This document shows positions 1 to 64,000 of a stretch of 64,000 bases of DNA, piece by piece. This stretch comes from Acholoe squamosa. Lineage: Eukaryota; Annelida; Polychaeta; Phyllodocida; Polynoidae. Both the position numbers and the translations under genes were made by a program. The notes beneath the pieces are model-generated. The model had not been told where the DNA came from. It saw nothing but the letters and a program-made list of their open reading frames with translations, and did not search any database. Every line of letters starts with the position of its first letter. The first letter of the stretch is position 1. Location: contig OX439037.1 of assembly GCA_949317995.1 (NCBI GenBank), positions 19,828,324 through 19,892,323 on the forward strand, given 5' to 3'.

Positions 1-547
1 CTTTATTATTCTATGAACAATAAGTCAAAACATTAAATTTGGTTGTTAGATATGTGGCCCATTAGAGTGTCAGCCTTCTAGAGAGCAAGAGCCTGGCATG
101 GTTCCAAACTACTATTCCTTGGTTATATCACACAAGAATAAGAAGTTATCCTTTGTTCTATATTATTCATTGATAGAAATCTTTCATATCCATAAAAATA
201 CCTTTCATGATTTGCTACCAAAACAATCTATTTCCATGGTAGTAGGAACAAACTTTGCTTAGTATAGTTATAACCATGGAGATATTCAGCAGATTGACCC
301 AAATACTGCAAATAATAACAAAATAGAACGTTTAGTTGCTATGCCAAACAAACTGGACCCGGGGTCAGACCTGATATCTCATCTGAACTGAAATTCTAAA
401 TTAAAGGCATTCAGGAATGTGATAAGAGGCCAATATCAAGAAAGAAGATTGGAATAGTATACGGTACTTAACAACAGTGATATACCTATTTCATTTATCA
501 AATAAATAGAAAATTGTCAAAGTTCTGGGCACCAAAAGGATATCATA
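1..547. other. AT-rich sequence, nothing recognised
   Basis: No open frame of note, no repeat and no RNA motif was recognised. It ends at the left boundary of the palindromic element that starts at 548. Confidence 0.5.
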
Positions 548-1644
548 TAGTCCATGAGCCAGCAAGCAAAATTTAGCTTACCGGTATCATTGTGGGGCAC
601 CAAGGTTCATGCTATTTTTTTTGAAAGTTAAGGGTCTAGGGATCATATATTTGTGAGTTAGCACTTTGGCCATGGTAGCCATCATGGTGAGTTTGACCTG
701 TTTCAATGGCAACCTTAGATTCTTAGATTTATAGAAAATACACATATTTGTCCATGACTTTGGCTTAAATCAGTCTTTTTACACAATTCCAAATCCTAAA
801 ATAATCTATGCCATGAGCCTTATCAAGTCATTGAATTTTGTTGACCTTGGGAAAGGTCAAGGTCATGCTTTTCAAGGTCAAAGGTTAAGAAATGGCCTAA
901 AATTAGGCCTATGTCACCTTCCAAATGTTCTATTTACCTTATAATAGTGTAAATGTGAACCATTTCAAGTTTCCTGGTAGTGAGGGACTCTAGCTCACAG
1001 AATATGGAGGATGGATCTAAATATCAGCGACCTTTAGGTCAAAGTCAGGCTGTTTCCATGGCAACAATGTAAAATAATGAGATTTATAGAAACCACACAT
1101 ATTTGTCCATAACTTTGGCTTAAATCAATCTTGTTACACAATTCCAAACCTAAAATATACTACTCAATGAGCCTTATCAGGTCAATGAATTTGGTTGATA
1201 TTGGCCAAGGTCAATGTTTATGCTTTTCAAGGTCAAAGGTCAGAAAATGGCATAAAAGTAGGCATAATGTGACCGTCCAAATGTTCTATTTGCCTTATAA
1301 AAATATAAATGTGTACCGTGTCAAGTTTCTTGATAGTGAGAGACTCTAGCTCACAGAATGTGGGGGATGGACCTAGATAGCAGTGACCTTTAGGTCAAGG
1401 TCAGGCTGTTTCCATGGCAACAAGATAAAATAATGAGATTCATAGAAAATGCACACATTTGTCAGTAATTTAGGCTTAAATCAATCTTTTTACACACTTC
1501 CAAAAATGTACTACTTATTGAGATGGAGCATGATGATGAATAGCTTTGACCTTGGTTAATGTCAAGGTCATGCTTTTCAAGGTCAAAGGTTAAAAAAGTG
1601 GCATATAAATAGGACTATGTGACCACCCGAATGTTCTATTTGGC

Positions 1645-2310
1645 TCAGGGCCCCTGCCTGAGTTTATACCGCCGGGTAGGTGGTGGCGCGATAAAAGCTT
1701 TTTTTTGTCAATAAATCATTAAAAATATAAATCATCCATCTTTTTCCACAAAAACAGACATGTAAATCATCAATTTTTATGATAAAGATATATTCATAAA
1801 ATAAATTCCCAAAAGAGTCTGTTTTCCCTTTGAAAATCAACATTTAAAAAAAGATAACCCTCATAAAAAGAGACAACCACCAATCCACTTCCCCTTAGAG
1901 CCAACTCCCTTTCTGGCAGACCAAAATTTATCTCTTTGTTCCTATGTGATCACTCCAAGGTTAGTGACAACCGTCTGAAATTAAGACGCTTGTCACTAAC
2001 TCCAGTCCACTTGCTCAAGTCCATAGATTTATGAGGTAGGGAGATTTGGGAGGGAGGGGGGCCAGGTGTTCAGGGGGCCAGGTTTCTAGGGGACCAGGTG
2101 TCCAGGGGCCAGCATGCCAGGGGGCCAGGTGTTCAGTAAGAGAAGATGATGCCAGACTGGTGTAAGTACATGTATAGATAATAGTCTCTCTTTGTAAGTA
2201 ATTAGTCAATATTTCACAAGGGCTGCTTCCTGTGACCCTCATGGTTGATAGAGGGTTTTATGGTACCTACCCTGAGCCTTCTGTGTTTCAATGCACAACG
2301 CCCATTTTTT
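1645..2310. mobile_element. Insertion interrupting one 355 bp repeat unit
   Basis: The repeat unit stops after ATGTTCTATTT and resumes at GTGTAAATGTGAAC near 2316, so about 640-670 bp were inserted. The insert is unrelated to the array and includes a short GC-rich opening (GCTCAGGGCCCCTGCCTGAG), a T/A-rich stretch and a G-rich minisatellite. I could not find convincing terminal inverted repeats or a target duplication, so its class is unknown. Confidence 0.6.
2041..2138 (+). repeat. G-rich minisatellite, GGGGGCCAGGTGTTCA-like
   Basis: About six degenerate copies of a ~16-17 bp unit around GGCCAGGTGTTCAGGGG lie head to tail inside the insertion at 1645-2310. The open frame on the opposite strand is only a by-product of this repeat. 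Confidence 0.75.
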
Positions 2311-2889
2311 TCTTGTGTAAATGTGAACTATTTGAAGTTTCCTAATAGTGAGGGACTCCAGCTCACAGAATATGAAAGAAAGATCTAGTTAACAGTGCTC
2401 AAAGTGAGGCTGTTTCCAATGCAACAAGGTAAAATGATGAGATTTATAGAAATTACACATAGTTGTTTATAACCTTGTTTTTTTTTTACACAATTCCAAA
2501 TCCTAAATAAGACATACTACAGTCAATACTGGGCTACCTTATCTGTTGTGACATCACACTCTTCATCAGTAAGGTCCTCCCCCTGCCCTTACCATTGCAG
2601 ATGTGCTAAAAAGTATGCCCGGATATCTTTACTTGACCAGTGTGAAGGTCATGTCACTCAAGGTCAAAGGATAAAAGATGTGTGAGAAATAGATGCAAGG
2701 TATCTTCTGAGTGTTCCATTTTCTTAAGCTGTGTCTAAATGTGTTTCAGGTTTTCCAATGGTGAGAGGATACATGTGATCTGTGGGTCAGGGTGAGGCTG
2801 TTTTCATGCCAGCAAGGTAACATTCACCTTCACCAAGGCCTCATCATATATGGCCTTATTCAGACCAAGCAGATCCACCTATGACCTAG

Positions 2890-4380
2890 CATGGACATCA
2901 TCTTGTGTTTTATGTTTTTATACAAAAACATTTATGGGGTATCCAACCCTGTATACATTTGCTATACTCATGGGTCAATTTTCTTGGTTGTTTTAATGCC
3001 TTACATTGCACTGTACGATGGGAGCCTTAAAGTACACCTAATGCTGCATATGGCTATGTGTACTTCTGCCCTGTAATCCTCAACCTATCTATAGACCTTG
3101 TTACATTGTCTGTAAGTTCAATGGTTCCAGAAAAAACAACTATTCAAACTATTGTTGTAACCTGCATATAAGTGATTTAGGTCTTCCTTGATCTAGGATA
3201 CCAAGACAGTTTATTTGATATAGTGATTACACTACCCATCAACCCTTATAGCAAAGTAGTGGGGTCTAGGGTGCTCCAGGTATCCAAGCTATACATACCC
3301 TGGTGGCCTGTTTAAGCAACAGGTCTTTGAATAAGCACTGGTCACATATTAGCACCAGGGATAAAATGATACTAAAATGTACAAGTGACAAGGCAATTAA
3401 ACAGGCCACTTTAATAGCTTTCTAAGTCTCGTAAATCCATCAAATGGAACAAAACTTCTGAATATTTTTCTCTATAATTGTACGGGGGGGTCAGAGTTTT
3501 GTTAATTTGGATGTTATTTTCATGGTTAATTGATGCACATATTGGATACCTCCTAATTAAAGTTCCTCAGGGTAACAAGTTGATTTAATTGGCCAGGATG
3601 ACATTTAGATTGGTGTCCAGGGAGTTTCTGTAGCAATTGGTATGTTGTTTTTAATCACAAAATTTCAATTTCAGGTGTATCTTATACAAACATGTACATT
3701 AATTAGCCCTCCTTACAATCTTGAACCCCTTTTGAAGTCTAATCTCTGATGAGAGATGGAACTACTGAGCTAGTCTAACTAGGTGTTTGTTAAAATGGGT
3801 AAAATGTACATCTGTGTCCTTGAAATCAATATGGTTAAAGCAAACAGAATAGAATGTGAAGTTTCCAGCACATTCTTACAAAAGGGCAAAGTCTTGTTGC
3901 AGCTTTAAGGGACCAAGAAGACATTTAGTTGGGTCTCCCTGTAGCAAGTCACTTAATTGAGAGAATTTACATCAAATTTCAAATATGTGCTTTATCTTTG
4001 AAACCATAACCATGGGAACTACCTCAGTCTAATGCATAGGTCTAAGTCTTATTCATATAAAGTGTGCAATTGTCATGAGCATATGTTTTAACAGGGAAGA
4101 TTTCATGATAGGTTAATTATTCAGATGGTCACCTTTTCTACAGTTTCTAAATAGGATGACCTTGATTTGTATATATTCTAGCCTTTAGAAACATGTACTA
4201 AGTTGAAACTATACCAAAGTTATCGCCACATCTCTTTATCTAATCTCAATCTCTTTTTTTTTTCATGTTATCACAGCTTGACCATGACCTGTAGTTTACA
4301 TTTCTTCTTTAAACCTTGAATGGCATAACCTTAACCCATGCTGAGATTGATTAAACTGTTTGTACTTATTGACCATGGTC
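2890..4380. other. Core of the palindromic element, no genes seen
   Basis: Single-copy, AT-rich sequence between the two inverted arrays. No open frame of significance, no RNA motif and no repeat was recognised. This is where an autonomous relative would be expected to carry coding sequence. Confidence 0.5.
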
Positions 4381-5066
4381 AATCAAGTGAATTTCACCTG
4401 TTTAGCAGTGTGTATTTCTAATATGAAAACAGCCCCAACCTGACCCCCAAGATTCACCGTTATTAAATTGGTGGATGTACATTATATTTATGGACAACAG
4501 AATATTTGGAAAGTATCCTAGGCCTATTGGGGAGAGATTTTTCATCCTTTGACCATGAGAAGTATGACCTTTCCTTGATGAGTTACTAAATGAGTATGTG
4601 TATTTTCTATGAACATCAAAATCTTGATTGGTTTCCATGGAAACAGGCATACACTTACCCAAATGCTATCTAAAAAACACATTACACATTCTGTAAGCTA
4701 GTGTCCCTTGCTATCAGAAAACCCGAATTGATGCACATTTAGACATTTTGAAGGTATATAGAAAGTTCAGAATGTAATATAGATCTGAAGTAGTAATGGT
4801 GTGGCCCCAGTCTGGGCCACAGTGGGCATCCAATGTAGTCCACAACGGGTTAACATGATGGGCACCCAATAGTTTTTGTTTTCAGCAAAGTGTCTGGGCC
4901 ACAGTTGGCTAACCAATTTGGGCACACATCTGTTTGAAAGTGGGCATAGCAATTTGGCCTCAAATTCAGTTCAACATGGATTTCTAGTGTGACCCAAAGT
5001 GCTGTTTTGTGCAGTAAAACTACATAGAGGGGCCTGGTGTCAAGCTACTTTGCAGTAACCAGCCCC

Positions 5067-5104
5067 GTGTGGGTACCAGCCCCTGTAGGGGCTGGTACCC
5101 ACAC
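5067..5104. repeat. 38 bp palindrome (17 bp arms, 4 nt loop)
   Basis: GTGTGGGTACCAGCCCC, loop TGTA, then the exact complement of the first arm. It sits in the right half of the palindromic element, far from its centre of symmetry (~3610), so it is a separate hairpin, possibly a tiny inserted element. Confidence 0.85.
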
Positions 5105-5258
5105 CACCAATATATACCTTGCCAGTCTTCTAGTATAACAAAAGACATGAGGTTTGTTAATTCCAGCACTAGTCAGTGTTGCAGTATACATAAAATATTG
5201 GGATGCCCATTTTGAAAACAACCATGGCCCAATGTGGTTGCCCATTTTGAATATGAAA

Positions 5259-6560
5259 ATTCCAAATGTGTTTGTTTTCATATATCTCATTATTCTAGCT
5301 GGTTGGCAATGGAAACCACCTGACCTTGACACAAAGGTCACTGCTATCTAAGTCCATCCTCCTTATTCCGTGAGCTAGAGTAACTCACTAACAGGAAACT
5401 TGAAATGTTTCTCATTTACACAATTATAAGGAAAGTAAAACATTTGGAAGGTCACATAGGCCTATTTGTAGGCCATTTCTTTACCCATTGACCTTAAAAA
5501 GCATGACATTGACCTTGGCCAAGGTCAACAAAATTTATTGACCCAATAAGGCTCATTGTGTAGTATCTTAGGATTTGGAATTGTGTAAAAGAATTGATTT
5601 AAGCCAAAGTTATGGACAAATATGTGTAATTTCTATGAATCTCATTTTACCTTGTTGCAATGGAAAAGGCCTGACCTTGACCCAAAGGTCACTGATATCT
5701 AGGTCTATCCTCAATATTCTGTAAGCTAGAGTCCCTTACTATTGGGAAACGGGCTTCCCTAGCCCACTTAAAAGGGTCTATTTCTTCCTGTCTTTCCTAT
5801 CCCCTCAGGATGTGTGTGGTGCACATATGCGTGGGCACCGAAATATTCCTCTGTGAATTGTGTAATGTAGTTCTTGCCATGAATATGACCTTAGCTGTAA
5901 AAATGGCGTTAAACATCTATTACTCACTCACTCACTATCGGGAAAGTCAAAATGGCTCACATTTTAACAATTATATGGTAAATAGAACATTTGGAAGGTC
6001 ACATAAGCCTATTTTTAGGCCATATCTTTACCCTTTGACCTTGAAAACCATGACCTTGACCTTGGCCAAGGTCAAACAAATTCATTGACCTGATAAGGCT
6101 CATTGAGTAGTATATTTAAGGATTTTGAATTGTGTAAAAGAATTGATTTAAGTCAAAGTTATGGACAAATATGTATATTTTCTTTAAATCTCATTTTACC
6201 TTGTTGCTATGGAAACAGCCTGACCTTGAACCAAAGGTGGCTGATATCTAGGTCCAACCCCCATATTCTATAAGCTAGAGTCCCTCACTACCAGGAAAGT
6301 TGAAATCGTCCACATTTTAACAATTATAAGGTAAATAGAACATTTGGAAGGTGACATAGGCCTATTTTTAGGCAATCTTTTTACCCTTTGACCTTGAAAA
6401 CCATGACCTTGACCTAAGCCAAGGTCAAACAGATTCATTGACCTGATAAGGCTCATGAGATCAAATATTTTAGGATTTGGAATTGTGTAAAAAGACTGAT
6501 TTCAACCAAAGTTTTGGACAAATCTGTGTATTTTTTATAAATCTCAAAATTTTACCTGGT
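5259..6560 (-). repeat. Right-arm tandem repeats, ~352 bp period (minus)
   Basis: Reverse-complement copies of the left-arm unit. The landmark GGAATTGTGTAA recurs at about 5578, 6126 and 6478. The 548 bp step between the first two equals one 352 bp unit plus the inserted SINE and its 12 bp target duplication, so the register is consistent. More diverged traces extend left to about 4550. Confidence 0.85.
5750..5933 (+). mobile_element. SINE copy 1, inside the right-arm array
   Basis: Short retroposon beginning CGGGCTTCCCTAGCCC and ending ATGGCGTTAAACATC followed by a (TCAC)n tail. It is flanked by a target duplication (ACTATTGGGAAA at 5738-5749, ACTATCGGGAAA at 5934-5945) that lies within the 352 bp repeat, so it inserted after the array had formed. 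Confidence 0.9.
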
Positions 6561-6672
6561 TGCCATGGAAGCGGGTCAAACTCACCATGACCTAGACCCT
6601 CACCTTTAAAAAAAATAGCATGAACCTTGGTGCCCCAAATTATACCGATTACCCCCTCCGGCTCATGGACTA

Positions 6673-7257
6673 ATAGCAGTGGCAGTTGCTGTCGGCTCCA
6701 GCTAGTCTGGAGGAAGGATGCTAGGGTTGGCTATTTAAGCTCAGCCCTACCTTCCATCCAGGCAGTATCCAGAGAACCACCCCAGAGACATCATCTCCAG
6801 TCCATCTCTCCTGAGCCTGCTATGCATCTGCCACAAGAACACTTTGCTGGGTTAGACTATGTCAGACAGACATAGGACTAAACCCCACTTGTGGCCAGAG
6901 GCTATCTTCTACCATTAATCTACAAGAGGGTAAAGTTCTATATTTTATATTATCCCTCTATCAGCGGGCCAGGAGCTAGGTTGTGGGAACCCACCTAGAA
7001 CCTATATCGGACAATGTATTATTACTATTATACATAGGAGTGGAACACTTACTTATACCCATATTATATTTACTGTTTGTGAATTACCTGTGTATTAACA
7101 TTTGTATTACTAATACATAAATACTGCCCAAACCTTGAATAAACCAGTGATAACTGGAATAAACATAAGAGCTTGATATTCTTACTCATTATAGCCACTA
7201 ATCATATGATATTTCTCATATGACAACTTGATCTTACACATAATCTGAGTATGACAA
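6673..7257. other. No feature recognised
   Basis: Spacer between the palindromic element and duplicated block A. The 82-codon open frame at 6627-6875 starts inside the element and continues into this spacer, and has no recognisable domain; I do not call it a gene. Confidence 0.4.
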
Positions 7258-9560
7258 GCACCTCTACAATGCTCTCAGCATAGCCTACTCGAGTAATATT
7301 GACATGCAACACTGTGCAAGACCAGACTATGATGGGCTTTCATGAGGTGCCATTTCCGAATGCTGACATTGCTGCAGTCCTCCTATTACAATTTCCAAGA
7401 GAGAAACATTTAGGAGGTACAAGTAGAGATTATCTGATATCTTTATGAAAACCGCAGCAGAGTATCTTTTATCTATGAAAGCTTGTTTCATGTTGCTTCC
7501 AAGTAAATTTGAATTTGCCTAGGCCATCGCGAAGTAGAATATTCAGATCTATAGAATGATGCACAATACATATACTATTATAAAACATCCCAATAAAAAA
7601 ATGATGAGCTACCCCCCCCAGCCCCCCACAAAAGAAAAGTGTGGATCAACACAGTAAAAGGTACGCCTGTACACCCCCTCGCAGGCACACCTTTTACCGT
7701 GTTGATCCACAAGTCTTCTTTGCATGGAGCTTCTTTTCTTTGAGACAGAATTTGAAATCAATGTTGAAGGCCTTCTCTCATCTGGTGTACAGGCTCCACT
7801 CAGCACACCTGCAGCTACTCTGTTGCTCTATAAACCTTCATCATAACACATTGTAGAAAGCACCAAAGCATAGTGGTCTTAGACTATCTATAACTTGCAC
7901 TATGCCCTCTTCGCACATGTGACACTGCATCCCGTAAGGCTAACACTTCCTAGGGGTAATATGTGTATAAGAGTGTAAAGCCTGCTTGGCCCAGTTTCCT
8001 ATGTCAGGTTGCTGGTTCCCTCAGTCCCCATGCTCATGACTGTAACATAATATAAATAAAAGTATAGAAATCTTTACTGGGGCTACCAATTGTTCATATG
8101 AATACAATAATATTCAATGGTGATTATTTCAGGTTGACACATACTTTTTAGTAGAGCATTTTGATGTGGCACAATCTCCTGTCACAGCAAGCCCTGATCA
8201 CTTGCCACATGGCCCATGTGAAATGGACCATGTGGACAAAGGAAGATATTCAGCCAACATGACCCATCAATTAGTCAGGTTTACATATTTCTTATATGTG
8301 ATAGATCAGTGGCCAAAAGTATATGGAGGTACAATACATTGATTCATACATATGCACCATGCCTATGCACCAATGTTTGTTTACGTTTGCAAGGCAGTTT
8401 GCAGTGCCATCTGGTGTATACATAGTTAAATGTTGACTGTTGCACCAGCTGCAGGAAAATAAACCTGCTGTCCCTCTTCTGGGTATTAGTGTAAGCCTGT
8501 TCCCGTCAGTCATTGGTGCAACCCATGCCTCTTCTTGACACAGGAACAAGAAAATACTGCTCACTCTTCAAGCATAGGTCACATTTCCATAGTCTGAAGC
8601 ATGTCCCAAGTTCAGGGCCTCTCTATCTGTTACTGGTGCCTTTCTAGTTCCAGGTAAGAGCATAACCTGCAGCACATAGGATAACACAAAAGACCTATAT
8701 ATGAGGCACTAATTGGCAGTTAACCTGAGGAACCAAGGTTGGGCGTGCCTTTGGCATTGGTAGTCCTTATGTTTAGAACCTGTATTAATGGGGCTATATA
8801 TGGCGGGTGGGGAGCTGGGTGAGAGCAGGTAGGGCAGCAGGCTTCAAAGGGCCGATATATACATTGCTCACAAAGACGGATTTGGCTGATGCAAATCCAT
8901 TCTAACAACTGGTAACATATCCATCACCTTGCACCAGACCAACCAGTGTGAGTCTCCAAGCAAATGTTGTAGTCCTGACTCTGCGAGTGTGGAATAGGGG
9001 AGAATAATAACTCAAGTGATAAAGCTTCTGATCAAATGAATTGTACAAATTTCTTAATCTTTGTGGGCAATATGTGCAGGCTAACTTCATGTTCTAACAA
9101 AGTATGGAAAAAATCCAGTTAGTGGTCACAGAGACACAGTTCCATCAATGGTTTCATCAAGATGGGTCATTTAAAACATCAATGCTAATCTAAAAGCTAA
9201 GCTGTTACTCTTGACTTATGTTTTCTATAAACATAAGTAAGATCATATCTTTTGCTATATATAGGCAGTGCTCCATTTAGAGCATCCATAGGGATAGATT
9301 GTAGTGCACCACAGAAAGGTCTTCATATTCAGTGACAATGCTCCCTTTGTGCCCATTGTCTAGCTCTAGCCAATATCCTGTAGCTGGAGGCCCTGGAGAT
9401 CCTGTTTTATTTACCCTTTGTTGAGAAGCCAATGTATGGTGATGTTGTAGTGCCCTTACTATCTTGACCTTTATGAGGAAATGATTAATTCCAGATCTAT
9501 CCTGCATCACAGGCTAAAACAATATAGAATAATAGGCTGCATATTGAATATGTTGGGTGT
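7258..9560 (+). repeat. Duplication block A, segment a (pairs with 22893-25290)
   Basis: Colinear with 22893-25290 on the same strand. Shared landmarks include ATTGCTGCAGTCCTCCTATT (7368 and 23190), CATGGAGCTTCTT, and GGACCTATATGTGAGGCACT-like text. Differences are mainly insertions: a 70 bp MITE here, about 0.6 kb extra at roughly 7910-8530, and a SINE plus a hAT MITE only in the other copy. Similarity fades after about 9560. Confidence 0.85.
7641..7710. mobile_element. 70 bp palindromic MITE with 4 bp target duplication
   Basis: Almost entirely an inverted repeat: GTGGATCAACACAGTAAAAG at the left, the near-complement ending GTGTTGATCCAC at the right, with a C-rich loop. AAGT flanks both sides (7637-7640, 7711-7714). 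The paralogous site in block B (23471-23474) has a single AAGT and no insert, which confirms insertion and boundaries. A diverged relative lies at 41619-41690. Confidence 0.88.
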
Positions 9561-9671
9561 AAATGATTAAAATTAAGGGTAAAGTGGGCCTCCAGTCTTA
9601 TCCCCACCCCTTTTAAAATCAAGGTTAAGGTTTTCCTCTTTCCTCCCATAGGTAATATCTATGGGAGATAT

Positions 9672-9885
9672 CTGTGAGGAAGCAAGCAGAAATGGTGGTT
9701 CCCGTGGGATTTAGTACCTGATCTAGCCACCAGGGGGCACCAATATGGGTGAGAATAAGAAAATATGCCTGAAACTGCTTTAGGGTACTTTTTTTATGGA
9801 GACTTCAATGATTTTTGATAAAACATTCTATTTCAGGGAGAAAGGTTCCAAATTTGGCATGTAAAAAGAATGTAGTGTTTAAGAC
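9672..9885 (+). repeat. Dispersed repeat shared with 35810-36010
   Basis: Both copies contain GGGATTTAGTACCTGAT, AGCCACCAGGGGGCACCA and AAAGGTTCCAAATTTGG in the same order and orientation. No terminal structure was seen, so the element class is unknown. Confidence 0.75.
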
Positions 9886-10047
9886 TTTTCATTGACTACA
9901 CTTTAATTCCTTGGGATTTATGTTGCAACGGTAGCGCATAGATGCTGAGACAAACAGATATAACTACTAGCCTACCATCTGCAGCCAATGACATCACCTC
10001 CTAATGTTTCAGCCCTATTCATCATGTAATTAAATGCCAATAGATAG

Positions 10048-10231
10048 CGGGCTTCCCTAGCCCACTTAAAAGGGTCTATTTCTCCTCTTTCCTATCCCCT
10101 CAGATGTGTGTGGTGCACATATGCACGGGCACTGGCACATTCCTCTGTAAAATTGTGTAATGTTGTACTCGCCATGAATATGACCTTAGCTGTCGAAATG
10201 GCGTTAAACACCTATTACTCACTCACTCACT
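10048..10231 (+). mobile_element. SINE copy 2
   Basis: Full-length copy from CGGGCTTCCC to the (TCAC)n tail. An exact 11 bp target duplication CCAATAGATAG lies at 10037-10047 and 10232-10242. Confidence 0.93.
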
Positions 10232-10518
10232 CCAATAGATAGATATTGATGTTAGATTCATGTAAGTATCTCACCTGGAAGATAGTCCTCTCAAATGATA
10301 GCTTTACTGAGGGTGGAAGTAAGTAGAATGTTGGGTTACTTATAAGAAAGTGTTGGGGGGGGCTTCCCAAAATTTGTATTTATACATTTAGATGGAGTGT
10401 GGCATCTTATTTATGGTAACAGACTGATGATGATACAAACATTTCACTATAAATATATCATAACATTACTGTTAACTGCTGTTCATGCATTGGGACTGTT
10501 TGAATGGAGTACCTATTG

Positions 10519-10570
10519 TGTGTGTGTGTGTGGGGGGGCTCCCTGGGAAGAGGGGGGGGGGCCCGGGGGG
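10519..10570 (+). repeat. GT microsatellite followed by G-runs
   Basis: A (TG)n tract runs into several long runs of G. Low-complexity DNA that could form a G-quadruplex; no gene is attached to it. Confidence 0.7.
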
Positions 10571-10955
10571 TGAGAGAACAAGGGGCCTTTAAGGAAGGTT
10601 TCCATTGCCTAATCTGATCTCATCCTTCTGTGTTATGGCAGTAGTGGCAGTACAAGCAATGTATATCACGTTAGCATATCCAGTATCGCCCCCTAGCAGG
10701 AGGTGTGGGAACTGGCTTGCTATATGCTGATTGGGGGGCCAGCCACTGAGCTGTCTACTCTTTGAGTAGTCTACTTTAGGTTTCTACCATACCTTCACTA
10801 TTGTCCCAAAGCTTACACCATAAGTAATGTTAAGATAGTACACATGATACTTCAATTCTTCTTTTTAAAATTACATGGAATATTCCACAGTCACCCTCCT
10901 ACGACCTACTATTTACATGTTATCGCCTAGTCTGACTGAAGCCAGACCATGGGCA

Positions 10956-11248
10956 TGTACTAGTTACCAAGTTGAGTCTGTATAGATGTTTTCCATAAAC
11001 TAAGAGAGGGTTGGCCACTCAAGTACCTTTGCTGCCCTCTGGGAGCTACCCTTTGAACTATTTCCTATACATATAGCCATGGGTGACAGAGGTGAGGGGG
11101 GACTTTGGCAAAGTCCCCCCTCACCTCTGTCACCAATGGCTGTGCATAGAAATAGAGCTGCCAGAGGGCAGCATCAGTCATAGAGTGTCACAACCTCTCC
11201 TTAGTATATAGATAGCAACTATGCAGACTCAACTAAGTAACTAGTACA
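10956..11248. mobile_element. ~293 bp foldback element with perfect central hairpin
   Basis: Outer arms TGTACTAGTTAC (10956-10967) and GTAACTAGTACA (11237-11248) are exact complements. Similarity continues inward through GTTGAGTCTG and AGAGGGTTG to the centre. The centre is a perfect hairpin of 26 bp arms (11082-11107 and 11109-11134) around one base. No coding capacity. Class unknown. Confidence 0.8.
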
Positions 11249-11251
11249 CGT

Positions 11252-12714
11252 CCATGAGCCAGACAACCTTCCCCGGCAAGAGTTGTGCGGCAAGGGCCTG
11301 CACATTTTGTGACAGTGTGATCAGGGAGTGAATTGGTAGGGTGTGGGTGAGGTGTGAAAGTGGCTTTCACAGACATGGGTTTGCAAGGCAGGCTGAATGC
11401 GAGGGCGGCATTGTTTCTGTAGCTGTTTTTTTCTAAGATCTCAAGCAATTTGAAGTATGTGATGAGCACCAAATGTCATTATTCCCCATCCCACCTACCG
11501 TCACACAGCCCCATGGCTATGTACTGTAGATCTGTGTGTCGGCCTACCTCTACAACATGAGGGGAGGGGGGTATGTAACACCAATGAATTGGAAGCTCTA
11601 CAGGTTTACAGTGCAACCAAAAAGAAATTAGAATAAAGTGTATTCTCTTTGGTGTAAGTCACCTCAGAATTTACCCCACTACAAGTCATGACCCCTTAAA
11701 CGACGTGAAGTCATGGACCCTGATCCCTGGACGGCCAGCAGTAGCCTGGACTTTTTTGACAAAATTTGAGTGTGGGCAATACATGTATATTAACCAAGTT
11801 TAAGATGCTGGGATGCATACCCGTCTTCCACAAAGCAAAACAAAAAGTCTCAAGATTTCTGACAAGGGAGATGATTAGAAACAACTATATTTTTTAAAAG
11901 TCAACTTCTTAAGGAGGAATATCATTTTGCTTTTTCAGTTCCATCCTACCCTGGGATAATAAATGATACCCCATGATATGGAATGTCACAGAACAATATA
12001 AAACATGAACTGTTAATATAGCAGCAGATTACTATGTGCCATAGAACCTCACCAATAATAAAGGTTGCTTGGTAAACAGTAAGAAAAAGAATTATGTATC
12101 TTCATGCTAATGCTAATAAAGAATTAAATAATCAGTATGATCGGAATTTCAAAAGCAAAGCAAAAAGAAAAAAAAAGTCCCTACCATGGATGTTAAGTGT
12201 TTTTCATGTCTCTGTCCCTACCAATGGTACCATTACCCCCTTCCCACCTGATTTCCAAGCAGAGGCCTCAAACCAGACTAGGCCAGAAGAGTATAATATC
12301 TCACAGATTGCAAGAGGCATGATGGCGACCATCAGCCATCACTGGAGCCATGCGCCTCCATCCTATAGTATAAGAAAAGATGCCTGCCTAATAGCTGATT
12401 TATCGGTATCTTAGCAAGTCCGACACCCCTCCCCAGGATAGCTTATACCCATGATATCATAACAGCATGACTTCTTATTGTCTCTTTGGGTCCTATATGA
12501 ATATTTCTGACCACTTTCATAAACTTACGATGAGGTTAGACAAGGAATCTGAAAGTCTGAATTTTGGCTGTATTTTCACTTTTTGGGCGAACTTCAGACC
12601 TCCTGTACAGGGAGGTATTTTATTTTGTGATTCCCCGTGTGTTTGGACCCAAATGCATAGTTTGAGCTGGTAACCCGAATCGTTTTACAACAAAAGCAAA
12701 CTAACCCCCCCTAT
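11252..12714. other. No gene recognised
   Basis: The sequence includes a 106-codon frame at 12094-12414 and a 68-codon frame at 12467-12673. Neither shows a domain, a supporting splice signal or conservation in block B, so neither is called. GTCCATGAGCCAG at 11250-11262 repeats the terminus of the 548-6672 element. Confidence 0.4.
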
Positions 12715-13450
12715 CTTTAGAAATACTATGAAACTGTGGCGTGTGTATGCCATGGCTGATAGACGATTTCAGACCTTTGGTGTGGTGTATATGATCATTC
12801 TGAAGGCATGCAGCTCAAACAAGGGATTTACATTATAGACCATAGTAAGGACTAGCACATCTTTTAGGCCCTAGGTGTGGTGTACAACCAAAGTAAGGAT
12901 GTGGCTTATAGGCTAGTGCAGCTTATGTTGGATTTTAGGGTAGCTGCGATCGTATCCTACTAGGTTTTGATGTCATGTTTTATTTCTTTGTCAGTCAATC
13001 AATAGGTTTATGATACAATATCATTGCAGAGTCATACACTGGTACTGAAGTGGTTGTAAAAATTGGCCATGTAGTAGAAAACTAGAAATAAAAGTGAACC
13101 AACATACCTCAATATAATTTATGTAAGACAAAGGCAGTGTCAGAGTTAGAGGGCCCATAATACCCTGTCAGCATAAAGATAATCAAAGGCAGATAAACAA
13201 TCAATGCCATGGTGCTGGTGAGCTGTTCTTAGTGATGAAGCCATGTGTGCATTGCTGTAAGTGTCCCTATGTCTGGCAGCAGTGTGAGGGATTGTGAGCA
13301 GGTGTCCTATTGTTATTTTTAGCCTTTAGCACAGGGTTACTGCTCATGACCTCATTAGTGGTGCCTCTTAAGCTGGCCACTGCTACTGCCACACAGAGAG
13401 CAGCTCATATTTGGCCACTTTGAGGACGGAGCTGTTCTGGTGTTCGGCCA
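12715..13450 (+). repeat. Duplication block A, segment b (pairs with 26120-26960)
   Basis: Same order and strand as 26120-26706 and 26878-26900. Shared text includes TTAGAAATACTATGAAAC, GGTGCTGGTGAGCTG, GAAGCCATGTGTGC and AGTGTGAGGGATTGTGAGCA. The other copy has a SINE exactly at CACTTTGAG (13416 here). A further shared patch GGGTACCTCAAA...CATATTTGTTTGT lies at about 14327 here and 26940 there. Confidence 0.85.
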
Positions 13451-13460
13451 CTGACCTGCA

Positions 13461-14319
13461 TGACCATTTCAATGCACAATATGTACATGACAGGCGCCTT
13501 TTCTTTTCCACTTTCTCTGTAAAGTGTTTAAGCTGTCCAAGTCTAGAGGGCATCATATCCCACCTGCCGAGAGGTGTACATGCAGTGATGATAAAATCAA
13601 ATTCAATGTAAAAAGGTGTACTGTTTGTCTTCGCAAAGGGATCCCTACTGGAGAGGATCTAAATTAAAATCAAACTTCAAAAGTAAAATCAAGGGAATAC
13701 ACGTACAACCCTATCCTCATTTGACCTAGTTTCTGGGTCGCCAGTTCTCCTGTAGTTCCCCTGTATTCATTGTGCTGAACTGTATCTGTTTGCCTGACCT
13801 TCATATTATATTCTATTTACTTTTTTCTTCCTTACAAACTTAGTGCCAGCTGTTAGCTGCCTGCATAAAGGTGATTATTGGTGCCAATAATTGAATGATT
13901 ATCTGTAGTTACATTATGGGTTGACAGTGCCGTCTCTGTACTCTGTCTCATGGCCACCTGTGTTGTCAGTTAAGTATGCTCATCCATGTTCCATTATCCT
14001 ATAACGATACTGTGGAATAAGGCAGTGTCTGTTAACTTTGACCATATTGTAGCATTTACCTCAGCTGTCCCTTTGCAGCATGATTTATTCTTCTGCTTAT
14101 TGATTGTACTGAAGCTAACTCATCGTAACGCTATGTTTTTTGTTCACCACTGAAACACATCTTTGATTAACTCTGTGGGATGGCTTTCACTTATGGTGAT
14201 ATTTAACTACCTTATGTTACTTTCTTAAGGGTTGGTCGGCCCAGTATTGTGACTGAAAAACATGTATTTGAAGTTCTGCAATAAAAGATCTTGACCTTGA
14301 ACTTGACTCTGTAGGGACA
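13461..14319. other. Sequence present only in block A, no gene recognised
   Basis: About 850 bp lie between shared landmarks that are only a few dozen bases apart in block B. It is either an insertion here or a deletion there. No inverted ends, target duplication or coding potential was recognised. Confidence 0.5.
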
Positions 14320-15044
14320 TTCGGGTACCTCAAAGCTCATATTTGTTTGTTGACATGTTAGTCAGGGAGCATATGGACTTTCGTGTGAAGTAAATGAAAG
14401 AGCTTAGCCACCAATCAGGGATTGTCAGGCTTATATTGGAGTTCACAAAAAGCTTTGTTGGCAGTCTGGGAATGGTGGCAGCTTTCCGTGGCGGTTATTT
14501 TTGTTCCCAATCCAAAGAATTTAGATGAAATTTAAAGGGAGGTCTGGAATCCAGGCTTAAGATTAATCAATTGGCTATAATGAGGAGGGATGGAAGATAA
14601 GTAATCATACCTTTACATGGCATATTCTGATTCATGGTTAGATAGCTCATGTCAAGGTCACCTGAAGGTCAAATCCCAAAACACTGCCCAAAACTAAGTT
14701 TTTTCATCATCAGACAGCTATTGAAGAAAAAGCCTTAATGGTTTCAGATTTCTGTAGATTGTTTTCTTATACAATGGACTTCATGCCCCACTTGGACAAC
14801 CTTATGTGATTGATGTAGGTTGTCATAGTAACACTGTAGTGAAGATTTACCAAAGTAATCAAAATATAAGATTTAAGTATAAAGAGATATAAAGAGGATG
14901 TATTTGTATTCTATAACCTTTTAGTATAGGAGTTGCAGCATTTAGGATCTGGATATCAAGCAAAGATGATTTTACCTTGTGACACTCTTTGACCTTGGCC
15001 TATTTATTATAATAGATTGCTAAAAGTGTTTTGTCACCTATCTG

Positions 15045-15248
15045 CGGGCTTCCCTAGCCCAATTAAAAGGGTCTATTTCTCATCTTTCCTATCCCCTCAG
15101 GATGTGTGTGGTGCACATATGCACAGGCACCGACACATTCCTCTGTGAAATTGTGTAATGTAGTTCTTGCCATGAATATGACCTTAGCTGTTGAAATGGC
15201 GTTAAACATCTATTACTCACTCACTCACTCACTCACTCACTCACTCAC
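15045..15248 (+). mobile_element. SINE copy 3, long (TCAC)n tail
   Basis: Full-length copy with the longest tail in the window. Target duplication TCACCTATCTGC (15034-15045) and TCACCTTTCTGC (15249-15260), one mismatch. The start may be 15045 or 15046 because the duplication and element share a C. Confidence 0.9.
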
Positions 15249-15463
15249 TCACCTTTCTGCCTTTTGGATGGTCTTTTTAGTGAAGTTAAGCACTGGGTAT
15301 CATCTTCTTAAATGCAATGGATGACCTTTATCAAGGTCATAGGTCAAGCTCAGTTGAATTTGATTTGATCAAAATACAGTAACATTATGATCATGGTTGG
15401 AAATACCTGGTTTTATCTCATTTGTATGAGCAAAATCCAATCAATGCACACATTATGGTCAGT

Positions 15464-16563
15464 TTACTCATCATCATCCTCATCCTCATCACTATCATCA
15501 CTGTCACACAAGTCATGGTCATTCCTGACAGCATTTTCACATTCATCATTTTCTGAGCATTCACACAGATCAGTACAATTGAGAACTGCAGCTCTGCATC
15601 TGCATCTGTTTGTGATGCACCTTGTCTTGCATCCACATTTGACCAGGTGGATGACAGATTCTGGGGCAGGGAGCTCTTTTGTCATCACTGGGATCTATTC
15701 TTGTTCCTCAAGTGTCCAACCATATCCCTCTGGTGAGGGCAGACAAGGGTGGGGTACAATGTCATTGTTCCATGCCAGCATTTGGTAGTGGGAATGCAAT
15801 ATTGCCTGATGAACACTGATGAAGGGCTGCTTGTGTTGGAGGCAGTTTTTCCGATTCTTTCTGATTCTTTTTGAACGGCTTCCATGTAAGGGTTTTAACT
15901 GACACATACTTTCCATTCAATGCATAGATCCTACAGATGAACTGTTCAATCCCTGCCAGAATCTCAATTGATGGTTTCTCCAAAGTGCCTAGCTTAGCTA
16001 ATGCATCAAGTTCTGTGGCACTAGCCTCCATGAGAGCTTGCCAACATTTCCGTTTTCCATTTCCTAAAAAAGGAACCCGTGATATCATTGCCACTTAATG
16101 CATGGAATGCTGGAAGTGCTGCAGTCCTCTGAGGGCCAAGTTCCTGGGCGATTGGTCCCAAAGGGATGTGACGCTGATGCTGTCCTGTGGAGCTATCGAA
16201 GGAGGCATTTTTACACAATCTATCTTACCTTTGTAGTGCCAATACTAGCACATCAGTGTCTGTGGAATGAATCTGAAGACTGGTAGCACCAATATTTGAT
16301 GCATCAACAGCATGAAGCAAGAGTTTAGTGTCTGCCTCTTCTTGAATACTAGCTAGGTTGTGAAGATCTCTGTGGCTAGCCTCGCAGTACTCACTCCATG
16401 AAACAATATTTATATGCTGTGCTTTGGCCTTAGACAGCATCTTCTCAGCTAAGTAAGCAGTTAGCTCCTTCTTTGTGTCAGAATGTGCTAGCAGGCACTT
16501 GAGTGAAACTTTTGCTATATTTGTGGAATCAGACACTGCCTGTTCATCTCCCTGGCTTCGCAA
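15464..16563 (-). pseudogene. PIN-like plus CXC-domain protein, broken
   Basis: The minus-strand frames read in order as one protein of a family that I know only as uncharacterised, multi-copy proteins of cnidarians, molluscs and other invertebrates. 16563-16225 has the acidic signature EEADTKLLLHA and STDTDVLVLAL, resembling PIN/FEN-type nuclease metal sites. 16218-16021, in the same frame after one TAA, has LPAFHALSGNDITGSF. 16094-15762 continues after a frameshift in a T-run, then LPSPEGYGW near 15730. 15688-15464 ends with a tesmin/TSO1-type CXC cysteine cluster (CGCKTRCITNRCRCR, 15599-15643) and an acidic tail. One stop and about three frameshifts make it a pseudogene. The true start is unknown; the first codon listed (TTG) is simply where I begin, and the frame continues upstream. 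It lies in sequence absent from block B, as expected for a mobile gene. Nuclease activity is inferred. Confidence 0.8.
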
Positions 16564-16624
16564 AGGTGACCACTGGTCTGCCCTTTGGTGCCTAGTAGTC
16601 TAATTACATCTATAGCTACCACAG

Positions 16625-17614
16625 TGTGGATTGGTTGCTTTATCAATTACTATTCATGTACATGTTGGTATACTTACAGATGGCCGTAGACATTCCTTCT
16701 TTCCTTCTAGATGTGCACCTTTACTTCAGTCCTCCATGCCTAATCACCCAAAACCTCTGGAACCTCCTTTTTCACCAGGTTTTCAGGGTATGTCTACTCT
16801 CTGTATGTGGCCTTCGACCTTACCATCCAACATTGTGCATTACAACTTTTCATAAACAACTAGGCACATTTAAGGGAAGAAAAGGGACACAATTTATTTT
16901 GATCAATTAAAAAAGAAAGAGCTTGCATTGGTTGTTGAATGGTTAGTATGCTTACATTTAATGACCTCAACTATTAGGTTTCTCCTAGACAGATGAAGGT
17001 CATTTGACAAATAGTTCAAGGTCAACTGTTGATGGTTTGTTTAGGAAATGTAGAGGTGGTACCACCCTAATTCAGTCACTTCTGGGTAGAATGGCCAAAT
17101 AGTTCCTCAGAAATTTTGTTATTTCAAGGAATTTCGGACCATTTGTGATGAGAGAAATGGCTTAAACCCATGGTTATTTGGTATCAAAATAATCAGGAAG
17201 TGATTTTCTTTAGTCCAGAGTCAATTTTTTATTGATATCTAGAAAACAGTGGAGGGTTATGGGGGTGAAATGACCATATAGTTTATTCCTACACTAGTCA
17301 GGTCTCACTGCTCAAAATCAGTGTGGTGGTTGCCATTGCAATTTTAAAAAAAATCAAGCATGACTTTTATATTCTGGACCTACTGAATAATTTTCTCCAT
17401 TTCAAAAGCTAAATTTTGGTGTATTGTGCTAAGCTGTCAGGGAATTTTAAGTATTTCAAATGTTACATCCAAGGTCGCCAACACTGGTATTTTCCGGTCC
17501 GCACTGGGTATTTAGGGTATTTACCAGCGACAAGTATTTAAGGAAAAGAGGCATTTTAGTTAGATTTTAGTGGTGTTTTCTCATTTTGCTCTATGTGAAA
17601 TAATGCCCTACATA
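16625..17614. other. No gene recognised
   Basis: Upstream side of the PIN-like/CXC pseudogene. The 94- and 74-codon plus-strand frames at 16626-16910 overlap each other in different phases and show no domain. Confidence 0.4.
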
Positions 17615-18515
17615 CACTGCAAAAATGGTGTTTAGATTTTAAACATGTTTAGGTCTAAACACGTTTAAAACCTAAACATATAGGTCAGTTAGGTGTCTCA
17701 TCGACTACATATTTAGGAAATTAACACTTTTATTCTAACTACATAAACATTTATGCTAAACATGTTTAGATGTTTAGAGTTGAAACAGTTGAATAATAGG
17801 TGTTTAGATTTAAACAGCAATATGTTTAGATACTTGGATGTTGAATCCACACCAGGTAGCAGCACTACCTTTGAATGGACTATCTGCACACAGTTATAAT
17901 CAATTGTTGTGTCAAATGTCCCCAAATTTCATGTTTATCATGGTTTCATTTCACAGAGAGTCATGTGAATAGAAAGGGCAATAGAAAATTGACTAGATTC
18001 ACCTTACACCACCATCATTAGCGTAAGATAATCAATAAGCTCCATGACTGACACCTATTTGATGTTATTCTGGAATAGATAAGGTAACGTTCTTCCTGCC
18101 AAGCTGTTGTACTTTCTCAAGTCTCTCATTCTGATGCAGTGTGTAATACATGTACACATATATAGCTGTGGCTGACATCTTTGGAGACTTTGACAAGTAA
18201 ATACCTGCTGATATCCCCCCAGTAAATTAGAAAACAAACAAAATATAACTTTTTTTTTTCCACGCATACCTGTCTGCAAACCTTAACTCTCCATCAAATC
18301 ATTTAAACATCTAAACACAAAAATTCATAAACACCTAAACACAAAAATTCATAGATATCTAAACAAAAAGTTTTAACCTAAACACCTACATTTCTAAACA
18401 CTTGAGCTAAGCACATTGTTTGGCTAAACATGTTTAGGAAATTAATGTGATTACAAAAACGTTGCAAGAATATGTTTAGAATTGTGTTTAGGATCTAAAC
18501 ACTATTTTTGCAGTG
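17615..18515. mobile_element. 901 bp inverted-repeat element rich in GTTTAGA/TCTAAAC
   Basis: Termini are CACTGCAAAAATGGTGTTTA at the left and the complement ending ACTATTTTTGCAGTG at the right, flanked by TA on both sides (17613-17614, 18516-17). Many scattered copies of TAAACATGTTTA-like and TCTAAACAC-like motifs lie beneath both ends. It encodes nothing recognisable. The TA flanks suggest a Tc1/mariner-type or similar target; the superfamily is not proven. A right-end relic lies at 54022-54199. Confidence 0.82.
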
Positions 18516-18517
18516 TA

Positions 18518-19224
18518 GTTGATAGGGATTTGGGTATTCTTTAATGGATATGCCCCTTCCAGAAGATGCAACCTCATAATTTACATCACAAAAAAGACCA
18601 TGATAGAAGTAGAGTGATACCATTGTAATCGAGTTGTTGAATGATTTTACGGTGCCTAGACCTGATAATGCAGTTCGAATAGTACTCGCTTAATGTACCC
18701 ATGGAAAATTTCAATACAAGTTGTTATGTTGGCATATGCTCTGAGGTCATTCTGGCCGTCATGCGCCCGCTTGCCAGCAGTTCTATTATGGAAATGGCCT
18801 TAGGACACATGTCAACATAACACTTTGTACCTTCGCTGTCCAGTCCACTCGCCGAGGAAGATGTTCTGTTTTGAATCAAATCGTATCGATGTTGTCGAAG
18901 GACAATGAATATTTTGAGGAAATCAAATCATGGATCCTATGCCAGCAGGACTTAGACATAATATATGTTACGTTCACCCATCTTAACAAATGCACCAGAA
19001 TTTCTGTATAAATGGAGTATATATGCTCGCATACCACTGGCTTGACAGAACATCAACAAGAAATCCAAAATGGCATAGACCAGGACCTTCACCTTGACTC
19101 ACAACAAAAATGAATAAATTTCATGGCTTTATAAGTTAAAAATATTTAGATAAAGGACCTCCGTTTTGCCTCAGCCCTGCATCTGGGTTAAAAGGACCTA
19201 GTGGAAGTTTAATCATCATCTATA
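18518..19224. other. No gene recognised
   Basis: Last part of the block A-only stretch (about 14360-19225) that has no counterpart in block B. No repeat or coding signal was seen. Confidence 0.4.
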
Positions 19225-19590
19225 CCCTTACTAATGAATTAACTACAATAGTGGGAAAACACACCCTGACTATGCTCCTGCTAGGGATACTTCTTAAGAA
19301 TATCCTTTAATGAGCATGGCCATCATTGGGATTATAGGGATTTTTCCTCCAGCATAAATACCCCACAGAGGATAATATTGATTTAGGAATACAATCTGGA
19401 TGCCTTGAGGGGTAACACTGGTTGTTCACAGTGAATAGATAGTAATGAATCAATTAACCCTGTACCTTAAATGAATCAATTAACCCTGTGTCTGGCTGGC
19501 AATTCAGCATTTAGGCACTCTTAGGCCGTAAATGAAATATGAAGGGAATTTAACTTACTCTCAGCAATATAGGAGTGTCCATGATAGTAG
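19225..19590 (+). repeat. Duplication block A, segment c (pairs with 27060-27400)
   Basis: Shared text in the same order: ACTAATGAATTAA, ATAGTGGGAAAACACA, TCCTCCAGCATAAATACCCC, TTTAGGAATACAATCT and GCAATATAGGAGTGTC-like sequence. Confidence 0.82.
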
Positions 19591-19714
19591 TATAGTATGT
19601 ATCGGAAAGGGACTATAGCTAATCTGAGGATATTACTCACTGGGCATGCAGCCAATCAGAGGCCTTCATTTGGTCATGTGACCAGTGATGTCACTGGACC
19701 CCCCGTGGTACAAT

Positions 19715-20160
19715 TATTTTGCAATGCTTGTAGCTTTTTCAGCAACTCAGCCACTGGCCTACTGTTTTTCATTAAGTCACATTAATAGTATGATCGGCAG
19801 AAGCATTTGATTAGACAATGGCTGTGTCATTTGTTTATCTATACTACCATCTTTATCGATTTCCTCATGTGATATAGGCCTATCTCATTAAGGATGATAT
19901 CAACTTTTGCTTTGCAAAAAACATTGAAACTGAGTGAGTGAGTAATAGATGTTTAACGCCATTTCGACACCTAAGGTCATATTCATGGCGAGAAATATTT
20001 ATTACACAATTTCACAGAGGAATGTGTCAGTGCCCGCACATATGTGCACCACACACATCCAAGGGGATAGGAAAGAGGAGATATAGACCCTTTTCAGTGG
20101 GCTAGGAAAGCCCGCATTGAAACTGAATTGAGTTGAAATGGATAATGATACCCGAGTAAC
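19715..20160 (+). repeat. Duplication block A, segment d1 (pairs with 34405-34640)
   Basis: GCAATGCTTGTAGCTTTTTC, ATATGATCGGCAGAA-like, GTTTATCTATACTACCATCT and GATAATGATACCC occur in the same order in both copies. This copy carries a SINE (19934-20114) where the other has a single uninterrupted site at 34607-34618. Confidence 0.82.
19934..20114 (-). mobile_element. SINE copy 4
   Basis: Minus-strand full-length copy, from GTGAGTGAGTAATAG (complement of the tail) to GGGCTAGGAAAGCCCG (complement of the head). Exact 12 bp target duplication CATTGAAACTGA at 19922-19933 and 20115-20126. The empty site is visible in block B as CATTGAATCTCA at 34607-34618. Confidence 0.93.
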
Positions 20161-20474
20161 AAAGCTCCATTACTTTTTGAGTTTCTTACCATTCAGTAAT
20201 GTGTCATGCTTTTGTTTTGTCGGCTTTCACTTTCCAGATATGACCAGCGCGCTTTAGTTTTCTTGATATTTACTGTGATTTTAGATTGGCAGCTCTTTTT
20301 AAACGAGCATAAAGATTTTCTTCAGGAAAACAATTAACTATCTCTTCATCAATGGAGCTCAGGTGACATGAAGGGGCAACAAAAGTCGATTTTTGGCCAA
20401 ATTGATGAGGTCTTGGGGAAATTTAGTCTGAGATATATGAAATCAGCAATTCTTGGTACATGTTGTATGAATTT

Positions 20475-20865
20475 GTACGTTTCTATGGAAGCCGTGGAGG
20501 GCCACACTACAAAAAACATGCACCTCAAAATCAGCATGATTTTCTTACAACCACCAAGATGAACTATACTGCTGTCAAACCTGATAATTTCCCCTGTCAA
20601 GTGTCAACTTGAAAAGGAAATTGCTGTCAGCATGATATTTTTCCCCTGTCAACCGAAAAAGAATCTGCCGTCAACTGTCAACTTAACAGTTGACAGGGGA
20701 AAATATCATATTGACAGCAGATTTTTCTTTCTACTTTGACAGTTGACAGGTTAATTTTCAGATTTGACAGTAGTTTTTTAGTTCCAGTTTATATTGTTTC
20801 CATATTGGAGATAAAAAAAAAGTTTTTTAAGGTGTGGCCTTCCATGGCTTCCATACGTTTCCGTC
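20475..20865. mobile_element. Foldback element with CTGTCAA repeats
   Basis: Outer arms CGTTTCTATGGAAGCC near 20479 and GGCTTCCATACGTTTCC near 20846 are complements. Inner arms at 20567-20600 and 20738-20773 pair, and the middle holds about eight scattered copies of CTGTCAA or its complement TTGACAG. The minus frame at 20349-20600 and the plus frame at 20368-20562 overlap this structure and are not genes. There is no counterpart in block B. Confidence 0.75.
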
Positions 20866-20884
20866 ATTGAGTAGATATTCTCAA

Positions 20885-21665
20885 TGCTGTAACCCTGCAC
20901 ATAGGTTCTCTTCACAGTACACTAATGATTGTTACAGCAATGTAAAAGGGAATATAAACAAAAGCCAGCATAATCTGATGTAAATCCAAGAGTTCATGAA
21001 AATAAGTCAGTCCATATCTGATTGTGTGTATTCTGTTGAAAATCAATTTCAAGGAGCTGCAGATTCTCCCCTTTTCATCTCTCCTTTTTATAGATAAATT
21101 CATCCAGAAGCTGGCAGATGTTGCAAACGTACAGATTTGATAATCCTTTATTTAAACATAAAGGAGCTGAGTCTTTTTGACCAGGAAGGCATCAGGATTA
21201 ACAATGACAGTGCCATCACTGGAAGAGGACCATTTTAAACACTGCCAATGGATAAATACAGATTGCTTTAACTTTATTCAGATAGAATTACCGTGGTTAG
21301 GCAGCTTGAGTTGGTCCTCTGCTTTTCCATTTTCACATTAATGGAAAATTCAACATGGGGAACAAGGCAGGTGTTCAGGGACAGATTTTAAAGCTGGCAC
21401 TCCTGTTTATAATCTTCTCCTTTTTGTATTGAAGCATAGCTACTTTCACAAAAAGTGAGATAAGTGTCTAAAGTTGAAGTTGCAATGAAAATGCTTCTGG
21501 TTTACGGGAATAACTTTGATTCTTTAAGAAAATCGTGTATTTAAGTCTCAGGTTCCTTTTTTTTTCCAGCAAAGCAAACCTAGTTATTAATTCTTCTCAA
21601 GGTTTGAACATAAATCCAAATGAAAATACATGAGCAACAGCTCTTCTTTGTCTTTCTTAGCCTAT
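20885..21665 (+). repeat. Duplication block A, segment d2 (pairs with 38450-38930)
   Basis: Shared text includes GCACATAGGTTCTCTTCA, AAGCCAGCATAATCTGATG, TTGAAAATCAATTTCAAGG, AAGTGAGATAAGTGTCTAAA and TTTGAACATAAATCCAAATG. About 0.3 kb at 21130-21430 is absent from the other copy. Confidence 0.83.
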
Positions 21666-21999
21666 AACATGAAGTCTTGGGCCTAATTTGTGAAAATCCT
21701 GACCCTTCACCTGTAACACCAACCCAGTGGGCTTGATACACTCTAACATACAGCATCTTGCATCGTTTTTGTAAACACAATATCCTCCTAAATACATGTA
21801 AAATGTTTAGAAATATGAAGCTTTTGGCTAATGTGCTTACATCTGAAAGTGTTTAGGTCTATATTTTTTTAAGATTTCTGCTTTCCAGTGAGTTACATTA
21901 TGTTTACAAATTGGTTTGTGAATGCATTTAGGTTGGGGACCTAATGTGATTCATACCCACACTCTGGAGGGATTTATTCCTTAGGCTACAGGTTACGGC

Positions 22000-22185
22000 A
22001 GGGCTTCCCTAGCCCACTTAAAAGAGTCTATATCTCATCTTTACTATCCCCTCAAGATGTGTGTGGTGCACATATGCGTAGGCACTGACACATTCCTCTG
22101 TGAAATTGTGTAATGTAGTTCTCGCCATGAATATGACCTTAGCTGTTGAAATGGCGTTAAACATCTATTACTCACTCACTCACTC
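22000..22185 (+). mobile_element. SINE copy 5
   Basis: Full-length plus-strand copy with an exact 12 bp target duplication ACAGGTTACGGC at 21988-21999 and 22186-22197. Confidence 0.93.
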
Positions 22186-22197
22186 ACAGGTTACGGC

Positions 22198-22892
22198 TGC
22201 ATTGTGCAGCTATTTCATCCTTGTGGTGGTGAATCCATATTACACCAGTATCAGAGAGTCAATGACAAATTTAACAAAGAGATAAAGAGAAATTGGCTTA
22301 ATGATTTTGAGAAATTCACAAAATGGGAGTCCCAGCCCCAGATGCATCCTTATAGTGCAGACGTACCAATGGCATAGTGTAAAACTGGTTGATCCATTTT
22401 TGTTGAAATTGTGTATGTTTTTTTATGTAAAACTGCACTTTAGAGTAATACTTCTTCATAATACAAACCAATAACAGGGGACTGTTTGCAGAAAGTCCAT
22501 ATCAGTGTACTGCTGCCATCTGTTGTATATGTCTAAACACCCAGAAATTCAAATTATTAAAGCTAAACATGTATTTTTGTTTCTGTCTACAGGCTAGACA
22601 TGTAAACATGCTTAGAGCAACTGTTTAGGTGTTTAGGATTTTAATGTTCAAATCTAAAACACATGGTTTACTAAGCACCTATTAGACCAAAATTTTTAGA
22701 TTTAGAACATGTCTAGACCTCAAAGCATTTAAAATAACGCTGACCGGTGGCTGCCTACGCTACAATGTGTGAGAAACCACTTTTGCAAATATCCCTTTTT
22801 TTTTTATAACACATGCGGTGACCCATCAGGTCGCAACCAAACATATTATACCTTGAATAATGTTTTCTAAACTACTCATATCAGACTGTCAT
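22198..22892. other. Spacer between blocks A and B with TTTAG-repeat relic
   Basis: 22530-22745 is rich in GCTAAACATG, CTGTTTAGGTGTTTAGG and AGAACATGTCTAGAC-like motifs, resembling the interior of the 17615-18515 element, but clean ends were not found. Nothing else was recognised. Confidence 0.5.
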
Positions 22893-22915
22893 GAGCACCT
22901 CTACAATACTCTCAG

Positions 22916-23098
22916 TGAGTAAGTGAGTAATAGATGTTTGACGCCATTTCAACAGCTAAGGTCATATTTATGGCGAGAATGATATTACACAATTTCACAG
23001 AGGAACGTGTCAGTGCCCGCACATATGCGCACCACACACATCCTGAGGAAATAGGAAAGATGAGAAGTAGACCCTTTTAAGTGGGCTAGGGAAGCCCG
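22916..23098 (-). mobile_element. SINE copy 6
   Basis: Minus-strand full-length copy. Exact 13 bp target duplication ACAATACTCTCAG at 22903-22915 and 23099-23111. The empty site survives in block A as ACAATGCTCTCAG at 7266-7278. Confidence 0.95.
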
Positions 23099-23279
23099 AC
23101 AATACTCTCAGCATAGCCTACTCAAGTAACATCGGCATGTAAGACAACACTATGATAGGCTTTCATGAGGTACCATTTCCAAATGTTGAGATTGCTGCAG
23201 TCCTCCTATTACAATTTCCAATGAACAAGAAACATTTAGGAGGTACAAGTAGAAAATAGGGATTATCTGATATATCTAA

Positions 23280-23534
23280 ATGAAAACTGCAGCAGAGTAT
23301 CTTGCATCTATAAAAGCCTGTTTCATGTTGCTTCAAAGTCAATTTGAATTTCCGTATATGCCTCAGGAAGTAGAAGATTCAGATTTATATAATGATGCAC
23401 AATACACACACTATTATAAAAAAATCCCAATACAAAATATAGAGCTACCCCCCGAACCCCTACAAAAGAAAAGTTTTCTATGCATGGAGCTTCTTCTCTT
23501 TGAGACAGATTTTGAGACACTTACCAAATGGTAA
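23280..23534 (+). CDS. Unrecognised 84-codon frame, doubtful
   Basis: An intact ATG frame with a balanced, acidic composition (for example YMPQEVEDSDLYNDAQYTHY). In the paralogous copy at 7446-7560 the same frame starts with MKTAAEYL-like residues but is closed by stops, so it is not under protein-level constraint in both copies. No domain is recognised. It could be a fragment of an old exon or a chance frame. Confidence 0.15.
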   Translation: MKTAAEYLASIKACFMLLQSQFEFPYMPQEVEDSDLYNDAQYTHYYKKIPIQNIELPPEPLQKKSFLCMELLLFETDFETLTKW

Positions 23535-24000
23535 ATAATAGACCTTTTAGTAAACTTTATTGATGTTATTAGCTAACAATATAATAACTCAATATCAACC
23601 GAAAAATCAATGTTGAAGACCTTCTCTCATCTGGTGTACAGGCTCCACTCAGCTCACCTGCAGCTACTCTGTTGCCCTGAGGTATAAACCTTTAGTGGAC
23701 CACCTTACAGAAAACAGCAAAGCACAGTGGTCTTAAACTATGATTCACACTATGCCCTATTTTAGTCACAGGAACAAGAAAATACTCACTCTTCACATTT
23801 TTGCAGTCTGAAGCATATGTTTGGAGAATACCAAGTTCAGGGCCTCTCTGTTACTGGTGCCTCTCTAGTGCCACCTAAGAGTGTAACCTGCAGCACATAT
23901 ATAACATAAAAAAGGACCTATATGTGAGGCACTAGTTGGCAGTTAACCTCAGGGTTAGGGCCCTTTGGCATTGGCAGTCCTTATGTACAGACCCTGTATT

Positions 24001-24477
24001 CAGGGGTAGACACTAACTTTTTTTAGCCATTGGCCACCTGGGCCAACAGCCTCACAAATCTATTGGCAGACAGCTAAAGCTGTTGGCCCAGGATTTGTAG
24101 GTGGAAAATCATGTGTAATGTCAATTTACAATTAGAAAATGTCCAGAATTTCTAACTCAATCCCAGTTTAGGCCCCATAATTATAGGCACCTGTTCTATA
24201 TTCAGATTTACAATTTAACCTTCATTCCTACTGACACAAATGATACAGAAAGGTAATGGTCCCCTGAGCCATTTGTGATAGATTAGATATCACAACTATC
24301 AATCTTGATCACTAAATCCTCTACTGCATCTTCTATATAAGATGCAGTAGACCTTATTGTGGTGAAAACCCACTGGCCACCTGGGCCAGCAGGAAGGTTG
24401 TTTTTGGAAAAAATCACTGGCCAAAACTCAAAACTACTGGCCATTGGCCACCGGGCCAGTGTTAGTGTCTAGCCCTG
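24001..24477. mobile_element. 477 bp hAT-type MITE
   Basis: Termini CAGGGGTAGACACTAAC and, in complement, CAGGGCTAGACACTAAC. CTGTATT flanks both sides (23994-24000 and 24478-24484), one base short of or equal to the 8 bp duplication typical of hAT. Block A has the uninterrupted site CCTGTATTA at 8779-8787. Internal TTGGCCACCTGGGCCA-like stretches are also inverted near both ends. Non-coding. Confidence 0.88.
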
Positions 24478-25375
24478 CTGTATTAATAGGGCTATATATG
24501 CTGGGTGGGGAGCAAGGTGAGAGCAGATAGGGCAGCAGGCTTCAAAAGGCCAATATATACAAGCGTTGTTTGTGAAGATGGATTTGGCCAATGCAAATCC
24601 TTACATATGGTAACATATCCATCACCTTGCACCAAACCAACCAGTGTAAGTCTCCCAGGAATAGTTGTAGTCCTGACTCTGTGAGTGTGGAATAGGGGAG
24701 AATAATAACTCAAGCGATAAAGCTTCTTATCAACTGAATTGTACAAATTCCTTAATCGTTGTGGGCAATCTGTTCAGACTAACTTCATGTTCTAAAAAAG
24801 TATGTAAATAATCCAATAATACGGAGACACAGTTCCATCAATGATTTCATCAATATGGGTAATTTAAAACATTGATAATAATCTAAAAGCTAAGTTGTTA
24901 CTCTTGCATTGTGTTTTTTTATAGACATAAGTAAGATCATTTCTTTTGCTAGGCAGTGCTCCATTTAAAGCATCAATAGGGTTAGATTGTCACTGAATAT
25001 GGAGACCTTCCTGTGGGGTACTACAATCTCACACATGGCACTATGCATAAAGGATCCGCATGCTCCCTTTGTGCCCAATGTCTGGCTCTGGAGGTCCTGG
25101 TTCATTTAACTTGTACTGAAAAGCCAATGCAAAGGTGATGTGGTAGTGCTCTTATTGTCTTAAACTTTATGAGGAAATGGTTAATTCATGATCAACCTCG
25201 TCTCTGTTACCCTATCTTACAGGCTGAAACAATAGAGAATACTAGGCCGCTGATTGAATATGTTGGGTGTAATACTAAAAGTGAAGGTAAGTTCTAAACT
25301 CTAGTCTGGGTCAAATTGTATCACAGTAGGTGGACCTTGTGTTTATAATACATGAATCTATGAGCAGTGGTACTG

Positions 25376-25427
25376 CCGAGTGTGCAAAGATGATTGTGGA
25401 TATCCACCATCATCTTTGCACTCTCGG
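25376..25427. repeat. 52 bp hairpin, 25 bp arms
   Basis: CCGAGTGTGCAAAGATGATT and onward pairs with the complement ending TTTGCACTCTCGG, two mismatches, two-base loop. It lies in sequence specific to block B. Confidence 0.8.
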
Positions 25428-25978
25428 GGGCATCACTGTCTATGGGTAAAAGCTAAGACAGTAGTGCCACCTACCCTGTTACAATTTAAGCAAGACCACA
25501 GTGTCTAACCTCCATAATATATACCTAACAATGCCCAGGTTTCTATGTCATTTCAGCCTGTGCCCCATCTGATACATATAGCTATTTATCCAGGGCTCTG
25601 CCATCCTCTACAACCAGATGCCTCACCCTGGGCTGTGAGAGGCAGCACAAGGTGTGGGTCTTACTAATAAAGTTCTACATACTACATAGCATACTACATG
25701 TCAGACCAATGGAACATTAATTTCTCTTTGCCACTAAAGGTTATTTGTCATCATTTTGACAGTGAAAACCAGATGAAACTCAGAAATCCTTCTGTTTGAA
25801 TCGAAATATCACACAGCAAAGATTATTGATTGCTTTTATTATTTAATTCAGTAGGATTTATAAAGTACTGAGGGAAATTTCAGAAAAATGGTTATGCTTT
25901 TTGTTTTACACTGTAAAAACCTTAATAATGGTCTGATTTGAATGCGGTAAAACCTGGCATGTAGCTCAAGGTCTGCAG

Positions 25979-26011
25979 ATAACAGCCAGACATTAAATGT
26001 CTGGCTGTTAT
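25979..26011. repeat. 33 bp near-perfect palindrome
   Basis: ATAACAGCCAGACATT and its exact complement separated by one base. The two short minus-strand frames around it (25848-26161) are read through this repeat and are not called. Confidence 0.85.
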
Positions 26012-26119
26012 TTGGTCCGGCACCCTGACAATTTCTGCAAGACCTGCAGCCTTTTTGCCAGCTATAGCCGGTGTCCAAAGACTGAATATCCTATATACAT
26101 ATCCCCATTCCCTCTCCCA

Positions 26120-26960
26120 GCACTTCTTTAGAAATACTATGAAACACTCTGTGTATGCCATGGCGTGTAGACCATGTCAAACCATTTTTAAGTTGTGCGG
26201 CTTATACAAGGGATTTATAGGTGAGGCTTACAGCCAAAGTTAGGGTATGGCTTATACACCAGTGCAACTTATATGTGGGGGTTTAGGGTAGCCATAAACA
26301 TGTTGGTTTTAAACCTTTGTATTATTTTATTGTCAGTCCATTAATGGCTATGTACTGTAGAAAACTAGAAATCAAAGGAAACCAACAGACCTCAATAGAA
26401 TTTCTCTAAGGCAAAGTTAGCCAAAGGTAGTGTCAGACTTAGAGGACCCATAATTCCTTATCAACATAAAGACAATCAAAGGCAGGTGAGCAATCAATGC
26501 TATGGTGCTGGTGAGCTGCTCTTGGTGATGAAGCCATGTGTGCGTTGCTGTAAGTGTCCCTGTGGCTGGCAGCAGTGTGAGGGATTGTGAGCAGGTGTCC
26601 TATTGTTATTTCTAGCCTTTAGCCCAGGGTTACTGCTAATGACCTCATTAGTAGCATCTAAAGCTGGCCCTTGCTACTTCCACACAGAGAGCAGCTCACA
26701 CATGGCCACTTTGAGTACTGAGAGTGAATAAGTGAGTAATAGATGTTTAACACCATTTCAATAGCTAAGGCCATTTTCATGGTGAAAACTACACTACACA
26801 ATTAAATAGAGGAATGTGATGGTGCTCATATATATGTGTACCACACACATCTGAGGGGGTTGGAAAGAGGAGAAGCTCACTTTGAGTACTGAGCTGCTCT
26901 GCTGTTAATTATACAGACCAACCATTGACTCTGTATTAGGGTACCTCAAAACTCATATTT
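26120..26960 (+). repeat. Duplication block B, segment b (pairs with 12715-13450)
   Basis: Same order and strand as block A segment b, interrupted by SINE copy 7. The right end connects within about 60 bp to the GGGTACCTCAAA patch that in block A is 850 bp further away. Confidence 0.83.
26723..26877 (-). mobile_element. SINE copy 7, head missing, diverged
   Basis: Minus-strand copy that lacks the TTTTAAGTGGGCTAGGGAAGCCCG head but keeps the tail. The head side is truncated, as expected for incomplete reverse transcription. Long exact target duplication CACTTTGAGTACTGAG at 26707-26722 and 26878-26893. The empty site in block A is at 13416-13431. Confidence 0.9.
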
Positions 26961-27059
26961 GTTTGTCATCATGGTGCACCATAGCAGCATGGCATGTGTG
27001 CAAGAGTGTGGGATCACTTATGATGTAAATACTCAACCATCGATGCAGCTGACAAAGCA

Positions 27060-27400
27060 ATATGGAACTAATGAATTAATCATGATAGTGGGAAAACACA
27101 ACCTGACTAGTGGTCTACGCTCCTGCAAGGGATACTTCTAAAGAGTATTATTTGATGAGCCCATGATTAGGATTATGGGGATTTTCCTCCAGCATAAATA
27201 CCCCAGTATTTAGGAATACAATCTTGATGATTCATGTTAGTTTTGAGGCAGATCAATTGTGTATGGTCAGTGTGATGGTGTTCCAGGGAAGATATTAGGC
27301 CTACCTGGCTTACAATTCAACATTCAGGCACTCTGAGACGGTGAATGAAACATGAATGAAGTCCAACTTACTCACAGTAATATAGGAATGTCACATAACC
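27060..27400 (+). repeat. Duplication block B, segment c (pairs with 19225-19590)
   Basis: Second copy, same strand. After it block B holds about 7 kb (27.4-34.4 kb) that has no counterpart in block A, where segment d1 follows after about 120 bp. Confidence 0.8.
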
Positions 27401-30400
27401 CATACAATAGTTATTGTCTATTATTGATTTCAACTGTATGGAACTTTGAGTTATCCACACAGAGAACACAAACCTCTTACTTGATGACCAACGTAACAGA
27501 TGTTACAGTACCTTATTAGCAGTATTTCAGAACAGCTGCTGTCAATTGAAGGCAGAATAGTGATAGTCTCATAACTTTCTTTTACCAAAACTAGTGGCCT
27601 AACCATAGGTGTAAAATCAAGATGATGACATTCCTTCCACTAAACCAGGTAACTGATTCAAATTCAGGCACCAGTTGTTACTCAGTGCTATTCAATTTAC
27701 TCTCTGAGGCAATGACAAATATTCACTCAGCATCATGTTAGATATGCACGACTTTAATACGTACAAGTCATCATCATACAATACAAAATAACGTTGGGAT
27801 ACTCTAGGACTTGTTCACTGAGCATGGATTACTGTTTAAAAGTATAATGAGAAAAAATTCACATTTCTGGGTCCTCTTTTCGATTTTGAGAAGTCATAAC
27901 CTGGTGACATACCTGGTTGGTTATTGTAAAATTAGATATCTAATAACCCTGACCGTTCTCCTTTGAATAAGACCTAGGGGTATCAGATGGGGTGAGACTG
28001 TTTCACAGAGCCATTGTAGTCCACAAAGGACCTAAAATACAAAATCTAAGGGTTTCTGGTGACCTCACCCCTATAGATAGTTGCGGTATTCACTATTACA
28101 GAAAACAATGTTACATGCACACTGACCCAAAGTGCTATTGCTTGCAATGTATTGGTGCTTTCTTCTTTTACCAACTGCTCCATGGCATGGCTATTGTGAA
28201 CACAGTAGAAGCTCAGACAAAGAGAATAGCATTACCCGTTACAATTCTCCTTGTCCTGATCACTGATAACAGGTATCTCTGATTTGTGGAATATCCAGCT
28301 TTCTGCAAGGAGATAAATGTCATAGTGATATTATATGAAAGACGAAAAAGAACTAATTGTGAAGGCTGGCATATTGAAATTTTAGCCTCAGTAGAAAAGG
28401 TCCAGATTTAGATTGTGAATTATCATGAATTAATTACCAAGATGTTTAATGAACATAAATGCAATTATAATAAAACAAATTAGTTAAGTCAGGACTAGAA
28501 GCAATCCAGTTCTGTCCTACTCAATCAAAGGACTACCACTGATATGAATTATGTGCATTATCCACACAGAAAATGGCAACATACTGGTTGAGTGGGAGCA
28601 GGTTTTAGTTAATTCTCATATACCCTTCTCATCAGTGGTTCCATCTGTGAAGTGAAATATCTACACAATCCAGATGCTATTTAAACATTTATTGACACCT
28701 ATGGTATCCATATTACTTCAGTATGTGTTATATTGTGAATAATGTGCACAATTCTGAATGATAGAGGAGCAAATGCAGAGCGGTGACTTCCTGCAGTATC
28801 TTTAGTAGTAAGCTGTGGCAACAAATGGGTGACAGTGGTGTTCAGATATAATGGATATTAGAACCTATATAGACTAAAAACCGAACTACAGTACGACTTC
28901 AAGAATTTCCAGCTGATATGGGCTAATTAGACAAATGGCAAGGTGTCTAACAGTGTAATTCCCACTAGGCACATGATTAAGACATTGCAGAATCTCTGGG
29001 AACTGCACAGTAAAAACATTAGCAGGGAAACTCCATAAATTTAACAGTGATTTACTGCCACACGCCATTGCAAATGATCCACCGTTTTTTTGGGAAAATT
29101 TCATTTACTGTGTGGTTGGTCAACACACAGTTGCCCATGTTGATTCAAGGGTCTATGCCAAGTGACCCTCCCCCCAGAAAGCAGGTGATGGTGACCAACC
29201 TTCTCTGCCTCCCATTGTCTGACATTTTCCATCTGGTTTAAAATGAATCTTTCTCTGGGTACCTGTCTCACTTGAGTGGCAAGCTTATGTCTCAAACCTC
29301 TTCGCAGACCACATAAATATACTGTCAGTGTCAATTTGATGGATACCGCAAGGAATAAAGGCAATAAAAGGGAATAAAGTGGTCCCCGGGAGAAGTGATC
29401 TATGTGGCAGCTGGCCGAGGTAACATTATTCCTCAGGGAAATCTGCTCCTCTGATACTTACTATCCCAGGCAGCTAGCCCCCACCAAGGACACATTTCAC
29501 CACTTAAGAAGTGTTTAGAAAGCTGCTTTCCTCTAATGCCTTGAGTAAATTAAATCATGCCTTGGCCTGGTAATTGGCCTTTGCTGATATTATGATACTC
29601 CTGGGAATCGGCCCCCATACCACTTTAAGCCTTTGGGAGGTATTCCAAATGCCAAAGTACATTTGCTGAAGAATTCATCCTAGGAACAGGGTCCTAGGGG
29701 CATTGACCCAGTGCAACCCCTGATCATCAGGGCCATTTTGACTTCAGGGCTAGATGATCAAGTGCCAATTCTTATTTCTAAGTTATTTCCCCAAGCACAG
29801 TTTTTAGTCAGCGACTATAAATTGGTATAATTATATGCTCTCCCCTCACGGGTTAATACGCATTGGTGAATAGGCCTATTTCCTTCAGAATATATCATTT
29901 TCGACAATTTTAAAGAAAAACTCTAAACACTGAAAAGAAATGATAAATAGCAAACAACAAGCAAACAAAAAAAAAAACAGAAAAAACAACAACTTTGATA
30001 TCCTTTTTTGTAATTATCCATGTGGCTTTTATGGTCCTGCTCACTAAAGGGTTCTTGATATTGGATAATGAAGCATATATCCTATAGTCCCAGGAGCAGA
30101 ATCTGAAGTCTAAGCTGATGCAGGTAGAATTGGAAGGGGCCCACCTTTTGTGCCAGCATGAGCTCCATACATTATACGTAGGTCACAATATTTATACGCA
30201 TTTCACTAGAAACCATGCTTTGTTAATTCACCATCATATTTTGAGATTCATTCGTTGATTTAAACTGGAAAAGCTTACAACAACACTTTATTTTCATTTG
30301 TAAATCATATATTACACAACCTACAAAGGGAAGAGTGGGTGGCCTTTATTTAGCTTTTCCAGTCAATGGCATGAATCAATTAATTCATATACCTCATAAT

Positions 30401-31542
30401 ACTGTAAATCAATAATAACAGTATAATACTGTAAATCAATAATGACAGTACTTATTCATAAGCGGTTAAACGATCCACTGACTTTGCCTTGCTTTACCCA
30501 GCATCACTCCTGTACCAAGAAGCCAATATAAAGAGGATATATGCCAGTTTCCTTAATGATAGTGTCGACCTTTATGAAGATGTGGTCAGTTCCAGGCTTA
30601 CCTACAAAGAGAAAATTTTGATACTCACAGTGAGCCTGATGTTAGCCTCAGGCAAATGTCGCCAAAATGAGTATATTTTGATACTCACAGTGAGCCTAGG
30701 GTGTAGGCATACTCCAGCAATACCTGACACTCTACTCTAGATTGTTTATGGCCTAGCTCTACCCTCTCTACTGCCCTACTTTCACAGTGCAGGAGTCTCT
30801 TTAGAGACAGGCTCAGGGTAAACTGGAGTAACATAATAGAAGAGAATAGGACATTGGCTGAGTATCTCTATGAAGAGGGTCAGGCAATGCTAGATCCTAC
30901 CTGAGCAGGCTCCAACATTGCAGGAGTCTTTCTTACCAATGGTGTTATGCACTGCCAGAGTATCCCAATACATAGGATCACACTTTGCTGGATTCTACCT
31001 TCAGAGTGAGTCCAGCAACACCACCCAGTGGGCACAACCCCACTTAATGAGGTACTAATCAGCACTGCATTGTAGGACTTACATAGGTCATTGTTAAACA
31101 CTATAAGGAAATATAGAAATTAAGGTCACCATATGACAAAAGCCATTATTTTAAACACACAAGGACTTTAGATGGTCCAACATTTAACTTCCTAAGGTAG
31201 TCTAATTAATCGATGAATAGTTTGTGCATTCCTGGTTTCAGTGTCCTTATTGCTCCTTGGTTGGATTTGAACCGGGTACTTCCTTATTGTAACTCCTTTG
31301 TGCTCCTATCTGTGCTAGGGGGGCAGGTGTTGAAAGTGGCACCATCAGTATGATATTTCAACCATAGACCTACTACAGTGAGATGTCATTGGTCATATGA
31401 TGCCCAGTAGACTAATAGAAAACACAGACTGGAGTGACCATTGTAAGAAAAAATGCCAATAGTAAGGACAAATGTCCACAATGTCCTCAGTAAGTATGGC
31501 GCAGTCCTACTTATATACCTATCGCAACCTGGCTCAACGGTT
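27401..31542. other. Block B-only sequence, no gene recognised
   Basis: Frames of 60-96 codons occur at 27992, 28886, 29101 and 30489 but none shows a domain. Small local duplications are present: AATACTGTAAATCAATAAT twice at 30400-30445, and TTTTGATACTCACAGTGAGC twice at 30616 and 30675. Confidence 0.4.
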
Positions 31543-31613
31543 GTACCAGTGGCACAGCGGTAGAATTCTTGCTTTGCATGTGAGGGGTCTTAGGTTCAAG
31601 TCTCGGTGGTGCT
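31543..31613 (+). tRNA. tRNA-Ala(TGC)-like sequence, probably a pseudogene
   Basis: A tRNA fold can be drawn: acceptor GTACCA with TGGTGC, A-box-like TGGCACAGCGGTAG, anticodon stem CTTGC/GTGAG with loop TTTGCAT (anticodon TGC), and B-box-like AGGTTCAAGTCTC. Stems use several G-T pairs and the B box departs from GGTTCGANTCC, so a decayed gene or a SINE head is more likely than a working tRNA. Confidence 0.5.
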
Positions 31614-31817
31614 GAGAAACATTTTTCATTATTTCAGTTTAATAGGAAACATCTTATCTATTGCAGTGTATTTTTCTAAGACCTAACTTTGTAACTAATT
31701 GAAATAGATGCTTGCTTGAAAAGTGACAGAATATTCAACATCTGCCAAGTTAGAAAATAGCAAGAAAATAAATTATTTGCCTAACAAAAAAACTTCCACC
31801 TCTTGAAGAGCAGTCCT

Positions 31818-31882
31818 GGGTTGGAATCGAACTCAAGATCTTCTCACATGAAGGTAATCCTGTTACCACGACACAATCTTGA
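31818..31882 (-). tRNA. tRNA-like fragment, decayed
   Basis: On the minus strand a B-box-like GAGTTCGATTCC follows a GTCGTGGTAACAGG A-box-like stretch at roughly tRNA spacing. The acceptor stem does not pair well and the isotype is unclear. Confidence 0.35.
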
Positions 31883-32280
31883 CTGGCCTGAAAGATCTCC
31901 ACTAGAAATCTCATATGATCTGCTCCCTCTGTGTGTTGAAAGCTGGTATTCTACTTTTTTTCCAAAGCCCCAAAACATTGGAAATATGCCCTAGGCCATA
32001 TGTCACCTTTGCATGTACTGCAGCGATATGATCATACTCTAAATGTTGAAGTTAATAATTTCTAATATATTCCTATATAGATAAGATTGTATATAATTAT
32101 ATTAAATATCATGGTTACAAGGACTAGAGGATAATAGAAAGGATATTGAGTATGTGCAACAATGGGTGAGAGGGGGGCTTAATAGGGAACAATTTTCTCA
32201 CAAACCCATTATGAATGCATATTCATGCTCACATTGTAGCAATAAGATTGACTTACCGAAATAAGTAATCTTTACAAAAA

Positions 32281-32352
32281 ATCTCAATGGGGCTTGAACT
32301 TGCCACCTTCATAAGCAAAGTTCAGTGCCGTATCAACTGAGCTAATGAGGCA
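32281..32352 (-). tRNA. tRNA-like fragment, decayed
   Basis: On the minus strand CATTAGCTCAGTTGAT is a good A box and AAGTTCAAGCCCC a weak B box about 40 bases later. The T stem is not paired as drawn, so I read it as a pseudogene. It is the third tRNA-like sequence within 0.8 kb. Confidence 0.4.
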
Positions 32353-34404
32353 CATGGTGTGTTTGGTGTTAGGATATGATATAATCTCAGACATCAGTGT
32401 AGAGGCTAGACCCCTGCTTTGCTGGAGTATTCAGTTAGATTCAGACTGAGTATGGCACCATGCCTGAGCCTTGTGCCGTACTCATGCTGATTCCTTTTCC
32501 CAATGTGTGGCATTGAAGCAGGCTCAGCATGAGTATGGCATGTCAGGGGAAAGCCTCTAGCAGAGGCTCTCATGATACTCAGGCAGTGCCAGAGACCAGG
32601 TGAAACTCAGGCCGATGCTCTTTTTTTGTCAGTGTATTCCATCATTCCACCCTCCTCACACAGCCATTCATCCAGGGCAGTTCCTGCCGCTGCCCCTTTA
32701 ATCAACCAGATACCTCAGCCAGGGCTGTGAAAAGTGCAACAGGGTCTGTGCAATATATGTTCTTGGGTAGGAAACTACTAAGTCAGTGTTATTCGCTGAT
32801 GTAGCAGAAAATCACGACCCACATCAGTAAAATTGGTTTACCTGCAACAAATACCTTCCAATGCATGTAATCAGGTCAACAATGGGAGGACCTTTCAGAA
32901 GCAATCTGGTATATCTTCAACATTTTCATGTGCCAAGCTTCTGTTCTAGGTTGTCATTTGTTGATCACAGGGGAAAACCTACCATCAATTTCATTTTCAA
33001 ATATCCCTTCCCAGGTTAATTTCTAATAAAAGGGCAACACATTAATACCATCATGGCTTCATGACCAGTATTATGTTTAGGAGCCGAGGAATTTTAGGTG
33101 TGACAGCCACTGCTGCTTTAACTGTTGTCTCTCTGTATTTTTAACCTGTTTCTTGCTTCTTGACATTCAAGACATGGATTAAACCATGAGCAAATTGCCT
33201 TGGTAAGCATGTTGAGTAGTTTCATTTAGAATACAGAGAAATATTGGCCTGTGATCCATGGACTTTTTGCACTTCTTCCCATGAGGCTAAAGCAGGGTTG
33301 CTAAATGCTATGTGGTTAGGTAATAGACCCACGGGTCAGGTAATTGTATTAATAGGCGATGGCGGTGTCTGAAGTCACTGATTTTGCTTTGTCTGGGTTT
33401 CAAAAACCAGGAGGATTTTAGTACCAGTTAAGACCTAAAATGATGTGCCCATCTGATGCCTATAAAAATGAACATATGGCACTTCTTCAAATAGGTGGCT
33501 GCAGACTGCACTATTTACTTTAATGGTTGTTGGTATCCTGAATATGCCCTAATGCATGTATGTGACAGAGCGTAGAAAATGAGTAAGGGTTATAACCCTA
33601 GATACTCTGATACTTAAGTGTAAAGTCTGTCTGACGGGATATGACAAGCAAACTAAAAAGGGAAGTGAAGACGTGTATAGGGTAGCTTTGATCTGAAGAA
33701 TTTCGTTATGCCACAGCAAAGATTCTGTTTTCATTCTAAAATGGCCATATTTAGAATGAAAAACGTTTTCCTCATAATCTAGAATAGAATGATACTTCCT
33801 AGATCAAAAATGATTAACAATTATCACAATAGATTGTTATTATTTTCCAAGAATGGTTGGTTTATGAATTATGCAGCAATAATGCCTTATCAATACCTTA
33901 ATTAATTTTTTTTTAGTTAAAATGTATTTATTTGGCCAAACATATATGACAAACAATAATTAATTCATATGGAGCCAAAGACAAAAAGATCAGTTGTAGA
34001 GACAAGAAATTGAAATAGAAGATATGTCCATCCTGTTTAAGATAATTATGCAATGGAATGTAGTGTTGCATTTTTCTATTTACCTGTTTTCGCTCTTACA
34101 TAAGAACATCATACAATGGCACCACTGTTGTTGTGTGTCATGATTATATCATAATGTGCACTCTTTAAGATTTCAGCACTCAACTTATTCCAGAGTTAGC
34201 TGCCTCTTAAACCTTGCTCTACCCACTTTTACTTTTATCTCTATACTGCATGGTTCCTGTGTGGGAACTGCAGTGCACTTGGGTCTCTTGAGTATACTAT
34301 ACATCTTACACAGAATGCTTTGATTTTGGGCCAGTGTTTCACAGTTACAGAGCCTGTGTCAATCCTTATTGGAAATTGGGATTAGGGTTATAGCTTTCTA
34401 AGTA
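32353..34404. other. No gene recognised
   Basis: About 32640-32760 resembles 25550-25670 (CATCCAGGGC, CCAGATRCCTCA, CAGGGCTGTGA in the same order), a weak dispersed repeat. Nothing else was seen. Confidence 0.4.
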
Positions 34405-34640
34405 CGCCATAGGTAATTATTTTCCAATGCTTGTAGCTTTTTCAGCAACTCAGCCACCGGACCACTGTCTTTCATGCATCACCATAATATGATCGGCAGA
34501 ATTATTTTGATTATACAATGTTTGTGTCAGGTGTTTATCTATACTACCATCTTAATCAATTTTCCAATGTAGTTATGGGCAATATCAACTTTTGCATTGC
34601 ATAAAACATTGAATCTCAAATGTGTATAGATAATGATACC
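34405..34640 (+). repeat. Duplication block B, segment d1 (pairs with 19715-20160)
   Basis: Uninterrupted second copy; its CATTGAATCTCA at 34607-34618 is the pre-insertion site for SINE copy 4. Confidence 0.82.
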
Positions 34641-34726
34641 CAGTTAACAAACCTCCAAATGTAGACTATGAAACCAGCAATGTTAGGTCATATAAATACT
34701 TTTCACTCTTAGTAGTAGCCAGGGTC

Positions 34727-34783
34727 ATTTTACAGCAAATGTTGCTGGCATCTCTGGTTCCAGTACCGTTTGCTGTAAATCTA
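34727..34783. repeat. Short imperfect hairpin
   Basis: TTTTACAGCAAATGTTGCTGG pairs imperfectly with CCAGTACCGTTTGCTGTAAAT across a loop of about 12 bases. The shape is microRNA-precursor-like, but many repeats in this window also form hairpins. The 107-codon frame at 34739-35062 begins inside it and has no domain. Confidence 0.35.
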
Positions 34784-35401
34784 CACCAGGTGAGTCGCTG
34801 TAATTTTACAGCACAATTACAGCAATTAGATCATGCCGTATCTTTAGAATATCATAATATTATAATGGTAGGCATGATCTTCATTGCATTGGGGGTAGAT
34901 CCCTTTTTTTGCTCTGACATGGGTATATTCTCTGCTGTTATACACTATAAGGGAATTATGTATAGAGAGAATTTTGAGACCCCGAGTGTGCTAGAATACA
35001 TAAGCTTACCCTCCCTTCCCCCAAGTGAAGATAATTTGATACATGTATGTTTGAAGCAATGAGAAGGGTTTAAAAGAAAAAAAAAAACAATGTGGTGAAA
35101 TCTGCTTCTCCCATTCACTCACCACTGAGTTGCAGCCCTTTATACTAAACCTATGGTGCAATCCAACCCTGCTTCCAGTTTTTTCAAATACCCTCTCGAG
35201 AACTGGATTTGGCAGGGGATTTACATCAAGGATTTTGAGAGCACAACTGAATTCATTGTGTACACTGAGCCATAAATACCCTGGCAGAGTTGCAGACAAG
35301 TAGGTTCAATAAGTTCAAGTTGTTCACCGTCATCAATAGGCTAATTAGGGTCATAGAGTTTATTGGGCAAAGAATCAACCATGCATCTAGGGATTATGTT
35401 C

Positions 35402-35632
35402 TTAGAATTATGCATGGGACTTATGTGTGAATCTTATGCATAGTCACATGCATGGGATTTATGCATCTGACTTATAACTGCATGTGATTTATGCATGGGA
35501 CTTATGTGTGGGACTTAAGTATAAGTCGCATGCATGGGACTTGTACATGGGACTTGTGTGTGGGACTTGTGCATGGGACTTATGCATGGGACTTACCTAT
35601 GGGACTTACCTATGGTACTTACCTATGAGACA
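35402..35632 (+). repeat. Minisatellite, GCATGGGACTTAT-like unit
   Basis: About 15 degenerate copies of a 12-13 bp unit (ATGCATGGGACTT, TGTGTGGGACTT, CCTATGGGACTT) run head to tail. The unit changes type along the array, with the ACCTATGG form at the right end. Confidence 0.85.
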
Positions 35633-35809
35633 ATGGTGCTGCAATGGTGCTGCATGAATGCAGTCCTGTGAAAATATTCAAATCACATTTGGATGCAAAG
35701 CCAAAGTTTAGAGCTTGCTTGCTCTACCTCCCCAAACTTGTAAAATACAATGTAGGCACTCACTATTTCTCAGCAATTAGTCAATATGATATCATTGTGT
35801 CAGTACTTG

Positions 35810-36010
35810 TGAGCCAGCAAGCAGAAATGGGGGTTTCTGCGGGATTTAGTACCTGATTTAGCCACCAGGGGGCACCACTAAGGGCTAGATAATGGAAAAT
35901 ATGCATAAAACTACTATAGGGTACTTTTTTGATGGAGAATTCAATAGTATTGATAAAACGTTCTATTTTGGATGGAAAGGTTCCAAATTTGGTATGGTAA
36001 AAAAATGTGA
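35810..36010 (+). repeat. Dispersed repeat shared with 9672-9885
   Basis: Same-strand copy with the shared landmarks GGGATTTAGTACCTGATTTA and AGCCACCAGGGGGCACCA. Confidence 0.75.
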
Positions 36011-36904
36011 TTTGGAATTAAATGAATCTCTATTTTCAAGCTGATTGAAGTAATAGTTTTAATGCTAGGAGTTTTCAAAAATGGGTAAGAAAAAGCTCCA
36101 AAAACTAGCGACAGCTGACCCTACAAGACTAAGCCTTTATGTTATCCTCACTATTTTTGCATTTCCCTGGTGTGGAAGGATGTGTCTGATGACCCAAGCA
36201 ATACCTCTGCCTTGAATTATTACACACTGAAGTTGAGATTGAGTTTTTTGAAACCGAAGGTCAAACCCTCTCATATATAATGGCCAAAATCTCAGGAACC
36301 AATGGGAGTAGGAGGCTACAATTTTGCATGTGGTCAAAACCTATATACATCTCAATATAGAAGGCAAATTATTCAGATCTGAGGGGATCATGTGGAAGAA
36401 TCTGTCCATTCATAAAGGAATGACCCAAATTTGTGCACAATGCTAGATTGGACCTACTGAGGTTATTGTGATTCATTAATAAGCTCTGTGGACATTATTC
36501 GATTGAGGTGGCACTATAAACATATACATACTGAACAAAATTAATAGTATACTGTTGCTCTCCAGTGGGAGAAACTACAGCTAAGGCTATTTTGGTAAAC
36601 CATATGTAGGGCCACTATAATCATGTACTCCACATTCCAATTCTGTGGCAGGCTGACTGGCTGGTCTAGTGCATAGCTGTACGGAGAGTAAATGTACAGG
36701 ATCACTTACTGTACACATATATTTACTAGTACAAACTTGTGACTAAACAAAAAGACTCACTGCATTTTAGAATACTATGCAGTATTTCTGTTGTGGATTT
36801 ACAGAACATGTTTCTATTATTTAACACAAACTCCTAACAATGTTCCTTCATTCAATCACATGCTTATTCCTAACACTGTTAAACCCATAGTAATCAGCTG
36901 GTTA

Positions 36905-37088
36905 TGAGGAGTGCCTGGTATAGAGCAATCCGCGCGTGGAACAGGTTAAAACCTCACTACACGAAAGTGATGATATTACTGTTTTTAAATACAGAATTAG
37001 GACAGAGTTCAAAGATATATTTATGTAGGGCTTTGCCCACCTTTGTGATCTTATAGAAATCACACTCATCTCATCTCTCATCTCATCA
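36905..37088 (+). mobile_element. LINE 3' end remnant (CR1/L2-like)
   Basis: One frame reads RAIRAWNRLK and a shifted frame then reads ITVFKYRIRTEFKDIFM followed by a stop, the WN...FK pattern typical of the C-terminus of CR1/L2-type LINE reverse-transcriptase proteins. A short (TCTCA)n-like tail follows. Only the last ~50 codons remain and at least one frameshift is present. Confidence 0.55.
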
Positions 37089-37854
37089 TTACATCCCTAA
37101 AATATTGTATGTTATAATAACAAAGGAGTTGTGTCTTTATTCATCTTAAAGCAGTTAGATGTATTCTGTGTCGCCATACCCATTATTCTAAGCAATGGTT
37201 AAAATAAACATGTAAGGGGGGCTAGCGGAAGGACTGCAATGTGCAGAAGCTAGCATTGCTTATATTGCAGTTGCGACTTTTTGGTCTTTGATGAGTCGGT
37301 TATCTTAATTATCGGTAACAGACAGGCCAGAAGAGTTTTGATTGCATCCAATTTGTACTTGATATATTGCACAAACTACCTCCATCCACCCGTCCTGTCA
37401 GCTGTTTTGTCACGAATGACTGTCCTACCAGGGAAATATACGACCATATGATACACTCTTTGATGCATGCATACACAGACTAACCAGAGGCACATGACAG
37501 ACTTTGATATCCATGGACAAACAAACAATTATAGATTACTATAACAACACCCTGTATAGCCTGTCTATAATACTAAAGCTACAATTAGGGCACAAATGAT
37601 TGTATCGTAGTCCTATTGCTTTGGGAGAAAGCTGTCAGTATAATTTGAGAGTGACAGTGGGTACCCCCCACCTCCCCCTTTCCCGCCTACCTGCATGGAC
37701 ACTGCTGAAGGCCAACCATGGGAATGGGCCAGATAAGCCATTTATTGTTACCTCCAGGGGGTATGCTTTAGACTACCGGTTGACTCGGTTATCAGCATTA
37801 TCTCCTCCTGAACGGCCCTTACAAATAAATCGAGACTTCACTGTATTACATATA
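37089..37854. other. No gene recognised
   Basis: Includes an 86-codon frame at 37600-37860 with no recognisable domain, running into the MITE that follows. Confidence 0.4.
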
Positions 37855-38401
37855 CCGTAATCTCTCTCTAAGGCGCAGCTGACGTGGAAGGTGCACCCTG
37901 AACCCAGAGAAGACAGGTCCGCGTAGAAGGCACACCTGAAGCTACTGAGTCAGTTTTTGAAAATCCTGCACCCGCAACTCAGGGAGACTGGTTCCCGTAG
38001 AAGGTGCAACCAGAAGGGTCCAACCTCATGCAATGGTACAAAATTTACTCAACAACCCAACTACTCATGTTTTTGCTTTAATCAAAGAAAAGGTGTAGTT
38101 GATACCATGGTGCTCTACATGCCCATGAATTACTAAATGAAGCTCTTGGTTATAAGGTCAATAGTATATCTAATAAACCCTCAGTCAGTGGGGTGTACAT
38201 ATATTTGCAAACACTTTTATAATGAGCAGAAAGGTTTGCCTCATTCTTTGGTTAAAGAAAAAAGATGAGACTGTGTACATGATTCCCAATTGGAAATTGA
38301 GGGTACCCCATGTTTTAAGGCCAACCCCCAAAATAATGCTATAAGACGCCTCGATGATCTGATTCATGTATGGGGCGTGCCTTATACGCGAGAGATTACG
38401 G
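37855..38401. mobile_element. 547 bp pogo/Tigger-like MITE
   Basis: Termini CCGTAATCTCTC (37855) and GAGAGATTACGG (ending 38401), flanked by TA on both sides (37853-54 and 38402-03). TAAGGCGC-like and CCTTATACGCG-like subterminal text matches the widespread TA-inserting pogo/Tigger style of end. Assignment rests on end style only. Related ends lie at 44946 and at 54766-54875. Confidence 0.75.
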
Positions 38402-38439
38402 TACTAGTAATAATGTATTAAGAACCCAATAACATACTT

Positions 38440-38940
38440 AAAAAAGAAGGCCGTAATCTTGCACATAGGTTCTCTTCATGATACAATAATGATTATTACG
38501 GCAATTAAAAGGGAATATAAAAGAAAAGCCAGCATAATCTGATGCCAATCAATGAGTCATGAAAATAAGTCAGTCCCTATCTGAGTGTGTGCATTCAGTT
38601 GAAAATCAATTTCAAGGGGCTGTGGATTCTTCCCTTTTCATCTCTCCTTTTTATAGATGAATTCATCCAGAAGCTGACATATGTTGCAAACATATGGATT
38701 TGATAACTCTCCCAAAAAGTGAGATAAGTGTCTAAAGTTGGAGTTGCAATAATGTTGCCTTTTGTATCAAGTTTAGGAGAATAAATATTGTCCTTTATGA
38801 ACATCATGTAGTTAAGTCTCAGGTTTCAACCTCAACTGTGACTTTTTTTCAGCAAAGCAAAACCTAGTCATTAATTCTTCTCAAGTTTTGAACATAAATC
38901 CAAATGAAAATAAATGACTATATTTTCTTTGTCTTATCAG
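38440..38940 (+). repeat. Duplication block B, segment d2 (pairs with 20885-21665)
   Basis: Second copy on the same strand; the last recognised part of the A/B duplication. Confidence 0.83.
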
Positions 38941-39819
38941 ACATGCTATGAGTTATGATGACTGTAATAAGGTTTCACAGTTTTAATGAGATAATAACTT
39001 GGATTTGCCATTTGATATGTATTTTATTATCAGACCAGAGTACACAACACCAGATCCAGTGTCTGGTGATTGCAAGAGTGATACTTCCTGATATGGCTGA
39101 ATTTATCTTGGGACGCCCATTATCATTAATGTGTCCAAATCATTCAGGTGACTGCCAAAGTATATTAACTTCTCACAAGGAGAAATTTCAGATTTTAGAG
39201 TTGCGCAACTCTAAAATCTGAAATTTCCTCTTGAGCTAGCATTTCCTGATTTGTTTTCCAGCTGAAAAAAAAACACATCAACTCATTATCATATTTAGAT
39301 ATTATTTAGATATTATTTCTGCTATTCAAGATTTCTTTTATAGGCAAAGTCGTCATGAGGCATTAAACTGCATCTGCATGCTAGGGTTTCTGTCAACCCC
39401 GGTTCCATAACGTTTGGATCAAATATCGCATTATGTTAATATCTGTGTCAGCTGTTGTTACACCGCGTAAAAACCATGAAAAGGAATAAGTTCAAGCATT
39501 CAAGTAACCTTCAATAGTTGTACGTATACATACTGCTGTACATACACCAGAATTATCTATGGTTACTTCGTGAATATGAGGACGACATAGTGCTAAATTG
39601 ATCCTGTTTCTGTAACATTTATTGAAGTGCAGTACTCTGATTTGTGAAAATGCCCCTACATATCGGATGCAATTCTTCAAGATCAATCTCAAAATCTGGA
39701 TGGACTGTTCGATTTTATTGCTAAATTGTACCTCACTTAGATGGTCAATGTGTATTCTTGGTTAGCCTATAGCATACACAAAATCAGTAACCCGTGGAAA
39801 GCTATAGCAGAATATGGTG
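38941..39819. other. No gene; one long palindrome
   Basis: Short frames only (88 codons at 38955, 66 at 39492), no domains. A perfect palindrome at 39182-39227 is listed separately. Confidence 0.4.
39182..39227. repeat. 46 bp perfect palindrome
   Basis: GAAATTTCAGATTTTAGAGT and the exact complement meet at TTGCGCAA with no loop. Weaker pairing continues outward for about 10 bp on each side. Confidence 0.92.
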
Positions 39820-40410
39820 TGCCACTAGATGAGACAAGACTGAAGAGGGCTATATGGCTCCCTCTTTGAGTGAGTGGTTGAGGCAGTAGGTGGGCTGGAT
39901 TGGGAGTTAGATAGAGACATATAGGTCGACTGAGTTAACTTGTGAGTGATTGATTATGTCATTTATCAGATGGGTGAGGAAAGGACTCATCAGGTGGGCA
40001 GTGCACTGATTATACTATCGAGCAAAAGAGCAAGGAACAAAGAGCAAAGATACAAATAGCTAACATATATCTGTCCCACAAATACTCTATCATTGAGATT
40101 GGATAACTTTGTTAGATAAGAGGAAAGAGCATGACTGGGCAGGCACTACTTGCAAAAATGGCTGATGGGAAAAGAAATAATTACAGAGGAGTGTCAAGAG
40201 CTGACCAATGGCCTGAAAACCCTGATTTCTTAAAAATGCCTGGCAGAAAAGGGAAGAAGGCATAATTATCAATACTTTCATCATCTCTGGAGGGTGCTTT
40301 GCAGTAACTTTGAAGAGTTGACATGATTTGAAGTTACTACCGTATTATAGGCTTTGCAATTCAATATATCAGGGCAATTTTAGGTTACTTCTAGGTCTCT
40401 ATCACTCTAG
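39820..40410 (+). repeat. Second duplication, inverted segment (pairs with 55270-55860)
   Basis: The reverse complement of this stretch contains CTGCCAGGCATTTTTAAGAA, CAGGCCATTGGTCA and TTGCAAGTAGTGCCTGCCCA, which all appear on the plus strand at 55448-55565. The relation is clearly inverted. Confidence 0.85.
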
Positions 40411-41319
40411 ACGCTCCATCATTGTGAGCTGAAAATTTAATTAGGTACAGGGAACAAGGTCAATGAGCTAGGAACCACATACAAAAAACGTGCTCCCAAC
40501 CGTTGGTTACATAGAAGCCCAGTCAATGCCCTTATCAAACAAAAGGTTGATAGTTAATTTTTATTTTTCATTGAACCATTTTGTTGGATACAAGCCCCAC
40601 AGTTTAAGAAACGAAATGGAGAGCAAGTAACAGAAAGCATGTGTCAGCCATTGTTCCACTTTGCTGACCATGATGATGAGTACTGATAAGAACTATTCAG
40701 ATAGAAAGGTTAGGCACGCTATAGTTATCCAAGTAGCCTGTACAAAATCAAACCTACAGAAAAATGTCGATCTTAACACCTAAACAGAGAAATCTACATG
40801 AGTAGGGCATTATTATGCCAAAATAAAGGATTCAAGGCCCATCGATATGAGTTATTTCATTCGTTCAATCCTCTCGATGGCAGTTAATTGAAAGTATATA
40901 GGAGTAGAGGAAATACCTAGCAATCTGTAGGGGTAGGGACGTTACATCTGTACAGGGCAAAATAAACGGCATTGCATTCCTAATTGGGCTGTAAGAAACA
41001 TATTCTATCATGCCAGCACAGAATTCTCATGATCCCTCCCTCTTCTTTGGTAATGCATGAACAATTTTGGTGAATATTGTATAAATTATCATGGGAGATT
41101 TCCATTAAATTTGAATAACTAAAATCACAGTGTTGCAATATCAATTTGCATTTATTCAATATATTGTAGCACAAAGGGAGATAAGCTACAGCATGAAGGG
41201 GAGAATGCTATTAATGCTGTCAAATAACATTTGCTGATCAGTCCTGACAAAGATCATAAAACATCCAAACTATCTGGGTAAATGGACAATAACCAAAAAC
41301 TAACAAATGATGATAAATG
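40411..41319. other. No gene recognised
   Basis: No domain, repeat or RNA motif was recognised. Confidence 0.4.
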
Positions 41320-41590
41320 TTGTATTCAAAGTGCCCTATTTGAACATGGATGGACATTTACAAAAATACATTTACTTTATATCAATATTTTTTTGTGACA
41401 GAGGCCTAATTGTTGGTAATGGTGAAAAGTGAGAAAAAAACAACAACAAACAAAACAACACGGCCCTGTTGTTGATGCATAGGGAAAAGCCATAATTTGG
41501 TCATCAATCAGGACGTTAACAAGAGTGCTGCATTCAGCACAGAACTAATTTTCATATAGCATCTCTCCATATAATGTGTCCCTGTCGCAC
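41320..41590 (+). repeat. Second duplication, direct segment (pairs with 55890-56165)
   Basis: Shared in direct orientation: CCCTATTTGAACA, TTGTTGATGC, CCATRATTTGGTCAT, and CATATA followed by CTCTCCATAT. Confidence 0.75.
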
Positions 41591-41618
41591 CTATATCCCG
41601 TATAACCTTTTTATATCT

Positions 41619-41690
41619 GTGGATCAACAAGGTAAAGCGTACCTTTGTAAGGGGCCTCTCGAAGGTATGTTTTACCTTATTGATTTCCAC
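41619..41690. mobile_element. 72 bp palindromic MITE, relative of 7641-7710
   Basis: GTGGATCAACAAGGTAAAGC at the left and the diverged complement ending TTATTGATTTCCAC at the right. Same ends and size as the element at 7641-7710 but a more diverged stem. No target duplication is evident. Confidence 0.75.
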
Positions 41691-41807
41691 AAATAAGCCC
41701 CTTGACGGTTGGGGGGTCGCTTTATGCCTAGTGAAATGGCAATGTCCCATATCACTAGGCATAAATCCATGTCACTAGTGTCACTAAAGGGATTAGATTA
41801 GGTAGGT

Positions 41808-41984
41808 CGGGCTTCCCTAGCGCACTTAAAAGGGTCCATATCTCTTTCCTATCCCTCTGGATGTGTGTGGTGCACATATGTGACACATTCCTCTGTGAAA
41901 TTGTGTAATGTAGTTCTCGCCATGAATATGACCTTAGTTGCCGAAATGGTTTTAAACATCTATTACTCACTCACTCACTCACTC
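41808..41984 (+). mobile_element. SINE copy 8
   Basis: Full-length plus-strand copy with small internal deletions. Exact 13 bp target duplication AGATTAGGTAGGT at 41795-41807 and 41985-41997. Confidence 0.94.
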
Positions 41985-42479
41985 AGATTAGGTAGGTTAT
42001 GGGGCTTGAAAATGTTTATAGAGTGTTCCTTATTGAGCACAGGGTTGGTGGATTTCTTTGCGAATCATATGAATGAATTACCAAATCATATATGCATGGT
42101 TACCTAAGGACCTATCTGCAATGATAGGTTAAAGTTTTAACACTGTTTATTGGCTAAGGAAAGCACACCAAAATGGAGTTACTACAGTCAGACGCCTCAT
42201 AAGTTGTAATTAATGATCATGTCAGTCATAATCATAGGTTGTGCTTTCTATAGTAACAAGTGGGTTTCATGAACTATCGTAACATTATCAATTTCATTTC
42301 TGTATAACTCTTTACATTTCAAAATCTACCCAGTGTCACATGTATATCTCCTTTGAGACTCAAATTAAAAGCACTCATGATAGCTTTCAATTGCATATCT
42401 GCAGCCAACAGTTCCCATATTTGGTTGCCCCTTTATAGAGGGCTACCCCTATAAGATTCTGTTTTTTGTTTATTTACTT

Positions 42480-43020
42480 TGCCAGCATGCCTTCTCAGTA
42501 GAATTGTCATCTATAAGTCATTACCCCCTAATATAAAGGTTAGTTAACATGTGCCTCCTATCACTAGTATTGTCCATTTAAAGGTTAAAGGAACGGAAAA
42601 TACCCCTTTGACTATTATTGTCACGGTACTTAATTTTCTTAACCAATATTGCATCATCAACAAGGCTAATGATATTAACTTCAGGACGGGAAAGAACATA
42701 TTCCTCTCGGGAGATGTCCACAAATGGATCCACTTTTGGAGGTCACTAATTCAATAATAATGTCAACGCTTGTGCCAAGGCTACCTCAAATCTGAATGAA
42801 AAATTCCAAATGGTAGGAAGGAACTTTTTTAAAACTAGCCTTTGTTAGTCAAGAATTTAGATGTTGTTGGAACAAAAGCCAAACTTGTTTGACAATAATG
42901 AATGAAGGGTATGTGACGGAAATGGAATGACGAACTATATACATTGTAGAAGTCCAGAGGGACTATGTTAAACACAAATTTATGGGGTGATCATTTTAAT
43001 TGGATTACTGTGGAATATAT
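42480..43020 (+). repeat. Second duplication, direct segment (pairs with 63110-63690)
   Basis: Shared landmarks include GCATGCCTTCTCAG, CAATATTGCATCAT, GGGAGATGTCCACAAATGGA and GGTCACTAATTCAATAATAA. Confidence 0.85.
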
Positions 43021-43750
43021 TATGCAGTAGAAGTCACAGCTTAAAAAGAAACATGAACTATGGTTCCGTTATTAGATTTAATTAGTACTTCATCAGATGT
43101 ATTAAAGGAAAAGACAACCATTTTTCCATGAAGACTTATTTTAGTAGTACTATTATCAAATAAAAAATAAATCAGGCATAATATTTACAACATCTGCTAT
43201 GGTAAGGGCAGGAGGAAGACCTCTCTGAGGCAGCCTATGATATCATAATAGTCCAGATTCAGCCCAGTATTGACTATACAGAACTCTTGGTCTCCAAATA
43301 AATGGCACTTAGAAGTGCCCTTTGACCCTGATTCCATATTTCCCTTTTATTACTAACACTAATTAGCCCCATTGAGTTACCACACATAATGTAAGGTTGT
43401 TGCAAACTTTCCTTCTACCATTAAAAAACTATTTTCTAAAACTCTCCATCCTCAAGCAATGCAGCACCCGATACATCTGGTCTCCTGTGACGTCATATTT
43501 TGCATCAGGGTGCTTTCCTTCCAGACATACGAAGAAGTATGCCTGGATATTTTTATTCAGCAGAAATTTACCAAAACAGTTCATCATGAAAACAGGGTTG
43601 TATTTTCCTTTAAACACCTGAAGAATGCAACTGATTAATTCACATGAAGTATGAGGCTTAGCAGTCTATTTCAGGTTAGTCCAAATAGGAGCATTAATAC
43701 ACTATTTAGCCCACTATCCTATTGACACTAACAGCACCAACAACGTAGAA
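43021..43750. other. No gene recognised
   Basis: Spacer left of the Harbinger element. Two opposing short frames at 43397-43621 overlap each other and show no domain. Confidence 0.4.
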
Positions 43751-44945
43751 CTGGGGGGCGTTACACAAATAAGGGTCAGTCGTTCTGATATTTGTTGCTG
43801 TAAGTACGATAAAAGTAACGTGTTGTTCTGAACACCGTTACACAATCCCCACCCCCTGATATAACGAAAATTGCTGTCACAGTGACTCTCTTGTTGTGGA
43901 ACGAGGAAAGTTGCCTGCAACGATGCATACAGGGCACAGCGAACCAGCGTAATTTGACATAGATAGCGCAATACGTCACTTCTGCTGTAAAGGACCTGCC
44001 TTGTTCACTGCTTCGACAGCAACTCTCTTCTAACATGTCTTCCTACACAGAAATGGTAAGGACAGATGAATCTCACCTGACATAGGGTGTATTTTGACTA
44101 GAGTTAGTTGTCTATGTGACTTAGGTAGCCTGTCTTTTACTCACGGTCATAATTCTTGAAGTGACTCTTGATCAGGAAGACATAGATATCTTGCTACATG
44201 ATGCCTATCCTATCTTCAAAGACACTTTGCTCACAGGCAAGTTAGAATTAACTCCCAATAAACCCAATACCTCAACTCCTGTCAAACTTACCCAGAGGGG
44301 AACAGAGCGAGTAAGGGAGGAGACGTGGACAAGGGAGGAGCATCAGGTCCTCTTTTATCAACTCCTGAAGCAACGCCACAACATCAAGTCTGCTGGTAAG
44401 GGAGCCCAGGGACGTAGAAAGGAAGGCTGGGACACGGTCATGGGTAAGTTAAAAATAAAAAGAGACTTTACACATATATTCTTTCTGCCCCTCTACTTTC
44501 ATGTAACAGTCTACGTCCACTGTCACCTACTACAAAAGAAACTTTATCCCTTAATAACTTCATGTAACTTTATATTGATCTCTTTTTGATGTAGTAACCT
44601 ATGTCCACTGTGACCTACTTCCACTACAAAGAATCTTTTTGCCTTAATAATTTCATCTCACTTTATGTCGATCTCTCTTTGTTTGTTTGAATATTATCAG
44701 ACAGTAACATCTTATTTTCAGCTTCTATAAACAGCGTAAGGGAGACTGAGCGCAAACTACACACCACCCGGCATCACATAAATGATTTTTTCTACAAAGC
44801 CTCTAAGAAGGCAAATATACAAGTTTTCTTTTCAAATGAAGATGAAATATTTCCTGATCTTCTTCTCTGCAAGCACTGACAACTAAATCATCCTCCATGT
44901 TCCTTTGTAAAGTTAAAAATTTCTTTCTGTAGCCCATGTGTTTTA

Positions 44946-44982
44946 CCGTAATCTCCCGCGTCTAAGGCGCCTCTTTTTTACA
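44946..44982 (+). mobile_element. Single end of a pogo-like MITE
   Basis: TACCGTAATCTCCCGCGTCT and the following AAGGCGCC match the left end of the 547 bp MITE at 37855. The other end is not found nearby. It lies in an intron of the first Myb-like gene. Confidence 0.5.
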
Positions 44983-46094
44983 TCATGCCTCTATTTATTA
45001 ATTTATTTTTCTTTTTTAATTGTGACCCTCTTATTTTTTATCAGAACAAGGCTTACCCGAAGTTCATACGGGATGGAAAGGAATGTCCAGGTTTGTTGTC
45101 GGAGGAGATAATGTGCCTCAAGTACAAAGGGAAAAAGTACATAGCAGGTGAGAAAACTTTTGTTACTTAATTCCTTTGCACCTTTTCTCATTTCCATCTG
45201 CCAATATATTTCATGAAGTAATTTGACTTTGATTTGTAGTTCCCCCTAGACTAAAGAATCGTTGTTTCCTCACCCTTATGCATTGTTATGTTTTTTTGTA
45301 AATAATTATATGAACCAATTCAATCTTTTTTTATAGGTCCTAACGGAGAGATAGTGCACGGTCTACAGAACAAAAAGAAGGAGGACCCCCCCTCACCCGT
45401 CAAACCCTCCACGGATAAATCAAACAAGGCCTCAGCTAAGCCAGCTGGCAGTAAAACCCAGTCGTCATGCAAGTTTTCTGCTCCAGCACCCTCCACTCCC
45501 AGCAAGCAATACAAAAACAAAGAGAAACCCCTTAAGCTTAAGAGGTCCACCAAACATATTAAAATTGAAAAGAAAGAATCTGCTTCATCCTCAGATAATA
45601 TGAATGTTTGTGTAGTTAATGACAGCATGGACGAGGATATAATAGATCTTACTACAGTCCCTTCTGTTCCCAATGAAACTCCAGACAAGGTCAGCCCGGT
45701 CAAACAACCGACCCGTCGTAGTCCCTGTTTAGCCAGCAAGAAGAGCCTATCTTTTGAAGACCCTACAAAGGCATCTTTAGAAGAGCCTCCTAAGGTCTCC
45801 TCCCCCTCCCCTTTCACCTCTACTCCAGTTATCTTTTGTGGTAGCCAAACTGGAATCGCTGGTTACCTTGTCAGAACTAGACAGGAAGGAGACCAACAAA
45901 TACTTGAAAGACCTACTTCATCGCCATACAGATGCTGTCCAGCGTATGATAACACTGGAAGAAAGAACTGTTTCAGACAGAGAGTTAATATTGTCGACAC
46001 AGTTCCAGACAACTAACAACCAAACAGAAATAATAAAAGGTGAGTCAAAGTACCTTGGTGTTCGACGATGTTTTGTAAAAGTACTTTTATTACC

Positions 46095-46957
46095 CGGTCT
46101 TCCCTAGCCCACTTAACCCTTTGGTGCCAGAATTATTTGAAGATTTTACATTATTTCACAATTGTATCACTTAGCTTATAAGGCCATGTATTATTTTGAT
46201 CTTCTCTTGATTTGGGCTCTGCATTACACTTTCTGAATACTAATAACTGAGTGAAGACTTTCAGTTAAGGACATGCAATTTATTGGTCAGGTCTGGTAGC
46301 CATAGTTACCAAACCATTCCATTCCATTTGTTGTTATTTGGTAGTATTTGGTCTCTACTGTCTTATGATATAGCCCCCCACTTCCCATAGTCCCTGAGAC
46401 CTCACAGCACATTCAATTCTTATTCTGCCCATATGTGTACTGCCACCCCAGGAAACATAATGTGCTAGTATCAATGCATGGATTCTCTATGGATATGAGC
46501 AGTTCTTTTAGAATCTAATGACAGTATGGCACATTGGATATAGCATAATATTGGTGTCAAGTCAGGTCTTAGCCCCCTGGAGGGTTGTCCTCTAATGAAT
46601 CACATAATATGACAGCTTATTATCAGGTTTTGACTCCCTGTGTTTAGTATAATGGAGATCAAGCAAAACGAATGCTTGTATTGTAATTGTGACATCATGG
46701 CCATTCTTTACAGGGTCTAACTTTGCAGATTGGGCCAGTAGAAGTATCTGGGTGATAATTTCCTTCAATGTACATGCATTTAAGCCCAAAACCGCGCATT
46801 TAAGCGCGCTTGGGCACCTAAGGGTTAAAAGAGTCTATTTCTCCTCTTTGCTGTCCCCTCAGGATGTGTGTTGTCCACATGTGCGTGGGCATGGACACAT
46901 TCCTCTGTGATATTTTGTAATGTAGTTCTCGCCATGAATATGCCCTTAGCTGTCGAA
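46095..46957 (+). mobile_element. SINE copy 9, split by a TTAA MITE
   Basis: The head CGGTCTTCCCTAGCCCACTTAA at 46095-46116 resumes after the MITE as TTAAAAGAGTCTATTTCTCC at 46825 and runs to about 46957, where it stops at CTTAGCTGTCGAA without the GGCGTTAAAC tail. It lies in the intron 46040-47020 of Myb-like gene 1, so it joined after the transposon had inserted or while it was active. Confidence 0.88.
46117..46824. mobile_element. 708 bp piggyBac-type MITE, copy 1
   Basis: TTAA on both sides (46113-46116 and 46825-46828), exactly restoring the SINE sequence CACTTAAAAG when removed. Ends are CCCTTTGGTGCC and, in complement, CCCTTAGGTGCCCAAGCGCG. TTAA duplication with CCC-starting ends is the hallmark of piggyBac. 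Non-coding. A second copy in the opposite orientation is at 60329-61036. Confidence 0.92.
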
Positions 46958-47791
46958 TTCTCTCATTTCAATGAAATTTAATAAAATAAAAAGGTTTTCT
47001 TCTTGGTTTTATCTTTACAGTGCTGGCCAAGCTGATTCATGTGACAGAAGGAGCAGTTAGGACAACTACTCGTAGCTGTCAGACCTTGTTGTGTTTGGAA
47101 ACACCACTGCCAGAGGTAGATCATGGACAAGCCAAAGGAAAGCAGAACAAAGAGAAAGAAAAGAAAGAGAAAGAGCTGGAGAAGCCAAAAACAATAGAAC
47201 AAGTAGATGGTAAGGGGGCAGATGGTAATGAAGATAATAATTCAACTGAAGATGGAAAGAAACAGGAAAAATTAGTAACCGAGGGAGACCACCAGTTACA
47301 TGACAAAGAGAAAGAGAGTTTGGAGAAGCAATAAGAGGAAAAACCTAAGGGCATGGATGAAATCAAAGAATTGGACCTTAAACAAAGTCCCACGCCAGCC
47401 CATCAACCTGCACTCAAAGATAATTCAGTTGCGCCGCAGAAAGATAAGTCAGTTGTGCTGGTTAATGATACAGCGAAAACAGAGGATGATCCTATTGACT
47501 ATAGTAAAACATCAGTGCCTATTGACTTCAGCCATAAGGGTAAGTGTTCTTCTCGGCGTGCGCAGAGTGAAGAGAAAGACAACGGATCAGGTGACAGAGA
47601 TGACAAGTCAGAGGAGGAGGCGGCCCCTCAAAAAAGGAGAAAGCAGGCAGAACCTAAAAAGGCGAAGGACAACAATGATCCAAAAAAGGTGGATGAGGCA
47701 GAGGTTACCACCAAAACCACCCATAAAAGAGAACTGCCCCCCCAAAAAAAAGCAGCAAATGAAAACTAACTGAACTTATAAGGACATAAAA

Positions 47792-47970
47792 GTCTGTTAC
47801 AGTCAGACATAATTGATACTTTTGTGCCAAGGAGAACTATTGATCTCACTTTAATTAGCGACTACTTGTGAACATTAAGCCATGTCTATTACAATTAGAC
47901 ATTATTTATATTTTTGTGCCAAGGAGAAATATTGATCTCATTTTAATTAGCGACTACAAACATTAAGCCA
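47792..47970 (+). repeat. Tandem duplication, ~92 bp period, two copies
   Basis: GTCTGTTACAGTCAGACAT (47792) and GTCTATTACAATTAGACAT (47884) begin two copies that share GTGCCAAGGAGAA, TTTAATTAGCGACTAC and CATTAAGCCAT. They lie just downstream of the stop of Myb-like gene 1, in its likely 3' untranslated region. Confidence 0.85.
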
Positions 47971-48780
47971 TTCATTTCTTACCGTTCAAGTCCATATATA
48001 TTCTTTTATTGCCAAATACTGCTATATAGATCGTACCTGCGATATAATGATTTTAAAGACTAAGTCAGTATTGGAGGAATCAGTATCATTTATTTATCTA
48101 TGAAAACAGTAGATGTTATTCAGTGGTATGGTGGTTTTCCACTTATTTTGTGTTTTACCTGCTATCAGTATATACCACACGCAGGCCCAGTCCCTACCAA
48201 CCGGTATGCGCCTTGATTATGTTAACCCTGAAGGGTCGCTGAAGCTGCATGTTAATATTTCCAGTAAATGACTTCTGTAACAGAGTCATTTCTTTTTAAT
48301 TTTTAAGGAGTACATGATACATGGCAAGTTTGCTTTTTATTTTAATTGCTGGCGACACAAAGCACATACAGGGAAAAGGAAGTGCTTTCATGTTCAGGAA
48401 GAGGACGCAATATAGCCTATGTATAATATCTCATTTATCCAAGAAACAAAGAAAGATGTAAACTCAAAGATTAACCTTTTAAATAAAAGTTGTTTGTTTA
48501 ATATTAATTGTTCAGTTATTTCCTCCTATTGATCATGATAATTTCTGGTAAATAAAGGAAAATTAAAAATAAAACAGATTCTTAAGGACACCATTTCAGG
48601 CTAATAGTATCATTTAAAAATAAATACATGCAGCCTAACATACATTTTACCTTGTCTTGTCTATCGAGTCGTTATGATTCTGATATGATCCCCAAGGGGG
48701 CCTATGTGTCGCTGTGAAGTTTGTGACGTCACAACCAGAGGTCGTGATGGTTAGGGACGTTCAAAGAAAAATCAATCCAA
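47971..48780. other. Spacer between the two Myb-like genes
   Basis: Non-coding. GTGACGTCAC at 48723-48732 is a perfect CRE/ATF-type palindrome about 50 bp before the proposed ATG of gene 2, a possible promoter element. Confidence 0.45.
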
Positions 48781-50715
48781 ATGCCTAAAAGGGGGGAAAA
48801 GGTGAGTTCTATTCATGTCCTAAAGGTGAAGTGAGAATTCAGGAACCGCACTACATTGGTAAAAATGAAATTAAAGGCTGGGAAAATGACTTAGATGTTG
48901 CACGCTCATAACGAGAAAAATGAACATCTCTTCATAACGATTTATCGTTCTAATTTTCTCGTTCGTGTACCGGTATACTTTAAAATTTACTACAGTTTCT
49001 CTCTCATTTCTCACATGCAGGGAGGTACAGCTAAGACAGGTACCAAAAAAAAAGAAACAACTGGTCCTCACACCCAAGGAACGAAATGGCAGGTCTGAAG
49101 CTTCCACCCTACCTTCTCTCCCCCCTCCCCCCACTCATCCCTCAAGGAAATGACACAGTTCATGTGAGCGACTCCTCAGTGAGTCAGAGAATGTGGCCCT
49201 CCAAGAAGATATACCTGTCAAAGAGGGGAGATGGTCTGATACAGAACTTGATGCCCTTCTTGATGCTATCAATGTAAATCGAGACGCCCTAAAGTACCAT
49301 TTTGATGGACCCGGGGGTGGTAAAGAGGTGAAGAGACAGGGGTGGCGAGTCGGAAGAACCAACCGTACAGTTAAGCAATGTGCTGGGAAGGTATCAGACT
49401 ACACTCAGTCAGTCAAGGCTAAAGTAAGTACTTTAATTGTAATCTAATGGTATTTTGTACTTTATACAATCAAATAGTCATAAAGACAATTCTATTCAGT
49501 TCTTTAATTTTTAAAGTAGAATTTATTTTCTTAACATGTCACTTAAAAGCTAATATTTATAACAACATACAATTTATAACCCAACTTTATGAACCTTTGA
49601 GATATGTCAAGATTTAAATTTTTTTGAAAGAATGAAAAAGAAAATTCACCCTGGTGTCTTGATTTACAGTACAACAGGTTAAGGCATGAGGTTGGGAAGA
49701 CCGGTTGGGGCTGCATAAGTAAGAAGCTCCATCTCTCAAACCGTCAACAAAAGGCACTGGATTTTCTTAAAGAGGATGCTGTTGCAGGTAGATAACATTG
49801 CACCTAGTTATAACCATAATGAATCTCCTTCACCTGAAGATGATAAACATGATGGCTTCTAATGTCTAATTTAGTCAAAGTAAGATCACATTAAACCAAG
49901 GTGAAGCATGGCTATCTAATTGAAAATTTTGATACAAGTCATTCATACTATTAAGAAAAAAATTAAAAAATATTATCTGGTTTATCGCTGACTCATGTAT
50001 ACCAGGAGTGGAGCCTATGGAGATAAGTGCTAAGGTGAGACCTACATGTACACCCTTTGAAGAGAACAAAAAGCTGCTGTGGAAGGAGGAGAGAGAGGAC
50101 AGGCCAGATTACTGCAAAATAAAAATGAAAAAGACATGGGTGCCACATAGACGAAAATCTGAAAAGAACAGCAGTCAGGCAAGGAAAGCCAAGTTGTAGT
50201 GAAAGAAGGACCACCAGGAGAAAATGATTAAAGAGAGACAGCTCGAGGAGGAAGAAAGAGAGGCCATGGAAGTAGCTGATAAAATGGCCAATGAGGAAGA
50301 ATAAGAATAACAGCTTATCAAAGACAAAAAAATAATACACCCACAAGGAGAATTTTCTGACAGTGTCGAGGAATCAAAAGCTAAGAGGGAAAAGAAAGAG
50401 CGCAAGAGGCAGAGAGCAGAAATAAGGGCAGCTAGAGAGGAGAGAAGGATGAAACGGCTGGAGAAAGGTATAAAAGAAAAACAACTCGAGGTGAAAGAGG
50501 AAAGAAATGACAGGGAGCATGGGGAGGAGAAAGGAGAAGTCGCTGAAATCCATAATCAGGACAAAGAGAGCTGGGAGAGAACAAATGAAGCTCAGAAAGA
50601 AGAAAAGGCAGAGCGAAAGAGGAAGAGAGCAGAAATAAGGGCTGCTAGACAGGAGAGAAGGATGAAAAGGCAGAGAGGAGATACTTTTGTGAAGGGTATT
50701 TTACAACAATACTGA
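48781..50715 (+). pseudogene. Harbinger Myb/SANT-like gene 2, four exons, broken
   Basis: Exons inferred: 48781-48801 (ATG CCT AAA, donor GTGAGT), 49021-49423, 49670-49787 and 50006-50715. A Myb/SANT-like domain spans exons 2-3: EGRWSDTELDALLDAI, then VKQCAGKVSDYTQSVKAK and TGWGCISKKLHLS. Exon 4 encodes a long Lys/Glu/Arg coiled coil with internally repeated KRAEIRAARQERRMKR. Stops at about 50198 and 50302-50309 and at least one frameshift in exon 2 show decay. AATAAA at 50763 fits a poly(A) signal after the TGA at 50713. It differs clearly from gene 1, so the element has two separate Myb-like genes. Confidence 0.7.
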
Positions 50716-51044
50716 GACATTTTCTGCTCCTAAAGTGGAATAAGGTTTCATTGTACACCTTGAATAAAAAAGAGAATTAAAAGTTAATATTGGTACTTTG
50801 TAGGTTATGTGTTCTTAAGTTTATCACATCATACGAAGTAAAATTTGTTTTTATACTAGTCAGTTGGTTGGTTCTAGCAGAACTTAATGTGACAGAACTT
50901 AACAAGTTGAACAGAATGGACTTTGTTCAGTCAGTACATAACATATCTTCATACAATATCACTGAAAGAAATGAATAGATGTATGAAACATCTTTACAAG
51001 TCCAACATTAATAAGGATGAATGAGACAAGGTGCTGTGAAAATA

Positions 51045-52843
51045 TTAGAAGGACTTGTTGACATAATCCTGGCGAAACCCTCGGATGCGCTCGCTCTCAG
51101 TTTCTTCAGTTCTGTTGGATCTTTGGTGGGGGAGCCCTGACAGGGATCCATGGGTCGGATGGATGTGTTGTAATCCTAACGCCGTGATCCAGGGCCACAT
51201 TATGTAGGAAAACATGAGATGATTATCTTGGCGCTCCGTTGAGGGCTGTGGCGGATGTACCCAGCAGAGGAGTCTAGGATACTGTGTCAAAAAAAAAAAT
51301 TACTCACAAAGGACGAAAATTTTAGTTATAAAGTATTGTTGTCGTAAAGATAAATAATAGTAACAAGGCCTTAAGAAAATGATATCCAAGAGGTTTCTAC
51401 ATGACAGTAGCGGAAGTAAGTTACTAAAGATTTTATAACATTAGATATTATTGGAAAAAAAAATTGCTACTCACCGCCACCTCTACTTCAATATCCCGAT
51501 CGACTGCTCCACCCAGACTCGCGTTTTGCGGTGCCACTTGTTGAAACTCTCCTCCTTTGTTCCTGGTTCAGTCGTCCTGTAGGGAGTGAAGAGATTGGGC
51601 TTCAGGCCGTATCTGGGAACAAAAAACAGACAATATAAAGTAATGAAGTACAGATAATAGGTGTCGGACTAGAAATTGAAAGAAAAAACAAACTTGTTAC
51701 TCATGGCAAAAATGACAAAAAGTACTACATTGAAAAAATTACAAAAAAATAGTTAAGGTACTTACCCACTGTCTCCAAGGAGAACAAACTTGCCCCATAC
51801 TTCCTCCTCGATCTCATCTCCGACAGGAGAGCACCTCAGTGCATAAGAGTCGTTAACAGATCCTGGCCACCTCGAATCCACATATATTATCCTCTTGTTG
51901 AAGTCTGAGATGATCTGTAAATAACAATTTGTTTTTGTTTTTAATAAATGTCTTTGTTGAAGAGTTTATTCCTTATTGATGTATTCTTTATGTCAAATTT
52001 CATTAAAAAAATGTTAAATTTCATGTCAAATTTCATTACATATAAAGGATATAAAAACTGAAGAAGCAGAACAAACAAAAAAGTATGAAGAAGTGCAAAA
52101 AAAATACTTACAGTCGTGTTGATAGAATGATACCCTTTTCGACAGACATAAGGGGCCTCATTCTGCTCAGGTGTCTTTATAGGAATGTGGGTGCCATCCA
52201 CAAAACCAAAGACGTACTACTTCTTCTGTTCCTGGTCGGAGCCCTTGGGTTTGTGGCGATAAACTTTCAGAGCGTTTTCCATCTTCTCTTCCAATGACTC
52301 AGGCCACTTTATAAACTCTTGTTCCTCTGTTTATAGAAGAACTCAGTGACATCCTTCACAGAGTGACACAGCAATGTACGGGAGACATGCTGAGTGTCCC
52401 CTGTGGTGCTATAGAAAGAACCCGTAGCATAATACCTGAGGACCAGGCATAGCTGAAAAAATAAAAAATAAAATATAAAAAATTTTGCTCATATTTTGTA
52501 TGGGACTTAGCCAAAGAAAAATTTTAACAACAATTGACAAATATTTCAGTATTATTCTTTCCATTTCTTAATTAATTTTTTATTAAAATGAATTATTGGG
52601 AATTTCTTTTTGTTTTTTATTCTTTATAACTTACCCTGTCCAAGTGGGACAGTCCCCTCCTCTCATGGTACCTTTGAACGCTCTGTGTTGGCTGTATTCA
52701 TCAACCAACCTCTTGATGACTGGTTTAGTGAGCCTGTAGCTGGCCTGAAACTCAGTCTCGTCGTAAATGGCAAAAGGAGACCTCCTTACTTGGATTTTTC
52801 TCTGCTTTCGACCTAGAGAATCTCTCTTTGGAGAAGGAGCCAT
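51045..52843 (-). pseudogene. Harbinger transposase, HARBI1-like, five exons, broken
   Basis: Exons on the minus strand: 52843-52635 (ATG start), 52452-52112, 51914-51766, 51612-51475 and 51281-51045, all with GT-AG borders. Exon 1 has the Harbinger N-terminal pattern ETEFQASYRLTKPVIKRLV. The first catalytic Asp is in FGFVDGTHIPI (exon 2). RWPGSVNDS follows in exon 3, the second Asp is in LLGDSG at the exon 3/4 border, and the Glu is in TRVWVEQSIGILK (exon 4). Exon 5 keeps LHNVALDHGV. Lesions: a frameshift and a TAG in exon 2, a TAG after GILK, and frameshifts in exon 5. All three catalytic residues survive. In the family it cuts and pastes the transposon with help from the Myb-like partner. 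Confidence 0.92.
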
Positions 52844-53054
52844 ATTTGATTTTCCCTCGCTAAGACAGGAAGTGACCCAGAGAAGGAAAATTACTCTGGT
52901 CTCCCCCTCTTCGTTCGGTAAAAAATGTCAGAACGTTAGGTTATAACGAGAATTTCTGGTTGGAAAATCAGAGCGACTATTTATATTGTGTAACGCACCT
53001 CGCTCCCTACGAGAGTCGTAATGTAACGAGACCTGTTTGTGTAACACCCCCCAG

Positions 53055-53863
53055 ATATGGGTACCCAGGTTCTGTGCGACCTGCATGATTAACATTGGTA
53101 CTGATTGTTGTTTCCCTGTAGTACAAATGCTCCCTTCATGGTACCAAATGATAAAAAGTTAAATATGGAAAGAATAAGGGTGCTCCCTATTGTGGTCCTC
53201 CCTAATGACTTATTCTGAACATTGTTTGTCCAGTTTCCCAATTAAAAATTTGCCTTTCCTTACTAAAACGGCCATTTGATGATCAGAAGCAGCACATCAT
53301 GTATTTTGATTCTTTATCCCTGTTCATATGGTTGAGAGTATAATCACCACCCTGTTTAACTTCTTAGTACCTTTTCACTTACCTCATAAACACGGGAAAA
53401 TGTAGGCACAACCAAATAATACAAGAGGGTATTTCTGCTGTAACTTATCAGAATATTTTCTGTAGGTCTTCTTACACATTTGGACAATCACAGACCCTGA
53501 ACAATGGGCATGAGTTTCTTTTACAGCACAAACTATCAAGTCATCATGCCCAAAACTAATATTTTCCATGTAAGTTGACAGAAATTGTAATATTCTTAGT
53601 TCAGGTATGCCTATCTGATTTGAGTACTTGAGTTAACCAATATAATATCCAATGAACTCATTAAACCATATCTGTTTCAATTACAATGAAGAGGTCTTAG
53701 GGATCATTTTGGTATATGGATCATCAAAATATGACAAGAAGATGTGGGTGAAAGTTCCCTGACAATGTATGATGTTATGCCATGTGTAACAGTGGTGGGG
53801 GCCACCTGGAGGCCATAAATAACACTAAATCCCCGTAATGGTACGTTTTCCCACGTTTTGTCA
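53055..53863. other. No gene recognised
   Basis: Right flank of the Harbinger element. The 61-codon minus frame at 53384-53569 has no domain. Confidence 0.4.
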
Positions 53864-53955
53864 CAAATGACATCATCAATCACTGACGTGTTAACTCAGC
53901 CATCCACATCTCCCGATCAGGCCTGTCTAATCCCTCACCCACTCACCTACCAAGG
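53864..53955 (+). repeat. Local repeat shared with 55706-55810
   Basis: Both copies share AAATGACATCATCARTCACT, GTTAAC followed by AGCC/AGATG, ATCTCC and a CCCTCAMCCACTCAC run, in the same order and strand. Confidence 0.65.
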
Positions 53956-54021
53956 GAGCTGCAACTTCCTCTTCATTATCCAGTGTGTATGCTTCAGTAG
54001 AGAAATTGGAGATGAAACACA

Positions 54022-54199
54022 AAATTTCATAGATATCTACACACACAATTTTAAAAATAAACACCTAGATTTCTAAACACTTGAGCAAAGTACGTTTTTT
54101 GGCTAAACATGTTTCGGAAGTTATATTAATGTGTTTACAAAAACGTTAGGAGAATATGTTTAGAATTGTGTTTAGGATGTAAACGCCATTTTGCAGTGT
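54022..54199 (+). mobile_element. Right-end relic of the 17615-18515 family
   Basis: Matches about 18340-18517 through TTCATAGATATCTA, TTTCTAAACACTTGAGC, TTTGGCTAAACATGTTT and ATATGTTTAGAATTGTGTTT, and ends TTTTGCAGTGTA. The left part is missing. Confidence 0.8.
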
Positions 54200-54765
54200 A
54201 CCACATTCCACATTTATATCAATCATTGATTTTAGGTCATCAACTGATCTGTAATATTCATGATGCAAAACAAAACGATAAAAGTTAAATATTATTACAG
54301 TGTTTTGAAATACCTTCAAGGCCCATCGGTTGAAGCTGCAACAAGACAAGGAATATGAAGATTTTTGTGAAACTTGTCAGAATGTGGTTATTAAATCTCA
54401 TTCTGTTTTGGGAGCTTTATCAATGCTGATTCCGAGGAAGCCTAAGTCCTTACCTGTATGCATTACAGCTCCCCTCACACCAAAATGAATGGCACTGGAT
54501 TTGAGGTATATTTTTTTCTATCTGAGATATACCGTAGAGAAGGGTATTCCAATATTTATTACAACTTTAACCAGACCCACATTGTTTAAAAATGAGATCT
54601 CAATGAGCAGTCTATTGATGTTCTGAACAAAATGGGATTTGCAATATAAAGCTCATGTACGTATTCATACTTTAAACATCAGTAGGTAAGCCAACTTAAC
54701 TTGAAGGAATCCCATAGGGCACAGCTGAGCTTTGAATTGGACCAACCTAGTACTAATCTAATATA
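54200..54765. other. No gene recognised
   Basis: No repeat or coding signal recognised. Confidence 0.35.
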
Positions 54766-54875
54766 GAATTTACTCCCTTATAAGGTACACCCATACCCTT
54801 AGCTACTTCTATAAGGTGCACAAGGTGTCCATCCGTGCATATTATAAGCCACACCTTATATGCAAGGATTTACGG
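54766..54875. mobile_element. ~110 bp pogo-like MITE
   Basis: GAATTTACTCCCTTATAAGG at the left and the complement of CCGTAAATCCTTGCATATAA at the right, flanked by TA. Shares end style with the 547 bp element at 37855. Confidence 0.6.
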
Positions 54876-55269
54876 TAGTATACTAATACCAACGGAGACC
54901 CTTGTCCAATAGAATCTGATTTGTGATGTTACTAACAGGGAATGTTCATTGCTTAGAAATAAGACTCACTGGTAAATCTTGGGGGCATGTACACTATCTG
55001 CTACATTAAACTGTGCGCCAGGATCTGACACACTGATCTGGCCAGGCTTAACCTGCCTGATGGCCCTAATGCCAGGCAGTATACCAGAGTAGGGAGCATG
55101 TTGGAAATTCATGCCTGCTCCTATAGGCCCTTTGATAGGTATTCATGCTTGATTATACCAGGCACCTTGGGTTGGCAATCCAAAAGTAATGTATCACAGC
55201 TTTGTTTGAAACTAACACAAAATTGGTTGTGCCACGTCTGGACAAGTAGCTAGTAGTGGGGAATGTCGT
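54876..55269. other. No gene recognised
   Basis: Spacer before the second duplication. Confidence 0.35.
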
Positions 55270-55860
55270 CTTCATCCTTCAGCTCAATAAATTAAGAGGA
55301 ATGACATAGAAGTAACCTAAAATTGCCTTGATTTATAGAATTGCGAAGCCTATAATTAGTAACTTCAAATCATGTCAACTGTACAACTTTACTGCAAAGC
55401 ACCCTCCAGAGATGAGAGTATTGGGGATTATGCCTTCTTCCTTTTTCTGCCAGGCATTTTTAAGAAATCAGGGTATTCAGGCCATTGGTCATATGCAGCT
55501 ACTGACACTGCTCTGTAATTATCTCTTTTCCCATTGGCCATTTTTGCAAGTAGTGCCTGCCCAGTCCAGCTCTTTCCCCTTATCCAACCAAATCATCCAC
55601 TCTCAATGATAGAGTATCTGTGGGACAGACATGTTAGCTCTTTGCATCTTTGTTCCGTTGGTTGATAATCAGTGCACTGCCCTCCTGCCTAGTCCTTTCT
55701 CACCCATTTGATAAATGACATCATCAGTCACTCACATGTTAACGCAGATGACCTATGCCTCTATCCATCTCCTAATACGGCCAACCTACTCCCTCAACCA
55801 CTCACTCACAGAGGGATCCACACATCTTCAGTCATGTCTCCCCTAGTGGTGCACCAACCT
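55270..55860 (-). repeat. Second duplication, inverted segment (pairs with 39820-40410)
   Basis: Inverted relative to its partner, while the segments on either side pair directly. The 93-codon frame at 55328-55609 is read through this repeat; its partner copy does not keep it open, so it is not called. Confidence 0.85.
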
Positions 55861-55889
55861 ATTTGGGTCAACTTGTTTAAAACAAAACT

Positions 55890-56165
55890 TGGCAATTGGC
55901 ATGAACTAACAGATAATGCCATTGCATTCAAAATACCCTATTTGAACACGAACACAATGGTTCAAAAAGGCATTGTGCTCTATTCCAAACGTTATGGTAA
56001 CAGAAGACGGTTGCTCACTTGTGAGAAGTGAAAGAAAACCCAGCATGTCCCTTTTGTTGATGCTCAGGCCATGATTTGGTCATTACTCACGCTGCTAAGA
56101 AAAGCAGTCAGCCCAAAACTGATTATCATATAATGTCTCTCTCCATATTAGGCTGTCCTATTGCA
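55890..56165 (+). repeat. Second duplication, direct segment (pairs with 41320-41590)
   Basis: Direct copy. It ends just before the DIRS element, which together with a flanking inverted-repeat element separates it from the next shared segment at 63110. Confidence 0.75.
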
Positions 56166-56266
56166 CCCAAATGCTGCCCAAATGCTGCAACCCGAAGTGT
56201 TCAAACGTCGCTTAATTTTGAAATTATTCGAGACTTACCTGTAAGTTGAGGTATAATTAAGATTAT

Positions 56267-56294
56267 ACCGAGGGAACCTAGCGGTTCCCTCGGT
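56267..56294. repeat. 28 bp palindrome at the DIRS 3' end
   Basis: ACCGAGGGAACC, loop TAGC, GGTTCCCTCGGT. A similar TTCCCTGAAGCAGGGAA hairpin lies near the other end at about 61260. These may be part of the terminal and internal complementary sequences DIRS elements use in replication. Confidence 0.8.
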
Positions 56295-56450
56295 AACCTA
56301 AGCATTTCCGGAAACTTACGAGAGTTTCAGAGCAATTGAATCCCCCAACAGAAAAACCCAAACACAATCTTTTTAGTATCAAATCTATATTTAACACAAG
56401 GTGTAGCTTGAAAGAAGTGGTATAAGTAGTTTCTCAGTCTCTAGAAACAG

Positions 56451-57390
56451 TCACTGTTCGAGGAGCGCATTTCCCCCTACCACGTCCTCGATTGGTTTGT
56501 GGTAGTACTTTTCGAAAGACTCCACCTGCCTCCAACCCGCTCTCCTCATGAGGGTGTTGAGGTTTCCTCCCACCTTAAGGATGCCTGAGGCAGAGGCCCC
56601 TCTGGTGGAGTGTAGCTTGTATTGGTTGACATCAATACCAGCCTTTTTAAGCACGACCATGACCCAACGGCTGAGTGTATCGCAGGAGATACCGCGGTGG
56701 GGTGAGACCAAGCTGACCAAGAGGTTTTTCTCGCTCTTCCTTTTGTTTTGGGTGCATTTCAGGTAATCTTTTAGGCACCAGACAACGCACACCCTAGGGT
56801 TCTGGTCAAAGTTCCTCAGGACTATCGTGTTGAGGGGGTCCCCCAACCTGTTAGACTTTAGGAGCCTTGTCATCTTGAATACCACCTTGTCTCCTATTTT
56901 CAGACTATGGATGGAAAGGTTGACGATGGTCTGGCCTCTTTGTGATGTGACTAAGAGGAGCAAAGTGGCCTGAGTGCGGTGGTGCCATTGTCCCAGGTCT
57001 GTAGGAGGTCTAGAACCCTCCTCACATCCCAGAACTCCTGGTATCTAGGGGCTGGTGGATTCATCTCATAAGCCCCCTTCAGAAGCAGCTTTACGTAGGG
57101 GTGCTGGCCCAATGATTGGCCTTGGAAGTTTCCCAGAATGGTTGATAGCGCACAACGAGCAGTGTTTAGCGCGGTGTAGCCGTTTTTGTCTTTGGCCACT
57201 TTCGCCAGGAGCTTGCACACTCGTTGGATCGACGGTTGGAGGATTTGTGTGTCAGTGTCTGCACAGAAGGCGTACCACTTACGAAGGTATGTGTTGTACG
57301 TCTTCCGTGTGGCGGGCCTACGGGCTTGTGTGATATGTTCGATGGTGTGGCCATCAAATCCCTGGCGAGACAGTTCTGCTCTTAGAATGT
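56451..57390 (-). pseudogene. DIRS tyrosine recombinase, broken
   Basis: This enzyme joins the circular DIRS DNA copy into the genome. The N-terminal part (57390-56951, reading ARRPATRKTYNTYLRKWYAF and LLQTWDNG) resembles the SAM-like DNA-binding region. After a frameshift near 56965 the catalytic part (56963-56451, 170 codons) keeps the expected residues: Arg in SQRGQTI (residue 9), HSTRGASASG (His118, Arg121) and the Tyr in FEKYYHK (153 or 154). It ends VVGGNALLEQ. The core is intact, but the join between the halves is broken. Confidence 0.92.
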
Positions 57391-58790
57391 CCGAAATGCC
57401 AAGAGCGGGGTCACCGACAGTCGCTCTTTGTTGGCCGGCTTCCCCGGATGACAGAGGTTGCCCTTGGCCTTCCTAAACCTGAGCATTCGCCACCCGGACC
57501 GCTGTAGTCCACCGTACCAGGGCTGTCCCGGCCAGTCTGGTGTTATCAGGATGGCTCTCACCCGCTCCAGCCGGATCCGCTGTATCACGGGCCCCAAGAG
57601 GCTGAAAGGAGGAAAAATGTACATATAGTTATTCCTCCAAGTTATTGACATAGCATCAATTTCCCAGGCGCCTGGTTGAGGCCCCCAGGAGACGAAAGTT
57701 TCTAACTTTTTGTTTGCTCGAGAAGCGAAGAGATCTATTTCAGGCTTGCTAAAGATATTACACACCTTTTTGAAAATCTTTTCACTTAGTTCCCACTCTA
57801 GGTCGTGCGAGAAGTGTCTAGATAGGTAGTCAGCCAGGATGTTGTCCTTCCCCGGGATGTGGTTTATTGTTAGCCAAATGTCCCGCTCTTCACACCATTC
57901 CCAAATTTCTTTGGCTATCTTATTGCATGGTTCAGACTTAACCCCACCCATTTTTTTCTGACATAAGCCAGTGATGTAGTGTTGTCAGTTCTGATTTTCA
58001 CATTGACCCCGTTCTCTGTGACCAGTGCGTCGAGGCCTAATTTTATGGCTGTTATCTCATGAATGTTACTGTGGAGGTCTACCTCCTCCTCCTTCCAAAT
58101 ACCTTTGGTGGAAGTGGCGCCCCTGTGGGTGCCCCACCCTGTACCAGAGGCATCTGTTATGATTTCAAAGTCTGCCCCCTCATTTCGAATGCACTTGGAA
58201 GCTGTGGGGAGGTGTTCCAGACACCAACTGATATCCTCTAAACCTTCCTCACCAATAACCATGGGTGAATCGAAGTTGCCCTTGTGCCTTTCAAGGGCAA
58301 GGTTCTTTTCTCTTTCTAGACCCTTTATATGTGCCGGGCCATATTGGACACCCGGCAAGAGAGAAGTCATGAGGCCCACAATCCCCGCTATGTCCCTGAT
58401 CGTGTAGGGGTCATCAGTATTGGCTAGGTTCCAGATAGCCATGTTGAATTTTTCAACCTTCTCTTTAGTGGGCCGGACTGTCATAGTGACAGAGTCTAGG
58501 TGGAACCCTAGGAAAATTAGACTTTGCGTAGGCGCAAAAACTGACTTTTCTGTATGCAGTACGAACCCCAACCTATCTAGTTCTTGGGCTAGTTTGTCGG
58601 TCGTCTCCCTGCATCGTGCCTTTGTTTTCCCCAGTACGAAAGAATCATCTATGTACTGGAAACACTCATGTCCCATCTCCCTGAGATTGGAGAACACTGG
58701 GGTAAGAATCTTAGTGAATATGTGAGGGGCACAAGCTAGCCCATTGGGCTTCTTTCCGGCTGCTGCAGCGGGTGGGGCCAGGGGCCGAGG
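57385..58790 (-). pseudogene. DIRS reverse transcriptase/RNase H, truncated and broken
   Basis: The recognisable sequence begins at PNGLACAPHIFTKIL (about 58750), so the N-terminal half of the reverse transcriptase is missing. The active-site box YIDDSFVLG follows, then the connection and RNase H (ITDASGTGWGTH, about residue 218 of the first frame). A frameshift in the A/T run near 57950 breaks AYVRKK from MGGVKSEPCNKIAKEIW, which continues through HIPGKDNILADYLSR and DLFASRANKK to 57385. The leading residues before PNGLACAP are Pro/Ala-rich and out of family. No true start codon is left. Confidence 0.92.
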
Positions 58791-58799
58791 GTTGCGCGG

Positions 58800-59688
58800 G
58801 GCGCTCAAGTAGCCTCCTCAAGGTTACCACCATGCAGGTACTTGGGATCGTTGCCTGCCTTCTTCAGGAGGTGTTCCCCATACTTGGGCATGATGACCGG
58901 CTTGAGGAGATCCTTTCAGCGAGCCGTGATAGCGTTGATCATGCTGACGATCAGCTGCATGCCATCTATGAATGACTCTCCGCAGTCATCCAACTTAGAG
59001 TCCGATGATCCTCGAGAGAGCCACAGTTCGATCACTGGCTGGAAAGCTAACATTGCTTTCACCAGATGCATCTGGAGCTTCTTCAGCGCTTCGTCCCTCT
59101 TGAGGTAATCAGCGCTGCCCAGCCTGTTCAGCAGTGCCTGCAGTGCAGGCTCCAGGTCAGGTGCTACCAGCTTGGCCGCGTTGTCTGGCTGCGGATACGA
59201 CCCGTGGACGAGGTCGAGGTCCGCCCGTGTCCTCTCCTCAGAGAAGAGCGACCCGAGGAAGTCACTCACTAGTGGCAAGAGGTCCTTCCCTTTCTTGGAC
59301 TTCTCCTTCTCCTTGACAATCCTTTCCGTCATCAAGTCATGAAGCTTGCCCGGTGGCAGCGCCTTAGTGGCTGCTGGTTCTGGTTCCGTAACTTCAGCTG
59401 GCTCTTCCTCTTCCTGGGTCATGGTCTGAGCCTGACCCTGCATCATCTGCATCATCATTGATGACAGCATCTGGCCCATGAACATGTACCCGAGTTGGGG
59501 CCCTGAAGCATGGCCAAGAGGTCGAACGGCGTTGGTGTCGCCGTGGTACTCCCAGCCCCGACACCTTGGGTGTCGGTGCTAGGGTTCATCGTCACCGGCG
59601 TCTCGGTGGCGGTGTCACCATCGGTGGAGCTCGTGTCACTCATAGCATGGCTACGGGTAGCACGTCTACCGGTTTTCCTTCCACTCAT
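58800..59688 (-). pseudogene. DIRS gag-like ORF1, broken
   Basis: Starts with ATG at 59688 just after a TTTTTACAG acceptor-like stretch. Ser/Thr-rich N-terminus (DTSSTDGDTATET), then after a frameshift near 59497 a Met/Gln-rich stretch (MFMGQMLSSMMMQMMQGQAQ), Glu/Pro spacer, and a helical region with LEPALQALLNRLGSADYLKR. After a further single-base shift near 58915 the frame reads LLKPVIMPKYGEHLLKKAG and ends at 58817. Position and composition fit the DIRS gag-like protein; sequence signatures for gag are weak. Confidence 0.7.
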
Positions 59689-59800
59689 TTTCTGTAAAAA
59701 AGCAGAGAGGGCTCTATTAGTAAATTGATGAACAGGCTAAGTCCTGTCTAATAGTTTCTACATACAATTCCAGGAGATCATAAAATAACTGCTAAATATT

Positions 59801-59865
59801 GGACGCCGAGGATGGGATTCGAACCTGCGTCTTCCGACTGCGGAACGCATCCGTATGTAGCCGAG
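59801..59865 (-). tRNA. Partial tRNA-like module 3 (3' half)
   Basis: On the minus strand GACGCAGGTTCGAATCCCAT is a perfect B box with T arm, followed by CCTCGGCGTCC as a possible acceptor. The 5' half is not recognisable; GCGTTCCGCAGTC-like text sits where an anticodon arm would be. Confidence 0.5.
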
Positions 59866-59877
59866 CGCAAAAAACTG

Positions 59878-59989
59878 CGCCGTTAGCAGGATTCGAACCC
59901 ACGATCTCCTGATGTACAGTGGCGCCAGCCCCAAAAAGATGGCGACTGGAGGAACTATTCCAGCGCCTTAACCCGTCGGCCACGGCGGC
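59878..59989 (-). tRNA. tRNA-Leu-like module 2, expanded anticodon/variable region
   Basis: Minus strand: GCCGCCGTGGCCGACGGGTT is an A-box-containing 5' arm, GTGGGTTCGAATCCTGCT a perfect B box, and the acceptor GCCG pairs with CGGC. The two boxes are about 60-70 bases apart, longer than in a normal tRNA-Leu. It is a near-copy of module 1, 164 bp away. Confidence 0.6.
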
Positions 59990-60041
59990 GAGGGTCCGGC
60001 CCACGTCCGTTCGTAGCCGGGAGGCAAGCGCGCATAACTGC

Positions 60042-60152
60042 GCCGCTAGCAGGATTCGAACCCGCGAGGTCCCGATGTACAGTGGCACCAGCCCCAAAAG
60101 ACGGCGACTGGAGGAACTATTCCAGCGCCTTAACCCGCTCGGCCATGGCGGC
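60042..60152 (-). tRNA. tRNA-Leu-like module 1, expanded anticodon/variable region
   Basis: Minus strand: GCCGCCATGGCCGAGCGGGT and AAGGCGCTGG form a good Leu/Ser-type 5' half with A box. GCGGGTTCGAATCCTGC is a perfect T arm, and GCCGC pairs with GCGGC at the ends. A stem CTGGA/TCCAG stands at the anticodon position with an eight-base loop, and a long insert follows. It resembles a tRNA-Leu with an enlarged middle, or a SINE head. The 131-codon frame on this strand only reads through the modules. Confidence 0.6.
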
Positions 60153-60324
60153 GAGGGTCTGGCCCGGCCGTGCATAAGGGGTGTCACTCCAGCTCTGGTC
60201 GTCGGGGGACGAGGTCAAGCTGAGCGATTTCTGAGCGAGTGTGAGCGATATAGACGCTAGCAGGGCGAATAACTCGTCCTAGACTGATCTGTGAGCTGCC
60301 GGGGGGCAGCAAAACGATCATTAA
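60153..60324. other. DIRS leader, no further feature
   Basis: GC-richer than the surroundings. Nothing else recognised. Confidence 0.4.
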
Positions 60325-60328
60325 ACCC

Positions 60329-61036
60329 TTAGGTGCCCAAGCGCGCATTTAAGCGCGGTTTTGTTCTTAAATGCATGTATATTGAAATAAATTTTCATCC
60401 AGACACTTCTACTGGTCCAATCTGCAAAGTTAGACCCTCTATGAAATGCTTATGACCTCCAGATTATGATACAACCATTCATTTGGCTTTATCTGCTTTA
60501 TATCAGGCACAGTGAGTCAAAACTTGAAAATGAGTTGTCATTTTATGTTATTCACTAACAGGAATCCCTCCAAGGAGCTAAAATCTGATATGGTAACAAA
60601 ATGATAATGGATCATACACACATAGGTTCCAATATTCCAATTATATTTTACAACAAGTGCTCCTATCCTAAAGATGGAAGATAAGTCATGCATTGTTTCT
60701 AGTACAACATATCATGTTTCCTGTGTGCCGGTACATGTAGATGCATGCAGCCAAATCAGCTTTGAATGGTCTCAGGATTGGAGGGATTATGGATATATAA
60801 ACATAATGTTATAGACCAAATACCACTAAATGACAACAAATGGAATGTTTTTGTAACTATGGTTACCAGACCTGACCAGTAGTATCACATCCTTAACTGA
60901 AAGTCTTCACTGAGTTATGAGAATTAAGAAAATCAAGCTAGAAGATCGAAATTACACATGGTCTTATAAACAAAAAATGATTCAATCGTGAAATAATGTG
61001 AAATAATGTAAAATCTTCAAATAATTCTGGGCACAA
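60329..61036. mobile_element. ~0.7 kb piggyBac-type MITE, copy 2
   Basis: Opposite orientation to the copy at 46117-46824. Ends ACCCTTAGGTGCCCAAGCGC and, at the right, GGGCACAAAAAGG, flanked by TTAA. Shared interior text includes AAGTTAGACCCT, CACTTCTACTGG-like and TCTTCAAATAATTCTGG. Inserted into the DIRS leader. Confidence 0.85.
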
Positions 61037-61484
61037 AAAGGTTAAGGCTCTGATATGTCTAAAACAGGACAGTTTGGCACCAGGGGGTGCAGGTTAGTCC
61101 ACAGCTGGGACAGCCCAGGGAGAAGGACGCCACCGTGACCTAGTTCCCGGCGTCGATCCGGGCGCAAGGGGAGGCAGTACAGAATCCTAAATAACTAAGA
61201 ATCTGCCGAACATCCAAGGTTCCGGGGGGAACCAAGGCTGCAGAATACGTTCATAACGGTTCCCTGAAGCAGGGAATGCTAAATAACAAGAAGAACTGTA
61301 CTTACCAGGTTAAACAGTGGTGAACTGTAAGAACTGACTGTTGTTGATGCCGCGTTTTCCTGAACTGACTGCGCATGCGCGGCTCCACCTCTCGTAGGTT
61401 TCCGAGGGATAATCAGAATTAAAGGAAGGGTATGAAACACAAGTTCTGTGCTGCAAGATATTAGTTTTGAAAGATTGGTATCAT

Positions 61485-62120
61485 CCTATCTGTGGGCAGA
61501 TGAGGGGAAAGGGCCCTCTGAGGTCAAATGTAACATTTAAAACTAAAGTCATCAGCTTTAAAATGAGATATAAAACTTGCAGGTAGTCCTCCATGTCTCG
61601 GAGATATTGCTTCCTGAATATGAGATGATGTAACTATTTTAATACAGCCAATAAGCTCTATCGTTCATTATTTTGATTAAGTTATGCATCTAATTAACAT
61701 GATTATTTAAATAATCAATCAAAAAGTGACTAATCATTTCCATACATTTGGCCATAGCATTGGATCGAGATATCTCTATGCTATTTACAGCATAAAAATC
61801 CCTATGAATCATTTTATCAATTGACTTTAATAGTCCTCTATTTGGAATGTAATATTGGTTGCCATGGTATCATATTTTCTATAAAAACCCTTATTTAGGC
61901 CTTGTTTTGTATGCAAAGCGTTCCATTTGCATTCCAAATGTACAGGAAGTCCCAGAAAATTGAATGTCTTTGACAAGACCATTTTTTTTTGTGTAAAAAA
62001 GTACAAAATAATGATTTCTGGCCTATTTTTCACATTTTTAGCCTCTGTAGACACTCTAGTGGCCGAAACCAGTATTAAAAATCCCGCAGGGAGGGCCTTT
62101 CCCCTGATCTGCCCACAATT
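61485..62120. mobile_element. ~0.63 kb inverted-repeat element
   Basis: TGTGGGCAGATGAGGGGAAA at 61491 pairs with the complement of TTTCCCCTGATCTGCCCACA ending at 62116, and the match continues through GGGCCCTC/GAGGGCC. The interior is AT-rich and non-coding; the opposing 75- and 85-codon frames at 61827-62184 overlap and are not genes. No clear target duplication. Class unknown. Confidence 0.75.
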
Positions 62121-63109
62121 ATTATTCTGTTTGTGTATATCAAATTTGGTACTGGTATCTCAAATGCCCAAGGGGTACCACTAGATAGGATAGCAGACCT
62201 GCTGAGCTGAGGTCAAGGGAGTAGGAGAATGGTGAGTAGCTCAAGGTAGTGTCCAGTTCAGAGGAACAGCAGTGCCCACAGGAAATAAAAAGAAATCACA
62301 GAGGCTCTGGGTTTGAGTTGAGTTTTAATATTTTCAGTCGCACATCATAGAAGTGCGGTCTACCCATGTTGCGAACTTGTACTGACCAGGCACTAACTGT
62401 ATACTAATTGATGTACAATGATCTAACAAAACGAGTAAAGAATGCTCAAATAATGTTGATATGCTTGCCATACCTCCACTATCAATAAAAGAGTACCTAT
62501 GCATTTACAGCAACTCCATGCTCAATCTTCACATATTCCAGCGATTAATAATGACATGCATATAAAAGGAACTTACAAATATTTTCATTCATAGTACGAT
62601 ATATTCATTCTTACAATTATAAGTCATAGCATGTGCTTCAATGCAAAAAAACATGTTAGGGTTGCATGTCAACTCGTGGTCAATAAAATTCTAATCTCGC
62701 GCCAATTTTTAATATGAAGTTTGACTTTTCTCATTAGTCATCAAGATACATAAACGCAAACCAACACAATCAATGTAAATAAGTAAACAAGAGGGGAAAA
62801 ACAATTAATTATTTTCACCCATATCTTCCTAGCAGCTTGGCTACCTTCTAGCATCACAAACTAATGCATTTATGTTTCAAAGAAGTTGGTAGTAGAACAA
62901 CATCAATTGTTGATAAAGAAAAACAAACCTTATTGGTTTGTTCCTGTGTTCATATCCTTCTTTAATTTTCCAAAGCTTTCGATAGCGTAGCCCTCAAATC
63001 ATTAAGAAAGTTATTATGTGAAAGGACATTACTGCTTGCTTGACTGAACTACCATATCATCTGTGCATGGTGGCATGATTACGTAGGATCCTTCTGGGAA
63101 GAGTCACAA
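62121..63109. other. No gene recognised
   Basis: AT-rich spacer, no repeats or frames of note. Confidence 0.4.
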
Positions 63110-63690
63110 ATGAAAGCATGCCTTCTCAGCAAAATGCCAGATATCGTCAGCTAAAATGAAATGCCCCCTGATATGTATATATATTAGCTGACATGTGCTT
63201 CATAGGTCATTAGTGATCACAAAGGTGAAAGGAATTTTGAAATCAAGGGAAAACTAGTAGTCCTTTGACTGCAATTGACGCCTCAATGATGATCTTAATC
63301 AATATTGCATCATTGTCAAAGCTGATGATGTTAACTTCAGAAAGAGCAAGACAGGTTCTTCTCGGGAGATGTCCACAAATGGATCCACTCTAGGGGGTCA
63401 CTAATTCAATAATAATGTCAGAGCTGATGCTAAAGCTACCATCTGATATGGAAAATTCTAAATGGTAGAAATGAACTCTTACTGGTTGAGAATATAGATG
63501 GTGTTGGAAGCAAAGCCAAACTTGAGAATTATGGAATAAAGAGCAATATCAAAGGAACTATGGAATATAAGAAATAAATTAAAGGCGGTCATTCTAATTG
63601 GGTACTTCTTTGAACTTGGAGCAAGAATAACAGGTCTTATGGCATCTATGAAAGTAAACATTTCTTGAATCTAATAATGATTACTGGGTA
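63110..63690 (+). repeat. Second duplication, direct segment (pairs with 42480-43020)
   Basis: Direct copy with the landmarks listed at its partner, for example GGGAGATGTCCACAAATGGA near 63365. Confidence 0.85.
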
Positions 63691-63702
63691 GAAGCCACAT
63701 CC

Positions 63703-64000
63703 TACACTGAAAAAAGTCTTCCTGATAAAGTGACATGCATACCCATGTCAACTTGATTTGACACAGATAGCTCACGTCATTGGGACATGTGCACATATGT
63801 CACCATGACACCTGTAGCACACAGTAATCCCCATATGATTTGACATGCCTTAAAATGCCACATCATCTGTGAGTTGACTAGGGTCACGGCCATGTTGAAG
63901 GCTCTTAACATGTGATGGTTTGACATACATAATTGTTCTAGGATATTCCACTATGTATAGGACAAACAACCATTTTGGTACCAGGATTAATCACTACCAA
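63703..64000 (+). mobile_element. Possible left end of a MITE, cut by the window
   Basis: TACACTGAAAAAAGTC at 63703 has the look of a terminal inverted repeat and is followed by repeated TGACATG/CATGTCA-like words. The matching right end would lie beyond 64000, so this is a guess. Confidence 0.25.

Follow-up and report, generated by a model that had tools for sequence, protein, structure and literature searches.

A decayed NuwaI-like transposon of Acholoe squamosa with two different Myb/SANT-like genes and an opposing DDE transposase gene

The element at 43751–53054 of the window (64,000 nucleotides of Acholoe squamosa DNA from assembly GCA_949317995.1, contig OX439037.1; all coordinates are window positions) is quite probably a dead copy of a large, NuwaI-fitting cut-and-paste DNA transposon, belonging to a three-gene lineage in which MybB would be the site-binding partner of the transposase and MybA a second subunit. 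As the preliminary description had stated, two different Myb-like genes on the plus strand and a transposase gene on the minus strand were found within one pair of ends. Related elements in this genome share the three-gene layout, and the second Myb protein therefore seems to be a durable component of the transposon machinery. The second Myb gene and the size of about 9 kb are new relative to described NuwaI elements; no two-Myb element was listed in searches of the open-access literature (Repbase lay outside these searches). The features of the window copy are listed below; the exon borders of MybA are approximate, having been set by hand from the copies and splice signals.

43751–43753, no strand: left target-site duplication, CTG
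43754–43769, plus: left terminal inverted repeat GGGGGCGTTACACAAA, with the first 9-bp site GTTACACAA at 43760–43768
43837–43845, plus: left subterminal 9-bp site GTTACACAA
44035–47769, plus: MybA gene, decayed; exons at about 44035–44055, 44155–44442, 44721–44809, 45042–45148, 45336–46040 and 47021–47769
44155–44809, plus: Myb/SANT-like domain of MybA, with one intron (44443–44720)
45624–46040, plus: C-terminal module of MybA, with SIM-like IIDLT, RRSPCL and a coiled-coil-like stretch (by eye)
46113–46824, no strand: later insertion of 704 bp (46117–46820) between TTAA repeats
48781–50715, plus: MybB gene, decayed; exons at about 48781–48801, 49020–49423, 49670–49788 and 50002–50715
49175–49423, plus: Myb/SANT domain of MybB
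51044–52843, minus: DDE transposase gene, decayed; exons at about 52843–52634, 52454–52115, 51916–51767, 51613–51475 and 51283–51044
52986–52994, minus: right subterminal 9-bp site GTTACACAA, 59 bp from the end
53036–53051, minus: right terminal inverted repeat GGGGGTGTTACACAAA (minus strand), with a 9-bp site at 53037–53045
53052–53054, no strand: right target-site duplication, CAG (plus strand), unlike the left CTG in this copy

None of the three genes is intact in the window copy, a decayed member of its family (F1). The transposase matched DDE_Tnp_4 (E = 1.4e-24) and bore the motifs VDGTHI, SVND and VEQSIG, in which the three acidic DDE residues were assigned on what we take to be the pattern of HARBI-type transposases. 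A less decayed transposase gave the same match (E = 3.4e-23), its sole other Pfam match being the overlapping DDE_Tnp_1 (the last exon lay outside the scan); the transposase was thus without other domains in the letters scanned, as in NuwaI. In MybA, the 5' part of the exon at 44155–44442 has been removed by deletion and there is an in-frame stop at 47332–47334. The window MybA matched PF13873 with E = 0.0011, under the curated cut-off; this model was matched below cut-off by MybA from all four family members compared (best E = 0.0011; one member was read with X at the stop), and no Pfam match above cut-off was found in the parts of MybA scanned. The window MybB has in-frame stops and lacks codons inside its Myb domain, which matched PF13837 under the curated cut-off (E = 0.009). 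A less decayed F1 MybB passed the cut-offs of both PF13837 (30.7 bits against 27) and PF13873 (24.8 against 21.7), which agrees with the Myb/SANT protein that forms the second ORF of NuwaI. The structure predicted for the MybB domain was of low confidence; MybB presumably resembles NAIF1.

The ends of the element were identified at 43751–43770 (plus) and 53035–53054 (minus), where two matches in the window were counted and shuffles gave an expectation of 0.02. The terminal repeat first proposed was retained as regards its inverted ends, but its outer CTG/CAG was found to be a CWG target-site duplication, and the terminal repeat therefore begins at GGGGG. Both sides carried identical CWG triplets in 10/10 other F1 copies, in the copy of a diverged family, F3, and, counting every kind of element, in 16 of 20; the comparison covers F1, F3 and short relatives (the copy of family F2 was read at one end), and since copies were found through an end pattern that included CTG, the C and G were partly selected while agreement at the middle base was not. 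The mismatches occurred in the window copy and in three of eight short relatives. Paralogous empty sites with one CTG were identified for one F1 locus, L025, where 38 of 40 scored matches to the joined flanks spanned the junction, the best with 96% identity over 219/219 bases. The flanks of the window copy are single-copy, so it has no such comparison. The terminal repeats begin with GGG, being GGGGGCGTTACACAAA in F1 and GGGGTCGTTGCACAAAC / GGGGCCGTTGCACAATC in F3, another feature of NuwaI.

The inner repeats claimed previously, GTTACACAA at 43837 and 52986, were confirmed, and sites recur at the same distances in most other copies. With no more than one mismatch allowed, a left subterminal site lay 80–90 bp from the end in 18 of 20 elements, against 0.2% of shuffles. 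Most other copies have a third right site near 131 bp, which is absent from the window copy, with its 125-bp deletion at 52933/52934; the recurring array consists of two sites at the left end and three at the right. The F3 copy has GTTGCACAA at all five places where F1 has GTTACACAA, with the same A-to-G change at each. In the F2 copy, the terminal-repeat site (GTTACAGAA) differs from the inner site (GTTACACAA), so in this copy the sites do not vary in concert.

The size given initially, about 9.3 kb or 8.4 kb without later insertions, needs amendment for one gain and two losses. The 704-bp insertion is not present in the other nine aligned copies; it has piggyBac-like ends, a label that presumes the TTAA target preference of piggyBac. 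The window copy lacks about 558 bp at 44154/44155 that are present in 9/9 aligned copies, and the 125 bp at 52933/52934 are present in 8/9. Measured by end positions, ten other F1 copies were 9.0–9.4 kb (six copies) or 7.3–8.7 kb (four copies) in length, and the F3 copy was 12.7 kb, including a nested retroelement.

The preliminary description had suggested that less decayed copies be searched for all three genes in the same order. Parts of MybA, MybB and the opposing DDE transposase gene were indeed found in this order, between the same ends, at 10 of 11 F1 loci, and a single copy each of F2 and F3 also had the three genes in order. Genome matches to the element ends numbered 301 and 255, against 10 and 21 for the control. 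In each of four diverged families from the same genome (F2–F5), MybA lay upstream of MybB at one locus: the F2 copy (L058) has exon-sized open frames for all three genes, the F3 copy has both ends with CAG on either side and all three genes, and the F4 and F5 loci have the last transposase exons further on. Copies in which these ends enclose a single Myb gene had been named as a result that would count against the three-gene reading. They do exist in one form, at L025, where the MybA domain is gone; this was read as a deletion derivative. Many F1-level copies are fragments. Among the 30 F1-level MybB matches listed, MybA was listed upstream in 17 and both neighbours in 13, and among the 24 MybA matches listed, MybB was listed downstream in 17.

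The original assignment to Harbinger was amended, the CWG duplication and GGG ends being those of NuwaI and not of TWA-type PIF/Harbinger elements. Judged against the published description, the element group fits NuwaI of the PHIS (PIF/Harbinger-ISL2EU-Spy) superfamily. TWA-type PIF/Harbinger was ruled out by the CWG duplication, as was ISL2EU, and the scanned proteins gave no THAP or YqaJ match. Spy, which reportedly has an AAA/TTT target, was ruled out by the 3-bp duplication and the three genes.

Profile alignment showed a distant relationship between MybA and MybB (hhalign probability 91.6; E = 8.3e-7; identity of 22% across 76 columns; profiles of four and five sequences, without a negative control). 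All three genes showed fewer amino-acid-changing than silent differences per site. Across all pairs of 10 copies, pN/pS was 0.27 for transposase exons 1–4, 0.36 for the MybB domain, 0.44 for the MybA domain and 0.49 for part of the MybB C-terminus, while the MybA C-terminus was weakly constrained (0.72). The C-terminal module of MybA has counterparts in F1–F5, the RRSPCL of the window copy reading RRSPRL in other copies. The motif [VI][VI]D[LM]T, which we take to be SIM-like from a short linear match, occurred in MybA of 5/5 families, whereas of 2000 shuffles of each sequence 1 to 3 contained it, and was accompanied by RRSPR[LI] and KKLSF-type motifs; the translations also gave MybA a long basic tail.

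Under the preferred reading, MybB would be the usual Harbinger partner, binding the 9-bp sites and recruiting the transposase to the nucleus and the element ends, after which the transposase would cut and insert at CWG with a 3-bp stagger. MybA would have arisen by duplication of the Myb gene, followed by divergence and extension, and would serve as a second end-binding or architectural subunit that may pair with MybB or bridge the unequal ends, while its conserved tail may contact host nuclear proteins, possibly SUMO. A stricter version of this, to which we give only tentative credence, is a three-component machine in which MybA, with its SUMO-interaction-like motif, coiled-coil-like region and basic tail, is indispensable as a second subunit for recognising or bridging the ends, and in which the end sites evolve with the Myb proteins. 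If this were so, the difference between outer and inner sites in F2 would reflect two proteins reading different sites.

Alternatively, MybA might be a copy-number regulator or silencing antagonist outside the transposition complex, its SIM-like motif and RRSPRL acting on host chromatin or SUMO pathways. The persistence of these motifs in all five families would suit such a role, as would the short non-autonomous relatives with the same type of ends, whose existence means that ends, with proteins supplied in trans, may suffice for mobility. However, the motif is a short linear match whose reading as a SIM is an assumption of ours, and MybA keeps a Myb/SANT-like domain related to that of MybB, suggesting DNA or complex binding as well; we regard this explanation as unlikely. 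Somewhat less likely still is a reversal of roles, with MybA binding the 9-bp sites and MybB, encoded beside the transposase gene, acting as the loading or nuclear-import partner. Both proteins have Myb/SANT-like domains, the choice of site-binder depends on sequence comparison, and the long basic tail of MybA could import the complex. Against this, MybB is closer to known Myb/SANT models, scoring above cut-off, and MybB and the transposase gene were 2.1–2.6 kb apart in 16 of 17 listed F1-level pairs, four of the 17 being without a listed MybA.

It is improbable that the element picked up MybA from its host and carries it as a passenger gene: MybA is long and multi-exon and lacks a Pfam match above cut-off in the parts scanned, but it occupies the same position and orientation in five diverged families, its silent differences exceed those that change amino acids, and it is kin to MybB, which the element itself encodes. 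Least credible is the proposal, raised in the preliminary description, that a Harbinger nested in another element supplied the second Myb gene, which the kinship of MybA and MybB would allow. One transposase gene was seen per element read, there was no further end match in the window at ≤3 mismatches (and so no second pair between the Myb genes at 47770–48780, which the preliminary description had named as a refuting result), and MybA of F2–F4 was 45–63% identical to F1 over the aligned part; a recent nested origin is excluded because MybA also lies upstream of MybB in F2–F5. Two elements may instead have fused long ago, at the root of the lineage, an event that would be hard to tell from gene duplication.

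According to the cited part of PMC9710019, Harbinger-type transposases need a Myb partner where this was tested; for zebrafish Harbinger3_DR, the same part describes a Myb-like protein that binds a 9-bp subterminal motif, with both proteins being required. End recognition and nuclear entry of the transposase-Myb pair are only partly known, and two diverged Myb partners kept through at least five families constitute a natural experiment on which parts of a Myb protein the transposase, host and 9-bp sites each require. Annotation that expects two ORFs and about 4.5 kb may split or overlook such elements, and a three-gene parent may be what moves the short relatives that share its ends.

Among known systems, as described in the portions of the sources cited here, PIF/Harbinger proper (e.g., Harbinger3_DR) shares the DDE transposase with a Myb/SANT partner and a repeated 9-bp end motif (PMC9710019, PMC9179366), but has a TWA duplication (PMC4482050) and one Myb-like protein, where F1 has CWG and two. 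ISL2EU and Spy have related DDE transposases within one superfamily; ISL2EU differs from F1, with its CWG duplication and Myb genes, in having an AT duplication and a YqaJ protein, and Spy in having no duplication and one ORF (PMC4482050). Vertebrate NAIF1 and HARBI1 likewise pair a Myb-like protein with a PIF-derived transposase, but are domesticated host genes with a single Myb partner (PMC9710019). The closest likeness is to NuwaI, which, as described by Han et al. (2015; PMC4482050), shares with F1 a 5'-CWG-3' duplication, terminal inverted repeats (12–61 bp in NuwaI) whose first three bases are usually GGG, a PIF/Harbinger-related DDE transposase and an element-encoded Myb/SANT protein. 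That study reports NuwaI from bony fish, beetle, crustacean, mollusc and anthozoan genomes. NuwaI elements mostly have two ORFs and average about 4462 bp, this being the usual form rather than a strict definition, whereas F1 has three genes, two of them Myb/SANT-like, in about 9 kb.

The inverted ends of the window element were genuine: the 20-base end pattern matched only twice in 64 kb at three mismatches or fewer, against 0.02 matches expected. Three genes lay between them, two on the plus strand and one on the minus strand, the last encoding a DDE_Tnp_4 transposase (Pfam, E = 1.4e-24 in the window copy). The preliminary description, which had claimed two distinct Myb-like genes and a transposase between one pair of ends, was confirmed as an observation. 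These two genes and the other features of the window were:

44035-47769, plus strand: MybA, weak match to Myb/SANT-like Pfam families in the decayed window copy
48781-50715, plus strand: MybB, weak match to Myb/SANT-like Pfam families in the decayed window copy
725-1641: tandem array, 2.6 copies of a 356-bp unit
31541-31615: tRNA-Ala-like gene (ARAGORN)
60041-60152: tRNA match (Rfam)

Either of the last two could be the head of a tRNA-derived SINE.

All three genes were broken in this copy, the transposase exons by stops and frameshifts, MybB by missing codons and stops, and MybA by one deletion and one stop. Relative to the other aligned copies of its family (F1), the window element was missing approximately 558 bp from MybA and another 125 bp close to its right end, while a 712-bp stretch unique to it (46113-46824) consisted of a 704-bp insert between TTAA repeats. 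The insert, within MybA, started CCCTTTGGTGCC and ended GGCACCTAAGGG; it was absent from all nine other aligned copies and is presumably a piggyBac-like non-autonomous element.

The left-end pattern matched the 1.48 Gb genome 301 times forward and 255 times in reverse, against 10 and 21 times for a reversed control. From roughly the first 100 matches, those listed, 19 places were fetched, namely pairs of ends in facing orientation plus four exact ends without a partner, and ten of these were F1 members (L009, L010, L011, L012, L014, L015, L024, L025, L026 and L027). At 10 of 11 F1 loci (nine of ten fetched, plus the window) each of the three genes was at least partly preserved, and their order was unchanged; the MybA domain was absent from L025, L011 was without some MybA exons and L014 kept the transposase in part only. 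Pairwise identity among nine colinear copies and the window was 85.0-96.6%. At L013, also fetched by its ends, no relatives of the three genes were found. Eight short elements of approximately 0.9-2.7 kb (L016-L023) had similar ends and sites; the F1 left end aligned with five of them (70-73% over approximately 130 bases) and failed to align with three. Perhaps the short elements were moved in trans by three-gene elements.

Taken over all 45 pairs of ten F1 copies (window included), pN/pS came to 0.27 in the transposase (exons 1-4), 0.36 and 0.44 in the domains of MybB and MybA, and 0.49 and 0.72 in their respective C-termini, of which that of MybB was scored in part; the pairs are non-independent, and post-insertion decay moves the ratio towards 1, as was visible in the close pair L015-L026. 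Judged by these values, all three genes appear to have been kept while F1 was spreading, the MybA tail least strictly. Non-coding difference among the ten copies was 0.079. Silent difference in the transposase (0.138; 51474-52840 and counterparts in L009-L027) was roughly double the value for the Myb genes and for non-coding DNA; decay at CpG sites, or exchange among subfamilies, could account for it.

Both Myb genes also persisted beyond F1. Protein searches of the genome gave 171 transposase, 150 MybB and 150 MybA matches among those listed (150 candidates scored each); neighbours were counted for 36, 49 and 42 places respectively, second exons, fragments and distant high-copy matches being left out. 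Among the matches listed, 30 F1-level MybB included at least 17 with MybA upstream, at least 17 with the transposase downstream and at least 13 with both; for 19 F2-level MybB the values were at least 8, at least 8 and at least 4. Conversely, MybB lay downstream of MybA in at least 17 of 24 F1-level and at least 8 of 17 F2-level cases among those listed. These counts are lower bounds, the misses being a mixture of unlisted matches, fragments and true losses.

Four diverged families were read at one locus each. In F2 (L058) each of the three genes had open frames of exon size, and one GGGGG end was read. F3 (L059 and L060; C5:63664900-63680700) had both ends, CAG on each side and all three genes. 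A non-LTR-like retroelement was nested in it, separating MybB from the transposase; the match to endonuclease-reverse transcriptase (E = 0.0016) fell below cut-off. A nearby exon looks like one of EXOC2. In F4 (L061) and F5 (L062) MybA lay upstream of MybB, with the last transposase exons beyond; the F4 copy had a stop within the Myb domain, and in F5 the stretch read did not include the first half of this domain. MybA identity to F1 over the aligned part was 63% (F2), 46% (F3) and 45% (F4); over a longer stretch it was mostly 47-53% at F2 level and 37-38% at F3 level, among the matches listed. Since MybA and MybB were found in the F2-F5 loci as well as in F1, five of five sampled families carry both; F2, F4 and F5 were chosen by ends, MybB or transposase, blind to MybA, while F3 was chosen by its MybA match. 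A nested Harbinger had been proposed as a possible source of the second Myb gene; a recent origin of this kind was not borne out and was rejected. In this genome, the three-gene form with two Mybs is a stable variant of a transposon kind already known. Many of the 150 MybA matches listed were near-identical, F3-type sequences at 37-38%, nearly all without stops, which suggests a recently amplified family.

MybB in F1 letters exceeded the PF13837 and PF13873 cut-offs, and MybA members fell below Pfam cut-offs. The two profiles, of 4 and 5 sequences and compared without a negative control, aligned over 76 columns at 22% identity (probability 91.6, E = 8.3e-7). The simplest reading of these sequences would be an ancient duplication within the element, then divergence. 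After the Myb domain, MybA of all five families had [VI][VI]D[LM]T, RRSPR[LI], TSTP, KKLSF-type and LIHVTEG-type motifs and, by eye, a coiled-coil-like stretch; the order of TSTP and RRSPR was different in F1. The [VI][VI]D[LM]T motif arose in 1-3 per 2000 shuffles of each sequence; VIDLT-type motifs bind SUMO. C-termini rich in lysine/arginine were encoded by MybA of F1-F4. MybB is probably the usual end-binding partner, and MybA would be an added bridging or host-contact subunit.

Outside its terminal-repeat site, the 9-bp GTTACACAA recurred at set distances in most of the 20 elements when one mismatch was allowed: 80-90 bp from the left end (18 of 20), and 54-64 bp (14 of 20) and 114-136 bp (16 of 20) from the right end, against 0.1-0.4% in shuffles. 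In six elements the ends were reoriented, guided by gene order in three and by eye in the other three; the copies are related, hence non-independent. All five sites in the F3 copy were GTTGCACAA, and a change common to all sites is what one shared binding protein would enforce. Two observations count against this: in the F2 copy the terminal repeat carried GTTACAGAA and the inner left site GTTACACAA, and the inner right site was ATTACAGAA in several short relatives.

The target site was read in 20 elements (the window, ten F1 copies, one F3 copy and eight short relatives). In all 20 the terminal repeats were bordered on either side by three bases reading CWG, the search pattern favouring CWG at one end. 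Left and right were identical in 16 (all ten non-window F1 copies, five of eight short relatives and F3); the exceptions, in which they differed, were the window copy and the remaining three short relatives. Had these bases belonged to the inverted repeat, left and right would have been complementary rather than identical. The L025 flanks joined with one CTG gave 40 scored matches, 38 spanning the joint and two being halves of the filled site; the best empty-site match was 96% over 219 of 219 bases. For L024 and L026, which lay in tandem arrays, an empty unit containing a single CAG could be aligned free of gaps, at modest identity.

No description of such a two-Myb, three-gene element was found among the entries listed by searches of the open-access literature. 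According to PMC9710019, the Myb-like protein of zebrafish Harbinger3_DR binds a 9-bp subterminal motif, to which the 9-bp GTTACACAA-type sites near the ends of the worm elements may be likened. The group, initially given as Harbinger, was corrected to NuwaI, which is characterized by CWG duplications and ends starting GGG in PMC4482050; the worm elements whose ends were read fit both features. According to the same paper, NuwaI autonomous candidates mostly have two ORFs and average approximately 4462 bp, whereas the worm elements have three genes, two of them Myb.
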